Assembly (NCBI RefSeq): GCF_008329945.1
Contig: NZ_CP035807.1
Location: 3,162,001-3,226,000 of the forward strand
Direction: 5' to 3'
From: Thiospirochaeta perfilievii
GTDB taxonomy: Bacteria > Spirochaetota > Spirochaetia > DSM-2461
DNA: 64,000 nucleotides
Positions 1 through 64,000 of the stretch are shown here, in pieces. Under the pieces are notes generated by a model. The model was not told the origin of the DNA and did not search any database. It was given only the letters and a program-made list of their open reading frames with translations. The translations under genes were made by a program, and so were the position numbers. The stretch's first letter is position 1, and each line of letters begins with the position of its first letter.

Positions 1-2
1 TT

Positions 3-848
3 GTGCATATAAAAAAAAAGAGATTTGATAGATCAATAACTCTTTTTATAACTCTTTTTATTCTCTCTTCTGTAATGCTTTTATCAAATGAAAGTTTTAG
101 AGCAGCAAAAGAGGGAACTTTATCCTTTTTTTCTCTCCTTCAAGCTGGCTTAGATAATACTGTTAAGTTTACAAGGAATACGGTAAATTCAGTTGGAGAA
201 TTGAAAGATCTAAAAAATAGATATGATCTACTTTATGCTGAACTAGATGAGTATCGTGGTATACATAGGGATTTTTTAGAGGTTAAAAGAGAAAATAGAG
301 AGTTTAAAAAGTTATTAGGATTTATGGACTCATTAGACCATGATTCAATCCCCTGTGAAATAATAGGTAAAGATCCTAGTAATCTTAGTTCAACTGTGAT
401 TATAAATAAGGGTTCAAAACATGGTATAGAGAAGAATATGCCTGTGGTTGCTGAACAGAATGGGATGATTGGGATTGTAGGAAAAGTTATTAATGTAGGA
501 ATACAGTCCTCCCTTGTATTACCACTTTTAGATCAAAGCAGCTATATTGCTGGAAGATTATCTAAGTCTAGGTTTGAGGGGTTAATCAATGGTCTTGGCT
601 CTAATGAAGGGTTTTTAGAGCTAAACTATGTTAAAAAAATAGCGTTAAATGATATCTCTGTTGGGGATCTTGTGGAGACTAGTGGAATGAAATCTTTATA
701 CCCTAAGGGGTACTATATAGGTAGAATTGTAGATATTAGCAGGGTAGAGTATGAGACCTCTTTAAGTATCAAAGTTGAGCCTATAATCGATTTTTCAAGA
801 CTAGAATATGTATCAGTTTTAAAAACTACAGGAGTCAGTTATGAATAA
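3..848 (+). CDS. mreC: Rod shape-determining protein MreC
   Basis: MreC is the periplasmic scaffold of the elongasome and links MreB/MreD to PBP2 and RodA. The 281-residue product has one N-terminal membrane helix (about residues 11-29), a coiled coil (about 60-105) and the two beta domains typical of MreC (about 110-275, with the stretch INKGSKHGIEKNMPV). Length fits the family. The assigned start is a GTG two bases from the window edge, so the true start could lie upstream. It overlaps mreD by eight bases and heads a tightly packed mreC-mreD-mrdA-rodA operon. Confidence 0.93.
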   Translation: MHIKKKRFDRSITLFITLFILSSVMLLSNESFRAAKEGTLSFFSLLQAGLDNTVKFTRNTVNSVGELKDLKNRYDLLYAELDEYRGIHRDFLEVKRENREFKKLLGFMDSLDHDSIPCEIIGKDPSNLSSTVIINKGSKHGIEKNMPVVAEQNGMIGIVGKVINVGIQSSLVLPLLDQSSYIAGRLSKSRFEGLINGLGSNEGFLELNYVKKIALNDISVGDLVETSGMKSLYPKGYYIGRIVDISRVEYETSLSIKVEPIIDFSRLEYVSVLKTTGVSYE

Positions 849-1353
849 TAAGTTATTACTATTTTTATCGGCTCTTGGTATATCTGTTGTTTCCATAGTT
901 ATTCAAAGTGTAATATTCCCAATATTTTTTATTAATGATTATATGCCAGATATCTCATTAATCGCCCTAATTTATTTTTCAATTAACTATGGAAAGGTCT
1001 TTGGGCAGTGGCTAGGTTTTAGCACTGGTATTATCTTTGACTCATTAAGTGGTGTCCCGTTTGGTCTAAATACGCTTGTAAGGTTAATATTAGGTTTTTT
1101 TCTTGGATTTTTTGAGGGAAAGATATTTATGGATAAAATAATTTTACCGTGTATTATTATTACACTTTGTACAGTGGCTAAGTTTTTCCTAATTTCTCTA
1201 GTTGGATTATTCTATCCAATTGACTTAAATATTGACTTTTTCTCAGTAAGATATGTCATAGAGATTGGTATGAATATTCTGTTTACACCAATAATATTTA
1301 TTCTTTTTAATTTTATATCAAAGAGACTAATTTCAAATAGAGATAGAGTTTAA
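841..1353 (+). CDS. mreD: Rod shape-determining protein MreD
   Basis: MreD is the small integral membrane partner of MreC in the elongasome. The 170-residue product is almost entirely hydrophobic, with about five membrane segments and the family-like stretch PDISLIALIYFSINYGK near residue 37, followed by a glycine-rich segment (SGVPFGLNTLVRLILGFFLG). The ATG lies inside the end of mreC and the stop overlaps the ATG of the PBP2 gene by one base, so translation is probably coupled. Identification rests on hydrophobicity, length and position as much as on sequence. Confidence 0.9.
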   Translation: MNNKLLLFLSALGISVVSIVIQSVIFPIFFINDYMPDISLIALIYFSINYGKVFGQWLGFSTGIIFDSLSGVPFGLNTLVRLILGFFLGFFEGKIFMDKIILPCIIITLCTVAKFFLISLVGLFYPIDLNIDFFSVRYVIEIGMNILFTPIIFILFNFISKRLISNRDRV

Positions 1354-3191
1354 TGGATCATAGTGTTAATAAGTTTAGAATTTACACACTTCTAGCAATA
1401 GTTGTACTCTCCTTTGGTTATAATTTATATCATCTTTATAAAATGCAAGTAATTGATCAGATTATGTATCAAAAAAAGGCTACAGCTGTTTCAAGTCGAA
1501 GTACTTCTATTCGAGCCCCTAGAGGGGAGATTTATGATAGGAATTATGATGTACCCTATGTTGATAATACAGAGTCATTTAGTGTTGTTATAAACCCTGC
1601 AAGTGTCGAGAGTGAAGAGTATCCCGAACTAATTGAGAAGCTAGCACTATATTTGGAAGTGGATAAAAGCATAATTGAAAAAAAACTTCCATATTCTGTT
1701 CGTCGATCATACAAAAACATTGAAATTCTAGACTCTGTTTCATATGATAAAATTGTATCTATTGCTGAAAATATTGATCATCTTCCTGGAGTTTCATGGG
1801 AGAGTATCCCAATAAGAAATTACCTCTTTTCCGGTTCCATATCTCATATTTTAGGTTATGTAGGTAATATCTCCCAAAGTGAGTTTCAAGTTTTATATAA
1901 CGATGGTTATACTTTAAATGATGATATTGGTAAAAATGGCGTTGAAAAGCAGTATGATATTGTTCTTAAGGGTAAGAACGGACTTAAGTATAAGACCGTA
2001 GATGTAAAAGGAAGAAAACTAGATAAAGAAAACTTAAAAGAGGACATTGCACCTATTCCAGGTAAAAACCTTGTTTTAACAATAGACAGAAAAATTCAGA
2101 CTTTAGCGGAAAAAGCACTTGGTGAAAGAAAGGGATCAGTTGTGGTTTTAAAACCTAGTACAGGAGAAATTTTAGCAATGGTATCCTATCCATGGTATGA
2201 ACCAAGTGAGTTTTATATCCCTGGGAAAAATGCTTTTGGAAATATTTTGTTGGATGAAGATAAACCTCTACTAAATAGAGCTATACAGGGTTATGCACCA
2301 GCTTCAACCTTTAAAATTATAATGTCAGCCGCAGCTTTAGAAGAAGAGGTTCCAGAGGATTTAACCGTTGAGTGTACTGGTCGTGTCTTTTATGGAGATA
2401 GGTATTTTGGATGTTGGAATAGAGCAGGACATGGAACTGTAAACCTAGAGTCAGCATTAGAGAACTCATGTAATATCTATTTTTATACTATTGGAAGAGA
2501 CTATCTAGGCATTGATAAGATTAATACATATGCTAGGGAGTTCGGTTTTGGTCAAACTTCAGGTATCGATCTACCAAATGAAGCAGCAGGTCAGGTTCCA
2601 ACCCCAGAGTGGGTAAAGAAAAAATACGACGTTACATGGACCCATGGTGATACTATGAATGTCTCTATTGGTCAAGGAAGAACTCTTGCAACACCACTTC
2701 AAATAGCTGATCAATTAGCTTTTATTTTAAATGGTGGTGTGGTATATAAACCCCATGTGGTTAAAGAGATTGTTGATCCTCTAACTGGGGAGGTTTTAGA
2801 AGTTATACCAAGGGAAGTTATTTTAAAATCATCATACAAACCAGAGACATTTGAGAAGGTTAAATCATATATGAGGGGTGTTATAACAGAGGGTACAGCA
2901 AAATATGCAATTTCTACTAAAGCTGTAGAAATTGCTGCTAAGACTGGAACAGGAGAGGTTGGTTTTTCTGATAAATTCCACGACTGGTTTGTATCCTATG
3001 GACCCTACGATGCACCCCCTGAGGAGCAGGTTGTTATGGTAGTAATGATAGAGGCTTCCAATGATTTAGATAAATACAGACCATGGGCGCCTAAGGCTAC
3101 AAACCTAATATATCAGGGTATTTTTGCAGAGCAAACTTTTGAGGAAGTTGTTAAAACCCTAAGACCATACTATTTAAGAGAGCTATTCTAA
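1353..3191 (+). CDS. mrdA: Penicillin-binding protein 2 (elongation transpeptidase)
   Basis: This is a class B monofunctional transpeptidase that cross-links peptidoglycan during side-wall growth with RodA. The 612-residue protein has one N-terminal membrane helix (about 10-28), a PBP dimerisation domain with the RGEIYDRN motif near residue 57, and a transpeptidase domain with all three active-site motifs: S318-T-F-K321, S372-C-N374 and K530-T-G. A QGYAPASTFK context precedes the catalytic serine. It overlaps both mreD and rodA by one base. Confidence 0.95.
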   Translation: MDHSVNKFRIYTLLAIVVLSFGYNLYHLYKMQVIDQIMYQKKATAVSSRSTSIRAPRGEIYDRNYDVPYVDNTESFSVVINPASVESEEYPELIEKLALYLEVDKSIIEKKLPYSVRRSYKNIEILDSVSYDKIVSIAENIDHLPGVSWESIPIRNYLFSGSISHILGYVGNISQSEFQVLYNDGYTLNDDIGKNGVEKQYDIVLKGKNGLKYKTVDVKGRKLDKENLKEDIAPIPGKNLVLTIDRKIQTLAEKALGERKGSVVVLKPSTGEILAMVSYPWYEPSEFYIPGKNAFGNILLDEDKPLLNRAIQGYAPASTFKIIMSAAALEEEVPEDLTVECTGRVFYGDRYFGCWNRAGHGTVNLESALENSCNIYFYTIGRDYLGIDKINTYAREFGFGQTSGIDLPNEAAGQVPTPEWVKKKYDVTWTHGDTMNVSIGQGRTLATPLQIADQLAFILNGGVVYKPHVVKEIVDPLTGEVLEVIPREVILKSSYKPETFEKVKSYMRGVITEGTAKYAISTKAVEIAAKTGTGEVGFSDKFHDWFVSYGPYDAPPEEQVVMVVMIEASNDLDKYRPWAPKATNLIYQGIFAEQTFEEVVKTLRPYYLRELF

Positions 3192-4519
3192 TGAAAAATA
3201 AGATAGATGTAGGTAAAAGTTTATCTAGAATTGACTTTTTTATGTTAGCTGCAGTATTTGTTTTAATGTTTTTAGGGGTTATGTTTATATATTCTAGTGG
3301 TATCTCTTCAATAGGGGTAAATACATCTAATGAGTATGTAAAGCAAGTTGTTAGAATAATATCAGGACTCTTTGTTTTAGTTTTTTTCTCCCTATATGAT
3401 ATTGAGAAAATTAAGAGTATATCCCTAATAACATATCTGTTTCTTATATTTGTTTTAATCTATACAAGGTTATTTGGTACCCTTGTTAATGGTGCTAGGT
3501 CATGGATATATGTAGGGGGGTTCGTTTTTCAGCCATCTGAATTTACTAAACTAACTACTATTTTATTTTTAGGAAAGTATTTAGATGATAATCAAAAGGA
3601 TATTAGAAGTTTAAAAGTATTTATTACATCATTTATAATAATTTCTATTCCCTTTGGATTAATACTTCTGCAACCGGATATGGGAACAGCATCAGTCTAT
3701 ATCCCAATTTTTCTTGCAATGCTTTTTATATCTGGTTGTAATATAAAATATCTGACCTATTTAATACTTTTAGGTGCTCTAACACTTGTTCTTACAATGT
3801 TACCTGGATGGGAGACCTATATATTACAGAGTAATAATACCTTTGTATCTGTATTAACAGAACCTAGACTTATTTTATATTTAATAGGTTCCATAACATT
3901 CTCAATTTTACTATCTCTTATTGGGCTTTTATATTTTAAAAAAGAGTATTTTAATTGGTTAATCTACTTCTTTTCAATTATTGTATTCTCACTTATATTA
4001 TCATTTGTTGCTAGAGAGTACGTTTTAAAAGATTATCAAATAATGAGACTAATAGTTTTTATGAATCCCCAGGTTGATCCTCTTAATTTTGGTTGGAATA
4101 TAATACAGGCTACCACTGCAGTAGGTTCCGGAGGTTTTAGCGGGAAGGGGTTTTTACAGGGAACCCAGTCCCATTATCAGTTTTTACCCGAGCAAAGTAC
4201 AGACTTTATATTTTCTATCCTCTCAGAAGAGTTAGGGTTTCTTGGAGCTTTATTAGTTTTTGGGTTATTTTTAATAATTTTAATAAGGGGTCTGTTGATT
4301 TTAACCTACGCGAAAAACAACTTTTCCATACTTGTTGGCTCTGGTATTATAGGGATGATTTTCTTCCATGTAATTTTAAATGTGGGAATGAATATAGGAT
4401 TAATGCCAATTACAGGAATTCCTCTATTTTTCCTCTCCTATGGAGGATCTTCTCTATGGACAGCATTGGCTGGAATAGGTATCCTACAAGGAATTTATCA
4501 ACGACGTTATAGGAATTAA
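3191..4519 (+). CDS. rodA: RodA peptidoglycan glycosyltransferase (SEDS family)
   Basis: RodA polymerises lipid II into glycan strands during elongation, partnered with PBP2. The 442-residue polytopic protein shows SEDS signatures: WIYVGGFVFQPSEFTK near residue 105, LLQPDMGTASVY near 160, and the C-terminal GIPLFFLSYGGSSLW block. About ten membrane helices are visible. An insertion of extra hydrophobic sequence near residues 210-280 makes it a little longer than the usual 370-400 residues. It starts on the last base of the PBP2 gene. Confidence 0.95.
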   Translation: MKNKIDVGKSLSRIDFFMLAAVFVLMFLGVMFIYSSGISSIGVNTSNEYVKQVVRIISGLFVLVFFSLYDIEKIKSISLITYLFLIFVLIYTRLFGTLVNGARSWIYVGGFVFQPSEFTKLTTILFLGKYLDDNQKDIRSLKVFITSFIIISIPFGLILLQPDMGTASVYIPIFLAMLFISGCNIKYLTYLILLGALTLVLTMLPGWETYILQSNNTFVSVLTEPRLILYLIGSITFSILLSLIGLLYFKKEYFNWLIYFFSIIVFSLILSFVAREYVLKDYQIMRLIVFMNPQVDPLNFGWNIIQATTAVGSGGFSGKGFLQGTQSHYQFLPEQSTDFIFSILSEELGFLGALLVFGLFLIILIRGLLILTYAKNNFSILVGSGIIGMIFFHVILNVGMNIGLMPITGIPLFFLSYGGSSLWTALAGIGILQGIYQRRYRN

Positions 4520-4520
4520 A

Positions 4521-6986
4521 ATGAATAATATAATTAACAGATATAAATACGATCTTCTAAATATAAGAATGCCTGGCAGGTATTTAGGAGGTGAGTTTGG
4601 GTCTATATACCCCACAGGTGATGAAATATTAAAAATGGGAGTATCCTTTCCTGATCTTTATGAGATTGGGATGTCAAATCAAGCTCTTAAAATTTTGTAT
4701 AATCTGTTTAATAGTGTTGAAGGTGTTATATGTGAGAGAGTTTTTGCTCCAGCTCCTGACTTTGAAGAGTTTTTAAGGGATAAGGAGTTATCTCTTTTCA
4801 CATTAGAGAGTGGATTTCCTTTAAAGAAACTTGATATTTTAACATTTACGATAGGTTACGAACTATGTCTTACAAATCTATTAACAATGTTAGATGTTTC
4901 TAATATTCCATTAAAAGTAGATGATAGAGGGGAGGATGATCCTATTATAATTGCTGGAGGTCCAGCTACAACAAACCCTGTGGCCTTTGGACACATTGTA
5001 GACTTTGTTTTTATAGGTGAGGCTGAAGGAGCATTTGAAGTGCTTCTTGAGGATATTGTTACACTTAAAAAAGAGGGAAAAACTAGAAACTCAATATATG
5101 AATTTATAAAAAAACAAGATTATATATGGCATAAAGATAAAAAAGACCGGGTTAAAAGAGTATTTTGGAGGGAGTTTGGTTTATCTGCCCAGAAAAGAAC
5201 TCATCTTCCTGTTGCCTCTATAACTCCTGTTCAAGACCACGGTGTTGTAGAAATTATGAGGGGATGTCCTAACGGTTGTAGATTCTGCCATGCAGGTGTT
5301 TATTATAAACCATTTAGACAAAAAGAGTTTGAACACATTGTAAAAGAGGTTGAAGACCTTGTAGATATTTGTGGCTATAGGACAATAACTCTTTCTTCCC
5401 TATCATCCGGTGATTATAATGGTATTCATACCTTAGTTAAAGGTTTAAATAATAGGTTTAAAAGTAGGGGAGTCTCATTTTCTCTTCCCTCATTAAGGGT
5501 TAACTCTGTCTCCTTACCACTAATTGAGGAGTTATCTGAAGTTAGAAAGAGTAGTTTAACATTTGCCCTCGAGACCCCTAAACTAGGTTGGCAAAGGGGT
5601 ATAAATAAAGAAGTTCCTAAGGATAGAATAATTGAGATTTTATTAAAGGCTAAGGAGCGGGGTTGGAAGCTTGCTAAATTCTATTTCATGATCGGACTAC
5701 CTGTAGCCGGTGGAGAAGATGAAGTAGGACCTATAATTGATCTTATTAAGGAGCTTTATGCTGCCACAGGATTAAGGTTTAATGTTAATGTAGGTGTTTT
5801 TATTCCAAAACCACATACAACCTATGAGAGATCCTATCAATTTGGTGATGAGCTAGGCTTCTTGAAGTTAAAAGAGATTAAAAGTGGTCTTAAAGGTAAA
5901 AATATAAAGGTTAATTTCCACTCTCCATTTTTATCATTTTTAGAAGGTATTTTTACCCGAGGTGATGAGAGGGTTAATGACTTATTAATAAGTGCATATA
6001 AAAAGGGAGCTAGACTTGATGCATGGGATGAGTATATAAACAGGGATTTATGGAGAGAGGTTATATCTGAAGCTTCATGGGATGTGGAAGATTTTGTAAC
6101 AAGGGAAAGGTCTTTAGATGACAAACTACCATGGGGAAATATCTCTCTATTAGAGAGTTCAGCCTTTAAATGTGATCAGTTAGAGAAATCCCAAGAAGAG
6201 GAAGCTTCATCCCTTTGTACAGATGATTGTGACCATAACTGTGGTGTATGTAAAAAGGATATCAAGGTTAAATACGCTAAAATTGTAGATAACTTTGAAA
6301 CAACAGAGCATAAAGATGTTGTTGATAAATCTACCTATAAAAAGATAGTATTTAGGTTTTCTAAAAATGGAAGGGCTATCTTTGTCCCACATCTAAGTAC
6401 TATGACAATTATTGAGAGGGCTTTTTTTAGAAGTGGTATTGAAGTACGGTTTACTGAGGGATTTAATCCTAAACCAAAATTAGAGTTTGCCCACCCTTTA
6501 ACTATGGGATTAAGTTCAGATTATGAGATCTTTGGTATTGAGATCTATAACGGTTATGATAATTTAGATGAGAGCATTAAAAAGCTGAATTCCAACCTTC
6601 CAGAGGGATTTGAAATAATAAAGGCATATCCAATGAACGATATAGCCCAGGGGCGATCCCATAAAAAATTAATGGCTCTATATGCTGGAGCAGATTATGA
6701 AATTTACACTTTAAACTCACCCCTTAATAGCGAGGAGTTAAAAACAAAAATTGAAGAGTTTATAAAAGATAGTGATGTTCTGGATGATTACACCCTGGAG
6801 ATTATCGATGATAATATTCTTAAAGTAAAAGCCATGTTTAATAATAAAAAGTGGAATAACTGTGTAAAAATGGTTTCAGAAGCAGTTGGAGAGTCCGCTC
6901 TTACTAGCGGTTACGATTTTAAACGTACAAGATGTTATGCTAAATCTAAAAAGGGAACTATTATTCTCTTTTCGGATATGAAGTAG
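4521..6986 (+). CDS. Radical SAM protein fused to DUF2344 (TIGR03960/TIGR03936 type)
   Basis: The 821-residue protein begins with an N-terminal domain that resembles B12-binding-type folds, followed by a radical SAM core. The cluster motif is C249-PNG-C253-RF-C256, and FYFMIGLP and VGVFIPKPHTTY follow in the TIM barrel. A cysteine-rich linker (CTDDCDHNCGVC, about residues 568-580) leads into a C-terminal DUF2344 domain starting near YKKIVFRFSKNGRAIFVPHLS. In many genomes the two halves are separate genes near RNase E/G and rplU; fusion is common in spirochaetes. Its substrate is unknown, although an RNA or ribosome role has been suspected from gene context. It starts two bases after rodA and continues that operon. 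Confidence 0.9.
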   Translation: MNNIINRYKYDLLNIRMPGRYLGGEFGSIYPTGDEILKMGVSFPDLYEIGMSNQALKILYNLFNSVEGVICERVFAPAPDFEEFLRDKELSLFTLESGFPLKKLDILTFTIGYELCLTNLLTMLDVSNIPLKVDDRGEDDPIIIAGGPATTNPVAFGHIVDFVFIGEAEGAFEVLLEDIVTLKKEGKTRNSIYEFIKKQDYIWHKDKKDRVKRVFWREFGLSAQKRTHLPVASITPVQDHGVVEIMRGCPNGCRFCHAGVYYKPFRQKEFEHIVKEVEDLVDICGYRTITLSSLSSGDYNGIHTLVKGLNNRFKSRGVSFSLPSLRVNSVSLPLIEELSEVRKSSLTFALETPKLGWQRGINKEVPKDRIIEILLKAKERGWKLAKFYFMIGLPVAGGEDEVGPIIDLIKELYAATGLRFNVNVGVFIPKPHTTYERSYQFGDELGFLKLKEIKSGLKGKNIKVNFHSPFLSFLEGIFTRGDERVNDLLISAYKKGARLDAWDEYINRDLWREVISEASWDVEDFVTRERSLDDKLPWGNISLLESSAFKCDQLEKSQEEEASSLCTDDCDHNCGVCKKDIKVKYAKIVDNFETTEHKDVVDKSTYKKIVFRFSKNGRAIFVPHLSTMTIIERAFFRSGIEVRFTEGFNPKPKLEFAHPLTMGLSSDYEIFGIEIYNGYDNLDESIKKLNSNLPEGFEIIKAYPMNDIAQGRSHKKLMALYAGADYEIYTLNSPLNSEELKTKIEEFIKDSDVLDDYTLEIIDDNILKVKAMFNNKKWNNCVKMVSEAVGESALTSGYDFKRTRCYAKSKKGTIILFSDMK

Positions 6987-6996
6987 GAGCTATTAA

Positions 6997-7230
6997 ATGC
7001 AGAAAGAAAATGATCATAGTAAAGATATGCTACATGGGGTTAAATTAAACGATATAGTCACTTTTTTAGTAGACTATTATGGTTGGGAAGAGCTTGGTAA
7101 TAGAATTAATATTAACTGTTTTATTAATGAGCCATCAATAAAATCAAGTCTTAAATTTTTAAGACGAACACCCTGGGCAAGGAATAAAGTTGAGAAACTA
7201 TATATTGAAACTAGTGGAGCTACATTATAG
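6997..7230 (+). CDS. VF530-type small DNA-binding protein (DUF2132)
   Basis: This 77-residue protein matches the VF530/DUF2132 family along its whole length: [47 protein letters not shown] and a KVEKLYI tail. The family is a small helical fold proposed to bind DNA; the biological role is not settled. The ATG has a GGAG ribosome site seven bases upstream in the spacer after the radical SAM gene. The gene is 10 bases after that gene and its stop overlaps the proposed start of the PHP gene. Confidence 0.85.
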
Positions 7231-8288
7231 ATCAGTTTAACAAGATTGTAGTATTAAATGATATCTCCAGTAATATAACAGATATTCTTATTCAAAGAGT
7301 TCTTTATCGAATGAAGAAGTCAATTTTTAATGATTTACTTATAATCATTGGTGATAAGGATGAACTAAGTTCTAATATTATAGAAATCCTAAATAGGTCT
7401 GCCCTTGAATATATTATAGTTTCTAATATAAGGGAGAGTATTTACGAGAACCTATATGGTTTTCAATTTCCTAAATTCTCTTCTTCTCCATATCCATATA
7501 TCGTTGTAGATGATTTAGTTGCAAGAAAAATTAAGAGATATAATTTAATTATTGATAAAGAATTAGAGTTGTGGGATAACCATATTCATACCCAATTAGC
7601 CTATTGTAGTGAAAATATGAGTGTTGAGAAAAACATAAAACTTGCAAAACTGTTTGGTCTTAAAGGTATTCGTATAACAGAGCATGCTGATCATCTATAT
7701 TTTAATAGTAGCAACTACAGTGATATAGAGTGTTATACGAAAGGAATTTCATACTCTTTTAAAGAAGATTATAGGATTAAAGAGTTCTTAGAATATAAAA
7801 AAAAATTCTCTGATGACTTTGTTGAATTTGGAGTGGAAGTTGGAATCGATTTTAATGGAGAGCTATTAATAGATCCAGAAGATTTACAACATTTTGATTA
7901 TATATTAGGTGCTATACATGTTTTGAAAGAGTGTACAGCTAATGGGTTTATCTCTACCCTAGAGAAACTACTAAAACATGATATCGATGTATTAGCCCAC
8001 CCCTTTAGAATATTTAAAAGAAGTGGTGTAGCTGTCCCTAATCAGTTATTTAAACCGGTAGCAAAATTACTAAAAGAGTATAATACTGCAGCCGAGATAA
8101 ACTTTCATACTAATGAACCACCTGTAGATTTTATTAAAGAGTGTCTATCCCTAGGAGTAAAATTTAGTTTCGGAAGCGATTCACACAATCTAGCAGAGAT
8201 TGGAGACTTTAGTTATCAATTAAATCTATTAAAAGAAGCTGGTTTTTTTGGAGACTTAAAAGAGATCATGTGGAGTAAAATTACATAA
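7227..8288 (+). CDS. PHP-domain metal-dependent hydrolase, proposed ATA start
   Basis: The C-terminal two thirds is a PHP phosphoesterase domain with the metal-ligand motifs HIHT, TEHADH, GAIHV, AHPF and SDSH, as in histidinol-phosphatase-like enzymes. The substrate is unknown. The first ATG is at 7311, but the frame is open back to 7215 and reads as plausible protein ([20 protein letters not shown]) from the end of the previous gene. There is no ATG, GTG or TTG in that stretch. A GGAG at 7216-7219 lies seven bases before an ATA at 7227 and four before an ATT at 7224. I therefore propose a non-AUG start overlapping the upstream TAG. The hydrolase call is firm and the start is inference. Confidence 0.75.
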
Positions 8289-8309
8289 TCTCTTAACTTT
8301 ATGTCTATT

Positions 8310-8720
8310 TTAGCTATATAGCTTTTTTAGAGCATCTTCAACAGCAGACATAATTCCTTTACTTGTTGCTGTAGCTCCAGATACCGCATCTACCTCGCTT
8401 TTTTTCTCGTCTACAATAAAACTTGGAATATATTTTATAGGGGTACTATAAAATCTACTTCCTACTTCATTATGGGAGATAATTTCTACAGAGGTTAAGA
8501 CCCCTTTTTCTATAGTTATTTCCACTGTTAATCCAGTTCCAAATCCATTTGCAACACCTTGGTAAGTTCCATCTTTTAAATCTAATTGGGATATTATCAT
8601 ACCCTCAGGTATTGAATACTGGATACTACTGTGTCTACCTGACTTTGAAAACGGATTTGCAGTTATCACAAAGCTGCTTAAAACTGTGATAAATAATAAT
8701 ATTGATATCATTTTTTTCAT
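8310..8720 (-). CDS. Exported FMN-binding protein (covalent flavin type)
   Basis: This is a 136-residue protein with an N-terminal signal peptide or anchor (about residues 1-20) and an FMN-binding domain. The motif DAVSGATATS near the C-terminus is the flavinylation site of this family, in which FMN is attached to a threonine by ApbE. DGTYQGVANGFGTG is the other conserved block. It follows the polyferredoxin gene with a four-base overlap, so the two probably form an electron-transfer pair across the membrane. No ApbE gene is in the window. Confidence 0.88.
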   Translation of the reverse strand: MKKMISILLFITVLSSFVITANPFSKSGRHSSIQYSIPEGMIISQLDLKDGTYQGVANGFGTGLTVEITIEKGVLTSVEIISHNEVGSRFYSTPIKYIPSFIVDEKKSEVDAVSGATATSKGIMSAVEDALKKLYS

Positions 8721-9388
8721 TTTATCTCCTTGTTTATTTTATTTAAAACAAAATTATATGTTAAACACCCCTCTACTGGGCAAGAATTTATACACTCTAA
8801 ACAGTTAATGCAACTAGGATCTCTTACATGTTTAACTGTTGATATATTAACTTGCATAGGACATTCCTTGTCGCATTTTTTACAATTAATACAGGTTTTA
8901 ACCTCTCTGTTAATTGAGAAGATTCTAAGGGTACTAACTGCCCCATATCTTGCTCCTTCAAAACATAAGTACCTACAAAATGGTCTCTCTATAAATAACC
9001 CAATTATCATTAGTATTCCAAATATAACCCATGAAGATATAGATATAAATTTAAAGTTCCAACTTAGTACCCCGGCGAAGACTCTATATGGGCTATCTAA
9101 TAAAATGGCAAAAGAGAAACCAAATAGTATAAATATAAATAAAATATACCTACTAAATTTAATAACTCTTTCTACATTTTTATTTACTCTTATCCTAGGG
9201 AGATGTAAGAATTTACCAATTTTTGATAAAATATCCTGGGCAAAACCTAAGGGACATAACCATCCACAAAAAAATGGTCCTAGTATAAGTGAACTGATTA
9301 AAAAAACAATAAACATTGTGTAGTTAACTGTTATAAGCCCCAGAACTGATAAAACTATAAAAATAATTTGTACTATTTTCCTTTTCAT
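8717..9388 (-). CDS. Membrane-bound polyferredoxin (NapH/NosR/PceC-like)
   Basis: The 223-residue membrane protein has about five helices and two short cysteine motifs typical of the NapH/NosR group, CGWLCPLG (about residues 41-48) and CRYLCFEGA. A C-terminal domain carries two 4Fe-4S sites (CINCKKCDKECP and CINCLECINSCP). It should pass electrons between the quinone pool or cytoplasmic donors and the adjacent exported FMN-binding protein. I see no clear ribosome binding site before its ATG. The terminal acceptor is not identifiable. Confidence 0.88.
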   Translation of the reverse strand: MKRKIVQIIFIVLSVLGLITVNYTMFIVFLISSLILGPFFCGWLCPLGFAQDILSKIGKFLHLPRIRVNKNVERVIKFSRYILFIFILFGFSFAILLDSPYRVFAGVLSWNFKFISISSWVIFGILMIIGLFIERPFCRYLCFEGARYGAVSTLRIFSINREVKTCINCKKCDKECPMQVNISTVKHVRDPSCINCLECINSCPVEGCLTYNFVLNKINKEIK

Positions 9389-9434
9389 GTAGCTAATTTA
9401 CTACAAAGATAGCTATTATTGGTTAATTTTAGGT

Positions 9435-9452
9435 AAAGTTTATGTAAACTTT
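9435..9452. promoter_or_regulatory. Inverted repeat upstream of the polyferredoxin gene
   Basis: AAAGTTTA-TG-TAAACTTT is an 18-base inverted repeat with eight-base arms. A further GTAAAC copy follows at 9454-9459, giving two GTAAAC units 10 bases apart. It lies 47 bases upstream of the minus-strand polyferredoxin start, a plausible operator position. The cognate regulator is unknown. Confidence 0.45.
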
Positions 9453-9499
9453 TGTAAACATGAAACGTATATAAAGAAAATGACATGTCCCTTCAGCTA

Positions 9500-11269
9500 T
9501 TACAAATAATAGAAATTATTAAATAATATACTCCCTTCAAAATTTTTAAGATTTATTTCTATTCTATCCCAAGGCTTGTTATCTATTGGAATTTGGAAGT
9601 ATTGGAAATTAGGATCAATTCTATCTTCCTTTGAGAACGTATTTATTTTAAAAATATTTTTACTTATACCTGGTTCTAACCTGTAGACAAACTCTTTAAC
9701 ACTGTTATCTTTAATAACATTAACTAAAAGATCCAATTCTTTATTAGAAGAGTTTGCCAATGAGAAGATAATGTTCTTAGTTGAAATACTATCTAGCTTA
9801 TTATTTAGTATAATTTTAGAGTTGTAATTAATCGTAAAATCCCATGTACTTTTACCATTTTTATAGAACGAACGTTTGTGAATATCTTCTGTTTTTAAGT
9901 TATAGTTTATTGGCTTATAGTTACTACTTAGAAAGTCGGTGATAATAACTGTATTAGGGAGAGTTGGAATTAAACTAGGTTGTTTAAGGTATTTAACTTC
10001 ATCTACTACATTTAGTAACTTAAATCTAAATAGTTTAAGACTTAACTCCTTTGCAATCTCTCTTTGATCAATTGCTTTTAAATTATTATTTCTTCCATAA
10101 AAAAGCTTTCCTAAACTTGTTGAGTCAATTAAACCCCAATCACTATTAAATTGGGAGTGGTTCACACCCTCAAGGTAGTAGGTTGCTTTTATATTATACT
10201 CACTATCATTTGTAAAAGAGATCCTATTAAATTGGGATCTAGCCTTAAAACTTTTAAGATCACCATCATTAGCACCATGCAGTGCAATATAGGATATATT
10301 TGTTAGGTTTATACTCTCTCTAAACTGCCTATCTGTCCCAGATAAGGACATAACAGCCTTTATTGGGTAGTATGAGTATTTAGCTGCTATACTAACAGCT
10401 TCTCCTCCCCTAGAGTGGCCAACTAACCCAATATTTGATATATCTACCATATTGTAAAAAATTGAGTTTTTATCCCTATTTAGCTGATCAAACAGTTTTA
10501 TATGTTCTAAGAGTAAAAAAGCCCTAGCATCATTCTCCTTAGGTTGCCCTTGGCCAAGGCTCGTCCAGTTCCCATTTAGGAAATTTTCATCAATAGAAAC
10601 TGCAATAAAACCGTTAGCTGCTAAATGTTTTAATAGGTAGTCATAACCTTTATGGGATGGATTCTCTGCTAATGCGTTACCGTGTAGTATAAAAACTATT
10701 GGGAATACTCCACTTTTTTTGGGGTAATATACCCGTCCATTTAGGGGGAGATTTTTTGTGAACCCCCAAAACATCTTATCATATAGTTTAGCTATGCCAC
10801 TATTCCCATTATAATATTTACTACTATCAACTATTTTTAATCTGTTATACTCATAAAAATTAAGATCTACTTGTGTCTCTGTTTGTAAAAGATTTGATTT
10901 ATAATCAATTTTAAAACCCTGCCACATAGATAAAGCTGTTAATGTAATAAATAGCCCCTTGGAGATATTATTTAAATATTTATGTTTAGAAAATAACAAT
11001 AATAGCATTATTGTAGTTATTATCTGGAGGATTATAGTTGTTTTAAGGGAAACTCTACTAAACTCCTTAAGTAAAAAGAAAAAGATAATATTTATTAAGA
11101 TGATAAAAAACTTAATCTTTTTTCCTTTTAAGTATTTTATAGGAAAATAGAACAGAAAAGAGATAATAAGTGTTGATAATAAATTTAGAAAAAAAAGAGA
11201 TCTAATTGGAATAATTCCAAAAAGTAACATTATATATAGGACGTAATAAAACAGAGGAATAAAAATCAT
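9500..11269 (-). CDS. Membrane-anchored alpha/beta hydrolase
   Basis: The 589-residue protein starts with about four hydrophobic helices (residues 1-115). An alpha/beta hydrolase domain resembling the dienelactone-hydrolase and PET-hydrolase-like group follows. The oxyanion region is VFILHGNALAENP, the nucleophile elbow is GHSRGG (about residue 285), the acid is probably the Asp in HGANDGD, and the histidine is in GVNHSQF. A C-terminal beta-rich domain of about 170 residues follows. It is probably an esterase or lipase facing the outside; the substrate is unknown. It is a single gene with a -10-like hexamer very close to its start codon. Confidence 0.8.
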   Translation of the reverse strand: MIFIPLFYYVLYIMLLFGIIPIRSLFFLNLLSTLIISFLFYFPIKYLKGKKIKFFIILINIIFFFLLKEFSRVSLKTTIILQIITTIMLLLLFSKHKYLNNISKGLFITLTALSMWQGFKIDYKSNLLQTETQVDLNFYEYNRLKIVDSSKYYNGNSGIAKLYDKMFWGFTKNLPLNGRVYYPKKSGVFPIVFILHGNALAENPSHKGYDYLLKHLAANGFIAVSIDENFLNGNWTSLGQGQPKENDARAFLLLEHIKLFDQLNRDKNSIFYNMVDISNIGLVGHSRGGEAVSIAAKYSYYPIKAVMSLSGTDRQFRESINLTNISYIALHGANDGDLKSFKARSQFNRISFTNDSEYNIKATYYLEGVNHSQFNSDWGLIDSTSLGKLFYGRNNNLKAIDQREIAKELSLKLFRFKLLNVVDEVKYLKQPSLIPTLPNTVIITDFLSSNYKPINYNLKTEDIHKRSFYKNGKSTWDFTINYNSKIILNNKLDSISTKNIIFSLANSSNKELDLLVNVIKDNSVKEFVYRLEPGISKNIFKINTFSKEDRIDPNFQYFQIPIDNKPWDRIEINLKNFEGSILFNNFYYL

Positions 11270-11275
11270 TTTTAC

Positions 11276-11281
11276 ATTATA
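11276..11281 (-). promoter_or_regulatory. -10 element (TATAAT) close to a start codon
   Basis: On the minus strand TATAAT is followed by six bases and then the ATG of the hydrolase gene at 11269. Transcription from this hexamer would begin at or next to the ATG, and there is no ribosome binding site between them. I see no convincing -35 box. Confidence 0.4.
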
Positions 11282-11343
11282 TAGGAATATTAAGTATAAT
11301 AAAAAGAGTAAAAAAAAGGGATAAGATTAACTCTCATCCCTAA

Positions 11344-11415
11344 CTTGGTCGGCAGGATTCGAACCTGCGAATGCATGGATCAAAACCATGTGACTTACCG
11401 CTTGTCGACGACCAA
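11344..11415 (-). tRNA. tRNA-Gln (UUG)
   Basis: The 72-base minus-strand sequence folds as a full cloverleaf. It has a seven-pair acceptor stem (TTGGTCG/CGACCAA), a D arm with GAC/GTC, and an anticodon stem CATGG/CCATG around the loop TTTTGAT, which gives anticodon UUG. The T arm is GCAGG-TTCGAAT-CCTGC. Discriminator base is G. CCA is not encoded and must be added after transcription. Confidence 0.96.
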
Positions 11416-11525
11416 TTGCTTTACGAGATGAATAATACATAATTATATTTTCTTGGTCAACATAAAAATTACAAAAGTTTTATAAATCACTAGATAATGA
11501 TTATTAATTTATATATGTTTTATTT

Positions 11526-13286
11526 ATGATAAAGGATTTTATAGAAAAAAATATAATTATTTCCGATGGAGCAATGGGAACATATTATTCAGAGTTAACA
11601 AAGGATTCTGTAAATAGGGTAGAGGAAGCTAATTTATTTAATAGGGACTTAATTACATCTATTCACAAAGAGTATATTGAAAGTGGTGCTTCTTTAATTA
11701 GAACTAATACTTTTGCTGCAAACACTATCTGTCTAAATATAAGTAGAGAGAAACTAAAAAATATTATAGAAAATGCTTGTTTAGCATCAAAGGATGCTAA
11801 AGGGGATAAAAATCTGTTTATTGCTGGTAATATTGGCCCTATACCAGAATTTGAAGATGATGGGTCAAAACTCTTATATAAAGATATTTTAGATGAGTAT
11901 AAATTTATTATTGATTGTTTCCTCAATTGTGGTGTAAATATCTTTAATTTTGAAACCTTTGCTACAGATAAGTATTTAAAGGATGTATTTGAATATATTA
12001 AATTAAAAGATAAAGACTCTTTTATTATGGTTCAGTACTCTATATCGAAAAGTGGTTTAACAAGGGTTGGAATAAGTATAGATCAACTAATACAAGACTC
12101 TTATCCCGTTGATGTCTTAGGTTTTAATTGTGGAACAGGACCAACACACTTAATAAATAATATAAGGGATAAAAGTTTAAAATATCCCTTATCTCTCTAT
12201 CCAAATGCAGGTTATCCAGAATTAGTTAACAATAGAACTGTATTTAATTCTGATCCTAAATATTTTGCAAAAGTAGTTTTAGAAGGGGTTGATTTTGGTG
12301 CTAAGATAATTGGTGGATGTTGTGGAACAACTCCTAAATATATAAAGAGCATAAACGATCTTTTAAATGGGAATAGAGCAGAGACTCCTGTTGTAGAGGT
12401 AAAAAAAGTTGAAACTAAAGAGAGCATTCCAAATAGTGATAAAAAACATATTATTGCAGTTGAACTTGACCCCCCATTTAAACCTAATTTAGATAAATTA
12501 TTAGAAAGTGCTAGAGAGTTAAAGGATATAGGTGTTGATTTTATTACTGTAGCAGACTCACCCTCAGGGAGAATGAGGCTAAACTCCATATCTGTAGCAG
12601 CTAGAATTAAGAGGGATGTAAATATTGATGTAATGCCCCATATTTGTTGTAGGGACCGAAACTTAATAGCGTTAAAATCAGATATACTTGCAGCCCATAG
12701 TGAGGATATAAGAAAAATTCTAGTAATAACAGGGGATCCTGTTCCTTTAGAAGAGAGGGATGTTGTAAAAAAAGTATTTAACTGTAACTCTGTCTCTTTA
12801 ATGGAGTCTATCTCTGGTTTTAATAAGGGAGTAGTTAGTGATTCTCCCTTTATTATTGGTGGTGCATTAAACCTAAACTCGAAGAACCTAGATGTTCAAT
12901 TAAAAAAATTAGAGGATAAGGTTGAAGCTGGAGCTACACTTTTTTTAACTCAACCTATATATGACAATAGGGCCATAGAATTTTTATCAAAAATTAAAAA
13001 GAAACCAGGAGTGAAGATTTTAGCTGGAATACTACCTCTAGTTACATATAAAAATGCTCAATTCTTAAATAATGAGTTTCCAGGTATAACAATTCCAGAT
13101 GAGTTAATCCAACGTTTTAATCAGGATATGAGTAGGGAAGAGGCCCAAAAGATTGGCATAAATATCTCTATAGAAACAGTGAACAGATTAAAGTCCTTTG
13201 TTGATGGCTTCTACTTTATTACACCATTTTTTAGAACATCAATGATTAGAGAAATTATATCAAAAGCATTGATGAATAATAGATAA
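11526..13286 (+). CDS. Homocysteine S-methyltransferase / methylenetetrahydrofolate reductase fusion
   Basis: This is a bifunctional 586-residue enzyme of the YitJ type. Residues 1-285 are a homocysteine S-methyltransferase domain: ISDGAMGT at the N-terminus and zinc ligands in GFNCGTG and GGCCGTTP. Residues about 305-586 are a methylenetetrahydrofolate reductase: AVELDPPFKP, VITGDPVP, TLFLTQPIYD and LAGILPL. Together they would make 5-methyl-THF and use methyl groups to form methionine. There is no obvious ribosome binding site before the ATG, but SDGAMGT supports this start. A weak ATAATGATTAT palindrome lies at 11494-11504. Confidence 0.9.
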   Translation: MIKDFIEKNIIISDGAMGTYYSELTKDSVNRVEEANLFNRDLITSIHKEYIESGASLIRTNTFAANTICLNISREKLKNIIENACLASKDAKGDKNLFIAGNIGPIPEFEDDGSKLLYKDILDEYKFIIDCFLNCGVNIFNFETFATDKYLKDVFEYIKLKDKDSFIMVQYSISKSGLTRVGISIDQLIQDSYPVDVLGFNCGTGPTHLINNIRDKSLKYPLSLYPNAGYPELVNNRTVFNSDPKYFAKVVLEGVDFGAKIIGGCCGTTPKYIKSINDLLNGNRAETPVVEVKKVETKESIPNSDKKHIIAVELDPPFKPNLDKLLESARELKDIGVDFITVADSPSGRMRLNSISVAARIKRDVNIDVMPHICCRDRNLIALKSDILAAHSEDIRKILVITGDPVPLEERDVVKKVFNCNSVSLMESISGFNKGVVSDSPFIIGGALNLNSKNLDVQLKKLEDKVEAGATLFLTQPIYDNRAIEFLSKIKKKPGVKILAGILPLVTYKNAQFLNNEFPGITIPDELIQRFNQDMSREEAQKIGINISIETVNRLKSFVDGFYFITPFFRTSMIREIISKALMNNR

Positions 13287-13302
13287 TTAGGTATAAAACA
13301 GT

Positions 13303-13761
13303 ATGTTTATAGAATATTTTAATATAATGACAGAGAGCGCACCAGGCGGATCTATTTTTTTAACAATTTCATTTTTACTTATTGTTATAGGTTTTGTATA
13401 TTTAAAGATTAGGAAAACATCCCCAAGGTTAGTTAAAATAATTCCTATATTAGCTTTCATATCAATTTTTGGTTCTATTTTTAATAAATACAATACTTCT
13501 AAGGATTATAGATATCTAAGAGATATCCTAATTAATAAAAAACATAGTGTTGTAGAGGGCAGGGTAGAGAATTTTAAAGAGATGGATGATTTTAATCCAG
13601 AATCTTTTAGTGTTGACGGTGTTGATTTTTTTTATAGGGATGATAGATCCAATAGTGCGTTTAACAATATAGCTGCTAATGGTGGCCCTATTAAAGAGGG
13701 TTTAGAAGTGCGAATTTTCTATTATGAAAATAGGATAATTGGTCTTTGGATAAAAGAGTAG
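13303..13761 (+). CDS. Small membrane protein of unknown function
   Basis: The 152-residue protein has two N-terminal membrane helices (about 17-36 and 46-62) and a soluble C-terminal domain (about 75-152) with VVEGRVENFKEM, SFSVDGVDFFY and NNIAANGGPIKEGLEVRIFY. I recognise this C-terminal block as a recurring hypothetical domain in bacterial membrane proteins, but no function is known to me. It is 16 bases after the methionine gene and directly precedes yaaA. Confidence 0.7.
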   Translation: MFIEYFNIMTESAPGGSIFLTISFLLIVIGFVYLKIRKTSPRLVKIIPILAFISIFGSIFNKYNTSKDYRYLRDILINKKHSVVEGRVENFKEMDDFNPESFSVDGVDFFYRDDRSNSAFNNIAANGGPIKEGLEVRIFYYENRIIGLWIKE

Positions 13762-13765
13762 AATT

Positions 13766-14524
13766 CTGAAAATAATTTTATCACCTACTAAAAAACAGAT
13801 TATCTCTCCTCCATCTAAGATTGAACTAAATACCCCCTCCTTTATAGATAAGGCGTCAACTTTAATGGATCTTTTAAGGGGTAAAACATCTAATGAGTTA
13901 AAAGAGTTACTTAGTATAAGTGATAAAATTGTAGAAGAAGTATTTCTGTATAATCAGGTGTGGCGTAACAATCCAAAAAAAAATACTGGTTCCACCGCTG
14001 TTTTTACCTTTGTTGGAGAGGCTTTTAACTATTTAAATCCTAAGTATTTAACAGATGATGAATTAGAATACGCAGATAAAAAGCTACTAATATTTAGTGG
14101 TTTATATGGTTTTCTAAAACCCCTGGATATAATAATGCCCTATAGGTTAGATATTGCTGATAGATTAAAAATTAAGGAGTACAACTCCCTATACGATTTT
14201 TGGTCAAAGGATCTAACTTCTTTTTTATCTAAGGAAGTTGAAAAGGATAATTCAGGCCTACTTCTAGATTTAAGTTCTAAGGAGTATTCAAAAGCTATTA
14301 AGTTTAATAATATTCCTGCTAAAATAATAACCCCGGAATTTAAGGTAGAGATAGATGGTAAGTTAAAAACAGTAGCTATATGGGCAAAAAGAATGAGGGG
14401 CCTAATGAGTAGGGAAGTAATTATAAATAAAGTAACAACAGAAGGTGGGCTACAAAACCTAAAATTTGAGAATTTTATACTTGAGGATGTTACTGATAAT
14501 AGTTATCTTTATATTAAAAGATAG
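13766..14524 (+). CDS. yaaA: Peroxide stress protein YaaA (DUF328), proposed CTG start
   Basis: YaaA family proteins lower free iron during peroxide stress and bind DNA. The product carries family blocks such as LLIFSGLYGFLKPLDIIMPYRLD, LLDLSSKEYSKAI and WAKRMRGLM. The first ATG (13865) would remove the conserved N-terminus KIILSPTKKQ, which is encoded just upstream in frame. The only candidates there are CTG at 13766, ATT at 13763 and an internal ATA at 13772. AAAGAG at 13753-13758 is seven bases before the CTG. With CTG the protein is 252 residues, the usual family length. The start is inference; family membership is clear. Confidence 0.85.
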   Translation: MKIILSPTKKQIISPPSKIELNTPSFIDKASTLMDLLRGKTSNELKELLSISDKIVEEVFLYNQVWRNNPKKNTGSTAVFTFVGEAFNYLNPKYLTDDELEYADKKLLIFSGLYGFLKPLDIIMPYRLDIADRLKIKEYNSLYDFWSKDLTSFLSKEVEKDNSGLLLDLSSKEYSKAIKFNNIPAKIITPEFKVEIDGKLKTVAIWAKRMRGLMSREVIINKVTTEGGLQNLKFENFILEDVTDNSYLYIKR

Positions 14525-14533
14525 GAGTTTATT

Positions 14534-14884
14534 ATGAAAATATGGAAATATAATAGATGTGGTAGCTGTAGAAAGGCAATAAAATATTTAGATGAGAAGG
14601 GGTTAGAATATACAGCCTTAGAAATATTAGAGACACCACCAACTGTAGATGAATTAAAGTTAATGTTAGGCTATTTAGATGGAAACATAAAAAAGTTATT
14701 TAATACTTCCGGTGTAAAGTATAGGGAGGGTAACTATAAGGATAAAATTAAAACTCTATCCCAGGATGAAACACTAAATATACTCTCCAAGGAGGGTGCT
14801 TTAATTAAAAGACCTTTTATTTTAACTGAAACTACTGGTACTGTTGGTTTTAAGGAAGAAGTCTGGGATAATATTTTTAAGTAG
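14534..14884 (+). CDS. ArsC/Spx/MgsR-family thioredoxin-fold protein
   Basis: The 116-residue protein matches the arsenate reductase/Spx-like family: WKYNRCGSCRKAIKYLDEKG with a CxxC at residues 9-12, then EILETPPTVDELK, LFNTSG and LIKRPFIL. The CGSC pair and the RP motif fit YffB/MgsR-type members better than a dedicated arsenate reductase. No ars operon is nearby, so a redox-regulatory or thiol role is more likely. It lies nine bases after yaaA with GGAG before its ATG. Confidence 0.82.
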   Translation: MKIWKYNRCGSCRKAIKYLDEKGLEYTALEILETPPTVDELKLMLGYLDGNIKKLFNTSGVKYREGNYKDKIKTLSQDETLNILSKEGALIKRPFILTETTGTVGFKEEVWDNIFK

Positions 14885-14898
14885 TTCATAAATTTATA

Positions 14899-14929
14899 AA
14901 GGCTCTCAATTTATTATTTTAAGAGCCTT
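14899..14929. terminator. Possible bidirectional terminator
   Basis: AAGGCTCT and AGAGCCTT form an eight-pair stem with a 15-base A/T loop between the convergent ArsC-like and ABC-F genes. The downstream tracts are A/T-rich but not pure U, so efficiency is uncertain. Confidence 0.55.
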
Positions 14930-14935
14930 ATTAAC

Positions 14936-16558
14936 CTAAACCGAAGCCTTCTTTGATTCGTAATAGTCGTAATCACCCTCGTATATATTTAGTTTCCCAT
15001 GATCAACTTCAAATACCCTTGTAATAAAGTGCCTTAAAAAGTATCTATCATGACTTACTATCATAACTGTTCCCTTAAACTCTTTTAAAGCATCTAGTAA
15101 AACTTCTCTACTAGCAATATCTAAGTGGTTTGTTGGCTCATCTAGTATAATAAAGTTATATGGTTGGGATAGAAGACAGGCTAACATAACCCTACTTTTT
15201 TCTCCACCAGATAAAACAGATATGGGTTTATCTATATCATCTCCACTAAATAAGAAGGAACCTAACAGATTTCTTACATATCCTACAGTCTCATTTGGTA
15301 GTATAGAGGATACCTCTTCAAATATTGTGTTTTCGGGTTTTAAAACATCGGAAGAGTACTGGCTAAAGTATCCAATCTCTGTACTAGGTCCAACTGTTGA
15401 TGAACCCTCTGTTGGTTCCGTTAAATTATTTATTATTTTAAGTAGTGTAGATTTACCTGCACCGTTAACACCTGTTACAGCAATCTTATCCAATCTATTT
15501 ACGGTTCCTGTGATACCGCTAAAGACTGGATGGGTAGAGCCATCTCCTAAAATATACTCTTTCCCTAGATTCTCTAGGGCAACAACAATGTCCCCTCCAC
15601 GTTTTATCTGGGGGAGTTGAAGTTTCATAACCTTAGGCTCTGGGGGTATAACTATTCTCTCAATCTTCTCTATGGTTTTAACCCTAGATTGAACCTGGGC
15701 GGCGTGGGATGCTCTAGCTGCAAACTTTGCTATAAACTCCTCTTCCTTAGCTAACATTGCATCCTGTTTTCTTTTTGATGCGATTAATTGCTCCCTCCGA
15801 ATAACCCTCTCTGCCATATAAAAGTCATAATCCCCTGAGTATAGGGTAATAGATCCAGGGGCTACTTCTAGAGTTCTATTACAGAGTCTAGTCATAAATT
15901 CCCTATCATGACTTGTCATTAATATTGAACCTTTAAACTCTCTTAACCACTCTTCTAACCAGATAATAGTCTCAATATCTAAGTGATTTGTTGGCTCATC
16001 AATTAATAATAGGTCAGGATTAAGTAGAAGTATCTTAGCAAGGGCAATTCTCATCTTCCACCCTCCAGAGAAGGATTCTACAGGTTCATTCCATCTAGAC
16101 TCTCCTATTCCTAAACCGGTTAATATTGTTTTTGCGTTTGTTTCTAAATCATACCCACCTAAGTCCTGGTACTCCATCTGAACTTTGCCATACTGTTCCA
16201 TAACTTCATCCATCTTATCTGGATCTAAGTCTGGGTCGCACATATCGTGTTCTAGTTTTGTTAACTTTTTTCCAAGTTCAAAGGCTTTACCAGCACCTAA
16301 TTGTGCCTCTTCTAAGGCTGAATGGCCACTCATCTCCCCAACATCCTGGGAGAAATATCCTATTACAAAGTTAGAAGGGATTGTTACTGTTCCATCATCG
16401 GCTTTCTCTTCCCCACTTAATATTCTAAAAAGTGATGTTTTTCCAGAACCGTTAGGTCCAACTAAACCAATTTTATCCTGGGGTCTTATTATAAAACTTC
16501 CATTTCTATAGAGGTTTCTTCCTCCATAACTTAAAGCTATATTCGATACATTTACCAT
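14936..16558 (-). CDS. ABC-F family ATPase (ribosome-associated type)
   Basis: This 540-residue protein has two ABC domains in one chain and no membrane segment. Domain 1 has GPNGSGKTS (about residues 34-42), the signature SFSGGWKMR and LLIDEPTNHLD. Domain 2 has GVNGAGKST, LSGGEKSR and FIILDEPTNHLD. A charged linker of about 80 residues lies between them. This is the EttA/Uup/YbiT architecture, which acts on the ribosome. I cannot assign a subgroup with confidence, though YbiT-like is plausible. No ribosome binding site is evident before the ATG. Confidence 0.93.
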   Translation of the reverse strand: MVNVSNIALSYGGRNLYRNGSFIIRPQDKIGLVGPNGSGKTSLFRILSGEEKADDGTVTIPSNFVIGYFSQDVGEMSGHSALEEAQLGAGKAFELGKKLTKLEHDMCDPDLDPDKMDEVMEQYGKVQMEYQDLGGYDLETNAKTILTGLGIGESRWNEPVESFSGGWKMRIALAKILLLNPDLLLIDEPTNHLDIETIIWLEEWLREFKGSILMTSHDREFMTRLCNRTLEVAPGSITLYSGDYDFYMAERVIRREQLIASKRKQDAMLAKEEEFIAKFAARASHAAQVQSRVKTIEKIERIVIPPEPKVMKLQLPQIKRGGDIVVALENLGKEYILGDGSTHPVFSGITGTVNRLDKIAVTGVNGAGKSTLLKIINNLTEPTEGSSTVGPSTEIGYFSQYSSDVLKPENTIFEEVSSILPNETVGYVRNLLGSFLFSGDDIDKPISVLSGGEKSRVMLACLLSQPYNFIILDEPTNHLDIASREVLLDALKEFKGTVMIVSHDRYFLRHFITRVFEVDHGKLNIYEGDYDYYESKKASV

Positions 16559-16625
16559 GGAATAAATCTATATTATAAATATATAAGCTTCAATGGTAAT
16601 TCTATTTAACTAGTAAAAATTTATT

Positions 16626-16655
16626 TTGATTAAACTATTAAAACTATTGTATACT
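16626..16655 (+). promoter_or_regulatory. Sigma-70-type promoter for the chemoreceptor gene
   Basis: TTGATT at 16626-16631 and TATACT at 16650-16655 are separated by 18 bases. They sit 23 bases upstream of the GTG start at 16679, with AAAGGGG as ribosome binding site in between. No sigma-28 motif is visible. Confidence 0.6.
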
Positions 16656-16678
16656 CATTATGATTAAAGGGGCACTGT

Positions 16679-18274
16679 GTGAAATTAAATAAAAAAATTA
16701 GTGAAATATATAAAGATAGCGATTACGGTGTGCAAAGAATGGCACCAGCTTTCTGGATATTAAGTATAGTTAGTGTTGTTCTTATGTCACTTATACTTAT
16801 CTTGAAAATTATTAATAAAGAGTCATTTATAGAGAGTATTAATACATATATAATTATTACCGCAATAATATTCTCTCAATATTTTTTATATAAAGGTAAG
16901 TATGATGTAGCTACTCTATTTTTCTCTTCCGGTGTATTTTTAGGCTTAACTACAACTATGTTTTTAGAATCTAGGGTAACAATACAAATCCCATATCGTC
17001 ACGCTGTAAACTATATGCTTTTAATTATATCAACAGGTATGATTAGTCATAAACTTTTTAACCTAAAAATAATTTTTTCAGCAACAATTTTATCTTATGT
17101 ATTAATTACATATATGGCTATTTCTAAGGGGTTAGTAGAGAGTCATGTTAAATCTCTAAATCTACAATTAATACTACCTACATTTGTAATGTTAGCAGGA
17201 TCAATTGCAATATATTTTATGAAAAGTATAGAGCTGGGAATAATTCGGGATATATATAATAAACTTAAAATTGCAGATGAAGAGAAGGGTAAACGTCAGG
17301 AAGTTCTAAACTCTATTAAGGTTCAATTAAATAAGAGTAGTGATTTAATAACACTATCTGGAACAGCAAATAGTGCTAGTGAAAGTATAGATGAGAGGGT
17401 TCAACAGGTAAAAGTACAAATGGATATTCTTCAAACAAAGTTTAGAAATTCTTCTACGGCTCTAAATACAATTTCAAATGAAATAATAAATCTAAAGAGT
17501 GTTGCTGATAATCAGTCTGTTAATGTAACACAAACCAGTGCTTCTATAGAGGAGATGAATGCATCTATACTAAATGTTGCCAATGTTATTTTTAAAAAGA
17601 AGGATACTGTATCCTCTTTATTAGACTCATCTGCCAATGGGGAGAGATCCATAAACGAAACAATCAACTCATTTAATGAGGTTATTGAGAATTTTGAAAA
17701 TATAAAGGAGATGACTACAGTTATTGATGACATTGCATCTCAAACTAATCTTTTATCAATGAATGCAGCTATAGAGGCCGCCCATGCAGGGGATGCAGGT
17801 AAAGGGTTTGCTGTTGTTGCAGATGAGATAAGAAAATTAGCAGAGAGTAGTTCTTCAAATGCTAAAAATATTGGAAACAGGATTATAGACCTGGTAAAAT
17901 CTATAGAAAATACAGGTAATGAAGTTAAAAGATCAGGTGATTCATTTCAGAGTATTCACCAGGAAATCATAGAAGTTTCTAGGGCGATGGAAGAGATCTC
18001 TTCTAGCGCCTCGGAACTCTCTGAAGGTAGTAATGAGATACTAACAGCAACATCTCTATTAAACAGTTTAACAACAAAGGTTAGTTCTGGTGTTGAAGAG
18101 GTTTTAAATAACCATAATATTGTAAATAGTGATCTATCTGGAATTACAGAAGCTTCTGGTAATATTCTCTCATCCCTTAGTAGTATTACCAATGATACAT
18201 CTACAATTAAGGATGATATAAAAGAGATATCTCAAATGGCTAGGGAGATTGATTCCCATATGAACTCAATATAA
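16679..18274 (+). CDS. Methyl-accepting chemotaxis protein with a six-helix membrane sensor
   Basis: The 531-residue chemoreceptor has six predicted membrane helices in residues about 22-180 and then goes straight into the cytoplasmic signalling coiled coil. There is no periplasmic ligand domain and no obvious HAMP domain. The hairpin tip is [21 protein letters not shown] followed by [16 protein letters not shown], the CheA/CheW-binding region. The sensor is MASE-like, so it may sense membrane or intracellular conditions. It starts at GTG with AAAGGGG upstream, and the M32 peptidase gene follows after 12 bases. Confidence 0.93.
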
Positions 18275-18286
18275 AAGGAAAAAATT

Positions 18287-19789
18287 ATGAATTATTTAGA
18301 AGCGTTAGAACGATTTAAAAAGTATGTAGAGGATATTAAAAATATTAGTTATGCGGTAAATGTAATGCATTGGGATGGGTCCACAGACGCACCTAAAAGC
18401 AGCTTCCCTGTTAGGGGTGAGAGTCTTGGTTTTTTCTCCACCCTAGAGTATGAAATGTTTGTAACAAAGCAGATGGATGAAGACTTAAATACCCTATTAG
18501 AAAATATAGATAAGTTAGATGATAAAGAGTCTGTAATGGTACATAAAGCCCGAAAGGAGTATGATAAACTTGTTAAAATACCTTCAGATGAGATTAAAGA
18601 GTATCAAATATTAACAAATAGAGCTCAACATAGTTGGGAGGAAGCAAGAAAGAAGGATGATTTTTCAATTTTTAGCCCAGATTTAAAGGAAATTATTAAA
18701 ACCCTAAGACGATTTGCAGATTATAGGGGTATTAAGAACCATCCATATAATATCTATTTAGATGATTATGAAGAGGGTATGACAAGAGAAAAACTAGATA
18801 TATTCTTTGATACATTAAGAAAGAGGATTGTTCCCCTATTAAAAGGAATAATGGACTCTAAAAAAAATATAAGAGATGAGTTTTTAAGCAGAGACTACCC
18901 CCTTGATTCCCAGAGAGAGGCAGCAACTGAACTTTTAGAGTTTATGCACTTTGATCTAGATAGAGGTCTATTAAAAGAGAGTACCCACCCCTTTACCATG
19001 GGTTTAAATATTGATGATGTTAGATTAACTTCTAGGTACGATAAAAATAATATGATCTCTGGTATGTTATCTGTAGCCCATGAGGGAGGACATGCCCTAT
19101 ATGAGCAAAATATTAGTAGAGATTTAATTAATACAACCCTTGCTACTGGAACTTCCCTTGGAATACATGAGTCCCAATCAAGAATATATGAAAATAATAT
19201 TTTTAAAAGTAGGGAGTTTATAAATTTTTACTTCCCAAAATTACAAAAGAGGTACCCTGAACAACTAAAAGATGTATCAGAGGAAGAATTTTATGAAGCA
19301 ATTAATAATGTAAAACCAAGCTTTATTCGTGTAGATGCCGACGAGCTTACCTACTCTCTACACATTATGGTTCGATATGAGATAGAAGTTGCACTAATTG
19401 AAGGAAGTATAGAAGTCGATGAACTTCCCGAGTATTGGAATAAAAAAATGGAAGAGTACCTAGGTATAGTTCCGCCAAATAATAGATTAGGAGTTTTACA
19501 AGATGTTCACTGGTCCCATGGTTTATTTGGCTACTTCCCGACCTACGCCCTAGGTTCAGCCTATGCTGCCCAATTTGCAAATAAGATGGAAAAGGATATT
19601 AAACTTAAGGAGACCCTATTAAAGTCTGATTTTAAAACACCCCTAGAGTGGTTAAATAAAAATGTACATCAGTTTGGGTCCCTTCTAACACCAGATGAGA
19701 TTAGTTTAAAAAGTACAAATGAGTTATTAAATCCTAACTATTTTTGCGAATATTTAGAAAACAAATACTCTAAGATATACAATCTATAA
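18287..19789 (+). CDS. Thermostable-type metallocarboxypeptidase (M32)
   Basis: M32 carboxypeptidases remove C-terminal residues using zinc. The 500-residue length is standard. The active site is H265-E-G-G-H269, followed by the third ligand region GIHESQSR; VNYAV-like N-terminal helices and the motifs RVDADELTYSLH, GVLQDVHWSHGLFGYFPTYALGSAYAAQF are all present. The protein has no signal peptide and is cytoplasmic. AAAAGGA precedes the ATG. It appears co-transcribed with the chemoreceptor gene upstream. Confidence 0.95.
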   Translation: MNYLEALERFKKYVEDIKNISYAVNVMHWDGSTDAPKSSFPVRGESLGFFSTLEYEMFVTKQMDEDLNTLLENIDKLDDKESVMVHKARKEYDKLVKIPSDEIKEYQILTNRAQHSWEEARKKDDFSIFSPDLKEIIKTLRRFADYRGIKNHPYNIYLDDYEEGMTREKLDIFFDTLRKRIVPLLKGIMDSKKNIRDEFLSRDYPLDSQREAATELLEFMHFDLDRGLLKESTHPFTMGLNIDDVRLTSRYDKNNMISGMLSVAHEGGHALYEQNISRDLINTTLATGTSLGIHESQSRIYENNIFKSREFINFYFPKLQKRYPEQLKDVSEEEFYEAINNVKPSFIRVDADELTYSLHIMVRYEIEVALIEGSIEVDELPEYWNKKMEEYLGIVPPNNRLGVLQDVHWSHGLFGYFPTYALGSAYAAQFANKMEKDIKLKETLLKSDFKTPLEWLNKNVHQFGSLLTPDEISLKSTNELLNPNYFCEYLENKYSKIYNL

Positions 19790-19819
19790 AAAGGTATGGG
19801 GTTATACCCCAGCCTTTTT
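19788..19819. terminator. Bidirectional terminator
   Basis: An AAAAAGG/CCTTTTT outer stem and a TGGGG/CCCCA inner stem flank a small loop between convergent genes. The A and T tracts at both sides serve as tails in both directions. It overlaps the last codons of the minus-strand transporter gene. Confidence 0.75.
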
Positions 19820-20674
19820 ATTAAGTTTAATCTCCCCAAGGAATAGTCCGCAAATAATTAATATCATAGCTATAAACTTCTCCTTAGAAAATGGTAGACC
19901 AGTTGTATAGTCAAGTAGAATAGCACTGGATAGTTGTCCTGTATAAAGAAGTAGCACATAAGTTATTGGTTTTAGTTTTAATAAGAGGTAACTTCCCACT
20001 GAGACTATAAATATAGCAATAGACCCTCCACCAATAACAAATTGTAATGGAACTTGTCCACTTAACACCTTGGATACAGAGTCCCCCAAAGGTATAAAAA
20101 TCATCATAATTAAAAGAACAGCCAAGGTACTTCCATAATGAATAATTAGTGTTTTTTTAAAACCAATAGAGAGTATGTTTTGGCTATTCATGTATGATTG
20201 TAACATAACAAGCATACCGGGTATCCAAGAGATAAATATCCAATAAAACTCTATATTACTCCTAAGTCCAATAATTGTAGCACCGGGTATTACTAACAGT
20301 AGGGAGATAATTTTACCAATTGGCACTCTCTCTCCATTTTTATTGTGCTTAACTAACTCCATAATAGATGCCATTATAACCTGGCCGGCAAGAGTCCCTC
20401 CAAGGGTTAATAAGACTCCTCCCATGTTGTATACAGTATTGTTAAGGGTAACTACAACAATTCCCATTACACCAGCTAGTAAAAACCACTTACTCTTTTT
20501 TTCCCGTTTCCTAGGTCTCTGTTTTTTTAAAAAGGATAGAGATATTAAAATAAAACCTGTAGAGTGAATAAATAGTAGGGATGGGAAATTCCCTATATAA
20601 CCATCTAAGGAACCATTAAAAAAGATCATAAGAGATATGCATATCCCTGTTATTAGTGTTAAAATTATATTCAT
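19802..20674 (-). CDS. DUF606 (YdcZ-like) DMT-superfamily transporter
   Basis: The 290-residue protein has about ten hydrophobic helices arranged as two DUF606-like halves of about 140 residues (starting MNIILTLITGICISLM and IIHYGSTLAVLLIMM). It belongs to the drug/metabolite transporter superfamily; the substrate is unknown. It diverges from a Crp-type regulator 41 bases away, a pairing that suggests the regulator controls it. It has no ribosome binding site, and a TATAGT hexamer ends six bases before its ATG. Confidence 0.82.
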   Translation of the reverse strand: MNIILTLITGICISLMIFFNGSLDGYIGNFPSLLFIHSTGFILISLSFLKKQRPRKREKKSKWFLLAGVMGIVVVTLNNTVYNMGGVLLTLGGTLAGQVIMASIMELVKHNKNGERVPIGKIISLLLVIPGATIIGLRSNIEFYWIFISWIPGMLVMLQSYMNSQNILSIGFKKTLIIHYGSTLAVLLIMMIFIPLGDSVSKVLSGQVPLQFVIGGGSIAIFIVSVGSYLLLKLKPITYVLLLYTGQLSSAILLDYTTGLPFSKEKFIAMILIICGLFLGEIKLNKKAGV

Positions 20675-20715
20675 AAGATAACTATAGACCTATTTGTTAT
20701 AAGGAGAAAGGACAA

Positions 20716-21369
20716 ATGTCCTATTCGGAATTTATTAAGTGTTTTCCTAAATATAATTTTTTAAAACCTCTCTTTGATAAGAATTTAATCCCATATAAGA
20801 CATGGGACAAGGGAGAAGTTATTTGTAGGTGTAATAGGGAGTTAGACTCTCTTTACTTTTTTACATCAGGCCGGGGTCGAGCATATAGAGGTCTAAATAA
20901 TGGAAAAGAGGTAATTTATTGCCTATATAGTGGAAAAGAGATAGCAGGGGATGTTGAGTTTTTAATAGATACAGGTACTACATGTAATATTGTAAGTAGT
21001 GGAAACCTCTCAGGATTTAGGGTTAAAAAATCTATAATTGACGAGAAGATATATAATCAGCTATTTAACCTTTTAGCAAAGGAGGTTGCTTACAAATTTG
21101 TAACTAACTCCTCAAGTACAACTATAAAATTAGGATATAAATTAGAAGAGAGGGTTGCGTACTATGTTTTATATGAGTACGTAGACAGTGTCTACTTAAT
21201 GGAGGAGTTAGCTGGACTTCTTGGAACCACATATAGACATTTAAGCAGGGTTTTTAAAAAATTTAACGATGAAGAACTACTAAGATTAGATAATAAAAAA
21301 ATTACAATCCTAAATAGAAGAGAGTTAGAGAGACTATCTAGCGTAATAAAGGAAGAGTTTTATGATTAA
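20716..21369 (+). CDS. Crp/Fnr-family regulator (YeiL-like)
   Basis: The 217-residue protein has an N-terminal cyclic-nucleotide-binding-like beta roll (about 25-120). A C-terminal winged helix follows, with the recognition region MEELAGLLGTTYRHLSRVFKKF (about residues 158-180). It lacks a clear cAMP pocket and an Fnr-type cysteine cluster, although two cysteines occur at CRCNRE. AAGGAG precedes the ATG. An AGGACA-AA-TGTCCT palindrome spans the start codon, but its short arms could be chance. It likely regulates the divergent DUF606 transporter. Confidence 0.85.
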   Translation: MSYSEFIKCFPKYNFLKPLFDKNLIPYKTWDKGEVICRCNRELDSLYFFTSGRGRAYRGLNNGKEVIYCLYSGKEIAGDVEFLIDTGTTCNIVSSGNLSGFRVKKSIIDEKIYNQLFNLLAKEVAYKFVTNSSSTTIKLGYKLEERVAYYVLYEYVDSVYLMEELAGLLGTTYRHLSRVFKKFNDEELLRLDNKKITILNRRELERLSSVIKEEFYD

Positions 21370-21395
21370 GTTTGGTTATATGGCGAAACTTATTA

Positions 21396-21425
21396 CCTTA
21401 TACTATAATAATATATAGTATAAGG
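21396..21425 (+). promoter_or_regulatory. Perfect 12-pair hairpin that buries the ribosome binding site
   Basis: CCTTATACTATA and TATAGTATAAGG pair perfectly around a six-base loop. The 3' arm contains AAGG of the ribosome site AAGGAG (21422-21427), and the ATG of the glycosidase gene is at 21433. There is only a short TTTT after the stem, so it is a poor terminator. Read as RNA it would block translation; read as DNA it is a long operator-like inverted repeat. Confidence 0.6.
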
Positions 21426-21432
21426 AGATTTT

Positions 21433-23046
21433 ATGAAATTTAAGATTGAAATATTAGAAGATACTAAGCAGAGAGTAGAACAGATGTCTCTAAAACAGTT
21501 ATTAGGGATACTGTGTTGTCCTAACTATATGAGGGAGGATCAAAATTTCTTTGATACAGCCACAGCTTTTATCCATGAAGGGGATAAAGAGTTTCATAAA
21601 AAAATAATGAATAAGATTACAGCCTCTTGTAAAGATAGACCCTTTGTATGTTCCGACTTTGAAGCGGGACCAGGAACTATGATAAATGGAGGTACAGCCT
21701 TTCCATCACTCTTTAGTATATCCGTTACTGGAAAACCAGAGTTTGCCTATCAAATGGGTAAAATTGCAGCCTTAGAGGGAAGAGAGTTAGGTTATAACTG
21801 GACTCTTGGGCCTGCTGTAGATATTTGTGCAAACCCAGATACTCCTACAACAAGTAGTCGAGGGGCTGGTTTAACCCCGGAGGAGGTTATAACATATGGA
21901 GTACAATATTTAAAAGGTTGCCAGGACTACGGGATGATAGCCACTGCAAAACACTTTCCTGGAGATGGGTTTGGAATATACGACCAACACTTAACAACTC
22001 CAGAGATTCCACTAACAGTTGACGAGTGGTGGAGAACATCAGGGAAGGTTTATAAAGAAGTTATAGATAGCGGTGTTATGAGTATAATGCCCGGTCACCT
22101 AAGTTTTCCAGCATATGATGATATTTGCAGTGAAAATGGACTGTATCCCCCTGCTACAATTTCAAAAAAACTTATGGATAATCTTTTAAGAAAAGAGTTA
22201 GGTTTCGATGGAATTATAATCTCAGATGCAGTAGAAATGGTCGGATTTTCAGGGTTTATGAACTACTACGAGGCCTGTGCAAAGTTTTTAGATTTTGGAG
22301 GAGATATTCTGCTTTTTGCATCTCCTAATGATAAGATGGAATCTGAATTTAGTAAGTTAATAGATAAGGGCGTTATTACTCTAGATACCCTTAAAAACAG
22401 GGCCACTAGGGTATTGTCCTTTAGAAAACAGGTAGATAAGCTCTTTAAAAGTACTACTAATGATTTTAATAAAGATAGGCATGAAGAAGTAGCAAAGGAA
22501 GTTATTAGCTCCTCTATAAAAGTTGTTAGGGATAGAAAAAAGATCCTTCCGATAAAAAATACTAAGGATAAAAATGTCCTTCATCTCATTATATCTATAC
22601 CAAACTTTAAACAGTTATCCCTATTAGAATCAATGAAAACTGAGTTAGAAAGGGAGTTTAAGAGTGTTGAGCAGTGGGTAGATCCAGGTAGCCAAAAAAT
22701 AATTGATGCGGTTGATAAAAATAAATTTGATCTAATTATCTGTTCTGTAGGGAATGATTATAACTTTGGAACAAATGTTATACGGCTAAATGGTTTTCAA
22801 TCCAGGAATTTAATGGGAGGATGGGTTCATTTAGATACTCCTGTAATCTTTATATCCCACTTTCATCCCTTTACCCACCTAGAGTATAAAGCTTTAATGT
22901 CTACAGTTATTAATACCTATGGAACTGTTCCAAATACAATAAAAATATTAGTTGATAAAATTTGTGGTAAAGAGAAGCTAGAGTTTTCTACAGTAGACTA
23001 CTCCTTAAGGGACTGGACCCTTAGAGAGTGGTTAAATCATCATTAA
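21433..23046 (+). CDS. Glycoside hydrolase family 3 (beta-N-acetylhexosaminidase-like)
   Basis: The 537-residue protein has the family 3 TIM barrel with KHFPGDGFG (about residue 178) and DQHLTTP, the His/Asp dyad loop seen in NagZ-type N-acetylhexosaminidases. The nucleophile region GFDGIIISDAVEM follows, and a C-terminal alpha/beta domain begins near residue 365. There is no signal peptide, so it is probably cytoplasmic and acts on imported amino-sugar or muropeptide fragments. The ribosome site lies inside a strong hairpin. Confidence 0.88.
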   Translation: MKFKIEILEDTKQRVEQMSLKQLLGILCCPNYMREDQNFFDTATAFIHEGDKEFHKKIMNKITASCKDRPFVCSDFEAGPGTMINGGTAFPSLFSISVTGKPEFAYQMGKIAALEGRELGYNWTLGPAVDICANPDTPTTSSRGAGLTPEEVITYGVQYLKGCQDYGMIATAKHFPGDGFGIYDQHLTTPEIPLTVDEWWRTSGKVYKEVIDSGVMSIMPGHLSFPAYDDICSENGLYPPATISKKLMDNLLRKELGFDGIIISDAVEMVGFSGFMNYYEACAKFLDFGGDILLFASPNDKMESEFSKLIDKGVITLDTLKNRATRVLSFRKQVDKLFKSTTNDFNKDRHEEVAKEVISSSIKVVRDRKKILPIKNTKDKNVLHLIISIPNFKQLSLLESMKTELEREFKSVEQWVDPGSQKIIDAVDKNKFDLIICSVGNDYNFGTNVIRLNGFQSRNLMGGWVHLDTPVIFISHFHPFTHLEYKALMSTVINTYGTVPNTIKILVDKICGKEKLEFSTVDYSLRDWTLREWLNHH

Positions 23047-23064
23047 TTTTCTAATGTGAATAAA

Positions 23065-23099
23065 TTCCCTTGCCGATATATTTAATATTGGAAAGGGAA
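23065..23099 (+). promoter_or_regulatory. 14-pair hairpin covering the ribosome binding site
   Basis: TTCCCTT at 23065-23071 pairs with AAGGGAA at 23093-23099. After one G-A mismatch the stem continues with CCGATAT against ATATTGG, closing on a five-base loop. The ribosome site AAGGGA lies in the 3' arm, eight bases before the ATG at 23108. No U tract follows, so termination is unlikely. It could gate translation of the three-gene two-component operon. Confidence 0.6.
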
Positions 23100-23107
23100 C
23101 TATTATT

Positions 23108-23443
23108 ATGGAAAAAACTGTTATAGAACGTAAATTATCCAAACTAAATGCACTACATTATGGTGCTAAAACAGAGGGTGAACGTCTATCGGCTATTAAG
23201 GCTAAAACTAGAATTTTAAAAAAATTAGAGACAATAAATAGTGAAGTCGAATATAAATTCTCTTTAAAGAGTAGTCAAAATGTAGATATATTTATTGATA
23301 TATTAAATAGGTATGAGATTAATCAATATAGAAAACTTAAGAAGGCAGATACAACAATAATTGCAAAGGTTCCGGGACTATTTGTTGATAAGATAATTTG
23401 GCCAGAGTATATTTCTACCCCAAATAGATATATAATATCATAA
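23108..23443 (+). CDS. Small helical protein upstream of a two-component system (possibly DUF2786-like)
   Basis: This 111-residue charged, mostly helical protein has no membrane segment. The N-terminal stretch KLSKLNALHYGAKTEGERLSAIKAK loosely resembles the DUF2786 repeat of phage and plasmid proteins, but I am not sure of this. Its stop overlaps the ATG of the response-regulator gene by one base, so it is very likely translated with the two-component system and could be an accessory factor. Confidence 0.6.
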   Translation: MEKTVIERKLSKLNALHYGAKTEGERLSAIKAKTRILKKLETINSEVEYKFSLKSSQNVDIFIDILNRYEINQYRKLKKADTTIIAKVPGLFVDKIIWPEYISTPNRYIIS

Positions 23444-24135
23444 TGGAATTAATATTTTTAGTTGAGGATAACAGCAATCTACGGGAGGCTATATCCTCAT
23501 ATCTACTTCTTGAGGGGTACAGGGTTAAAGAGTTCTCCGTTTTAGAAGGTGTCATCGAGTCAGTAAAAAATTTAGAACCAAGCCTAATTATTTTAGATGT
23601 TATGTTACCTGATGGGGATGGATTTCTTTTAACAAAAAAAATTAGGGAATACTATGAAACTCCAATAATATTTCTAACAGCAAGGGATTCTGAATCTAGT
23701 AGGATAACAGGTTTTGAAATAGGTGGGGATGACTATCTAGTAAAACCATTTTCTACAAGAGAATTAGTTTTAAGGGTTAAGGCACTATTAAAAAGGTCAT
23801 CAAAAACTAAACCAAAGCATCAAGTAAATAGCTGGAAATATAATAATAATACCCTGGTTCTTGATATAGACAGTCATACCGCTCTATTAAATAGCAAGGA
23901 GCTTTTTTTAACCGCTACAGAGTGGAAAATATTAGAATACTTTACATCATCTGCAGGTATTCTTTTACAGAGACAAAAACTACTAACAGCCTGTCTAGAT
24001 TATAGTATTGATATGTCTGAGAGAACAATCATTACACATATTAAGAATCTAAGGGCTAAACTTGATGATCCAGGTTGGATCGAGACTGTTAGGGGTTTTG
24101 GTTATAGATTTAAGGGTGTAGTCAATGAAGATTAA
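23443..24135 (+). CDS. OmpR/PhoB-family response regulator
   Basis: The 230-residue protein has an N-terminal receiver domain with the acidic pair EDN, the phosphoacceptor Asp in LIILDVMLPDGDG (about residue 51), a Thr in FLTARD and the Lys in LVKPF. A C-terminal OmpR winged helix follows, ending in TVRGFGYRFKG. It overlaps the kinase gene by 11 bases. Targets are unknown. Confidence 0.95.
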   Translation: MELIFLVEDNSNLREAISSYLLLEGYRVKEFSVLEGVIESVKNLEPSLIILDVMLPDGDGFLLTKKIREYYETPIIFLTARDSESSRITGFEIGGDDYLVKPFSTRELVLRVKALLKRSSKTKPKHQVNSWKYNNNTLVLDIDSHTALLNSKELFLTATEWKILEYFTSSAGILLQRQKLLTACLDYSIDMSERTIITHIKNLRAKLDDPGWIETVRGFGYRFKGVVNED

Positions 24136-25390
24136 CTCTATCTTTTTTAGAATATTTAGTGGTTTTTTAATAATTATAACCCTATTTTCTATAATCCTAT
24201 TAGTTTCATATAATTGGGGTCTAAGTAGTGCAATTAAAAATTGGAGCAATTACCACTTAAAGAACAGTAAGAGTCTTGCAAAAAGTATTCTTCTTGGAAA
24301 TGAAGTAGTAGTTCCCCAGGATAACCCTATATTTGTATATAACTTAGATAGAGAACTGATTTTTTCTAATAGGGGGCTAGGACGAAAGAGTGGTGTAGAC
24401 CAAGAGCTTGAACCTATTCTCTCTAACAACATTTTAACAGGTTATTACTATAGCCCTAGAATGCAGTTTTTAGATATTGAGGCTAATAAAGAGTTTACAA
24501 AGGCAATTACAAAGGCTTTGATCCTTGCACTAATTATTTCTACAATAATAGCTACTATTATAGCCCTATTATTTAGCGTCAATATAAGTAGATCTACGCA
24601 AAAAATTGTGAAATTTTTAAAGAGATTATCAAAGGGAGACTCCGGTAGTTATATAAAGGTTGAAGGGAGCACAGAAGTTCAGGAGATTATTAACGCTATT
24701 AATAACCTAAGTAGAGAGTTATTAAGAGAGGAGGAGTTAAGGTCCCAATGGTCTAGGGATATAGCCCATGATTTAAGAACACCTATAGCTGCTTTAAAAG
24801 CCCAATTTGAAGGGATGGAATCTGGTGTCTTAGATATAAATATAGGGCGAATTAAGCAAAATATTAAAGAAGTTTATCGTTTAGAATATATGGTTGAAGA
24901 TCTATCTGAATTAATGAAACTAGAGGATCCTAAAACATCATTATATATTGATGAAATAAATACCTTAGACTTAATAAACCAAATAAAAATTATTTGTGTT
25001 GAGGATATAAATAAAAAGAAGATAAAAACATCTTTTAATAGTAGTTTAACCTCTTTTATAGGGGATGAAATGCTTCTATATCGTGGAATATCAAATATAT
25101 GGGTTAACGCAGTTAGACATACAAATGTTGGTGGCTCTATAACATTCTCTATATACCAACAAGATATGAATATTATTATAGATATTAATAACAGTGGTGA
25201 GATTATACCTAAAAATGAGATAAGTCGTATATTTGATAGATTATATCGAGGTGAGAAATCTCGAAGTAGTCAGGGCTCTGGTCTGGGATTAACCATCTGT
25301 CAACAAGTAGTAAGCTTACACAATGGAGATATTACCGTTTGTAGTGATAAATCCACAGGAACAACTTTTAGTATAAAATTACCATTATAA
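24125..25390 (+). CDS. Membrane sensor histidine kinase
   Basis: The 421-residue kinase has two membrane helices (about 11-30 and 127-150), with a roughly 95-residue external sensor between them. A HAMP region (about 150-200), a dimerisation domain with the H box SRDIAHDLRTPIAAL, and a catalytic domain follow. The N box is ISNIWVNAVRHT and the G boxes include GSGLGLTIC. It pairs with the response regulator just upstream. Confidence 0.94.
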   Translation: MKINSIFFRIFSGFLIIITLFSIILLVSYNWGLSSAIKNWSNYHLKNSKSLAKSILLGNEVVVPQDNPIFVYNLDRELIFSNRGLGRKSGVDQELEPILSNNILTGYYYSPRMQFLDIEANKEFTKAITKALILALIISTIIATIIALLFSVNISRSTQKIVKFLKRLSKGDSGSYIKVEGSTEVQEIINAINNLSRELLREEELRSQWSRDIAHDLRTPIAALKAQFEGMESGVLDINIGRIKQNIKEVYRLEYMVEDLSELMKLEDPKTSLYIDEINTLDLINQIKIICVEDINKKKIKTSFNSSLTSFIGDEMLLYRGISNIWVNAVRHTNVGGSITFSIYQQDMNIIIDINNSGEIIPKNEISRIFDRLYRGEKSRSSQGSGLGLTICQQVVSLHNGDITVCSDKSTGTTFSIKLPL

Positions 25391-25399
25391 ATAAAAAGC

Positions 25400-25446
25400 T
25401 GTAGTGGGTTAGCATAGGAGGAGTACGCCACTATAAAACCACTACA
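25400..25446. terminator. Hairpin region with two competing 3' arms between convergent genes
   Basis: TGTAGTGG at 25400-25407 can pair with CCACTACA at 25439-25446, or its core TAGTGG can pair with an earlier CCACTA at 25428-25433. The two alternatives are mutually exclusive. There is no U tract. It lies between the kinase gene and a convergent minus-strand gene, so a termination or 3'-end role is the simplest reading. Confidence 0.4.
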
Positions 25447-25462
25447 ACAAATTTCATTTATA

Positions 25463-26908
25463 TTACTTATTTTTTAATAACTCAATAACCCTATAGGCAC
25501 CGTTGTATGTTCCAATGTTATGAGCCTTTAGTATATTTTCTGTCATCATTCTTAATATGTTTTTCTCGGTGAACATTAAATTAAGCATTAATTCAATTTT
25601 ATCACTTGTATCACACTCAATAGTTCCATCTCCAATCTCTGCTGCTCTAACTGCACCCCATGCTTCATGTCCTCCTACTCTTTTAATCATTAATTTAGGA
25701 ACGGGGTAGAATGCAAGTTCACTAGGTTTTGTAGCTAAAATATCACTAGCCCTCATTAAAAGGTTAGTGCTATATACTGCTGCATATATGTCTTGGTGGT
25801 AAAATGTATGAATCCCTTTTATTTCACCATTAATAGCCTGGGATGAGAAATCTAAAGTATCCTGCCAATTATTCATATGTTCTGTTGTACTCTCTTTTAA
25901 TAATGGTATATCAGAACACAGTTCATCCCACACTTTTTTATGATCACCTACATTTATTAAAAGCACAGCCTTATTGTTATTTACTAGAGGGATTAGCTGA
26001 TTGATTATTTTTACAAACATCTCTCTTTGGGCTCCAGCTCCACCAACAGTTATTAATACCCTTAAAGCTTTACCGTTATTAATTCTATCTAGCCTTTTAA
26101 TACAATCATCCTCAATATTTGTAACAATTTCATGGTCTATATAGTGTCCCACCTCAAATAGCTGACCATCTGGCATAGGTTTTAATGTTTTTTTACCCAT
26201 ACCATTTAAAGTCTTATAACCAAAATAGGATGATGGAGTTTGAACAGCGTGTTTTGAACCCTCTGCTAAGTGTAGAGCCATAGGCCAATTATCAGGAATA
26301 ACATTTACAACATTTGTAAAACCTGCATGGATTGCAGCCTGGGCCGGCCATACATGGGTTGCCGCATATGGTATGTTCTTAGGTATATTTTTTAATACTG
26401 GAGCCATTAATTCTGAAACTTTTTGATCCGCCGAATTGTATGTTAATTTTCTAAAACCCTCACTGTTTAGTGGTTCCCAGTAGAATTTATTAAATAGTTT
26501 TGATTTTTGTGAAAGTCTTGAACCAAAGGAGTATAAGTTATTTAAGTGGGAGATTACCTTTCCCCCAGTACTCTCTTTATAGTCGTGTAGGTCAAGCCAG
26601 TAGGGAGTATATCCTAGATGTTTAGCTGCTGAAGCTATTGCCATAGAAATTCTGTAGTGTCCAAATCCCATTCGGATATTTCCTACAATAAGTGCTTTAT
26701 CAATATCGATTTGCTCTCCATTATCTTCTAATACAATCTCTTTTACACCTAGTGCTGGTCCAATTATTGGGTTTGATCGAATCCCAATTGGGTAGTTTTT
26801 ATTTGAATCATCCCCGAATTTTTTAATAAACTTCTTTTTATTTTTTATTGCTTTTTTATATGTAGTATTACTAATTTTATTACCAAATATCACCTTACTC
26901 CTATCCAT
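25463..26908 (-). CDS. GT-B-type glycosyltransferase-like protein (MGDG synthase/MurG-like fold)
   Basis: About 481 residues. RMGFGHYRISMAIA near residue 85 resembles the glycine-rich loop of MGDG-synthase and processive glucosyltransferases. VLITVGGAGAQRE opens a second Rossmann half. KPSELAFYPVPKLMIK followed by GGHEAWGAVRA resembles the sugar-nucleotide site of this fold. There is no membrane segment. It may glycosylate a lipid at the membrane face, but the acceptor and donor are unknown. The ATG at 26908 is preferred over an upstream TTG because GGGAGG lies just before it. Confidence 0.65.
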   Translation of the reverse strand: MDRSKVIFGNKISNTTYKKAIKNKKKFIKKFGDDSNKNYPIGIRSNPIIGPALGVKEIVLEDNGEQIDIDKALIVGNIRMGFGHYRISMAIASAAKHLGYTPYWLDLHDYKESTGGKVISHLNNLYSFGSRLSQKSKLFNKFYWEPLNSEGFRKLTYNSADQKVSELMAPVLKNIPKNIPYAATHVWPAQAAIHAGFTNVVNVIPDNWPMALHLAEGSKHAVQTPSSYFGYKTLNGMGKKTLKPMPDGQLFEVGHYIDHEIVTNIEDDCIKRLDRINNGKALRVLITVGGAGAQREMFVKIINQLIPLVNNNKAVLLINVGDHKKVWDELCSDIPLLKESTTEHMNNWQDTLDFSSQAINGEIKGIHTFYHQDIYAAVYSTNLLMRASDILATKPSELAFYPVPKLMIKRVGGHEAWGAVRAAEIGDGTIECDTSDKIELMLNLMFTEKNILRMMTENILKAHNIGTYNGAYRVIELLKNK

Positions 26909-27072
26909 AGGACCTCCCAATTAAAAATATTAATATAATTAATAATTTTATATTAGGTTAATTTTTATATATATTTTACTATGTGTCAACTAAATATTAA
27001 TCAGATACTCCTAATTCTTTTTATTTTAACTTACAAAGAACTGTAGTCTTTATATATAGTGAATATTAAATA

Positions 27073-27101
27073 TTGACTATTTTCCTATTTATATATATTT
27101 T
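27073..27101 (+). promoter_or_regulatory. Promoter placing the +1 at the TSCPD start codon
   Basis: TTGACT at 27073-27078 and TATTTT at 27096-27101 are 17 bases apart. The expected start of transcription falls at about 27108, which is the A of the ATG. No ribosome binding site is present in the six bases between. Confidence 0.5.
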
Positions 27102-27107
27102 ACAGCC

Positions 27108-27374
27108 ATGGAAAAACATAAAATTACACCTAATGGTGTTTGTGCAAAACAAATTGATTTAACAATAACTTCTGATAACCAATTAAAAGATCTAAAATTT
27201 ACAGGTGGTTGTCCTGGTAATGCAATTGGACTTTCTAAACTTGTAGAGGGCATGGATATAAATAGAGTAATAGATACATTACAGGGAACGTCTTGTGGAA
27301 AAAAAGAGACCTCTTGTCCTGATCAATTAGCTTTAGCCCTTAAAAAACTTATAGCAACTAAAATATCGGCTTAA
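27108..27374 (+). CDS. TSCPD-domain protein (TIGR03905 type)
   Basis: The 88-residue protein matches the small TSCPD family: GVCAKQIDLTI, FTGGCPGNAIGLSKLVEGMD and GTSCGKKETSCPDQLA. The conserved cysteines and the name-giving TSCPD motif are intact. This domain also occurs at the C-terminus of B12-dependent ribonucleotide reductases; the stand-alone form has no settled function. It has no Shine-Dalgarno sequence and may be translated from a leaderless mRNA. Confidence 0.88.
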   Translation: MEKHKITPNGVCAKQIDLTITSDNQLKDLKFTGGCPGNAIGLSKLVEGMDINRVIDTLQGTSCGKKETSCPDQLALALKKLIATKISA

Positions 27375-27444
27375 TTAACCTTAGCCTAGGTAGCTTTTAT
27401 AATTTTTTTGTATTGGAAAATATTCTTTAATGATATAATTTTTT

Positions 27445-28356
27445 ATGGATTTTAATATACTCTTTTTTATACAAAAAATAGGGGAACCTTTAATACCAAT
27501 TATGAAGTTTGTATCTCTACTTGGTTATGGTGAACTATACATTGTTTTAGTGGCTTTTTTATACTGGTCAATAAATTATAAATCTGCTATTAGGGTTGGT
27601 TTTACTCTATTTTTAGGAACTCAGATTAATATGGCTTCTAAATTAACTTTAAAATCTCCAAGGCCCTACTGGTTAGATAGTAGTATATCTGCCCATGGTG
27701 CTGAAGATTCCTTTGGTATGCCTTCTGGCCACGCCCAGGGAAGTATGCTTTTTTGGGGGCAGTTTGCCTACACGGCTAAAAAAAATTGGTTTTATATTGT
27801 TACTGCTGTTATTATATTTTTAACTGGAGTTTCCAGAGTTATTCTAGGAGTTCATTTCCCATCTCAAGTTGTAGTTGGCTGGCTTTTAGGTTTTTTTACA
27901 ATTGTAACTACTAATTATTTTGAAAAACCATTTATTCGTTGGTTTTCTAAGAAAAGGCTTATATCTCAACTAGCTCTAATACTTATTTTTTCTTCAATTT
28001 CTATTATTTATATAGGTGTATTAAGTTATATTCAGGAACCATGGTCCATTCCAGATAATTGGATAAATTGTTCAGCCTCTCTAAGAGACTCTTTTATAGG
28101 ACTTATTCAGGTTTCAGGAATGTTATTTGGTTTTATCTCTGGAGCCATTTTATTAAAAAGGTATTTTACTTTTAATAGTGATGGAACAATATTTAAAAGA
28201 GGCCTTAGATTTTTGGGAGGGTTAATTGTAATCTTTTCAATCTGGTATGGGCTAAAATTTGACTCTTATATTTTACAGTATTTAAGATCTCTTCTATTTG
28301 GTTTCTCGATCTCATTTTTATGGCCTTGGATATGCATAAGAATTAAACTATCATAA
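27445..28356 (+). CDS. PAP2-family membrane phosphatase
   Basis: The 303-residue polytopic protein has the three phosphatidic acid phosphatase motifs: KSPRPYW (about residue 71), GMPSGHAQG (about 91) and SRVILGVHFPSQVVVG (about 131). About eight membrane helices are visible. It probably dephosphorylates a lipid phosphate or undecaprenyl pyrophosphate on the outer face. The C-terminal half (160-303) is hydrophobic and less familiar. Confidence 0.88.
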   Translation: MDFNILFFIQKIGEPLIPIMKFVSLLGYGELYIVLVAFLYWSINYKSAIRVGFTLFLGTQINMASKLTLKSPRPYWLDSSISAHGAEDSFGMPSGHAQGSMLFWGQFAYTAKKNWFYIVTAVIIFLTGVSRVILGVHFPSQVVVGWLLGFFTIVTTNYFEKPFIRWFSKKRLISQLALILIFSSISIIYIGVLSYIQEPWSIPDNWINCSASLRDSFIGLIQVSGMLFGFISGAILLKRYFTFNSDGTIFKRGLRFLGGLIVIFSIWYGLKFDSYILQYLRSLLFGFSISFLWPWICIRIKLS

Positions 28357-28393
28357 TTAATATCTATGGAGTAGTGATATTAGCAAATCAGTT

Positions 28394-28504
28394 ATGAAAA
28401 TTGATAAGAGATACGCTATTCCAAATATTTATAGTTATTTAAATGGGGAACCATTAGATCAAAAAGAACCATGGTTATCAATGGAAAATATTGGTACTTG
28501 GTAA
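28394..28504 (+). CDS. Short unrecognised open frame, possibly a gene remnant
   Basis: A 36-codon frame from ATG encodes a protein-like sequence rich in Pro, Tyr and Trp (IPNIYSYLNGEPL, QKEPWLSMENIGTW). The frame stays open for 12 codons before this ATG. There is no ribosome binding site and I do not recognise a family. It may be the C-terminal relic of a lost gene, or chance. Confidence 0.25.
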   Translation: MKIDKRYAIPNIYSYLNGEPLDQKEPWLSMENIGTW

Positions 28505-28516
28505 AATATTTCTATA

Positions 28517-28536
28517 TAGAGGGGCTTCCCCCTCTA
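28517..28536. terminator. Convergent-gene terminator hairpin
   Basis: TAGAGGGG and CCCCTCTA form a perfect eight-pair stem around CTTC, with A/T-rich flanks. It lies between the plus-strand PAP2 region and the 3' end of the minus-strand transporter gene. Confidence 0.7.
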
Positions 28537-28544
28537 ATTTATCT

Positions 28545-29894
28545 TTACTCATCCTTTAATATCTCTTCCGGGTAGAAAAAATATAATACAGCAGATATCA
28601 AAAAGCTAATAAGTGAGAATATAGCCGTATAATAGATACCAGTTTGTTGTGCTTTTTCTGGAACTGTTATAAGGCTCTCAATAAAACTTAAGTTTGAACC
28701 CATTACTAATATTACAGGAATAACAAAACCGGATATCATAAAAGCTAACTTTAAGAAAAATCCCTGTATTCCAAAAAATATACCTTCAATTTGAATCCCT
28801 GTCTTTTGAGTAGATACAGCTGTAATCTCAGATAACATAGCAGGAGGGAAGATGAAACCAGCTCCTGCAATAGGGATACCAGCTAAAGCAAAAAATAGAT
28901 AGCCTAAATTAGTTGGGAAGATCTTACCAAGGTTAAACAGCAGTAAAGAAACCCCTGATAACATAAAAAGGGAGATAATCATTAGTTTTCTATAACCAAA
29001 CTTCTTAGAAAGAATATTTACAGGATAGAAAAAGAGTGCTGAAACACCAAAAAGTAGTGCTGCTACAATTGTAATAGAACCAGTTCCAAGTCCCATTATA
29101 TCAATAACATAATAGTTCATTGTGGCTCTTAGGGTATTAAAACCTATAAAGAAAAAGAGAAATCCAAAAAGGTAGATAATAAAGGCTCTATTTTTAAATG
29201 CATGTCTTAAGGACTCCTTTAAACCGTAGTTTGAAGTTTTACCCCCTGATAATTTTTTCTCATCAATAGTAAATACAGTTATATACATTCCTACAGCAGC
29301 TAAAATACATAGGGATATAACCATATATCTTACTCCCTGAAGAGTATCTCCCTTACCTAGGACTTTTATTAAAATCCCTGGGGCTATCATTGCAACTGCA
29401 GTATAAATTAGTCTAAAAACAGACTGCCAGGTTGATAGGTTTATTCTATCTTTTTGTGAGTGGGAAATCTCTGGAATTAGAGCATTATAAGGTGCACCAA
29501 CTATGGTATAAAATATAAAAAACAGACACCCTACTATAGATAGGTGTAAAAAGACCATATACTGGGTAGAATCCTTAGGTGGATAAAAAAACAGAACCGT
29601 TACAAGTAGTAGGGGAATTGCTCCTACAGCAATAAATGGTATACGTCTTCCCCATTTAGATGTCACCCTATCTGACCAATAACCAACTAAAGGGTCTGCA
29701 ATAGCATCTACAAACCTTGAAATTAAAAATGCTAGACCTATAAATATTGGTGGAAGTAGAGGAGTTAAACCTGACCCTTCTGGAGGTAGGTAAAAATATA
29801 TAACCCATTGGGAAAATATCTGATCAACTATTGCATAACTAACACCAAATCCATAAAAGATTTGAAGAGCTACTGTTAACTTAGGTTTATTCAT
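28545..29894 (-). CDS. MFS/GPH-family sugar-type transporter
   Basis: The 449-residue protein has 12 membrane helices. The segments FLISRFVDAIADPLVGYWSDRVTSKWGRRIPFI (residues about 55-87), in particular DPLVGYWSDR and GRRIPFI, are typical of the glycoside-pentoside-hexuronide cation symporter family. The substrate cannot be read from sequence. AAAGGAT precedes the ATG. It is separated by 95 bases from the kinase gene upstream and may be its own unit. Confidence 0.88.
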   Translation of the reverse strand: MNKPKLTVALQIFYGFGVSYAIVDQIFSQWVIYFYLPPEGSGLTPLLPPIFIGLAFLISRFVDAIADPLVGYWSDRVTSKWGRRIPFIAVGAIPLLLVTVLFFYPPKDSTQYMVFLHLSIVGCLFFIFYTIVGAPYNALIPEISHSQKDRINLSTWQSVFRLIYTAVAMIAPGILIKVLGKGDTLQGVRYMVISLCILAAVGMYITVFTIDEKKLSGGKTSNYGLKESLRHAFKNRAFIIYLFGFLFFFIGFNTLRATMNYYVIDIMGLGTGSITIVAALLFGVSALFFYPVNILSKKFGYRKLMIISLFMLSGVSLLLFNLGKIFPTNLGYLFFALAGIPIAGAGFIFPPAMLSEITAVSTQKTGIQIEGIFFGIQGFFLKLAFMISGFVIPVILVMGSNLSFIESLITVPEKAQQTGIYYTAIFSLISFLISAVLYFFYPEEILKDE

Positions 29895-29989
29895 TATTTA
29901 TCCTTTATTCTTAAATGTAATAAAATTATTATATAAACCAAATCCTTTATTAGCAACCAATTTATATTTCTAGACTATCTATATAAAAT

Positions 29990-31510
29990 TTAACTAATAT
30001 TTATTGGGATTAAAATAGTTATGTTTATTCCTTTATCTACTCTACTACTACATTGGATTGATCCACCTAAAGTTTGAGTAACAAGATTGTAGACTATATT
30101 CATACCTAAACCACTTCCACCACTTCCTCTTTTAGTTGTAAAAAATGGTTCAAAGATTTTCTTTAAATCTTTTTCTATCATTCCTTGTCCATTATCCCGG
30201 TATAATATTTTTATATACTCATCAATCTTAATTATTTCAATAATTATTTGGCCATTATCTATATGCTCAAACCCATGAATCAATGAGTTTAATAATAAAT
30301 TTGTGAACACCTGGGATATAGCCCCTGGATAACTACTCATAAGAATCTCTTCTTTACATTTAATTACTACTTCAATATTGGTTCTCTTAAATTTATAGTG
30401 CAAACTTTTTAATATGTCATTTGTATATTCAAGTATTTTAAAATTTCTTTTTTCTTCACTTGTTTGGTCTGTTGCTATATTTTTAAAACTCTTTATTAAA
30501 CCTGCTGCTCTACTTAAATTTGAAAATATTAATGTTGATGTATCGTCTATTCTATTTAAATAACTCTCAAAGAGTAATTTTGTCATACTATTTGAGTTGT
30601 ATTTTTGTTTAATTGATTCTGTCTCTTCTATTACAAAGGACGTAGCTGTTATACAAATACCAACTGGGGTATTTATTTCATGGGCAACACCTGCAACTAA
30701 ATTTCCTAGAGCTGCCATTTTTTCAGATTCTACTAGCTGTTCTTGGGTTATTTGTAACTCCATTAGGGAGTCCCTAAGCTCTTTTGTTCTCACATTTACT
30801 TTCTCTTCTAGACCCTTTTTAGACTCCTCTAATCTTTCCACCATTATATTCAAATTTTCTGATAAAATACCTATTTCATCATTACTACTAATCTGGGCTC
30901 TAATTGATAGGTTATTATTAGCCATCTCCTTTGCTAAAAGGGTTAGTTTTTCCATTGGTTTTGTTATTTTGTTGGAGATAATAAAAACTATTATAATTGA
31001 TATAAAAATATTTATTAAAGAGAAGAGAATAAAAATTCTTGTTGCATTGTCGATGGGGGCATAGATAGATCTCTCTTCAGTTCCAGAGATCAAGATCATA
31101 TTCCAATTGGTAAACTTTTTATAATAATAAAAGTATGTGATGTTTTTTTCTTGAAAAGGTTCTAAATTTCCCTTTTTGAAACCACTTCCCCCAGAAAGGT
31201 CAAGTTGACTCTCATTTTCTTTTATTATAAACAGAGGATCCCCAGTGTTTTGTAATTGGGAAGCAAACTGCTCTACTGATTCCCATGATTTTTTGTTAAA
31301 AAAACTAGAACTACCTAGACTTAAACTATTAAGATAATCGTATTCAGCCTCAGCAAAACGGTATACCGAATCCAACCTTAGCTGAAGTATTTCAGATTTT
31401 CTCTCCATTAACATACCACGACCAACTTTAGAATAGATTATACCAGCTAATAAAATAGGTAAAATGATAAAGGGGAGAATTGTTACCTGTAGTTTTAATC
31501 TAAATCTCAT
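29990..31510 (-). CDS. Membrane histidine kinase paired with a solute-binding lipoprotein
   Basis: The 506-residue kinase has two membrane helices (about 9-27 and 155-180), an external domain of about 125 residues and a HAMP domain (about 180-232). A coiled coil (KKGLEEKVNVRTKELRDSL) and an H box GVAHEINTPVGI follow. The catalytic domain contains FTNLLLNSLIHG, DNGQGM and GSGLGMNIV. It has no receiver domain and no response-regulator gene is beside it. It starts eight bases after the double solute-binding lipoprotein, which probably feeds it a ligand signal. Confidence 0.92.
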   Translation of the reverse strand: MRFRLKLQVTILPFIILPILLAGIIYSKVGRGMLMERKSEILQLRLDSVYRFAEAEYDYLNSLSLGSSSFFNKKSWESVEQFASQLQNTGDPLFIIKENESQLDLSGGSGFKKGNLEPFQEKNITYFYYYKKFTNWNMILISGTEERSIYAPIDNATRIFILFSLINIFISIIIVFIISNKITKPMEKLTLLAKEMANNNLSIRAQISSNDEIGILSENLNIMVERLEESKKGLEEKVNVRTKELRDSLMELQITQEQLVESEKMAALGNLVAGVAHEINTPVGICITATSFVIEETESIKQKYNSNSMTKLLFESYLNRIDDTSTLIFSNLSRAAGLIKSFKNIATDQTSEEKRNFKILEYTNDILKSLHYKFKRTNIEVVIKCKEEILMSSYPGAISQVFTNLLLNSLIHGFEHIDNGQIIIEIIKIDEYIKILYRDNGQGMIEKDLKKIFEPFFTTKRGSGGSGLGMNIVYNLVTQTLGGSIQCSSRVDKGINITILIPINIS

Positions 31511-31517
31511 AATTCTA

Positions 31518-33269
31518 TTACTCTTTAATTAGATTTAAATAATAATCAAAATCTACACCGTTTGCTTCTTTCCAGAGTCTTCCAAATATACCATTGTCTA
31601 ATGATTTGTTAAAATATTTTTCCAGTATTGTTATTAACTCAATATTATCTCTACGAACAGGCCAACCAACTGAAAGTCTATCAAATTTTATTGGGGAAAC
31701 AACAATACCATCAAGATTTTTCATACCTTTAGCCACATATACAGCACCATCAATTACGTAATCCGCCTTTCTATCCTTTACAAAATTGAGTGGGTCATCA
31801 TAGGTTTCCATATATGAGAATTCAACTGAGAAATTCTTCTCTTTCATTATTTCTGTTATTAGAGTTTCTTGATATGAACCAGGTATAACCGCAAGTTTTT
31901 TACCATCTAGCTTAATTATGTCATCAATCTCTTCACCAACTCTTCCAGCTAAAACTTGACCCATAGGCATCATTGGTACAGTTTTTAGTAATTTTTCACG
32001 CCATGGGAGAATTGTAAATGGGGCAGTATAAATATCAACTTTATTTAATAGATCGGGAGTATATATTATTGTTGGATCTGTTACTACCCTGTTATCAAAG
32101 ACACCATCCTTTGAAAAGAAACTTGTAATATCTTCCTGGAGTTGTACCTCTAATTTTAATCCTAGAGTTTGGGCAAAATTTTTGGCTAAGTTATAATCAA
32201 AACCATTAATAGTTCCATCGTCTTCTACCTTATATATATCTTCTGCACTAATTGTCCCAATAATTATTTTACCTGTTTCTCTTTTTTTCTCAAGCCATTT
32301 TATTTCAGATGGTGTTAAATCCAGTTGATACAACTCTACACCGTCATATTCAATTAAGGAATAGTATTTCTCTAGCTGTACATTGTAATTTTTCTTAAAT
32401 AACCCATCCATTATTCCAGCCTCATGGGTATATTTAAAAAACTTTTGGATAATCCCCGCAAGAATTTTATTTCCCTTTTTAACACCCCAGGCAACATGTT
32501 CTATATCACTAGCTGGTAGTTCCGCCACTAGATTTGGATAATTTTGAAGGGATATTAGCAGGTTTTGTAGGTCTAAAACTGTTCCGTCAATACTACCTTC
32601 ACTTATATCTTTAAGTATATTTTCTTCAAAAGGAAAGGACTTAAGGGTTAAAGAGTTGTTTAGACGATTATTTATCTGCAAAAGAGTATGTTCATAGGAT
32701 GAGCCTATTCCGTATCCTATTATTTTACCTTGTAAGTCCGTCAACTCTCTTATTGGATTATCAGCCCTACTTACAAACATCTCCTTTGCTGGAAGATAGG
32801 GGATCATATCCATAATCTGTTGTCTCCATGGTAGAATTGTAAGGAAGCTTACATTTAGGTCAGCTTTATTAAAAATGTCAGGGTCATAGGTATAGGCTGG
32901 ATCTGTTTTTATTCGATCAGGTATAGCTCCATCCTTAGAGAATAGTTCAGAAAAAAGAACTGTTTGTATTTTAAAATCTATGTCTAGGAAATCTGCAAAC
33001 TCCTTAGTTAAATCATACTGAAACCCAGAAAATGTCCCATTAAATTTTTCCTCAAAGCTTCCCACCATTAAATGGGAAACAACACTAAGGTATCCTTTTT
33101 CTTTTAATTTATTAATATAAGCTTTTTCTTCTAAAGTAAAAACAGGAATTGATATCTCCCTATTTTTTATTATTTGCTTATTATCTTCTAATATAACCGG
33201 ACTCTTTTTGTTACATGAAAACAGGTTCAAAATAATGGTAGAATAAATTATCAATTTTTTAATATTCAC
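31518..33269 (-). CDS. Lipoprotein with two tandem family 3 solute-binding domains
   Basis: The 583-residue protein has two related periplasmic binding domains, about residues 40-310 and 315-583. Both contain the repeated pattern FSKDG, (R/V)TDP, PDLLNK/PDIFNK, and (F/L)TILPWR. The start is placed at GTG 33269 because it gives a short lipoprotein signal ending in LFSC; the longer frame to 33317 adds residues before the signal and has no ribosome site. The two domains resemble amino-acid-binding or BvgS/EvgS-type sensor modules. The gene sits next to a kinase and no ABC permease is nearby, so sensing is likelier than uptake. Confidence 0.85.
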   Translation of the reverse strand: MNIKKLIIYSTIILNLFSCNKKSPVILEDNKQIIKNREISIPVFTLEEKAYINKLKEKGYLSVVSHLMVGSFEEKFNGTFSGFQYDLTKEFADFLDIDFKIQTVLFSELFSKDGAIPDRIKTDPAYTYDPDIFNKADLNVSFLTILPWRQQIMDMIPYLPAKEMFVSRADNPIRELTDLQGKIIGYGIGSSYEHTLLQINNRLNNSLTLKSFPFEENILKDISEGSIDGTVLDLQNLLISLQNYPNLVAELPASDIEHVAWGVKKGNKILAGIIQKFFKYTHEAGIMDGLFKKNYNVQLEKYYSLIEYDGVELYQLDLTPSEIKWLEKKRETGKIIIGTISAEDIYKVEDDGTINGFDYNLAKNFAQTLGLKLEVQLQEDITSFFSKDGVFDNRVVTDPTIIYTPDLLNKVDIYTAPFTILPWREKLLKTVPMMPMGQVLAGRVGEEIDDIIKLDGKKLAVIPGSYQETLITEIMKEKNFSVEFSYMETYDDPLNFVKDRKADYVIDGAVYVAKGMKNLDGIVVSPIKFDRLSVGWPVRRDNIELITILEKYFNKSLDNGIFGRLWKEANGVDFDYYLNLIKE

Positions 33270-33318
33270 AATAGGGCCCCTAGAGATAATTATAAGTTTA
33301 TGCACATCTTTTTGCAAA

Positions 33319-34347
33319 TTATATCATTCTTAATATTTTTACTATTCTGTTGTTTATTATTTCTGAAAGGTTCCAATTGTAGAGTTTTGGATCCGTGGTA
33401 CTATAGAAGTTGACAATAACAGCATCTATATCCTTATAATAGTTTGCAAAACTTTGATAACCAGGAACCCAACCAGAATGTTCATACTCATAAATTGAGG
33501 AATAAATATTCTGCTCTAAATCTTTAAATATAGAACCGTCGTTTAAAGCTCTTAAAAAAGTACCTACATCTTTAGCTGTAGCAAGCATGCCATAATCATT
33601 TCCTTTTAAATCATGGGGATAACCTACATGGTACCCACTCATAACATCATTTATATCAACTTGCTTTAGGGAATTGAATGTATTATTTAGGTTAAGTGGT
33701 TTTAGAATTTCATTTTGAATAAATTCAAAGTTATCATAACCTAGTTCTAAATCCATGATTTTATTAATAAATAGATAATTAGTATTACAATACTCATACT
33801 TTTTCCCAGGTTCAAAATTTCCAGGTTTATCAAGAATCAAAGAAAGACTTTCTTCATATTTATTTGTAGGCGATTCCCAGTAACCTGGTGAATCTGTAAA
33901 ATTAGGTAATCCACTTTTGTGTTGAAGCATTAACCTTAGAGTAATTTTATCAGCGTTTTCAATTCTGCCTACAAGTTCCGGAATATAATTTGCTAAGGTT
34001 TTATCTAAGGAAAGACGTTTAGATGCAACTAATTTAGTAACCGCTACAGCATCATATAATTTACTAATACTGGCAATCTTGAATAAAGAGTTGGGATCAG
34101 CTGATATTTTATCTTCTTTATCCTTCCAGCCTGCAGAGTAAAAAGCAGGTTCTTTTCCTCTTTGGTCTATATATACGATAACTCCATCAAATCCATAATC
34201 TAATGCTTCATCTACCTGTTCTTGAATAGTACGTGGTAAAGGACTAATCCAAGCTTTTACCAAGAGCCATGGTACAAAAAACATAGAAACTATTGTACCC
34301 AAAAAAAGTATTATTCTAAATATTTGTTTTCCTTTATTATTGGCCAT
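33319..34347 (-). CDS. Serine beta-lactamase-fold hydrolase (class C/AmpH-like)
   Basis: The 342-residue protein has an N-terminal membrane anchor (about 10-30) and a beta-lactamase/D-alanyl-D-alanine-carboxypeptidase-type domain. The catalytic S-x-x-K is ASISKLYDA (about residue 93), the Tyr motif is YCNTNY, and a GYQS region may replace the usual KTG. It is probably an extracytoplasmic esterase or peptidase rather than a resistance enzyme. It starts three bases after the frameshifted MFS gene. Confidence 0.85.
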   Translation of the reverse strand: MANNKGKQIFRIILFLGTIVSMFFVPWLLVKAWISPLPRTIQEQVDEALDYGFDGVIVYIDQRGKEPAFYSAGWKDKEDKISADPNSLFKIASISKLYDAVAVTKLVASKRLSLDKTLANYIPELVGRIENADKITLRLMLQHKSGLPNFTDSPGYWESPTNKYEESLSLILDKPGNFEPGKKYEYCNTNYLFINKIMDLELGYDNFEFIQNEILKPLNLNNTFNSLKQVDINDVMSGYHVGYPHDLKGNDYGMLATAKDVGTFLRALNDGSIFKDLEQNIYSSIYEYEHSGWVPGYQSFANYYKDIDAVIVNFYSTTDPKLYNWNLSEIINNRIVKILRMI

Positions 34348-34350
34348 TTA

Positions 34351-35534
34351 TTAAATTACACTCTTTTTTCTAAGTATAATCAAGATTACAGATCCTGAAA
34401 TTAGAGTAGTAACACCCATTATTGTTAATGCCTGCTGAATATTATAAATATCTGCAGTCCATCCAATAACAGGTATTATTACAGCATATATTAATCTACC
34501 TATAAAGCTTTCTGCAGATAAGACAGTAGCTCTCATACTAGATGTTGTTAGCTGATTTATATAATCAGTTACTGCTGCATTTTTAAAACCTCGTACAAAT
34601 TGCTGTATATAACAAAATGTAAAACTGAATAAAAAAATTAAGTTACTCATTAATAAATAACTTCCACCTATTAACAATGTTAGCATTATTAAAGAGTACT
34701 TTTGACCTAGTTTTTGCTCAATTTTATATGCTAATTTTGAAGAAAATCCTGCAACTATCTGAAAACTTGCAAATACAATCCCAAAATATATTATATCTAA
34801 GCCTGTTACTTTGAAATATGGCTGATATAACCATAGGGCTGACTGATTAAATGCATATATAACACCAGAATATATTATAATCCAACGAAGTTTTTTATTT
34901 TCAATTAGTGATATTTTTAAAATTTTAAATAGTTCTTTTGTATAACCTTTTTCAACGATAATTTTATTTCTTTCAGGTTCATGCATAGTAAATATCAGTG
35001 GGATGATTAAAGAAAAAAATGGGATTGTAGCGTAAAAAGTATATCTTAGATTATATTTACCTATTACTCCTCCTAGGGAATTTGCAACAGCTAATGCAAT
35101 CAATCCATAAAAAAGAGCATTACCCCATATTTTTTTATATTTTTCCTCTTCTCCTAGATTCTGTAGAGTGTCAAAAAGAAAGGCAGAAGCAGTACCAGAA
35201 GTAAATGAAACATGAAGAGCAAAAAATGATTCTGCAATAAGAAAGTGAAAAAAGCTATGCCCAATACCATAGGAGACTATTGCTAATACCCCATAAATCC
35301 TGCAATTAACAAAGTATTCTTTCTACCATATATATCCGCAAAATAACCAGAAGGAATTTCAAGAATAACTGTTAATAAAGCAAAGAAAGATTGTAAAAGC
35401 ATAATTTCAGTAAGGTTAAGGCCATTCTCTTGCCAAAATAAAACCAAAATGGGAACTGAAAAAAACATGCCCATAAGTATTTTATATAAATAGAATTTTT
35501 TTATGTTTTGTTTTAACTTTTTATTTTCTATCAT
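34351..35534 (-). pseudogene. MFS transporter with a single frameshift
   Basis: The first part (35534 to about 35290) encodes an MFS N-terminus with the loop motif GYFADIYGRKNTL and stops at a TAG at 35283-35285. Moving to the -1 frame at a run of four G (C on the plus strand, 35289-35292) restores an uninterrupted frame (SFTSGTASAFLFDTL, then ALAVANSLGG) to the stop at 34351. The sum is about 394 residues, normal for a 12-helix transporter. One missing base explains everything. It may be a recent pseudogene or a sequence error. It lies 23 bases after the DUF134 regulator gene. Confidence 0.85.
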
Positions 35535-35557
35535 TATTCCTCTGTTTCTTTATAGAA

Positions 35558-36019
35558 TTATAAATTCTCTTCATCCTCGCAACAATTACAATCACCATGA
35601 CAAGCACTTCTTGCTTTTATAATCTCTGAACTTTTACAAATAGGACATAAAAGGTCTTCCTTAACATCATGTTTAAAAGGTCTTTTACATATTGTACAGC
35701 AATAAACATCTTCTGAGAAAAGAATGGACCCTCCTGATATAATTAGGGTTTTTCCATCTATAATTAATTCCGAAAGTTTCCCCCTTGCCTTATTAAGAAG
35801 TTTAGTAAAAGTTGGTCTAGAAACTCCCATTATTTCGGCTGCTTTAGCATGATCGTATCCATTTTTATCAACAAGTCTAATTGCTTCAAACTCATCTAAC
35901 CTCATTATTACAACAGATTCATCTGGTGGAAAATTAGTTTTTGTTTTATCAGCACTGAATCTAAAATTCTTAGGTGGAGATTCTACTGTTCTTTTTTTTG
36001 TTGTCTTCCCATGATGCAT
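35558..36019 (-). CDS. DUF134-family DNA-binding regulator with C-terminal cysteine clusters
   Basis: The 153-residue protein has a helix-turn-helix of the DUF134 type: MRLDEFEAIRLVDKNGYDHAKAAEIMGVSRPTF (about residues 39-71, with recognition helix near GVSRPTF). The C-terminal part is cysteine-rich, with CCTIC, CPIC and CHGDCNCC, suggesting a zinc or iron-sulfur site. It faces the oxidoreductase gene across a perfect palindrome and heads a minus-strand run of four or five genes. Autoregulation and redox or metal sensing are plausible inferences. Confidence 0.9.
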   Translation of the reverse strand: MHHGKTTKKRTVESPPKNFRFSADKTKTNFPPDESVVIMRLDEFEAIRLVDKNGYDHAKAAEIMGVSRPTFTKLLNKARGKLSELIIDGKTLIISGGSILFSEDVYCCTICKRPFKHDVKEDLLCPICKSSEIIKARSACHGDCNCCEDEENL

Positions 36020-36078
36020 TAACTCTACTGTACTCTTTTTTTCAGGTCAAGCTTTACAAACTTAATACTATTCAGTAA

Positions 36079-36098
36079 TATTGAACCATGGTTCAATA
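36079..36098. promoter_or_regulatory. Perfect 20-bp palindrome, likely operator
   Basis: TATTGAACCATGGTTCAATA is a perfect palindrome between the divergent DUF134 and oxidoreductase genes. On the plus strand its TTGAAC could serve as a -35 box, with TTTAAA 17 bases downstream. It sits 60 bases from the DUF134 start and 69 bases from the oxidoreductase start. A shorter AACCATGGTT core occurs at 28467 and 52707. Confidence 0.65.
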
Positions 36099-36166
36099 AA
36101 AAGTTTAAACTAATTCTAGAGGAGACTTTTTTTACCAAATTTAAATCTCATATAAAGGGTACTAAA

Positions 36167-37516
36167 GTGAAAAAGACAGATATACTAGTAATAGGTGGTA
36201 GTGCTACAGGTCTTGTTGCTGCTATGACAGCTAAGTCCGACAATCCACATAAAAATGTTACTGTGATTAGAAAAGAAGAAAAAGTAATGATTCCATGTGG
36301 TATACCATACATTTATGGAACTACTGAAACTAGTGATAACAATATTTTACCAGATGGAGGATTAATTAAACTTGGTGTTGATATTGTAGTAGATGAAGCT
36401 ACTAAAATTGATACAAAAATTAAACAATGTGAAACAAAATCTGGAGAAATATTCTCATATGAAAAGCTTATTTTAGGAACAGGTTCTATACCAGCTGTAC
36501 CTAAATGGCTAGATGGTACAGAACTTGATAATGTATTTACTATTCCAAAAGAAAAAGTATACCTCGATAAACTACAAAAAAAGTTAGAAGGTTTAAATAA
36601 AATTGTAGTTGTAGGGGCTGGTTTTATAGGTGTTGAAACATCTGATGAATTAAATAAGATTGGTAAAGAAGTTACTTTAATCGAGTTATTACCTCATATT
36701 TTAGGAGCTACATTTGATGACGAATTTGCTTCTGATGCCCAGGACCAGTTAATATCCCGTGGAGTAACAGTGCGGAGTAATTGTGGGATAAAATCTATAA
36801 CTGGTAAGGACAAAGTTGAAGCTGTAACTTTTGTTGATGGAAGCTCTTTAGAAGCCGATGCAGTAATTCTTTCTCTTGGTTACATACCTAATACAGACCT
36901 TGCTAAGAATATGGGATTAGATCTTAATGAGTTTGGATTTATAAAAGCTGATCAATACCGTAGAACATCTATTACAGATGTATTTGCAGCCGGTGATTGT
37001 GCAGAAAAAACGGACTTTGCAACAGGTAGACTAAGCAAAATAATGCTTGCATCAACAGCATGTACAGAAGCAAGAATAGCAGCATTAAGCCTCTATGAAC
37101 TAAATACGTATAGCAGTTTCAAAGGGACTGTTGGAATCTATTCTACATGTATTGGGGATACAGCATACGGTGTAGCAGGTCTTATTGAAAAAGTAGCTAA
37201 CAAAGAAGGATTCAATATAATTACAGGTTCTTTTACAGGAATAAATCGTCACCCAGGAAAGATAGAAGATTCCCATAAAGAAACCGTTAAACTAATTGTT
37301 TCTGCAAAATCTGGTGTTATTCTAGGTGGAGAAGTACTTGGTGGAAAATGTGTTGGACAATTAATAAATACTATAGGTCTTGCAATACAAAATCATATGA
37401 CTGTTCATGATCTAATTATGACTCAGATTGGGACACAGCCATTATTAACAGCATCACCTGCAGGTTTTCCTTTAATTAAAGCAGCAGAAATTGTAGCAAA
37501 GGAATTAAGAAAATAG
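36167..37516 (+). CDS. FAD-dependent pyridine nucleotide-disulfide oxidoreductase (CoA-disulfide reductase/NADH oxidase-like)
   Basis: The 449-residue flavoprotein starts with an FAD-binding motif (LVIGGSATGLVA). The single active-site Cys is C44 in MIPCGIPYIYG, as in CoA-disulfide reductases and NADH oxidases. An NADH-binding motif (VVVGAGFIGVE, about 148), the second FAD motif (FAAGDCAE) and a C-terminal dimerisation domain follow. Likely activities are NADH oxidase, CoA-disulfide or polysulfide reduction. The start codon is GTG, as GTGAAAAAGAC with AAAGGG upstream; ATG is not available there. The divergent DUF134 gene is probably its regulator. Confidence 0.88.
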   Translation: MKKTDILVIGGSATGLVAAMTAKSDNPHKNVTVIRKEEKVMIPCGIPYIYGTTETSDNNILPDGGLIKLGVDIVVDEATKIDTKIKQCETKSGEIFSYEKLILGTGSIPAVPKWLDGTELDNVFTIPKEKVYLDKLQKKLEGLNKIVVVGAGFIGVETSDELNKIGKEVTLIELLPHILGATFDDEFASDAQDQLISRGVTVRSNCGIKSITGKDKVEAVTFVDGSSLEADAVILSLGYIPNTDLAKNMGLDLNEFGFIKADQYRRTSITDVFAAGDCAEKTDFATGRLSKIMLASTACTEARIAALSLYELNTYSSFKGTVGIYSTCIGDTAYGVAGLIEKVANKEGFNIITGSFTGINRHPGKIEDSHKETVKLIVSAKSGVILGGEVLGGKCVGQLINTIGLAIQNHMTVHDLIMTQIGTQPLLTASPAGFPLIKAAEIVAKELRK

Positions 37517-37808
37517 AACAAAACTGGGCTTCAAGTATAGTCCAGTCTCTCTAAAAATCCCCAAGCTGTTGCATCAAAAAAATTAAACCGTAAATAGGGT
37601 AAGTGCTGAATGATTTATAACCATTTTTGTTTCTAAGGAATAATGATATTTTTATTCAGGTCAAAGTGAGACTTAGCCCTTAATAACTTGTTTTTATTTA
37701 TGGAAATTTACCCAAAATAAATAAATAAAGTTATCAATTACATATTGTTAATGATTATTTAATAGACTGTCCTGTGCAAAATAGATATATTTAATGTAGG
37801 AGTATATT
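37517..37808. other. Gene-free stretch, no firm content
   Basis: This 292-base interval has no convincing gene. ACTGG and CCAGT just after the oxidoreductase stop could form a weak terminator. The sequence GACTGTCCTGTGCAAAA near 37765 looks like the end of an insertion element, but I found no partner repeat or transposase. The final 20 bases hold GTAGGAG, the ribosome site of the DnaJ-like gene. Confidence 0.4.
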
Positions 37809-38270
37809 TTGTTTAGAATTATAGGTGGAGTAATAGGTTTTTTTATGGGATCCTTTTTAGGATTGTTTGGAATGTTAATTGGGGCTTATATTGGTTCTTC
37901 TTTAGGGCGTTCTGTAGAGACCCTTCTATTTGGCACTAGAAATGATAACTATACAAACCAAAATGCCCAAGACGCTTATAGAAAATTTTATGAGCAATTT
38001 TATCAAAATGCTAGCTATGCAAACAATGGCAGATATGACTATAATAACATAAATACTGGGGCTTCTGACAGCCACTATGCTGATATAGGTTGTTCAAGGG
38101 CAGATAGTAACGATGTTATTAAAAAGAGATATAGGAAGTTAGTCTCAGAGTATCACCCTGATAGAATAGCAAGTAAAGGGTTATCCCAAGTAGAGATGGC
38201 CCAGGCAGAAGCTAAATTTAAAAAGATCCAGGAATCCTACAACATGATAAAAAAGGAAAAAGGAATTTAG
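37809..38270 (+). CDS. Membrane-anchored J-domain protein
   Basis: The 153-residue protein begins with a glycine-rich hydrophobic stretch (about residues 2-40, with GVIGFFMGSFLGLFGMLIGAY), a low-complexity Asn/Tyr linker (about 48-85) and a C-terminal J domain (about 88-150). The J domain contains the HPD motif in YHPDRIA. This is DjlA-like but without a TerB domain. It would recruit Hsp70 (DnaK) to the membrane. The start is TTG with TAGGAG upstream. Its stop overlaps the GTG start of the YitT gene. Confidence 0.85.
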   Translation: MFRIIGGVIGFFMGSFLGLFGMLIGAYIGSSLGRSVETLLFGTRNDNYTNQNAQDAYRKFYEQFYQNASYANNGRYDYNNINTGASDSHYADIGCSRADSNDVIKKRYRKLVSEYHPDRIASKGLSQVEMAQAEAKFKKIQESYNMIKKEKGI

Positions 38271-39136
38271 TGTTAAAAAAACATATTATTAAGGAACTAA
38301 GGGATTGGAAACTATATATAGGTATATCCCTTGGTTGTATTATTTCTGCAGTGGCAATTGGAATCTTTTTAGCTCCAAATAGCGTTGCAAGTGGTGGAGT
38401 TACAGGTGCTTCAATGGTAATAAATAGTTTTTTACCAATGTTACCTGTAGGAAAGTTAAGCATACTATTAAATATTCCTATATTTATTCTATGTTTAATA
38501 GTTTTAGGGCCCTCATTTGGTGTTAAGTCCCTTTATGCCACATTTTTTCTAGGTTTTTCAATCGATTATTTCTCTTTAGTTACAACACCAACCCACGATA
38601 TTTTTTTAGCATCCGTTTTTGGTGGAGTTATCCTAGGTTTAGGTCTAGGAATGGTTATAAGATTTAATGCAACAACAGGTGGAACAGATCTTTTAGCAAA
38701 GATAGGTCATAAACTTATACCAAGCTTTAGCATTGGTCAGATACTATTAGTTATCGATGTTATTGTTCTAATATCTGCAGCAATTGTTTTTGATAGTGTC
38801 GAGATCGGTTTATATGCTGCTATATCACTTTTTATTACAACAAATGTTATAGATGCTGTTATCCTAGGTATCGACTTCTCAAGAGCAGCATACATTGTCT
38901 CAAGTAAGAGTGACCAGATAGCCCAGGAGATTCTAACTACCCTTGATAGAGGGGTAACAGGTCTAAGTGGTAAAGGAATGTACTCTGGTGATGATAAAAT
39001 GGTTCTACTATGCGTCTTAAGAAAGAGGGATATTCCTAAGTTAAGGCAGCTTGTAAAGAGAATTGATAACAATGCATTTGTATTTCTCTCGGAAGTTCGG
39101 GATGTAATAGGGGAGGGTTTTAACCCCCATGAGTAA
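38270..39136 (+). CDS. YitT-family membrane protein (DUF161 + DUF2179)
   Basis: The 288-residue protein has five to six membrane helices in DUF161-like sequence: NSVASGGVTGASMVIN, GVKSLYATF and RFNATTGGTDLLAKI. A soluble C-terminal DUF2179 domain (about 210-285) contains LDRGVTGLSGKGMYSGDDK. Family function is not settled. The GTG start overlaps the preceding stop and its end overlaps the flavin reductase gene by eight bases. Confidence 0.9.
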   Translation: MLKKHIIKELRDWKLYIGISLGCIISAVAIGIFLAPNSVASGGVTGASMVINSFLPMLPVGKLSILLNIPIFILCLIVLGPSFGVKSLYATFFLGFSIDYFSLVTTPTHDIFLASVFGGVILGLGLGMVIRFNATTGGTDLLAKIGHKLIPSFSIGQILLVIDVIVLISAAIVFDSVEIGLYAAISLFITTNVIDAVILGIDFSRAAYIVSSKSDQIAQEILTTLDRGVTGLSGKGMYSGDDKMVLLCVLRKRDIPKLRQLVKRIDNNAFVFLSEVRDVIGEGFNPHE

Positions 39137-39722
39137 AGTTAGATGGAAACCAGGTAATTTAATATACCCACTCCCAGCAGCCCTTGTTAGCTGTCGGTCA
39201 AAAACCCATGGGGATAACTTAATTACCATAGCTTGGACAGGTACTATCTGTACCAACCCTCCAATGTGTTATATTTCAATAAGACCAGATAGGTACTCCT
39301 ACGACATTATTAATGAGTCAAAAGAGTTTGTTATTAATTTAACAACAACCCAGATGGCTAGGGGAACAGATTGGTGTGGAGTTAAGTCAGGCCGGGATTA
39401 TGATAAGTTTAAAGAGTGTGGTTTTACTAAGGGAGAAGCTGAGGTTGTAGATGTGCCTCTTGTTAATGAGTCTCCACTAGCTATAGAGTGTAAGGTTGTT
39501 GAGATAAAGGAGTTAGGTTCCCACCATATGTTTATTGCAAATGTAGTATCAGCTACTGTAGATGATAAATATTTAGATGATACCGGGGCCTTTAACTTAA
39601 ATCAAAGTGATCTAATTTGTTACTCTCATAGGGAGTATAGAAAGCTTGGACAGAAGATTGGACACTTTGGATACGCTGTTAAAAAACTTAAAAAAAAACC
39701 TAGAAGAAAAAAAATTAATTGA
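39129..39722 (+). CDS. Flavin reductase-like FMN-binding protein (flavoredoxin type)
   Basis: The 197-residue protein matches the flavin-reductase/flavoredoxin split-barrel family: RWKPGNLIYPLPAALVSC, DNLITIAWTGTICTNPPMCYISIRP and EFVINLTT. GGGGAGG lies upstream of the ATG within the YitT gene. It probably binds FMN and transfers electrons; the partner is unknown. The basic Lys/Arg tail (KKLKKKPRRKK) is notable. Confidence 0.88.
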   Translation: MSKVRWKPGNLIYPLPAALVSCRSKTHGDNLITIAWTGTICTNPPMCYISIRPDRYSYDIINESKEFVINLTTTQMARGTDWCGVKSGRDYDKFKECGFTKGEAEVVDVPLVNESPLAIECKVVEIKELGSHHMFIANVVSATVDDKYLDDTGAFNLNQSDLICYSHREYRKLGQKIGHFGYAVKKLKKKPRRKKIN

Positions 39723-39754
39723 CTTTTATCTCCATGAAGGTCTAAATATAAAGT

Positions 39755-40537
39755 GTGACTAGAAGAGAATATAAACCAAAAGAGTATAAAGCGTTAGTTG
39801 CTAAACTCCTTAGTGAAAACCATGAAATATGTAGAATAAAGGGCTTACCTAATACTTTTTATAGGTCAGCACAGGGGGTAGAAGTACTCTCAAATTTTGA
39901 TTATGTATTTAACTCTTTTGTAAATGAATTTCCCCTATCCCACCTTATGAGCCATGAACAGGTGGAATTTACATTTAAGGTTCTACTTCAACAACAGTTA
40001 GACAGCTATTGGTACTCAGGGTTTAAAACTTATTCTACTAATTTAGAGATATATAATGATGATGACCTAGTCTGTTTTAAAGATGTGGATACTAAATTTC
40101 AGTATCTACCCCTAGAAGATGGTAAGTATAAGACATCATTACTAAAGAGGTTAATGTTAAAAATTACAAACTCCCCTCTTAAATACTCTACAGGAGTCTT
40201 TCTTCCCTACGCTCCATACCCAATGTTTAACTTTTTAAATAAAATATGCCAAGATCTTGATACATCCCTTGTTGTTACAAATGTAATTCGGAGTATTGAA
40301 TACCAAGAGAGGTTATTAAAACAGGGGCATATAACCCCGTATGAGTCCTCTCATCTATATGGTTACTCTGTGGATATTGACCAGAAGTGGTACAAAAAAA
40401 ATGATCCACAAAAACATAGGCAAATTGTTAATTACTTAACAAAACTAGAAGATGATGGACAGGTAAACTTTGTAGACTATGGACATATCTGGCACATCTG
40501 CCTCTCTCCCTGCTTTTTATCCCTCTATTTTAATTAA
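39755..40537 (+). CDS. DUF5715/peptidase M15-like protein
   Basis: The 260-residue protein has no clear signal peptide. Near the C-terminus it carries SSHLYGYSVDID (about residue 208) and a final HIWHICLS, matching the HxxGxAxD and WxH zinc-ligand pattern of VanY/M15 D,D- and L,D-peptidases. NVIRSIEYQERLL upstream also fits that fold. A peptidoglycan peptidase is therefore possible, though export is not obvious. The start is GTG at 39755; another GTG at 39753 is out of frame. Confidence 0.7.
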   Translation: MTRREYKPKEYKALVAKLLSENHEICRIKGLPNTFYRSAQGVEVLSNFDYVFNSFVNEFPLSHLMSHEQVEFTFKVLLQQQLDSYWYSGFKTYSTNLEIYNDDDLVCFKDVDTKFQYLPLEDGKYKTSLLKRLMLKITNSPLKYSTGVFLPYAPYPMFNFLNKICQDLDTSLVVTNVIRSIEYQERLLKQGHITPYESSHLYGYSVDIDQKWYKKNDPQKHRQIVNYLTKLEDDGQVNFVDYGHIWHICLSPCFLSLYFN

Positions 40538-40603
40538 TTACTTTAAAAAAGTGACAGAATTAAGTAGTATTGTTTTTAATAAGTTATAGATAGTAGGTTT
40601 AAA

Positions 40604-41919
40604 ATGAAAGTTATTAAAATATCAATTATTACAGTAATTATACTCTTATCCCTTTGTTGTGTTACTACTAGTAATAAACTTCCTAGTTGGGTAGAGATAA
40701 AGCCGGAAAACAGTAAAAATGATATATTCTTCTCCTTTGGTCCTGCTAGTAGTAGAGAGCTGGCAAAAAAGGGACTTTATAAAGAAATTTCTGAATATTT
40801 TGGGGTTAACGTATCCTCAGTTGATAAATTTGTAAAAAGTGTTGAGTACAACAATGGGGAGAGTAGTGTTAATCAAACCAAGGAGAGTAGCGTTGAAGTT
40901 ACCTCTAGGGAGAAGGGCTTAGATTCAATACAAATCAGGGAGATTTGGAGTGATTCTAGGGGAATAACTGGTGTATATTAGCTTCAATCGATATTAACTC
41001 GGTAAAGGAGATAGAGAATCAGATTTCTATAGATATAGAGAAGGATCGGGTATTAGGTATATTATCCCTATCGGAGGGGTATACAAAGCAATCTAAGGAT
41101 ATTCTTAATACTATTGATAGCAGGTTTACAGAGATTAAGGGCTTAAGTCTAGAACTAATTAAGGGGTATAAGAGGGTACAAGAGCTAATAAGTAGTAGTG
41201 ATATAATTCAGATGTCCAAAGCGAGTTTAGAACTATCCAATAAAATATACAGCCTAGATAGTGAGTTAAGTAATCTATTTAATCAGATAGAGATTTTAAA
41301 TAAAAAAAACAGCCTACTTAGAACCCAGGTAGATATTAATGATATAGCATCTACCGAGTTAGGTTTTTATATAGATGAGAATCAAAAGAGTTTAGAGTTG
41401 TCCCAAAATGTTCTTAAAAGGGTTAGGGATATAGTTACAACAACTAGAGATATTACCCAAGAGCTAAATACCCTGCTTCTTAATAGTGAACTTGATACCC
41501 AAAGAGATTTAGAGTTGTTAATGTCCCAAATTAATAGTGATTACTCTAAAATTAACAGTTTAAGAGATGAGTCAGAGTTATTATTATCTAACAATGAGAA
41601 TAACCTAAGAAAGCTAAAGCAGATACTAAATAGCACAACAATAGATAGTGATAATAAGAGTAAACAAACTAAAGAAATTGTTAAAAATATGGAAGATAAT
41701 TATAATAGGGCAGAGGATATTGTAGGAGATAGTTTTATACTTAAAAACAGTATAGAGAGTAATTATCAAACTATCTCTAAATTAAATAGTGTTTCTGGGG
41801 ATAAGTTTAATAATTTAACAGAACTCTATAATAATATTAGTGATCCTATATCATGGATAGAGATATATAAAAATAAAAGTTTTGTTCTATATAATAATGG
41901 GAAAAAATTAACAGAATAA
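40604..41919 (+). pseudogene. LPP20-type lipoprotein with long coiled coil, frameshifted
   Basis: The gene starts with a lipoprotein signal (residues 1-18, ending LSLC) and an LPP20-like domain (WVEIKPENS, ISEYFGVNVSS). The first frame ends at a TAG at 40979-40981. Adding one base to the four-G run at 40959-40962 gives GNNWCILASIDINSVKEIE and an uninterrupted frame to 41919. The rest is a strongly helical coiled coil of about 300 residues. The whole protein would be about 438 residues. The next gene is a second lipoprotein in the same orientation. Confidence 0.78.
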
Positions 41920-41944
41920 ACATGATTATAATAAGGAGAATTTT

Positions 41945-42625
41945 ATGAAGACAATTCTAAAAATTGTAACAGTTGTATCAATTTTAGTTTTTACAACAGC
42001 CTGTGTAACTAAGGAAGAACCAAGGGTTGCAGGGGAATTACCAAGAAAGTGGTGGACAATGGATGTTGATCCACTGGAGAATTTGTATAGAAGCAGTGCT
42101 GATGGTGTTGAAACAAGGGTTAAACTCTTTATTGCAATATCCGATGAACCTACTAACGCAACAGAGGTTGATGCAATTGAAGATGCAAATATGAAGGTTG
42201 CTGTCCAAGTTTCTAGATATCTAGCTCTTTTAGTTACAAACATCTCCCAGTCTGCTAAGTTTAATGACTACGTTAAACAGGTTGTTCAAGACAGCAGTGT
42301 TGAGGGTGGTAAGGTCGAGAGTGTTGTTAATGAGATTAAAAATCAGACAAATAACTTCTCAGCTATGATAACAACTACTCAATTCTCAAGTATGAAGGTT
42401 ATTGGATCCCATGCAGAGAAGGTAAAAGGTAGTGATAACTATAAGGGTTGGGTTTGTGTTAGTATGACTGATGATATCCTTGAGCAGACTCAGAAGTTAC
42501 AAGAAGCTGCATTTAAAACAATCCTTGAATTAAACCCGGACTATAAGCAGATTATTGCTGATATTAATACAGAGATTACAAGAAGTATAAAAGAGAATAT
42601 TACAGATAATACAGAACTTAGATAG
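41945..42625 (+). CDS. Lipoprotein of the LPP20-like group
   Basis: The 226-residue protein has a lipoprotein signal (residues 1-20, cysteine after FTTA). A domain follows that begins LPRKWWTMDVDP and contains DEPTNATEVDAIEDANMKVAVQVSRYL, a pattern similar to LPP20/LptE-like assembly lipoproteins. A helical C-terminus follows. It probably faces the periplasm at the outer membrane. AAGGAG precedes the ATG, and a good terminator follows. It likely works with the coiled-coil lipoprotein upstream. Confidence 0.72.
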   Translation: MKTILKIVTVVSILVFTTACVTKEEPRVAGELPRKWWTMDVDPLENLYRSSADGVETRVKLFIAISDEPTNATEVDAIEDANMKVAVQVSRYLALLVTNISQSAKFNDYVKQVVQDSSVEGGKVESVVNEIKNQTNNFSAMITTTQFSSMKVIGSHAEKVKGSDNYKGWVCVSMTDDILEQTQKLQEAAFKTILELNPDYKQIIADINTEITRSIKENITDNTELR

Positions 42626-42634
42626 TTTTAATAT

Positions 42635-42663
42635 ACCCTAGAGAAAATCTAGGGTTATTTTTT
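42635..42663 (+). terminator. Rho-independent terminator
   Basis: ACCCTAGA and TCTAGGGT form an eight-pair stem around GAAAA, followed by TATTTTTT. It closes the lipoprotein operon and separates it from murC. Confidence 0.85.
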
Positions 42664-42715
42664 AGAATTAGCTAACTATCTAGAACAAAAATTGTTAATC
42701 TTGTAACATGGTCCT

Positions 42716-44143
42716 ATGAAATATAAACTTCCAGAATCACTAGTTGGTTACAAAATATTTATGGTAGGTATAAAGGGGACAGGAATGGCCGCTTTAGCAG
42801 AACTTTTAACAAAACAAGGGGCTATTGTTACAGGTTCTGACGTACCCCAACATTTTTTTACTGATGACCTATTAAAAAAAGCTAATATACCATATTTCAC
42901 TGAGTTTAAAGCAGATCATATCGATAGTACAATTCAGATGGTTATTCACTCCTCCGCATACTCTAAGGATGATAATCCAGTTTTAATAAGGGCTAAAGAG
43001 CTCTCTCTGCCCACACTTATATATACAGAAGCCCTAGGCTTTTTATCTGAACTATCCTTCTCTGTTGGAATATCAGGTATCCATGGGAAAACTACAACTA
43101 CAGCAATAACTGGTACAATAATTAAGGAGTTAGGCCTAGAAGCTTCGACATTAGTTGGATCAGGGGTCCCAAGTTTTGGTGGATCAGCTATTAATGTTAA
43201 TGGTAATAACTATTTTATAGCAGAGACCTGTGAGTATTATAGGCACTTTTTATCTTTTAGCCCAAATATTGTTTTAGTAACATCAATAGAGATGGATCAT
43301 CCTGATTACTTTAAAGATTATAATGATATTATAGACGCTTTTACATCCTATATTTTAAAGTTACCAGAGGGTGGTGAGGTTATTTACTGTGCCGATGATA
43401 ATGGGGTTATGGACTTAATTACAAGTTGTAAAGAGTTAAGGGGTGATATTAAGTATACCGGTTATGGTTCTAGGGCAGAGGGGGACTTTAAGTTAGTTAA
43501 ACACAGTAGTTCCTCTGGTCTAAATAGCTTTTATCTTAAAGGATTTAATGAGGAATTTAGGCTTAAAGTTCCGGGATATCATACGGTTTTAGACTCTATT
43601 GGTGGAATATGTATAGCATCCTCACTTTTAAAAGAAGAGGGAATAGACCCCTTAGATAGAGTCTCTGATATCCAAAAAGGTCTTTTAAAATTCTCTGGAA
43701 CAAAAAGAAGAAGTGAGATAATTGGAGAGAGGGATGGGATTCTATTTATTGATGATTATGGTCACCATCCTACAGCTATAAATACCACTTTAAAGGGTTA
43801 TAGGGATTTTTATCCAGGTAGAAGAATAATAGTTGATTTTATGTCCCATACTTATACTAGAACAAGTGAGTTATTAGATGAGTTTGCATCTTCCTTCTCA
43901 TCTGCCGACATTGTTATATTAAATAAAATATACTCTTCTGCAAGAGAGTTGTATAATGGTAAAATAGATGGGGAAACTCTTTTTAATGAGACAAAAAAAT
44001 ATCATGATAGTGTATATTACTGTCCCGAGTATGAAGATGCTATTATAAAAGTAAAAAGCATCTTAAAACCTGGAGATATTTTTGTCACTATGGGTGCTGG
44101 TAATAACTGGCAGGTTGGAGAGAGAGTTTTTAAGGAGGTATGA
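42716..44143 (+). CDS. murC: UDP-N-acetylmuramate--L-alanine ligase (MurC)
   Basis: This is a Mur ligase of 475 residues. It opens with GIKGTGMAALAELL (UDP-binding loop) and has the ATP loop ISGIHGKTTTTA (about residues 120-131). TSIEMDHPDYF carries the central His/Asp, and FIDDYGHHPTAI and TMGAGNN come from the C-terminal domain. MurC and Mpl are related; the opening and length favour MurC. There is no ribosome site before the ATG and a weak -10-like TAACAT ends six bases upstream. The yicC gene follows three bases after its stop. Confidence 0.87.
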   Translation: MKYKLPESLVGYKIFMVGIKGTGMAALAELLTKQGAIVTGSDVPQHFFTDDLLKKANIPYFTEFKADHIDSTIQMVIHSSAYSKDDNPVLIRAKELSLPTLIYTEALGFLSELSFSVGISGIHGKTTTTAITGTIIKELGLEASTLVGSGVPSFGGSAINVNGNNYFIAETCEYYRHFLSFSPNIVLVTSIEMDHPDYFKDYNDIIDAFTSYILKLPEGGEVIYCADDNGVMDLITSCKELRGDIKYTGYGSRAEGDFKLVKHSSSSGLNSFYLKGFNEEFRLKVPGYHTVLDSIGGICIASSLLKEEGIDPLDRVSDIQKGLLKFSGTKRRSEIIGERDGILFIDDYGHHPTAINTTLKGYRDFYPGRRIIVDFMSHTYTRTSELLDEFASSFSSADIVILNKIYSSARELYNGKIDGETLFNETKKYHDSVYYCPEYEDAIIKVKSILKPGDIFVTMGAGNNWQVGERVFKEV

Positions 44144-44146
44144 TAA

Positions 44147-45013
44147 ATGAGAAGTATGACAGGGTATGGTACAAGTGAGTACTCCGATGAGAATATAAGA
44201 ATATCTGTAGATCTTAAAGCGTATAATAATAAGTATTTAGACATCTCATTAAATATGCCATCATGGTTAGGTCCGTTAGAAGGGCGGGTTAGGGATATTG
44301 TTAAAAATAAGAGAATATTTAGAGGACGAATTGAGTTTAATATAAGAATTAAAGAGTTGGTTGAAAATATTAAAATTAATATAGATGAGACATTAGTAGA
44401 GAGTGTTGTCTCTAGTCTTAACTCTGTTATAAAAAAATCATCTTTAAAATCCGAGATCCAACTAAGCGATATCTTGAATTTTGAGGGTGTAATTAAAACC
44501 GATAAAACAAGGGACCTTGAGGGTATCTGGGAGCTTCTCTCCCCTGAAATAGAGGCTGTTTTAGATCAGTTTATATTTGAGAAAGAGAGGGAGGGGATAC
44601 TACTAAAAGAGGATATTTTTAGCTCTTTGGATCTAATTACTTTGGATTTAAAAAATATAACAAAGTATATTCCCTTAGTTGAAGAGAAGATAAAAAACAA
44701 TTTTAGAGAGAAGTTTACAGAGGTTTTAGGGAATGAAATTGATGAAAACAGAATCCTTAGCGAATTAGGTGTACTTCTTGTTAAGTATGATATAAACGAA
44801 GAGATTGTTAGGCTAAAAAGTCATATAGAGAATTTTAAATTAAGTAGTAGGGAGATCCCCTGTGGTAAAAAACTTGACTTTATTTGTCAGGAGATGAATA
44901 GGGAAATAAATACAATTGGTTCAAAAAGTCCAATAATAGAGATTAGTAAGTTAGTTGTTAATATGAAAAATAGCCTAGAGCAAATTAGGGAGCAGGCAAG
45001 AAATGTTGAATAA
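44147..45013 (+). CDS. yicC: YicC/YloC-family endoribonuclease
   Basis: The 288-residue protein has the family start MRSMTGYG, the YicC-like N-domain (NNKYLDISLNMP) and the C-terminal DUF1732 block GKKLDFICQEMNREINTIGSKS. Members act in RNA turnover. It lies between murC and cmk, similar to the yicC-gmk-rpoZ order of other bacteria, with cmk in the place of gmk. It overlaps cmk by 11 bases. Confidence 0.93.
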   Translation: MRSMTGYGTSEYSDENIRISVDLKAYNNKYLDISLNMPSWLGPLEGRVRDIVKNKRIFRGRIEFNIRIKELVENIKINIDETLVESVVSSLNSVIKKSSLKSEIQLSDILNFEGVIKTDKTRDLEGIWELLSPEIEAVLDQFIFEKEREGILLKEDIFSSLDLITLDLKNITKYIPLVEEKIKNNFREKFTEVLGNEIDENRILSELGVLLVKYDINEEIVRLKSHIENFKLSSREIPCGKKLDFICQEMNREINTIGSKSPIIEISKLVVNMKNSLEQIREQARNVE

Positions 45014-45527
45014 AGAGATAAGAATAGCTATTTCTGGAAAGAGTGGGTGTGGAAACTCAACTGTTTCTAAAATTATAAGCCAAGAGTTAGAGTGTAAAAT
45101 GGTAAATTATACATTCCATAATATAGCTGAAGAAGAGGGTATGGACTTTAAGGAGTTCTGTCTTATGGCGGAAAAGGATCCTAAATGGGACTATTTAGTT
45201 GATAAAAAGCAGGTCGAGATGGCAATGGAGTCTTCAAGTGTTTTAGGTTCAAGACTTGCTGTATGGATGTTGGAGAAGGCTGACTTAAAGGTATTTTTAA
45301 CAGCTAGTAAAGAGACAAGGGCTAAAAGAATATTAGAGAGAGAGGGTGGGGATTTATCTGTTGTATTAGAGGAGACTGATGCTAGGGATAATAGAGATTC
45401 TGCTCGGTACAAAAAGTTATATGATATAGATAATAGCGATTATGGTTTTTGTGATCTAATTATTAATACTGATAATCTAGACCAATACCAGGTATCCAAG
45501 ATAATTTTAGCTGCTATAGGTAAATAG
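45003..45527 (+). CDS. cmk: Cytidylate kinase-like nucleotide kinase with an altered P-loop
   Basis: The 174-residue protein fits the short (archaeal/spirochaetal-type) cytidylate kinase family: ISGKSGCGNSTVSKI at the N-terminus, EEEGMDFKEF, and a lid region TRAKRILEREGGD with DARDN. The loop reads GCGNST where a Walker A normally has GK(S/T), so Asn replaces the lysine. Related spirochaete and Thermotoga-type proteins also appear to have this change. The function as CMP kinase is likely but the altered loop deserves a test. Confidence 0.75.
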   Translation: MLNKEIRIAISGKSGCGNSTVSKIISQELECKMVNYTFHNIAEEEGMDFKEFCLMAEKDPKWDYLVDKKQVEMAMESSSVLGSRLAVWMLEKADLKVFLTASKETRAKRILEREGGDLSVVLEETDARDNRDSARYKKLYDIDNSDYGFCDLIINTDNLDQYQVSKIILAAIGK

Positions 45528-45587
45528 CATTTACAATTTATAGTAAATCTATTATTATTAGATTCACTTTTTATAAAAGGGGCTTTA

Positions 45588-45797
45588 ATGGACGAATCCA
45601 AAATGATCATACCTATAGAAAATCTTGTTAATAATACTGGTAATATTTACGAAGTTACTAATGCTGCTATTTCAAGATCAAGACAGTTATCTAAGACAGG
45701 GTCTAAGGATTTAGACGACAATTTAGGTAAAATTGTATCAGTATCAATAAAAGAGATTGTTACAGGTAAGGTGAAATATAAATACGAAAAAAAATAA
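45588..45797 (+). CDS. rpoZ: RNA polymerase omega-like subunit
   Basis: This 69-residue protein resembles RpoZ: PIENLVNNTGNIYEVTNAAISRSRQLSK matches the conserved MARITVEDLL...NRFELVLLAARRARQL helix pair. Length and position between cmk and miaA support the call. AAAAGGGG precedes the ATG. A weak hairpin AATCTA/TAGATT lies upstream at about 45547. Its 3' end overlaps the proposed start of miaA by 20 bases. Confidence 0.82.
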   Translation: MDESKMIIPIENLVNNTGNIYEVTNAAISRSRQLSKTGSKDLDDNLGKIVSVSIKEIVTGKVKYKYEKK

Positions 45798-46701
45798 AAT
45801 CCCAGTTATCTTATTGTTTGGACCTACAGCTGTAGGTAAAACAGAGTTGCTCCTAGAGTTGTTCAAAGATCGTGGAGAGGTTATTAACGCTGATTCTATG
45901 CAGGTCTATAATAGACTAGATATAGGGTCAGCTAAACCCACTGAAGAGTACATAAAATTAATCCCACACCATTTAATATCAATTATAGAGCCTAAAGAGC
46001 AATTTAGTGTTGCTGACTTTGTAAACAGAGCTGATAAGTTAGTTCTAGATATATATAATCGGGGGAAAATTCCTGTTATTTCAGGTGGGACAGCCTTCTA
46101 TTTTAAAAACTTTATATTTGGACTTCCAGAACTACCTTCTATTGATAAGGAAATTAGGGCTGGTATACAGCTAAAGTTAGAAAAAGAGGGTATAAGTGGG
46201 CTTTATAATGAACTTTTTAAAGTCGACCCCCAAGGTGCAAAAAGTATAAATTCTGGTGATACGTATAGGGTAACAAGAGCTCTTGAGGTATTTACTCAAA
46301 CTAAAAGATCTATACTCTCCTACCAGGTTTCTAAATCACCTAGGGATAACTATGACTTTTTAATAATTGGGTTAACAAGGCCAAGGGATGAGTTGTACTC
46401 TAGAATTAATCGCCGGGTTGATATAATGTTTAAAGAGGGGTTGTTAGAAGAGTTTATAGGACTATATAATTCAGGCCTTACACCTGGGGATCCAGGGATG
46501 AAGGGTATTGGTTATAGTGAGTTTTTTAACTATATGTTATCGGGTTGCTGGTTATTAGAAGATTTAAAAGAGGATATTAGACGTAATTCAAGAAGGTATG
46601 CTAAACGTCAGATAACTTTTTTTAACTCTTTTGCAGATGTTAAATGGGTTAATCCAGATAATAAAGAAGAGTTAGTTAGATTAGTTAATGAGTTTCTGTA
46701 G
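45778..46701 (+). CDS. miaA: tRNA dimethylallyltransferase (MiaA), proposed ATA start
   Basis: MiaA isopentenylates A37 of tRNAs reading UNN codons. The product has FGPTAVGKTE (P-loop), NADSMQVYNRLDIGSAKPT, SGGTAFYF and the C-terminal RRNSRRYAKRQITFF. The only usual start codon (TTG at 45814) would delete the first beta strand before the P-loop, IPVILL. The frame is open to a TGA at 45772-45774. TAAGGTGA at 45766-45773 sits four bases before ATA at 45778, giving MNTKKNKIPVILLFGPTAVGKTE-like protein of 307 residues. The MiaA assignment is firm. ATA initiation is inference. Confidence 0.85.
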   Translation: MNTKKNKIPVILLFGPTAVGKTELLLELFKDRGEVINADSMQVYNRLDIGSAKPTEEYIKLIPHHLISIIEPKEQFSVADFVNRADKLVLDIYNRGKIPVISGGTAFYFKNFIFGLPELPSIDKEIRAGIQLKLEKEGISGLYNELFKVDPQGAKSINSGDTYRVTRALEVFTQTKRSILSYQVSKSPRDNYDFLIIGLTRPRDELYSRINRRVDIMFKEGLLEEFIGLYNSGLTPGDPGMKGIGYSEFFNYMLSGCWLLEDLKEDIRRNSRRYAKRQITFFNSFADVKWVNPDNKEELVRLVNEFL

Positions 46702-46789
46702 AATTTATTTTGTAGAAGCCTTGACTATAGATTGAATCATTTGCATAATGATTTAAGTTTTATAACAGTTTAAACTAGGGAGTATTTCA

Positions 46790-46879
46790 GTGCCTTGTGG
46801 TAAAAAGAAAAAGCGAAAAAAAATAGCGACTCATAAGAGAAAGAAAAAGCTAAGAAAAAACAGACATAAACATAAATAG
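46790..46879 (+). CDS. Tiny basic ribosomal protein, bS22/mS38 (AURKAIP1/COX24) type
   Basis: A 29-residue, very basic protein (MPCGKKKKRKKIATHKRKKK and an RKNRHKHK tail) starts at GTG with GGGAG seven bases upstream. It matches the short AURKAIP1/COX24-domain proteins, whose homologues are bS22 in Actinobacteria and mS38 in mitochondria. It is too short for most gene finders. A strong terminator follows 21 bases after the stop. Confidence 0.82.
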   Translation: MPCGKKKKRKKIATHKRKKKLRKNRHKHK

Positions 46880-46900
46880 TTTTATGCCTTAAGATCATTA

Positions 46901-46938
46901 AGACAGCTCTTATATGTATAGGGCTGTCTATTTTTTTT
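46901..46938 (+). terminator. Rho-independent terminator
   Basis: AGACAGCTC and GGGCTGTCT form a nine-pair stem (one G-U) around an 11-base loop, followed by a run of eight T. It separates the small ribosomal gene from dxs. Confidence 0.9.
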
Positions 46939-46969
46939 CTAACAAAATTCATTTAAAAAGGAGAGTTCC

Positions 46970-48883
46970 TTGTCTGAATATCAGATACTATCCAAAATTG
47001 AGGGTCCTGAAGATTTAAAAGGTCTAACTCAAAAGGAACTTAACCAGTTATCTTCAGAAATAAGAGATTTTATAATAGATAATGTAAGTAAGACTGGAGG
47101 TCACTTTGCCTCAAATCTTGGTATTGTTGAACTTACTATCGCCTTACACACTGTTTTTAATTCACCAAATGACAAATTTATCTTTGATGTTGGACATCAA
47201 TGTTACCCACATAAAATACTAACTGGTCGAAAGGGGCTTTTCCCTCAAAATAGACAGCTTAATGGTATGAGTGGTTTTACTAGAAGATATGAGAGTCCCC
47301 ACGATTTTGTAGATGCAGGACACGCTTCTACATCTATATCTTCAGCAATGGGTATACTTTTAGGGGAAGAACTTCAGGGTAAATTTAACTATATTATTCC
47401 AATAATTGGGGATGCAGCCCTAACTGGTGGTATGGCCTACGAAGCTATGAACCATTTAGGTCATTTAAGAAAAAAAATGATTGTAATCTTAAATGATAAT
47501 AATATGTCCATTGATGGTAGTGTTGGTGCTATCTCATCAAATCTAAGTAAAATGACTGCAACTAAGAGTTATCAGACGTTTAAGCACTTTGCAGATTGGA
47601 CAATGTTACATATACCATTTATCGGTAAGTCATTCTATTCAGGTGTAATGCGGTGGAAAAAGTCGGTTAAAACATTCTTTTATAAATCAAATATTTTTAC
47701 AGATTTAGGGTTAAAGTATATAGGTCCAATAGATGGGCACAATATAGGTGAGTTGCAGAGGGTTCTAAAAAGAGTTAAATTATTAGAGGAACCAGTACTG
47801 CTACATGTAATTACTAAAAAAGGAAAGGGGTATAAACCTGCAGAGGAGGATCCAGGATCCTATCATGGTGTTAAACCCTTTGATCCAAAGTTAGGGCTAT
47901 TATCTTCCCCATCAAGTAAGACTACATATACTAACGCCTTTACTAAGGCTATTTTAGAGCTGGCTAAAGATGATGATAAAATTGTAGCTATAACAGCTGC
48001 TATGATGACAGGAACAGGTCTTTCAAAGTTTTTTAATACTTATCCTAATAGAAGTTTTGATGTTGGTATTACAGAGGAGCATGCGGTTACCCTTGCTTCT
48101 GGTATGGCAATAGCCGGGATGAAACCTGTTGTCTCAATATACTCTACATTTATTCAAAGAAGTATAGACCAAATAATTCACGATGTAGCTATTCCAAGAT
48201 TACCTATCGTATTTACTCTAGATAGGGCAGGTATTGTTCCTGCTGATGGTGAGGCACACCAGGGGTTGTTTGACATCTCTTTGTTAAAAAGTATTCCTGG
48301 GATGTTAATTCTAGCTCCTTCAACAGAGAGGGAGATGTTATGGATGTTAGATTTTGCATTAAAGCATAACGGTCCATCAGTTATTAGGTATCCTAAGGAT
48401 TATGTATTAGAAGAGGATGATACCCTCTCTAAACCTCTAGTAAAGGGGCAGGGGGTTCTTTATAATAACCACAAAAATAGGGTTTTATTAATAACCTATG
48501 GAGAACTGGTTAAAGACGCATTATTAGCATCTAATATGTTAACCGATAAGGGTTTTGATACAGATGTATACTCTATGCGCTTCCTATCTCCATTTAATAA
48601 AAAAGAGTTATTAAGTACTATCAAATCCTATGATATGGTTGTTGTTTTAGAAGATGGTATTATAAAGGGTGGTATTGGAGAGGAGATTGAATCTCTATCT
48701 AGAAATAGATCCCAATCTATATATATATTAGGTGTTGATGGGAATTTTTTAACCCACGGGACAAGGGAAGATTTAAAAAAGATCTCACAATTAGACCCAA
48801 ATTCAATTACGAATTTTGTTATAGAAAAATCTGACGAAGTTAGACATAGGGAAGTAGTAGAGAGAATTAAAAATAAGTGGTAA
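46970..48883 (+). CDS. dxs: 1-deoxy-D-xylulose-5-phosphate synthase
   Basis: This is the first enzyme of the methylerythritol phosphate isoprenoid pathway (thiamine diphosphate-dependent). The 637-residue length is normal. DVGHQCYPHKILTGR, the ThDP region GDAALTGGMAYEAMNHLG, GPIDGHN, the catalytic FDVGITEEHAVTLASGMA and DRAGIVPADGEAHQG are all present. The start is TTG with AAAAGGAG. AAGGA and TCCTT can form a small hairpin over the ribosome site and start. Confidence 0.96.
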   Translation: MSEYQILSKIEGPEDLKGLTQKELNQLSSEIRDFIIDNVSKTGGHFASNLGIVELTIALHTVFNSPNDKFIFDVGHQCYPHKILTGRKGLFPQNRQLNGMSGFTRRYESPHDFVDAGHASTSISSAMGILLGEELQGKFNYIIPIIGDAALTGGMAYEAMNHLGHLRKKMIVILNDNNMSIDGSVGAISSNLSKMTATKSYQTFKHFADWTMLHIPFIGKSFYSGVMRWKKSVKTFFYKSNIFTDLGLKYIGPIDGHNIGELQRVLKRVKLLEEPVLLHVITKKGKGYKPAEEDPGSYHGVKPFDPKLGLLSSPSSKTTYTNAFTKAILELAKDDDKIVAITAAMMTGTGLSKFFNTYPNRSFDVGITEEHAVTLASGMAIAGMKPVVSIYSTFIQRSIDQIIHDVAIPRLPIVFTLDRAGIVPADGEAHQGLFDISLLKSIPGMLILAPSTEREMLWMLDFALKHNGPSVIRYPKDYVLEEDDTLSKPLVKGQGVLYNNHKNRVLLITYGELVKDALLASNMLTDKGFDTDVYSMRFLSPFNKKELLSTIKSYDMVVVLEDGIIKGGIGEEIESLSRNRSQSIYILGVDGNFLTHGTREDLKKISQLDPNSITNFVIEKSDEVRHREVVERIKNKW

Positions 48884-49195
48884 TTAACCCTTTATACACT
48901 CTATCCACTCTCTTGTTTCAAGGTTTTGGGGTTTTAACCCTAACTCCTTGATCTCTTCAAGGGAGTCGTAGGGTATATTTCTAATTAAGTTGAAGCGAGC
49001 TCTTAGTAGGTCTGTTTTTATCATACTATAGGATAACTCAACAAGCTGTCTCTGTTTTGGTGATAACTCACTTTTTAAAAGTAGTTTGTAGGCATCCTTT
49101 ACTGTTTGGTTATTACTAGTTTTATCAATTTTAAGAACAGTATATGGATTGATGTTAAGGTTTATCTCATCAAAAATATTATTAAACTCTTTCAT
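48884..49195 (-). CDS. J-domain-like protein without HPD
   Basis: The 103-residue cytoplasmic protein has NPYTVLKIDKTSNNQTVKDAYKLLLK, the look of helices I and II of a J domain, and LSYSMIKTDLLRARFNLI resembling helix III. The HPD motif between them is missing (SELSPKQ instead), so it cannot activate Hsp70 in the usual way. It is last in a three-gene minus-strand unit and starts on the final base of the helical-repeat gene. Confidence 0.6.
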   Translation of the reverse strand: MKEFNNIFDEINLNINPYTVLKIDKTSNNQTVKDAYKLLLKSELSPKQRQLVELSYSMIKTDLLRARFNLIRNIPYDSLEEIKELGLKPQNLETREWIECIKG

Positions 49196-50178
49196 TAAAA
49201 AAGTTCACCCTGTACAACTTTATCTATATTGGTATTGCTGTTATTTGCCACAATTTTGAAATCTAAAGCCCGTTTTAAGTTAGTTAGAGGGTTAGAAGAC
49301 TCTTTAAACTCCAATGTGTGGAAATCCCTAAGGATATGGATAAAGATATTGGACTCTTTTGTAAACTGTCTTTTCTCTTCCCTGTTAGTAAATATATACT
49401 TCTCTTTAATTAGAGCCTTTACTATATCCTTAATAATAAGGAGTAGAGCCTTAAAATTCTCATCATCAGAATCATCAAACTCTGCTAAATTAGCGTAACT
49501 AAAAAGATATCCTAAGCTTTTTACCGGGAATTTATACATAGTCCCTAGAGCCATTAATCTTGTTGATTCACTAATAGGTATAAATGGAATTATGGATTTG
49601 TGTATAACTTCCAATGGAATATTATCAACAGACTCCTCTACAATTGTTAAAATTGTATTTAATAACTCATCTTCTTTTACATTTTCTATATCATCTAGTA
49701 GTAATTTAACAGTTTTTGGATACATATCTATTAAAGAGTTTTCTATTACCTCTTTTAATGCATCCACACTGGTTACTAGGTTTTTATCTTGGACAAACAG
49801 GGCTGTATCCCTACCTTTAATTAAATATTTGTTTAGGTTTTTAACAGGAGAACTTTCAGCTACCTCGTTAAGGTACTCTGTTACAAGAGTTTGGTTGTTA
49901 TTGTAAAACTCCTTTATTGCTAAAACACCACATCGGAAGGAGTATAATGGAGAACACTCAGGAATATCAAGTAGTTCAGCCTCCTTATCATCCCCTGTTA
50001 TTCCATTATTATATGAGTTTAATACATCTAAAATTAAAATAGCTTCATCTAAAAGAACGTGATTAGATGGAATTACCATAGATTCAATTATCTGGGAAGG
50101 TGAGTATATTAAGGCTTCTAGGGGTTTAGGATCCTTATCTTCAAAGTATTTTAATAGTGTAGTATCTAAAATGTTCAA
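49195..50178 (-). CDS. Unrecognised all-helical protein
   Basis: The 327-residue soluble protein is predicted to be almost all helical, with acidic stretches and no signal peptide. I do not recognise a family; it may be a HEAT- or TPR-like repeat scaffold. It overlaps the HD-GYP-like gene upstream by four bases and the J-like gene downstream by one base. The three are almost certainly co-translated and should act together. Confidence 0.6.
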   Translation of the reverse strand: MNILDTTLLKYFEDKDPKPLEALIYSPSQIIESMVIPSNHVLLDEAILILDVLNSYNNGITGDDKEAELLDIPECSPLYSFRCGVLAIKEFYNNNQTLVTEYLNEVAESSPVKNLNKYLIKGRDTALFVQDKNLVTSVDALKEVIENSLIDMYPKTVKLLLDDIENVKEDELLNTILTIVEESVDNIPLEVIHKSIIPFIPISESTRLMALGTMYKFPVKSLGYLFSYANLAEFDDSDDENFKALLLIIKDIVKALIKEKYIFTNREEKRQFTKESNIFIHILRDFHTLEFKESSNPLTNLKRALDFKIVANNSNTNIDKVVQGELF

Positions 50179-51338
50179 CTGATTTTGTGTTTTTCCTCAA
50201 AATCAACTGCTTCAGAGTAGGATAGAACCTTTTTAACCTGGGAACTATTATCCTCAGATAAGCTAAAGATAGGTCTCTCTGTTAGAACACTATTAGCTGT
50301 AGTAGTAATCTGTTGCAGTATTGGGAATGTTGGGTTATCAGGGTTATAGTTTATAGACCTGGCAATTGCCCCATTATCCATCTGAACGTAACACCCTAGA
50401 GGATAGATGGTTAAAAGACCTACAAGAGATTTAATAAGTTTATCGTCATACATTGTTCCAATTTGTTGCATCATGTTAAGTAGGCTTGTATGGGCGTCTT
50501 TTCCCTTCCTAAATGGCCTATCTGATATCTGTGCATCAAAGGAGCAGGCTATAGCTATTATTTTTCCAAATAAGGATATTTTATGACCAGGTAACTTTTG
50601 TGGATACCCAGAGGAGTTTTCCCTCTCATGGTGCTCTAGGACTCCTAGTAAAACATCCCTGGAAACGTTAAGTGTTTTTAATATTCTAAAACTTAAAATA
50701 GTGTGGGTTGATAGTGCTTTCTTTTCATCATCATTAATTGCCCCAGTTCCGTTATACAGTCTCTCAGGTAGTTTAAGTAGCCCTATTTCATGGAAAAGAC
50801 ATGAAATACCTAACTCAACTAATTTATGTTGGGGTAGTTTCATTTTATCCCCAAGGGCAATACTTAAAATTGTAGTTTTAGTTGCATGGGTAACCATATA
50901 GTCGTGATCAAAACTTGGTAAGCTAGCTAATCTTAATACATATACTGGATCTGTCTTAACCTCTTTAATAATATCTTTTATCTTGTCACTTACACTATTT
51001 AGATTTAACTTCTCGTTATTTCTAAAATCTCTAAAAAGTATATTTATAAACTCTAAGCTCTTTCTAAAAAATATCTCTGCTCTCTGTTTCCCCTGTTGTT
51101 CCTCTACACCAGCTGTTATTGATGAAGTTAGGGATAGTGGTGCAACTCGATCTTCCTCTGATATCTCCTGTAACTCATTATTGGAGTAGACAAATCTAAT
51201 ATTCCATCGTTTTAGATTATCTGCTATATCCTGGGTAAATTGCATATCAATTGGAAGAAGAAGAAAATTCTTATCTAGATATAGATCAGCATTGTAGTAG
51301 TGGTTTATTTTCAGTTGATTTGCAGATGTCTTTATCAC
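50175..51338 (-). CDS. HD-GYP-like protein with an altered metal motif
   Basis: The 387-residue protein has an N-terminal DUF3391-like region and an HD-GYP-type domain (about residues 140-330). THATKTTILSIALG gives the first His. The HD motif reads FHEIGLLKLPERL, so Glu replaces the Asp and Leu replaces the conserved HDIGK lysine. LEHHERENSSGYPQKLPG keeps HH and GYP. HD-GYP domains hydrolyse cyclic di-GMP; this variant may be impaired or only bind. The GTG start has GGGAG 12 bases upstream, which is long. Confidence 0.82.
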   Translation of the reverse strand: MIKTSANQLKINHYYNADLYLDKNFLLLPIDMQFTQDIADNLKRWNIRFVYSNNELQEISEEDRVAPLSLTSSITAGVEEQQGKQRAEIFFRKSLEFINILFRDFRNNEKLNLNSVSDKIKDIIKEVKTDPVYVLRLASLPSFDHDYMVTHATKTTILSIALGDKMKLPQHKLVELGISCLFHEIGLLKLPERLYNGTGAINDDEKKALSTHTILSFRILKTLNVSRDVLLGVLEHHERENSSGYPQKLPGHKISLFGKIIAIACSFDAQISDRPFRKGKDAHTSLLNMMQQIGTMYDDKLIKSLVGLLTIYPLGCYVQMDNGAIARSINYNPDNPTFPILQQITTTANSVLTERPIFSLSEDNSSQVKKVLSYSEAVDFEEKHKIS

Positions 51339-51458
51339 TTTATAATATTACTCCCTAATATTTTTACGGATTATTTCAATATTAACTTTAATATATATTT
51401 GCACATTTTTACAACTTTTTATAGTATTGATTTGTATTTTATGAATAAAGGGATGAAA

Positions 51459-52694
51459 ATGTATAAAATTACCAAGTCAAATAAGCTTAAAAATGTTTGT
51501 TATGATATTCGAGGTCCAATCTTTGATGAAGCTAAAAAGCTAGAAGAAGAGGGTTACCGACTAATTAAACTTAATATAGGGAATCCTGCTCCCTTTGGTT
51601 TTCAAACTCCAGAGGAGATAAGTAGGGATATTATTAGAAACTTTTCTGATGCAGATGGATACTCAATGTCTAATGGTCTCTTCTCAGCTAGAAAAGCTGT
51701 TATGCATGAGTGTCAAAAAAAGTCTATTAAAAATGTTGATGTAGAAGATATTTTTATTGGTAATGGGGTTAGTGAACTCATTGGAATCTCTATGCAGGCT
51801 CTTTTAAATGATGGAGATGAGATTTTAATACCATCCCCTGATTATCCATTGTGGACAGCATCTGCTACATTAGCTGGTGGGAAGGCTATTCATTATCGTT
51901 GTGATGAGGAGAATTATTGGTATCCAAATTTAGAAGATATTGAGTCTAAGGTAACAAAGACTACAAAGGCTATAGTTGTAATAAATCCAAATAATCCAAC
52001 AGGAAGCCTATATCCTGTAGAAATATTAGAGGGAATCATTGATATTGCAAGAAGACACTCCCTGATTATTTTTTCCGATGAGATCTATGATAAAATTCTT
52101 TATAGTGGGGAGCATGTATCTATCGCTAGTTTAGCAGATGACCTATTTTTTGTAACTTTTAATGGTTTATCAAAATCCTATAGAGCAGCAGGTTATAGGG
52201 CTGGTTGGATGATTCTATCAGGAGAGAAGTCCCAGGCTAAGGATTATATAGAAGGTATCTCTATGTTATCTAATATGAGGTTGTGTGCAAATGTTCCAGG
52301 GCAGTTAGGAATACAGACAGCTTTAGGTGGATTTCAGTCAATATATGAACTAACAAAAAAAGGTGGAAGATTATATGAACAGATGAACTACTGTTATAAT
52401 CGACTAATTAATATTCCAGGTATTACATGTACTAAACCCCAGGGAGCCCTTTATTGTTTTCCCAAAATTGATACTCAGATGTATCAGATAGATGATGATA
52501 GCCAGTTTATTAAAGAGTTATTAATAGAGACAAAGGTTTTATTAGTTCAAGGGTCAGGTTTTAATGTAGATACTCCGGACCATTTTAGAATTATATTTCT
52601 TGCGGATTTAGAGCTTTTAGCCGAGGCATTAGATCGAATTGAGGGGTATCTTAGAAAGAGAAGAGCAAAAAACCTGAAAGAATCAAATTCCTAG
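51459..52694 (+). CDS. Alanine-synthesising aminotransferase (AlaA/YfbQ-like)
   Basis: The PLP-dependent class I aminotransferase has LIKLNIGNPAPFGFQTPEEI, NGVSELIGI, the cofactor contacts NPNNPTGSLYPVE and FSDEIYDKILY, and the Schiff-base Lys in FNGLSKSYRAAGYRAGWM. This opening is typical of AlaA, which makes alanine from pyruvate and glutamate. The frame extends to 51300, but the upstream part is an untranslated-looking hydrophobic stretch. ATG 51459 is chosen because AAAGGG lies seven bases before it, giving about 411 residues. Confidence 0.88.
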   Translation: MYKITKSNKLKNVCYDIRGPIFDEAKKLEEEGYRLIKLNIGNPAPFGFQTPEEISRDIIRNFSDADGYSMSNGLFSARKAVMHECQKKSIKNVDVEDIFIGNGVSELIGISMQALLNDGDEILIPSPDYPLWTASATLAGGKAIHYRCDEENYWYPNLEDIESKVTKTTKAIVVINPNNPTGSLYPVEILEGIIDIARRHSLIIFSDEIYDKILYSGEHVSIASLADDLFFVTFNGLSKSYRAAGYRAGWMILSGEKSQAKDYIEGISMLSNMRLCANVPGQLGIQTALGGFQSIYELTKKGGRLYEQMNYCYNRLINIPGITCTKPQGALYCFPKIDTQMYQIDDDSQFIKELLIETKVLLVQGSGFNVDTPDHFRIIFLADLELLAEALDRIEGYLRKRRAKNLKESNS

Positions 52695-52699
52695 ATCAC

Positions 52700-52729
52700 T
52701 TGTTAGAACCATGGTTTTTTTTATATAAT
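52700..52729 (+). promoter_or_regulatory. gltX promoter with a palindrome in the spacer
   Basis: TTGTTA at 52700-52705 and TATAAT at 52724-52729 are 18 bases apart. The spacer contains AACCATGGTT (52707-52716), the same ten-base core as the DUF134-region palindrome. The gltX ATG is at 52762 with AAGGAGG upstream. Confidence 0.6.
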
Positions 52730-52761
52730 AGTTTTTCATACAATTAACAAGGAGGTTCCCT

Positions 52762-54225
52762 ATGGAAGTTAGGGTACGATACGCTCCTTCACCAACCGGT
52801 TTACAACATATCGGAAGTGTAAGAACGGCGTTATTCAACTACTTTTTTGCTAAGGCAAATGGTGGTAAATTTATTTTAAGGGTCGAGGATACTGATAGAA
52901 CTAGATATTCTGACGAAGCTTTAGAGGACTTATACAACACTTTTAAGTGGCTAGGTGTAGAATTTGATGAGAGTCCAGAAAAAGGTGGAGAGTATGGACC
53001 TTATGTGCAATCAGAGAGAACAGAGCTCTACAGAGAGTATGCACAGAAATTAGTTGAATCAGGTAAAGCCTATTATTGTTATTGTACAGAAGAGAGATTA
53101 AATGAATTAAGAGAGTACCAGCAAGCTAATAAGCTAGACCCTGGTTACGATAGAAAGTGTCAACATATATCCGATGAAGAGAAACAGAGGCTTATAGATC
53201 AGGGGGTTAAACCTGTTTTAAGGTTGAAGATACCTACAGAGGGAAAGACATCTTTTGATGATATAGTATTAGGTAAGATAACTAGAAAAAACAAGGATGT
53301 AATGGTAGATCCTATTTTAATGAAGGGGGATGGGTTTCCAACCTATCACTTAGCAAATGTTATTGATGACCACCTAATGAAAATAACACATATTTTAAGA
53401 GCTCAGGAGTGGATACCCACCGGACCTGTACATGTTATGTTATACGAAGCCTTTGGGTGGGAACCACCTAAGTATGCACACCTTCCAAATGTAAATGGTA
53501 AGGATGGAAAGAAGCTGTCTAAGAGACATGGTTCTACCTCTATTAAGCAGTTTATTGATGGAGGATATATACCCGAGGGCTTAATTAATTATGTAACATT
53601 AGTTGGTTGGTCCTATGATGATAAAAGAGAGTTTTTTACAAAAGAGGAGTTTGAACAGTTATTCACTTTGGATAAGATTAGTAAATCTCCTGGTATTTTT
53701 GATTATAAAAAACTTGATTGGTTTAATGGGCAATACCTAAGAAAACTTGAGGACTCTAAGTTAGAGGAGTTATTAATTCCAATTTTAGAGAGTAGTGGTG
53801 TTGTATCTAATCCAATTACCCAACAAGAGCGGGATATTTTTATTGGAGCTATGCCTATTTTTAGGGAGCGACTAGTACTAACAACAGATATTGTGGAGTG
53901 TATTAACTTCCTTTATAACGATATAGAAGAGTATGATTTAGATATTCTTATACCAAAAAAAATGGAGAAAGAGGATGTTGCTAAGGTTTTAGAGACAACG
54001 ATCCCTCTATTAGAAGATTTTGATAATCATTCTGTTGATGAGAATGAGGAGATCTTTAAAGAGTTAACTACAACTTTAGATATTAAAGTTGGTCAACTAT
54101 TTATGCCATTAAGAGTTGCTGTTACAGGAACAAAGGCTTCTCCTCCACTTTTTAGTTCTATTAAGTTAATTGGAAAGGATAAGGCAATAGAGAGGGTTAA
54201 AAAGGCCCTAGAAGTTTTAAGATAG
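52762..54225 (+). CDS. gltX: Glutamyl-tRNA synthetase
   Basis: The 487-residue class I synthetase has the HIGH-type motif in SPTGLQHIGSVRTALFN, the KMSKS-type motif in GKKLSKRHGS, and RVEDTDRTR. It charges tRNA-Glu and, in many bacteria, also tRNA-Gln before amidation. It starts a gltX-glyS-tyrS cluster of three synthetase genes. Confidence 0.96.
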   Translation: MEVRVRYAPSPTGLQHIGSVRTALFNYFFAKANGGKFILRVEDTDRTRYSDEALEDLYNTFKWLGVEFDESPEKGGEYGPYVQSERTELYREYAQKLVESGKAYYCYCTEERLNELREYQQANKLDPGYDRKCQHISDEEKQRLIDQGVKPVLRLKIPTEGKTSFDDIVLGKITRKNKDVMVDPILMKGDGFPTYHLANVIDDHLMKITHILRAQEWIPTGPVHVMLYEAFGWEPPKYAHLPNVNGKDGKKLSKRHGSTSIKQFIDGGYIPEGLINYVTLVGWSYDDKREFFTKEEFEQLFTLDKISKSPGIFDYKKLDWFNGQYLRKLEDSKLEELLIPILESSGVVSNPITQQERDIFIGAMPIFRERLVLTTDIVECINFLYNDIEEYDLDILIPKKMEKEDVAKVLETTIPLLEDFDNHSVDENEEIFKELTTTLDIKVGQLFMPLRVAVTGTKASPPLFSSIKLIGKDKAIERVKKALEVLR

Positions 54226-54237
54226 AGGAGTTAATAG

Positions 54238-55635
54238 ATGGCTAAAAATAAAAAAATAACAGCAAACAATATGACGGATGAATCTGGAGTTTCAATGGAG
54301 AAACTTGTATCTCTATGTAAAAGAAGGGGATTTGTATACCCATCATCAGAGATATATGGTGGATTATCTGCCACATGGGATTATGGTCCCCTAGGTGTTG
54401 AGCTTAAGAAAAATATTCAAGAGATCTGGTGGAAAGAGATGACTAGGACCCAGGACAACATTGTAGGTTTAGATGCAGCAATTATGATGCACCCTAAAAC
54501 CTGGGAAGCCTCCGGTCATGTAGCTAACTTCTCAGACCCTTTAGTTGACTGTAAAAAGTGTAAAACTAGATTTAGAGAGGACAAATTAGAGCAACAGTAT
54601 GTTGATAACAAAGAGTGTCCAGAGTGTGGAGGCGAATTAACAGAACCTAGAAACTTTAACCTAATGTTCTCAACTCAGATGGGTGCTGTTGAAGACTCAT
54701 CTATGAAGGTGTATTTAAGACCAGAGACAGCCCAGGGTATATTTGTTAACTTTAAAAATGTTGTTGATACCTCTAGGGTTAAAATTCCCTTTGGGATTGC
54801 CCAGGTAGGTAAAGCGTTTAGAAATGAGATTACAACTAAAAACTTTATCTTTAGAACTTGTGAGTTTGAGCAGATGGAGATGCAGTTCTTTGTTAAACCC
54901 GGTACAGACGAGAAGTGGTTTGAGTACTGGATGGAAGCAAGAAAAGCGTATTACACAGAGAAGCTAGGTGTTAGACCTACCCACCTTCAGTTCCATAGAC
55001 ATGGAGAGGGTGAGTTAGCATTCTATGCTAAAGACGCATTTGATATTGAGTATAAATTCCCATTTGGTTGGGAGGAGTTAGAGGGAATTCACTCTAGAAC
55101 AGACTACGACCTATCCCAGCACTCAAAATTCTGTGGTAAAGAGATTAACTACCTAGATCAAGAGACAAATGAGTGGTATATACCATATGTTATTGAGACA
55201 TCAGCTGGTTTAACTAGATCGGTTTTAATAGCTTTAACAGACGCTTATGAGGAAGAGACCATTGGTGTTGATAAAAAGGGGAATCCTGATGTTAGAACAG
55301 TTCTACACTTTCACCCAGATGTTGCCCCTGTAAAAGTTGCAGTATTACCACTTGTTAAAAAAGACGGCATTGATGAACTTGCAAAAAGTATTGAGAAGGA
55401 GTTAAGGGAAGATTATAACACTTTCTACGATCAGTCTGGAGCTATTGGTAAAAGATATAGACGAATGGATGAGATTGGTACACCTTTTTGTATAACAGTA
55501 GATTATGACTCTAAAGAGGATGACTCTGTTACACTTAGATTTAGGGATTCCATGGAGCAGGTTCGGGTTAAAAGATCGGAATTATCTGCTAGAATCAAGT
55601 TAGAGATGAAGAACTACAAAAGGGTAAATAAGTAA
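54238..55635 (+). CDS. glyS: Glycyl-tRNA synthetase (single-chain alpha2 type)
   Basis: The 465-residue class II synthetase of the eukaryote/archaeal-like homodimer type shows RRGFVYPSSEIYGGLSATWDYGPLGVELK, a zinc-binding-like insertion (CKKCKTRF and CPEC), the MF-like motif LRPETAQGIFVNFKNV and a C-terminal anticodon-binding domain (VAVLPLVKKDG). GAGGAG precedes the ATG. The next gene (tyrS) starts on its last base. Confidence 0.95.
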   Translation: MAKNKKITANNMTDESGVSMEKLVSLCKRRGFVYPSSEIYGGLSATWDYGPLGVELKKNIQEIWWKEMTRTQDNIVGLDAAIMMHPKTWEASGHVANFSDPLVDCKKCKTRFREDKLEQQYVDNKECPECGGELTEPRNFNLMFSTQMGAVEDSSMKVYLRPETAQGIFVNFKNVVDTSRVKIPFGIAQVGKAFRNEITTKNFIFRTCEFEQMEMQFFVKPGTDEKWFEYWMEARKAYYTEKLGVRPTHLQFHRHGEGELAFYAKDAFDIEYKFPFGWEELEGIHSRTDYDLSQHSKFCGKEINYLDQETNEWYIPYVIETSAGLTRSVLIALTDAYEEETIGVDKKGNPDVRTVLHFHPDVAPVKVAVLPLVKKDGIDELAKSIEKELREDYNTFYDQSGAIGKRYRRMDEIGTPFCITVDYDSKEDDSVTLRFRDSMEQVRVKRSELSARIKLEMKNYKRVNK

Positions 55636-56876
55636 TGGCTACAACAGATGTAATACAAGTTTTAAAGGATAGGGGTTTTTTTAGTCAGTGTACTGACGAA
55701 GCTGGTTTATTAGAGAAGTTAAAGGAACCTACCAGATTCTACTGTGGATTTGATCCTACAGGGCCATCTCTCCATGTTGGGCATTTAGTACCTGTTTTTG
55801 CGATGGCTCATATGGAAAAAGCTGGACATAAACCAGTTGTTTTAGTTGGGGGTGGAACTGCAAGGGTAGGGGATCCATCTGGTAAAACAGATATGAGAAA
55901 AATGTTAACTATTGACCAGATAAAATCAAATGTTGAAGAGTTTAAAAAGCAACTTGGGAATTTTATTAGTTTTGATGATAAAGATGGGGCTATAGTTGTA
56001 GACAATGCAACTTGGCTTGCACCTTTAAACTATATCGATTTTTTAAGGGATATTGGTAAACACTTCTCTGTAAATAGAATGTTAACCTTTGAGGCTTATA
56101 AAAAACGGTTAGAAACTGGTTTAAGTTTTATTGAATTTAACTACCAACTGCTACAGTCCTATGACTTTTTAGAGTTAAATAGACAGTATGACTGTTCACT
56201 ACAAATTGGTGGGGATGATCAGTGGGGAAATATTGTTGCTGGTATGGAGTTAATTAGAAGGATCGAGAGAAAAGAGTCCTACGGTTTAACCTTTAATCTT
56301 GTAACCCGTTCAGATGGAAAAAAGATGGGTAAAACTGAGAAGGGAGCTGTTTTCTTAAATAAAGAGATGACTTCTGTTTACGACTTATACCAATACTGGA
56401 GAAATGTAGATGATGCTGATGTTGAAAAATTTTTAAAGCTGTTTACATTTTTACCAGTAGAAGAGTGTATTAGACTTGGTTCTTTAGAAGGTGCTGCAAT
56501 AAATGAAGCTAAGGATATTCTAGCCTATGAGTTTACAAAGATAATACATGGGAAGGAAGAGGCTGATACTGCAAGAGAGGCTGCTAAGGCTGCTTTTACT
56601 GGTGGTGGAAATGCTGATAAATCTGGTATGCCAACTAAAGAGTATGGTAGAGATATATTTGAGACAGGGATTAATATTATTGACCTATTTACAGATTGTG
56701 GTTTATCAACATCTAAAAGTGAAGCTAGAAGATTGGTAACACAGAATGGTGCATCAGTTAATGGTAAGAAGAATAGTGATCCTAAAGCAATTATTGGAGT
56801 AAGTGATATTACAGAAGATAGTGATATAATTCTTAAATCCGGTAAGAAGAAGTTTTTTAGAATAGTTATTAAATAG
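55635..56876 (+). CDS. tyrS: Tyrosyl-tRNA synthetase
   Basis: The 413-residue class I synthetase has GFDPTGPSLHVGHLVP (HIGH-type), the tyrosine pocket NYQLLQSYDFLELN and GGDDQWGNIV, and the KMSKS-type loop SDGKKMGKTEKGAVFL. An S4 domain follows at the C-terminus (STSKSEARRLVTQNGASVNGK). A clear terminator follows. Confidence 0.96.
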   Translation: MATTDVIQVLKDRGFFSQCTDEAGLLEKLKEPTRFYCGFDPTGPSLHVGHLVPVFAMAHMEKAGHKPVVLVGGGTARVGDPSGKTDMRKMLTIDQIKSNVEEFKKQLGNFISFDDKDGAIVVDNATWLAPLNYIDFLRDIGKHFSVNRMLTFEAYKKRLETGLSFIEFNYQLLQSYDFLELNRQYDCSLQIGGDDQWGNIVAGMELIRRIERKESYGLTFNLVTRSDGKKMGKTEKGAVFLNKEMTSVYDLYQYWRNVDDADVEKFLKLFTFLPVEECIRLGSLEGAAINEAKDILAYEFTKIIHGKEEADTAREAAKAAFTGGGNADKSGMPTKEYGRDIFETGINIIDLFTDCGLSTSKSEARRLVTQNGASVNGKKNSDPKAIIGVSDITEDSDIILKSGKKKFFRIVIK

Positions 56877-56879
56877 TAT

Positions 56880-56904
56880 AAAGAGCCTACGGGCTCTTTT
56901 TTTT
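56880..56904 (+). terminator. Rho-independent terminator
   Basis: AAAGAGCC and GGCTCTTT form an eight-pair stem around a four-base loop, and a run of T follows. It ends the three-gene synthetase operon. Confidence 0.92.
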
Positions 56905-56985
56905 ATTATCTACATAGAGACCTTAAATAATTACTTTAACACAAAAAAAGAGATTTATCGACTTTTATAAAGTCATGAATTATCT

Positions 56986-57171
56986 CTATATCCTACTAGG
57001 GGTTTTTTCCAAAAAATACTCAATATCATCATGGGTTATATATCCAAGCTCAATAGCAATTTCACCAAATTTTTTATTAGGTTGTTCTTCCTGTATCTTT
57101 AAAATTTCTTCAGCCTGATCAAATGATAGAAGATCGAGGCGTACTAAATATTGACCAATTTTCTCATTCAT
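56986..57171 (-). CDS. Stand-alone MshEN/GspE-N-like small protein
   Basis: A 61-residue protein with the tandem helical pattern IGQYLVRLDLLSFDQAEEILKIQ, KFGEIAIELGYITHDDIEYFL. This is the type II secretion ATPase N-terminal (MshEN) fold, some versions of which bind cyclic di-GMP. Here it is a single domain with nothing else attached. It is a lone gene between a terminator and a solute-binding protein gene. The start is not certain because I see no strong ribosome site. Confidence 0.65.
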   Translation of the reverse strand: MNEKIGQYLVRLDLLSFDQAEEILKIQEEQPNKKFGEIAIELGYITHDDIEYFLEKTPSRI

Positions 57172-57289
57172 ATCTAATTATATCATATAATATAAAAGTA
57201 ATTCTATTAATTTCTAGTTAGATAATTATGTTAAATAGTTAAATATGCATTATACTTAATTATATTTAAGAATTTAAAAGGAGGTGTTT

Positions 57290-58045
57290 GTGAAAGTTTT
57301 TATAACAGTGTTACTATTTATAACTCCCCTATTTATATATTCACAAAATAGTACAATAAAACTTTTAACTGATGATAATTTTCCACCTTACTCCTATGTT
57401 GTAGATGATAAAATTGTTGGTTACGATATTGATGTTATTAGGGAGATAGAGTCTAGATTGGGACTTACTATCTCTGTTGAGGCTGTTCCATGGAATAGGT
57501 TATTAAAATACATTGAATCTGGACAGGTTGATGGTGGTTTTTCTCTATTTAAAAATAGTGAAAGAGAGTCATGGGCAAAATTTACTTCTATACCAATTCA
57601 TCGTAGTCGATTTACAATTTTTACTAGAAAAGATAATCAGTTTGTTTTTAATAACTTAGATGATTTAATTGGTAAAAATATTGGATTAGATAGAGGCTTT
57701 TTAATTAGTGATGAGTTTGATGAGCTAAAGAGTAATAAAACCATTAGTGTTATAGAGTCTGAAGATGCATCAATTAATTTTAAACTTTTAGAGAATAAAA
57801 GAATCGATTGTTATATAGGAAACTATTTTACAAGTCTATATGTACTTAATATGTTAGATAAGTTAGATGAGTTTTCAATAATAAAGAGGGATTTAGTTCC
57901 AAGTAGAAGTGCATACTTAGTATTCTCTAAAAAGAGTAAAATAGGGAATATTGATGCACTAATAGCTAGGATTACTAAAACTTTAGAAGAACTAGAGATT
58001 GATGGTACTTTAGAGCGTATATCTAAAAAATATATCTCAAACTAA
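57290..58045 (+). CDS. Extracellular family 3 solute-binding protein
   Basis: The protein has a signal peptide (about residues 1-18, ending IYSQ) and a family 3 periplasmic binding domain: LLTDDNFPPYSYVVDDKIVGYDIDVIREI, VPWNRLLKYIESGQVDGGF and WAKFTSIPI. This suggests an amino-acid-type ligand. GTG at 57290 is preferred over GTG at 57284 because AAAGGAGGTG overlaps the latter. No ABC permease gene is nearby, so it may be a receptor or an orphan. It overlaps the convergent VOC gene by four bases. Confidence 0.88.
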   Translation: MKVFITVLLFITPLFIYSQNSTIKLLTDDNFPPYSYVVDDKIVGYDIDVIREIESRLGLTISVEAVPWNRLLKYIESGQVDGGFSLFKNSERESWAKFTSIPIHRSRFTIFTRKDNQFVFNNLDDLIGKNIGLDRGFLISDEFDELKSNKTISVIESEDASINFKLLENKRIDCYIGNYFTSLYVLNMLDKLDEFSIIKRDLVPSRSAYLVFSKKSKIGNIDALIARITKTLEELEIDGTLERISKKYISN

Positions 58046-58404
58046 ACTTCCTCTACAAAAGATATGGCAAGCTTATTAGGATCATAAAACCTTGCAAACT
58101 TTAGACCATTTGGTAGTACAATAGAATCAAAGGGTATTCCAATATCATTCAGCTTTTGATTTATCATTTCAATATTTTTAACTTGAAATGTCAATGTTAT
58201 AGATGAGTTAGAGTTATCTATATCAGTTCTCTGTTTACTCTCAATTAATTCAATGTTTAATCCTGTCTGGTTTGATAAAAAAGTTATAACCATATCATCA
58301 TTTGGAGAAAATGTATGATCTACTTTAAAATCTAAAACTTCAGAGTAAAATTTTGTTGACTCTTCTAGGGAGTTAACACCTATAGTTACAATGTTTTTTT
58401 GCAT
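58042..58404 (-). CDS. Glyoxalase/VOC-superfamily protein
   Basis: The 120-residue protein has the VOC beta-alpha-beta-beta-beta pattern: NIVTIGVNSLEESTKFYSEVLDF in the first half and ITLTFQVKNIEMINQKLNDIGI in the second, ending with ARFYDPNKLAISFVE. The final Glu (EE) fits the metal-ligand position. The substrate is unknown. CGGAGG precedes the ATG. Confidence 0.82.
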   Translation of the reverse strand: MQKNIVTIGVNSLEESTKFYSEVLDFKVDHTFSPNDDMVITFLSNQTGLNIELIESKQRTDIDNSNSSITLTFQVKNIEMINQKLNDIGIPFDSIVLPNGLKFARFYDPNKLAISFVEEV

Positions 58405-58459
58405 AAATTAACCTCCGTTTTATATATATTATCACATATCTATATAATTTCCCACTCCT

Positions 58460-58531
58460 CTATATCTCCCTCCATAGAGCTACTAAACCCTTTGAGTCTA
58501 AATATTTTAGATTTATTGACCATAATCTCAT
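58460..58531 (-). pseudogene. N-terminal remnant of a pyrimidine-dimer DNA glycosylase gene
   Basis: A 23-codon frame with GAGGTG before the ATG encodes MRLWSINLKYLDSKGLVALW-RE-like sequence. This matches the N-terminus of the T4 endonuclease V/Pyr_excise family, which repairs UV-induced dimers and normally has about 140 residues. The frame stops after WREI and the rest of the family sequence is absent in all frames nearby. It looks like a gene cut by deletion. The adjacent plus-strand operon has genes often found with light or UV responses. Confidence 0.7.
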
Positions 58532-58600
58532 AATCACCTCTAATTAATATTTCAAAACGTTATTTATTTTAGGTTAACATTAAGTTTTAGACAAGTTGTT

Positions 58601-58629
58601 TGACATTAATATCTCGATATGTGATAATA
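58601..58629 (+). promoter_or_regulatory. Strong promoter with an inverted repeat in the spacer
   Basis: TTGACA at 58601-58606 and GATAAT at 58624-58629 are 17 bases apart. The spacer contains ATATC-TC-GATAT (58610-58621). Transcription would begin about 65 bases before the ATG at 58703. The operator-like repeat between the two boxes could bind a regulator. Confidence 0.65.
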
Positions 58630-58702
58630 ATTCATAATTTTTTTTTTAATTGAAGATTTTGAAATCCGTAATAGAATTAATAATGATCATTTAGGAGTAA
58701 TT

Positions 58703-59133
58703 ATGAAATTAAATAAAGAGCTAGTATTAGAGCTTTGGTCTAAAACCTACAATACAAAAGGAAAGCCTGATTGGACCCATATTTTTCCTTATTATGATGA
58801 AAATATAATCTTTCAGGACTCTATTCAAAGGATAGAGGGAAAGATGGATTTTATAGATATGTGTAATCGATTAACCAAGCGCTGTAAAGAGTTAAATATG
58901 GAAATAGTAGATATAACCCAGGAGGGTGATATAATTATTTTTGATTGGATTATGACTATGATGTTTAAAAAATATCCAAGCACTCCTATGTATGGTGCAA
59001 CAAAGCTCACTTTAGATAGTGAGGGTATTATAGTAGAGCAGAGGGACTATTACGACATGTGGGGGATATCTTTAATAATATTCCAAGGTTTGGTAAAAGT
59101 TATAGAAAGTTTCTAAAAAAGAAGTTTGGGTGA
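58703..59133 (+). pseudogene. SnoaL/NTF2-like protein, frameshifted near its 3' end
   Basis: The frame encodes a small NTF2-fold protein (DENIIFQDSIQRIEG, FDWIMTMMFKKYPSTPMYGATKLTLDSEGIIVEQRDYYDMWG). At a run of five G (59061-59065) the frame changes to a family-unlike tail that stops at 59116. One more G gives DIFNNIPRFGKSYRKFLKKKFG, which is the expected C-terminus, with a TGA at 59131-59133 just three bases before the next gene. The enzyme role is unknown; in other bacteria this family sits in light-response gene clusters. Confidence 0.8.
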
Positions 59134-59136
59134 TAT

Positions 59137-60068
59137 ATGAATTTAAAAGCAAGTGATTGGTTAGGTTTTTTATATACAAGTAGGCTAAAGCAGAAGAGTT
59201 GTAATTTACAAGCTGATGGGAAGTGGGTTCTAATTACAGGGGCTACATCTGGGATAGGTTATATAACATCATTAAAATATGCCTCAATGGGTACTAATAT
59301 TATTCTTTTAGTCCGGAATCCTATAACAGGTAGCAAACTTAAAGAGAAGTTAGAGAGGGATTACTCTATTTTATGTAAGCTTTATATAGCCGATTTTGAA
59401 GATTTAGAAAGCGTAAAAAAAAGTGCGGAATTAATAGTAGAGCAAAATAGGGTTATTGATATTTTAATTAATAATGCAGGTGCTTATAGAACAAAAAAAG
59501 ATTACTTGGTAATGGGGTCGACTCAGTTTTTACTGTTAACCATTTAGCTGCATTTTTAATAACAAACATATTGGTAAAATCCCTAAGAAATAGTGATAAC
59601 CCAAGGGTAATTAATGTGAATTCCGAGGGACATCGTTTTGGTAATGTTAAAATAAATGATCTAGGATTTAATAAAAGGTTATATAGTGGTTTACGTAGTT
59701 ATGGTGCATCAAAAACAGCACAGCTACACTGTATGTATATACTAAAAGATATTTTGGTAAAAGATAATATTACAATAAATTCTATGCACCCAGGAGCTGT
59801 TAGGTCAAATATTGGCAGTCATAGTGGAAGACTCTATAACTTTTATATGAATAATGTATTAAAGTTTTTTTTAAAGGATCCAAAAATTTCTGCTAATGCA
59901 CTCTACTATCTAGGTGTAAGCCCAGATATGTTAGGGGTTTCTGGTAATTTCTATAATTTAACAAACAAAGAAATTCCTGCACCCCATGGGCAAAAGTCAA
60001 ACTTCTCTGTGGAAGTATATAATAAAAGTTGTGAATTAACAGAAGTAGGGGGATATGGTGATAAATGA
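59137..60068 (+). pseudogene. Short-chain dehydrogenase/reductase with a frameshift
   Basis: The first part has the Rossmann motif ITGATSGIG (about residues 34-42) and ILINNAGAY, and ends at 59547. The -1 frame reads GVDSVFTVNHLAAFLITNILVKSLRNSDN, then SEGHRFG and the catalytic region YGASKTA through the stop at 60068. The shift point is the seven-A run at 59493-59499 or the four-G run at 59514-59517. The restored protein would be about 310 residues. The next gene overlaps by 14 bases. Confidence 0.85.
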
Positions 60069-61014
60069 GTTTGTTAAACCAAAAGTTGGAATTAGTACAT
60101 GTCTATTAGGTGAGGCTGTTAGATATAATGGTGGGCATAAATTAGACCACTACATAAGGGATACCCTAGGGAAATTTGTAGACTTTGTACCAATATGTCC
60201 TGAAGTAGAAGCTGGTTTTGGTACACCTAGGGAGGCTCTACATCTCCATGAGACTGAAAATGGAGTTGTTATGCTTACTGAAAAAAGTAAGGAAGATTTA
60301 ACAGAAAAAATGACATCCTGGAGTAGGAATAAGTTAAAAGAGATAGAGGATATAGAGTTGTGTGGTTATATCTTTAAATCTAAGTCCCCTAGTTGTGGAG
60401 TTTATAGAGCTAGAATCCAGAGAGAGGAAAAAGGAGTTAATCTAAATGGTCGTGGACTTTTTGCCCAGGAGTTTATCAGTGCCTACCCACAACTAATTGT
60501 AGAAGAAGAGGGGAGACTACATGACCCTGTAATTAGAGATAACTTTATACAGAATATTTTTATTAATCATAGATGGAATGAGCTTAATAAAAATAGAAGT
60601 ATAAGGGGATTAATGAAGTTTCACGAATCTTTAAAATATTCTCTTATGTCCCATAGTCCTAGGATACTTAAGGAGATGGGGCCAATTGTTGCCAACTCTA
60701 ATAAAATTGATACAGATGAAGTATTTGATCTATATAAGGTAAAACTTGTTGAAGCTTTAAAAGAGTTAAGCGACAAAAAGAAGAATAAAAATGTTTTAGA
60801 TCATATAATGGGATATTTTAAAAATAATTTAGATAAAAGTGAGAAAGCCGAACTAAAAGAGGTTATAAATAATTATTATAATGGATTGTTACCTATAATT
60901 GTTCCAATTACACTTTTGAATCACTATGTAAAAAAGTATGATGATATTTATTTACAGGGGCAGTTTTATCTAAATCCTCACCCACTTGAGTTAATGTTAC
61001 GTAATCATGTTTAA
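60055..61014 (+). CDS. DUF523-DUF1722 protein (YbgA-type)
   Basis: The 319-residue protein has an N-terminal DUF523 domain (VGISTCLLGEAVRYNGGHK, CPEVEAGFGTPREALHL, SKSPSCG) with conserved cysteines. A C-terminal DUF1722/YbgA domain follows (NHRWNELNKNRSIRGLMKFHESLKYSLMSHSP). In other bacteria it is often beside photolyase genes. The substrate is unknown; the cysteine set resembles a 4Fe-4S or thiol site. AGGGGG lies a few bases upstream of the ATG. Confidence 0.9.
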   Translation: MVINEFVKPKVGISTCLLGEAVRYNGGHKLDHYIRDTLGKFVDFVPICPEVEAGFGTPREALHLHETENGVVMLTEKSKEDLTEKMTSWSRNKLKEIEDIELCGYIFKSKSPSCGVYRARIQREEKGVNLNGRGLFAQEFISAYPQLIVEEEGRLHDPVIRDNFIQNIFINHRWNELNKNRSIRGLMKFHESLKYSLMSHSPRILKEMGPIVANSNKIDTDEVFDLYKVKLVEALKELSDKKKNKNVLDHIMGYFKNNLDKSEKAELKEVINNYYNGLLPIIVPITLLNHYVKKYDDIYLQGQFYLNPHPLELMLRNHV

Positions 61015-61025
61015 GGATATTTAAA

Positions 61026-62597
61026 ATGAATAGAGTAGATACTGTAGTTGTAGGTGGTGGTATAGCAGGTTTAACCGCTACTTCTTATATAGCACAAAAG
61101 GGAATAAGTGTTTCTCTTTATGAGAAAGGTCACTATTTTGGCGGTTTAGTGAACTCCTTTAAAAGAGGGGATTTCACCTTTGATGGAGGACTTAGGTCAA
61201 TAGAGAACTCTGGAATTGTATTTCCTATGTTAAGGGAGTTAGGTATCGATATAGAGTTTGTAAAGAGCCATGTCTCCCTAGTTGTTGGTAAAAATGTTCT
61301 TAAATTAAACGGAACAAATAGTTTAGATGAGTATAAAGACTTCTTAATTGAGGAGTTCCCAAATAATAAAATAGAGATTATCTCAATTATAAAATCTATT
61401 AAAAAAATTACAGGGTATATGGATATCTTATATGGAATAGATAATCCTCTTTTTTTAGACCCTATAAAAGATAGGGAGTATTTTATTAAGGTTATTACCC
61501 CTTGGATATTTAAGTTTTTATTAACAGTTAATAGGATAGAGTCCCTTAACCTACCAGTAAATAGTTATTTAGAGAAGTTTACTAAAAACCAAGCTTTAAT
61601 AGATAATATTTCCCAACATTTTTTTAAGGATACCCCCACCTCCTTTGCCCTAAGTTATTTCTCTTTATACAATGATTATAATTATCCAATAGGAGGAACA
61701 GAAGTACTTCCTAAAAAACTAGAAGAGTTCTGCATTCTTAATGGGGCTGAACTACTTAGTAAGAGGGGTGTTGTTGAGGTTAATCCTGAACAGAAGTATA
61801 TCGAAGATGAGTATGGGGAGAGAAAATATTACAATAATCTTATTTGGGCCTGTGACTTAAAACAGCTCTATCGTGGGATTAATAAGGATAGTATTAAGAG
61901 TAAGAGCTTAAGGAAGAGGGTTCTAAAAAGGGAGTTAGAGTTAGAACAATTACGAGGTGCAGAGTCGGTTTTTACCCTATATCTCACCCTAGATCTTCCT
62001 CCATCCTATTTTAGTAGTATAGCAACGGAACACTGTTTTTTTACACCAATTAAAGATGGCCTATCTACTCTAAATTTAGAGTTTGATAAGAGTAATAAGC
62101 AGTCTGTTAAAAACTATCTTAGAGAGTATGTAAAGTATAATACCTTTGAAATATCAATCCCATGTTTAAGGGATAGTAATTTAGCTCCTGAGGGTAAATC
62201 AGGGTTAGAGATTAGCATCTTATTTGATTATGATTTAACAAAAAATATTATTGAACAAGGGTGGAAGAGGGAGTTTAAAGAGTATATGGAGGACCTTTTA
62301 ATTGAGCAATTAAATACTCTTTATCCAAAATTAAAAAAGAGCATTATTAAGAGATTTTCTTCTACTCCCTTAACAGTTGAACGGTATACTAGTAGTAGTG
62401 ATGGGGCAATAATAGGATGGGCCTTTACTAACCCTAAAATGCCTGTTATTCATAAATTCCTACAGGTTGCTAAGTCTGTAAAAACTCCTATAGACTCTGT
62501 TTATCAGTGTGGACAGTGGACATATAGTCCTGCAGGGCTACCTATATCCATTTTAACTGGGAAATTGGCGGCTAACAAAATTCTTAAGAAATATTAG
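61026..62597 (+). CDS. FAD-dependent amine-oxidase/phytoene-desaturase-like oxidoreductase
   Basis: The 523-residue flavoprotein starts with the FAD dinucleotide fold VVGGGIAGLTATSYIAQKG and SLYEKGHYFGGLVNSF. It then resembles CrtI- or retinol-saturase-like proteins (YPIGGTEVLPKKLEEF, and a C-terminal CGQWTYSPAGLPISILTGKLAANKI). It is the last gene of the four-gene unit. The neighbouring genes fit a light or oxidative-stress lipid role, but this is inference. A weak hairpin follows the stop. Confidence 0.85.
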   Translation: MNRVDTVVVGGGIAGLTATSYIAQKGISVSLYEKGHYFGGLVNSFKRGDFTFDGGLRSIENSGIVFPMLRELGIDIEFVKSHVSLVVGKNVLKLNGTNSLDEYKDFLIEEFPNNKIEIISIIKSIKKITGYMDILYGIDNPLFLDPIKDREYFIKVITPWIFKFLLTVNRIESLNLPVNSYLEKFTKNQALIDNISQHFFKDTPTSFALSYFSLYNDYNYPIGGTEVLPKKLEEFCILNGAELLSKRGVVEVNPEQKYIEDEYGERKYYNNLIWACDLKQLYRGINKDSIKSKSLRKRVLKRELELEQLRGAESVFTLYLTLDLPPSYFSSIATEHCFFTPIKDGLSTLNLEFDKSNKQSVKNYLREYVKYNTFEISIPCLRDSNLAPEGKSGLEISILFDYDLTKNIIEQGWKREFKEYMEDLLIEQLNTLYPKLKKSIIKRFSSTPLTVERYTSSSDGAIIGWAFTNPKMPVIHKFLQVAKSVKTPIDSVYQCGQWTYSPAGLPISILTGKLAANKILKKY

Positions 62598-62684
62598 CCT
62601 AATGTTTAGGTTTTATTAGATTTTTGTTAAACCGTACCTTAAATAAATAATGGAATTTACATATTTTTTTTTAAGGGATATAAA

Positions 62685-62707
62685 CTTCTTAATGACTTAT
62701 TAAGGAG
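62685..62707 (+). promoter_or_regulatory. Hairpin covering the chemoreceptor ribosome binding site
   Basis: CTTCTTAAT (62685-62693) pairs with ATTAAGGAG (62699-62707) to make nine pairs (one G-U) around a five-base loop. AAGGAG at 62702-62707 lies fully inside the stem. The TTG start is at 62716. No U tract follows. Confidence 0.6.
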
Positions 62708-62715
62708 TATTTAAT

Positions 62716-64000
62716 TTGAGCATAAAGTCAAAGTTAATGTTATATATTGGAGGAACCCTTTCTGTTCTACTTGTCTTCTCATTTTCAATTTTAATCTACC
62801 TATCTTATATAGAAATAAAAGATAACCTTGATATAGAGATGAATAATGAATCTACTACTATTACGAAGCAGGTATCAGATTTAATAAATACTTCCGCAAA
62901 AAGTTACTTAATGGGTGTTGGTAATAGTGCACTAGTTATATCCCAAAATTTCAAAGGTGATAATAAAGAACAGTTAATTAGTGATCTAGTTAAAATACGT
63001 TTTTTAAAAACAGGGTTTATATTTATAACGGATGAAAAAGGAATAATAATTGGTCATCCTAATAAGGATTTAATTGGAACCATCTCTCCTATGCTCTCCT
63101 GGTTACAAAGGTTAAAGCATGATGAAAATGAGTTTAAAGAGTACGATGAATTGAATCGAAATAAACTTGTTTATAGGGTCTATGATACACACCTAGGGAT
63201 AAATATATGTGTTTCAGCTTATACATCAGAGTTTATTAATGCTGTTGATTTAAAAGAGTTAAATAAAACTATGAATAATATAAAAATTGGTAAAAGTGGA
63301 TATCCCTTTTTAATAGGGTATGATGGTAGAATTATCACCCACCCTAACAGGGAACTTTTACATGAAAACGGAAATGAACTTATAACTAAGATAGTTGAGA
63401 GTAAAAGTGGCTTTATTTTGTATAATTGGAGGATTAGTGATGAGAAAATTAGAGAGAAGTATGTTAAGTATAAAAATGATAAAAACTCAGAAATTATAGT
63501 TGCTGTTACCGGTTATATAGATGAAGCTTATAGAACACTACATAATCAGATTAAATTAATAATAATTATAGGTTCTCTAGTTTTAATAGTTGTATTACTT
63601 CTAATAACCCTTGTTTCTTCAAAAGTTACGACCCCTTTAAATAAATTCACAGACAAATTTAAGGATATATCTATAGGCCAAGGAGATTTGACCCAAAGAA
63701 TGGAAGTTAAAAGCGGTGATGAACTTGGTATTATGGCAGAATATTTTAACAAGTTTTTGGACAATTTACAGAAAATAGTTAATAGTGTTAAAAACTCTTC
63801 ATTAAAAACAATGGAGATTAAAAATAGAATATTGTCAGACGTTGATGAGACTTCTATAGCTTTAAGTCAGATAAATAGCAATGTTAATAGAATAAACGGC
63901 CAGACAGATGATCTATTTATCAATGTTAATAGTAGTGCCCTTTGTGTAACTACAATAAGCAAGGATATAAAAGAGCTTAATAGCTCAATAAATAAACAGG
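62716..64000 (+). CDS. Methyl-accepting chemotaxis protein, cut by the window edge
   Basis: From TTG with AAGGAG upstream the frame runs open to the end of the window. It has a membrane helix (about residues 10-31), a double-Cache-type external domain (about 32-270: FIFITDEKGIIIGHPNKDL, GKSGYPFLIGYDGRIITHPNRE), a second helix (about 278-300) and a HAMP domain (TPLNKFTDKFKDISIGQGDLTQRM). The beginning of the signalling coiled coil is also present. The methylation and hairpin regions lie beyond the window. Ligand likely a small molecule; Cache domains often bind amino or organic acids. Confidence 0.93.
   Translation, partial: MSIKSKLMLYIGGTLSVLLVFSFSILIYLSYIEIKDNLDIEMNNESTTITKQVSDLINTSAKSYLMGVGNSALVISQNFKGDNKEQLISDLVKIRFLKTGFIFITDEKGIIIGHPNKDLIGTISPMLSWLQRLKHDENEFKEYDELNRNKLVYRVYDTHLGINICVSAYTSEFINAVDLKELNKTMNNIKIGKSGYPFLIGYDGRIITHPNRELLHENGNELITKIVESKSGFILYNWRISDEKIREKYVKYKNDKNSEIIVAVTGYIDEAYRTLHNQIKLIIIIGSLVLIVVLLLITLVSSKVTTPLNKFTDKFKDISIGQGDLTQRMEVKSGDELGIMAEYFNKFLDNLQKIVNSVKNSSLKTMEIKNRILSDVDETSIALSQINSNVNRINGQTDDLFINVNSSALCVTTISKDIKELNSSINKQ

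Follow-up and report, generated by a model that had tools for sequence, protein, structure and literature searches.

The window, a 64,000-nucleotide stretch of the Thiospirochaeta perfilievii genome, contains both ends of a gene of the Pyr_excise family (PF03013), which comprises T4 endonuclease V-type pyrimidine-dimer DNA glycosylases. The two remnants lie between a glyoxalase/VOC-family gene and an operon encoded on the opposite strand:

58042-58404, minus strand: glyoxalase/VOC-family gene (PF12681, PF00903), directly 3' of the relic
58440-58472, minus strand: 3' remnant of the Pyr_excise gene, the last ten codons (EGDIEEWEII) and TAG, in a different frame from the 5' remnant; 27.8 bits on the tail profile
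58466-58472, minus strand: deletion junction GAGGGAG, fitting Trp-Arg-Glu and Glu-Gly-Asp codons alike (overlap of 4-7 nt; putative position of the break)
58466-58531, minus strand: 5' remnant of the Pyr_excise gene, codons 1-22, MRLWSINLKYLDSKGLVALWRE; PF03013 positions 1-27
58532-58545, minus strand: ribosome-site-like sequence, AGAGGTG, of the dead Pyr_excise gene

The minus strand at 58531-58460 encodes MRLWSINLKYLDSKGLVALWREI followed by a stop, the frame remaining open past codon 22 up to the TAG that ends at 58460. In a profile search of the window, this peptide matches positions 1-27 of PF03013 (E = 1.9e-5, 25.4 bits, cut-off 23); in the whole-genome search it is the sole Pyr_excise match and falls slightly below the cut-off (E = 4.3e-4, 22.6 bits). 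The catalytic domain (about 80 profile positions) is thus interrupted, with only positions 1-27 matching before the stop, and a functional enzyme from the relic is impossible. The relic is identical to the intact gene of one congener, Spirochaetales ZodW_Metabat.93 (G001), at 19 of 22 residues, and to that of the other, Spirochaetales SZUA-382 (G002), at 18 of 22. By eye, the bases just 5' of the relic are also similar to those preceding the intact gene in G002. The original prediction of a relic at these coordinates, with 22 N-terminal residues and a ribosome site, is borne out by the profile match, the AGAGGTG sequence and the identity with G001. Differences between the relic and the G001 gene, sorted by codon position, number 5, 2 and 8, compared with 4, 1 and 9 between G001 and G002; these similar distributions make the loss look recent.

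The N-terminal motif of the family, MRLWS..P.YLD..GL.A.WRE, is recognizable in the relic, but its proline at position 8 is gone. The relic has leucine at this position, which is proline in 98 of 98 intact sequences, and asparagine at position 7, found there in one of the 98; this set was chosen by N-terminal motifs, so that conservation at those positions is partly built in, with P8 lying outside the selection. Loss of the invariant proline speaks against the idea that the remnant is a working small protein derived from the glycosylase, either the 23-residue peptide or a 27-residue ORF (58523-58440). Such a protein would account for the persistence of the ATG and the ribosome-site-like sequence and for the 19 residues shared with G001. 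A conserved short form of 23 residues, which would speak against a relic, was not found among 61 relatives and 344 genomes of the phylum, where the Pyr_excise matches are full length save for a few broken copies, and directly behind the peptide, out of frame, follow the C-terminal codons of the complete gene. A functional small protein is accordingly rejected as exceedingly improbable.

The rest of the gene, previously taken to be missing, is in fact represented by this C-terminus, EGDIEEWEII-stop, in the other frame. On a profile built from 96 family tails (2 of 98 sequences, in which the tail spacing is not regular, were excluded), the 9-mer MEGDIEEWE reaches 27.8 bits, compared with 16.1 bits for the runner-up among the 127,948 six-frame 9-mers of the window, and none of 7,676,880 simulated 9-mers reached its score. 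The G....WE tail that characterizes 96 of the 98 intact family members is kept, and EGDIEEWE is identical in every letter in 3 of the 96 tails. Simple 3' truncation of the gene is ruled out by the surviving C-terminus. The locus shares the first 22 and the last ten codons with an ordinary family member and differs from it by a deletion of about 115 codons, out of some 147, that leaves the two ends out of frame.

The spacing between the Trp of the WRE motif and the tail Gly is 113-127 codons in 19 intact spirochaete genes (114 in G001 and 116 in G002) and 5 nt in the window, which gives a deletion of 337 nt if the ancestor had the length of the G001 gene, or 343 nt with that of G002. Any ancestral length in whole codons yields a loss that is not divisible by three and hence a tail out of frame. 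The overlap at the junction is at least GGAG when only invariant residues are counted and 7 nt if Glu preceded Gly, as it does in 37 of the 96 tails. The Met before this Glu in the window has a counterpart in none of the 96 tails, which would place the break after the Met. With a single internal deletion of about 337-343 nt, codon 22 would have come to be followed, out of frame, by the last ten codons. The event was probably slippage or recombination involving short repeats, one within the Trp-Arg-Glu codons and the other within the C-terminal Glu-Gly-Asp codons; slippage between such repeats would be the simplest mechanism. The GAGGGAG heptamer is absent from the corresponding places of the G001 and G002 genes.

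The operon that starts upstream of the relic, on the other strand, consists of four genes preceded by a promoter-like site:

58600-58628, plus strand: putative promoter-like site TTGACA-17-GATAAT before the SnoaL-like gene (11 of 12 consensus matches)
58703-59133, plus strand: SnoaL-like gene (PF12680, PF10184), its frame shifted by one base at the G run near 59061; the G001 homologue is intact
59137-60068, plus strand: short-chain dehydrogenase (SDR) gene with PF00106 in both pieces and a one-base frameshift at the G run at 59514; one G002 protein gives a split match
60055-61014, plus strand: RudS-like gene (TudS/DUF523 and DUF1722), intact; PF04463 and PF08349 above cut-off
61026-62597, plus strand: FAD-dependent oxidoreductase gene (amine oxidase/carotenoid desaturase-like), intact; PF01593 and PF13450, below NCBIfam cut-offs

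The spacer of this strong promoter-like site contains a palindrome, ATATCTCGATAT, at 58609-58620 (one in the window, 0.27 expected), a possible operator; in a search by eye for a shared operator, it was not seen upstream of the relatives' genes.

The frameshifts in the SnoaL-like and SDR genes had been read as consistent with the decay of a larger locus. Each gene is one base short at a G run and otherwise open, and a third split of this kind is found 24 kb away in an unrelated MFS transporter gene (35534-34351, minus strand; one base missing at the G run near 35288). By themselves, the frameshifts of the operon do not demonstrate that it is dying; as evidence of decay they are weak, and the reading of them as proof was dropped. 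They may represent sequencing errors or slippage. An ab initio scan of 464 kb of the T. perfilievii genome and 326 kb of G002, which was blind to short pieces and missed the SnoaL and MFS cases, flagged one-base losses at G runs of at least 4 in 11 of 1381 and 7 of 712 cases, respectively, and did not separate the genomes. By eye, 10 of the 11 T. perfilievii cases look like ordinary neighbouring genes and the remaining one is the SDR gene. Searching for split frames with 264 ORFs of G002 yielded 24 pairs and a single split, again the SDR gene, a sample too small for an error rate.

Three one-base losses at G runs within the same 64 kb would fit an assembly or sequencing artefact at the relic as well, with the glycosylase gene intact in the organism and some 340 nt dropped in the same way as the single Gs of the SnoaL-like, SDR and MFS genes. 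We regard this as highly unlikely. The relic lacks an invariant residue, P8; in the 400 kb sampled outside the window, no clear G-run split was evident by the 464-kb scan, which is insensitive to short pieces; and a loss of about 340 nt between repeats no longer than 7 nt is not known as a usual assembly error.

The two genomes available for comparison within the genus, both incomplete (G001, 81%; G002, 71%), contain full Pyr_excise genes beside genes of the operon set, as a comparison with related spirochaetes had been expected to reveal. In G002, the intact gene lies 75 nt from, and divergent to, a gene for an FAD-dependent oxidoreductase that is 63% identical to the one in the window; the remaining FAD homologues of the searched genomes do not exceed 49%. 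In G001, Pyr_excise is followed by RudS with an 8-nt overlap. Directly 5' of this pair, a 170-residue protein without a Pfam or NCBIfam match is encoded (locus L012, contig G001:C16, 99-611, plus strand). No VOC gene was found adjoining Pyr_excise in either congener, and the order VOC, intact Pyr_excise, SnoaL was found in no genome searched. In each of the three genomes that represent the genus, then, the Pyr_excise gene or its relic adjoins members of the operon set, and the presence of intact genes next to operon genes in both congeners supports membership of the glycosylase in the locus. Since the nearest relatives keep the whole gene beside such genes, the relic is best explained by recent gene loss rather than by a new small gene. 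With high confidence, we interpret the relic as a recently killed Pyr_excise gene that suffered one internal, out-of-frame deletion and whose ancestor was linked to a RudS/FAD/SDR/SnoaL locus, the gene in the ancestor being either divergent from this locus or coupled to it.

The operon genes themselves are arranged variably. The SnoaL-SDR-FAD unit is repeated in G001, G002 (as a second copy), G033 and G028; in G013, SnoaL lies beside FAD with an SDR piece close by, and in G026, SDR and FAD are found on a short contig. Among the loci compared, RudS is placed between SDR and FAD in the window only. The RudS-like protein of the window retains Cys16, Cys48 and Cys114, the cluster cysteines, along with the CPE and SPSCG motifs that contain the catalytic Glu and Ser of TudS, at the published places (PMC11417400). 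The T. perfilievii genome also encodes ThiI, the enzyme that makes 4-thiouridine, and the RudS-like protein is predicted, from its sequence, to remove 4-thiouridine from tRNA.

A photolyase and a second glycosylase copy, the repair genes named along with the original prediction, both gave no match in the T. perfilievii genome (PF00875, DNA_photolyase, and PF03441, FAD_binding_7, for the former; Pyr_excise for the latter), so that no photolyase lies in or near the operon; UvdE (PF03851) is likewise unmatched, and UvrC is present. The intact glycosylase would have begun base-excision repair of UV dimers in DNA, RudS would strip UVA-sensitive 4-thiouridine from tRNA, and nucleotide excision repair would now bear the dimer-repair load.

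Beyond the genus, the linkage becomes sparse. Among 26 genomes of the same family (G000-G025), Pyr_excise is found in 8, the relic included, long RudS matches in 12 and photolyase-family matches in 3; in five of these genomes (G004, G009, G017, G018 and G021), Pyr_excise lies away from the operon genes. Around the closest Pyr_excise genes, represented by 80 named loci, the retrieved flanks contain RudS in 2 cases (G001, and Tenebribacter at a distance of 5.7 kb) and the window-type FAD gene in one (G002), when weak SDR matches (22-27% identity) and one 27% photolyase match are not scored as linkage. No general link between Pyr_excise and operons of this kind emerged from these 80 loci, and outside the spirochaetes the linkage is rare (1 of 78 other named loci). 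The few linked loci and the five unlinked genomes of the same family indicate that the linkage is lineage-specific. They are also what would be expected if the relic were real and its place beside the operon accidental, Pyr_excise never having been part of a light or UV locus. This explanation appears rather unlikely given that both congeners are linked in different arrangements, that a photolyase occupies the spot beside RudS in G006 and G015, and that DUF1722 adjoins Pyr_excise in 10 of 344 phylum genomes, the two co-occurring in 17 of the 344 compared with 4.9 expected, without correction for kinship. The proposal that the glycosylase once belonged to a larger UV or light-repair locus is partly supported: the gene is linked to operon genes in both congeners and the DUF523/1722 protein is RudS-like. 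Beyond the lineage the linkage is rare.

In G006 (L286, G006:C355, 1508-3824) and G015 (L287, G015:C209, 2427-4740), two of the three genomes of the family with photolyase-family matches, the photolyase gene extends over the start of RudS; the G006 enzyme is assigned to class II by TIGR00591 with 497 bits, under the model cut-off of 550. Pyr_excise and photolyase occur in one genome in 0 of 61 relatives (2.95 expected, p 0.02) and in 1 of 344 phylum genomes (4.3 expected, p 0.05), counts that are uncorrected for kinship and only suggestive of mutual exclusion.

RudS (TudS-DUF1722, i.e., DUF523/1722) is described as a tRNA 4-thiouridine desulfidase found in light-responsive operons (PMC11417400), and a light-inducible Pseudomonas cluster combines phrB with genes for an SDR and an FAD oxidoreductase (PMC9758184). 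The locus resembles light-responsive RudS operons with photolyase, as in Pseudomonas, in that RudS, SDR and FAD oxidoreductase are grouped, and differs from them in that a dead dimer glycosylase is found in place of the photolyase. By analogy, the operon may have a light-response role in T. perfilievii. As judged by sequence comparison, the relic is a genuine deletion pseudogene, ordinary in itself, and its setting is a lineage-specific variant of a known light-response-type locus. A literature search, with most subscription journals outside its reach, turned up the RudS study but no account of a glycosylase in loci of this kind; a Vibrio cholerae study (PMC5241685) has no bearing on the SnoaL-SDR-FAD set.

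We tentatively suggest, as a possibility that more probably fails than holds, that in this spirochaete lineage Pyr_excise came to stand in for photolyase as the enzyme that repairs DNA alongside RudS in a light/UV-response locus, the repair enzyme of such loci being exchangeable, and that the replacement has since been lost in T. perfilievii. RudS and DUF1722 proteins are encoded beside unrelated UV-dimer repair enzymes, photolyase or glycosylase. This adjacency offers a testable idea: it would tie the removal of 4-thiouridine from tRNA to the repair of dimers in DNA, and the two activities, if this is true, would form a functional pair. T. perfilievii has kept the tRNA branch of such a locus and lost the adjoining dimer-repair gene.

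The ten DUF1722-Pyr_excise pairs of the phylum survey (L290-L299) come from another family of the same class (f25), where a gene for DUF1722 alone lies beside a TIGR02328/Pyr_excise gene, an assignment tested on G218. As in the window, a Pyr_excise-type glycosylase adjoins DUF1722 and broken copies occur, in G049 and G181; these pairs differ from the window in the Pyr_excise subfamily and in the lack of the TudS domain, and their gene order is opposite to that of G001. Relative to G218, an internal stretch of 139 nt is deleted from the copy in G049, and the one in G181 has lost its 3' part; both genomes also carry a full TIGR02328/Pyr_excise copy elsewhere.
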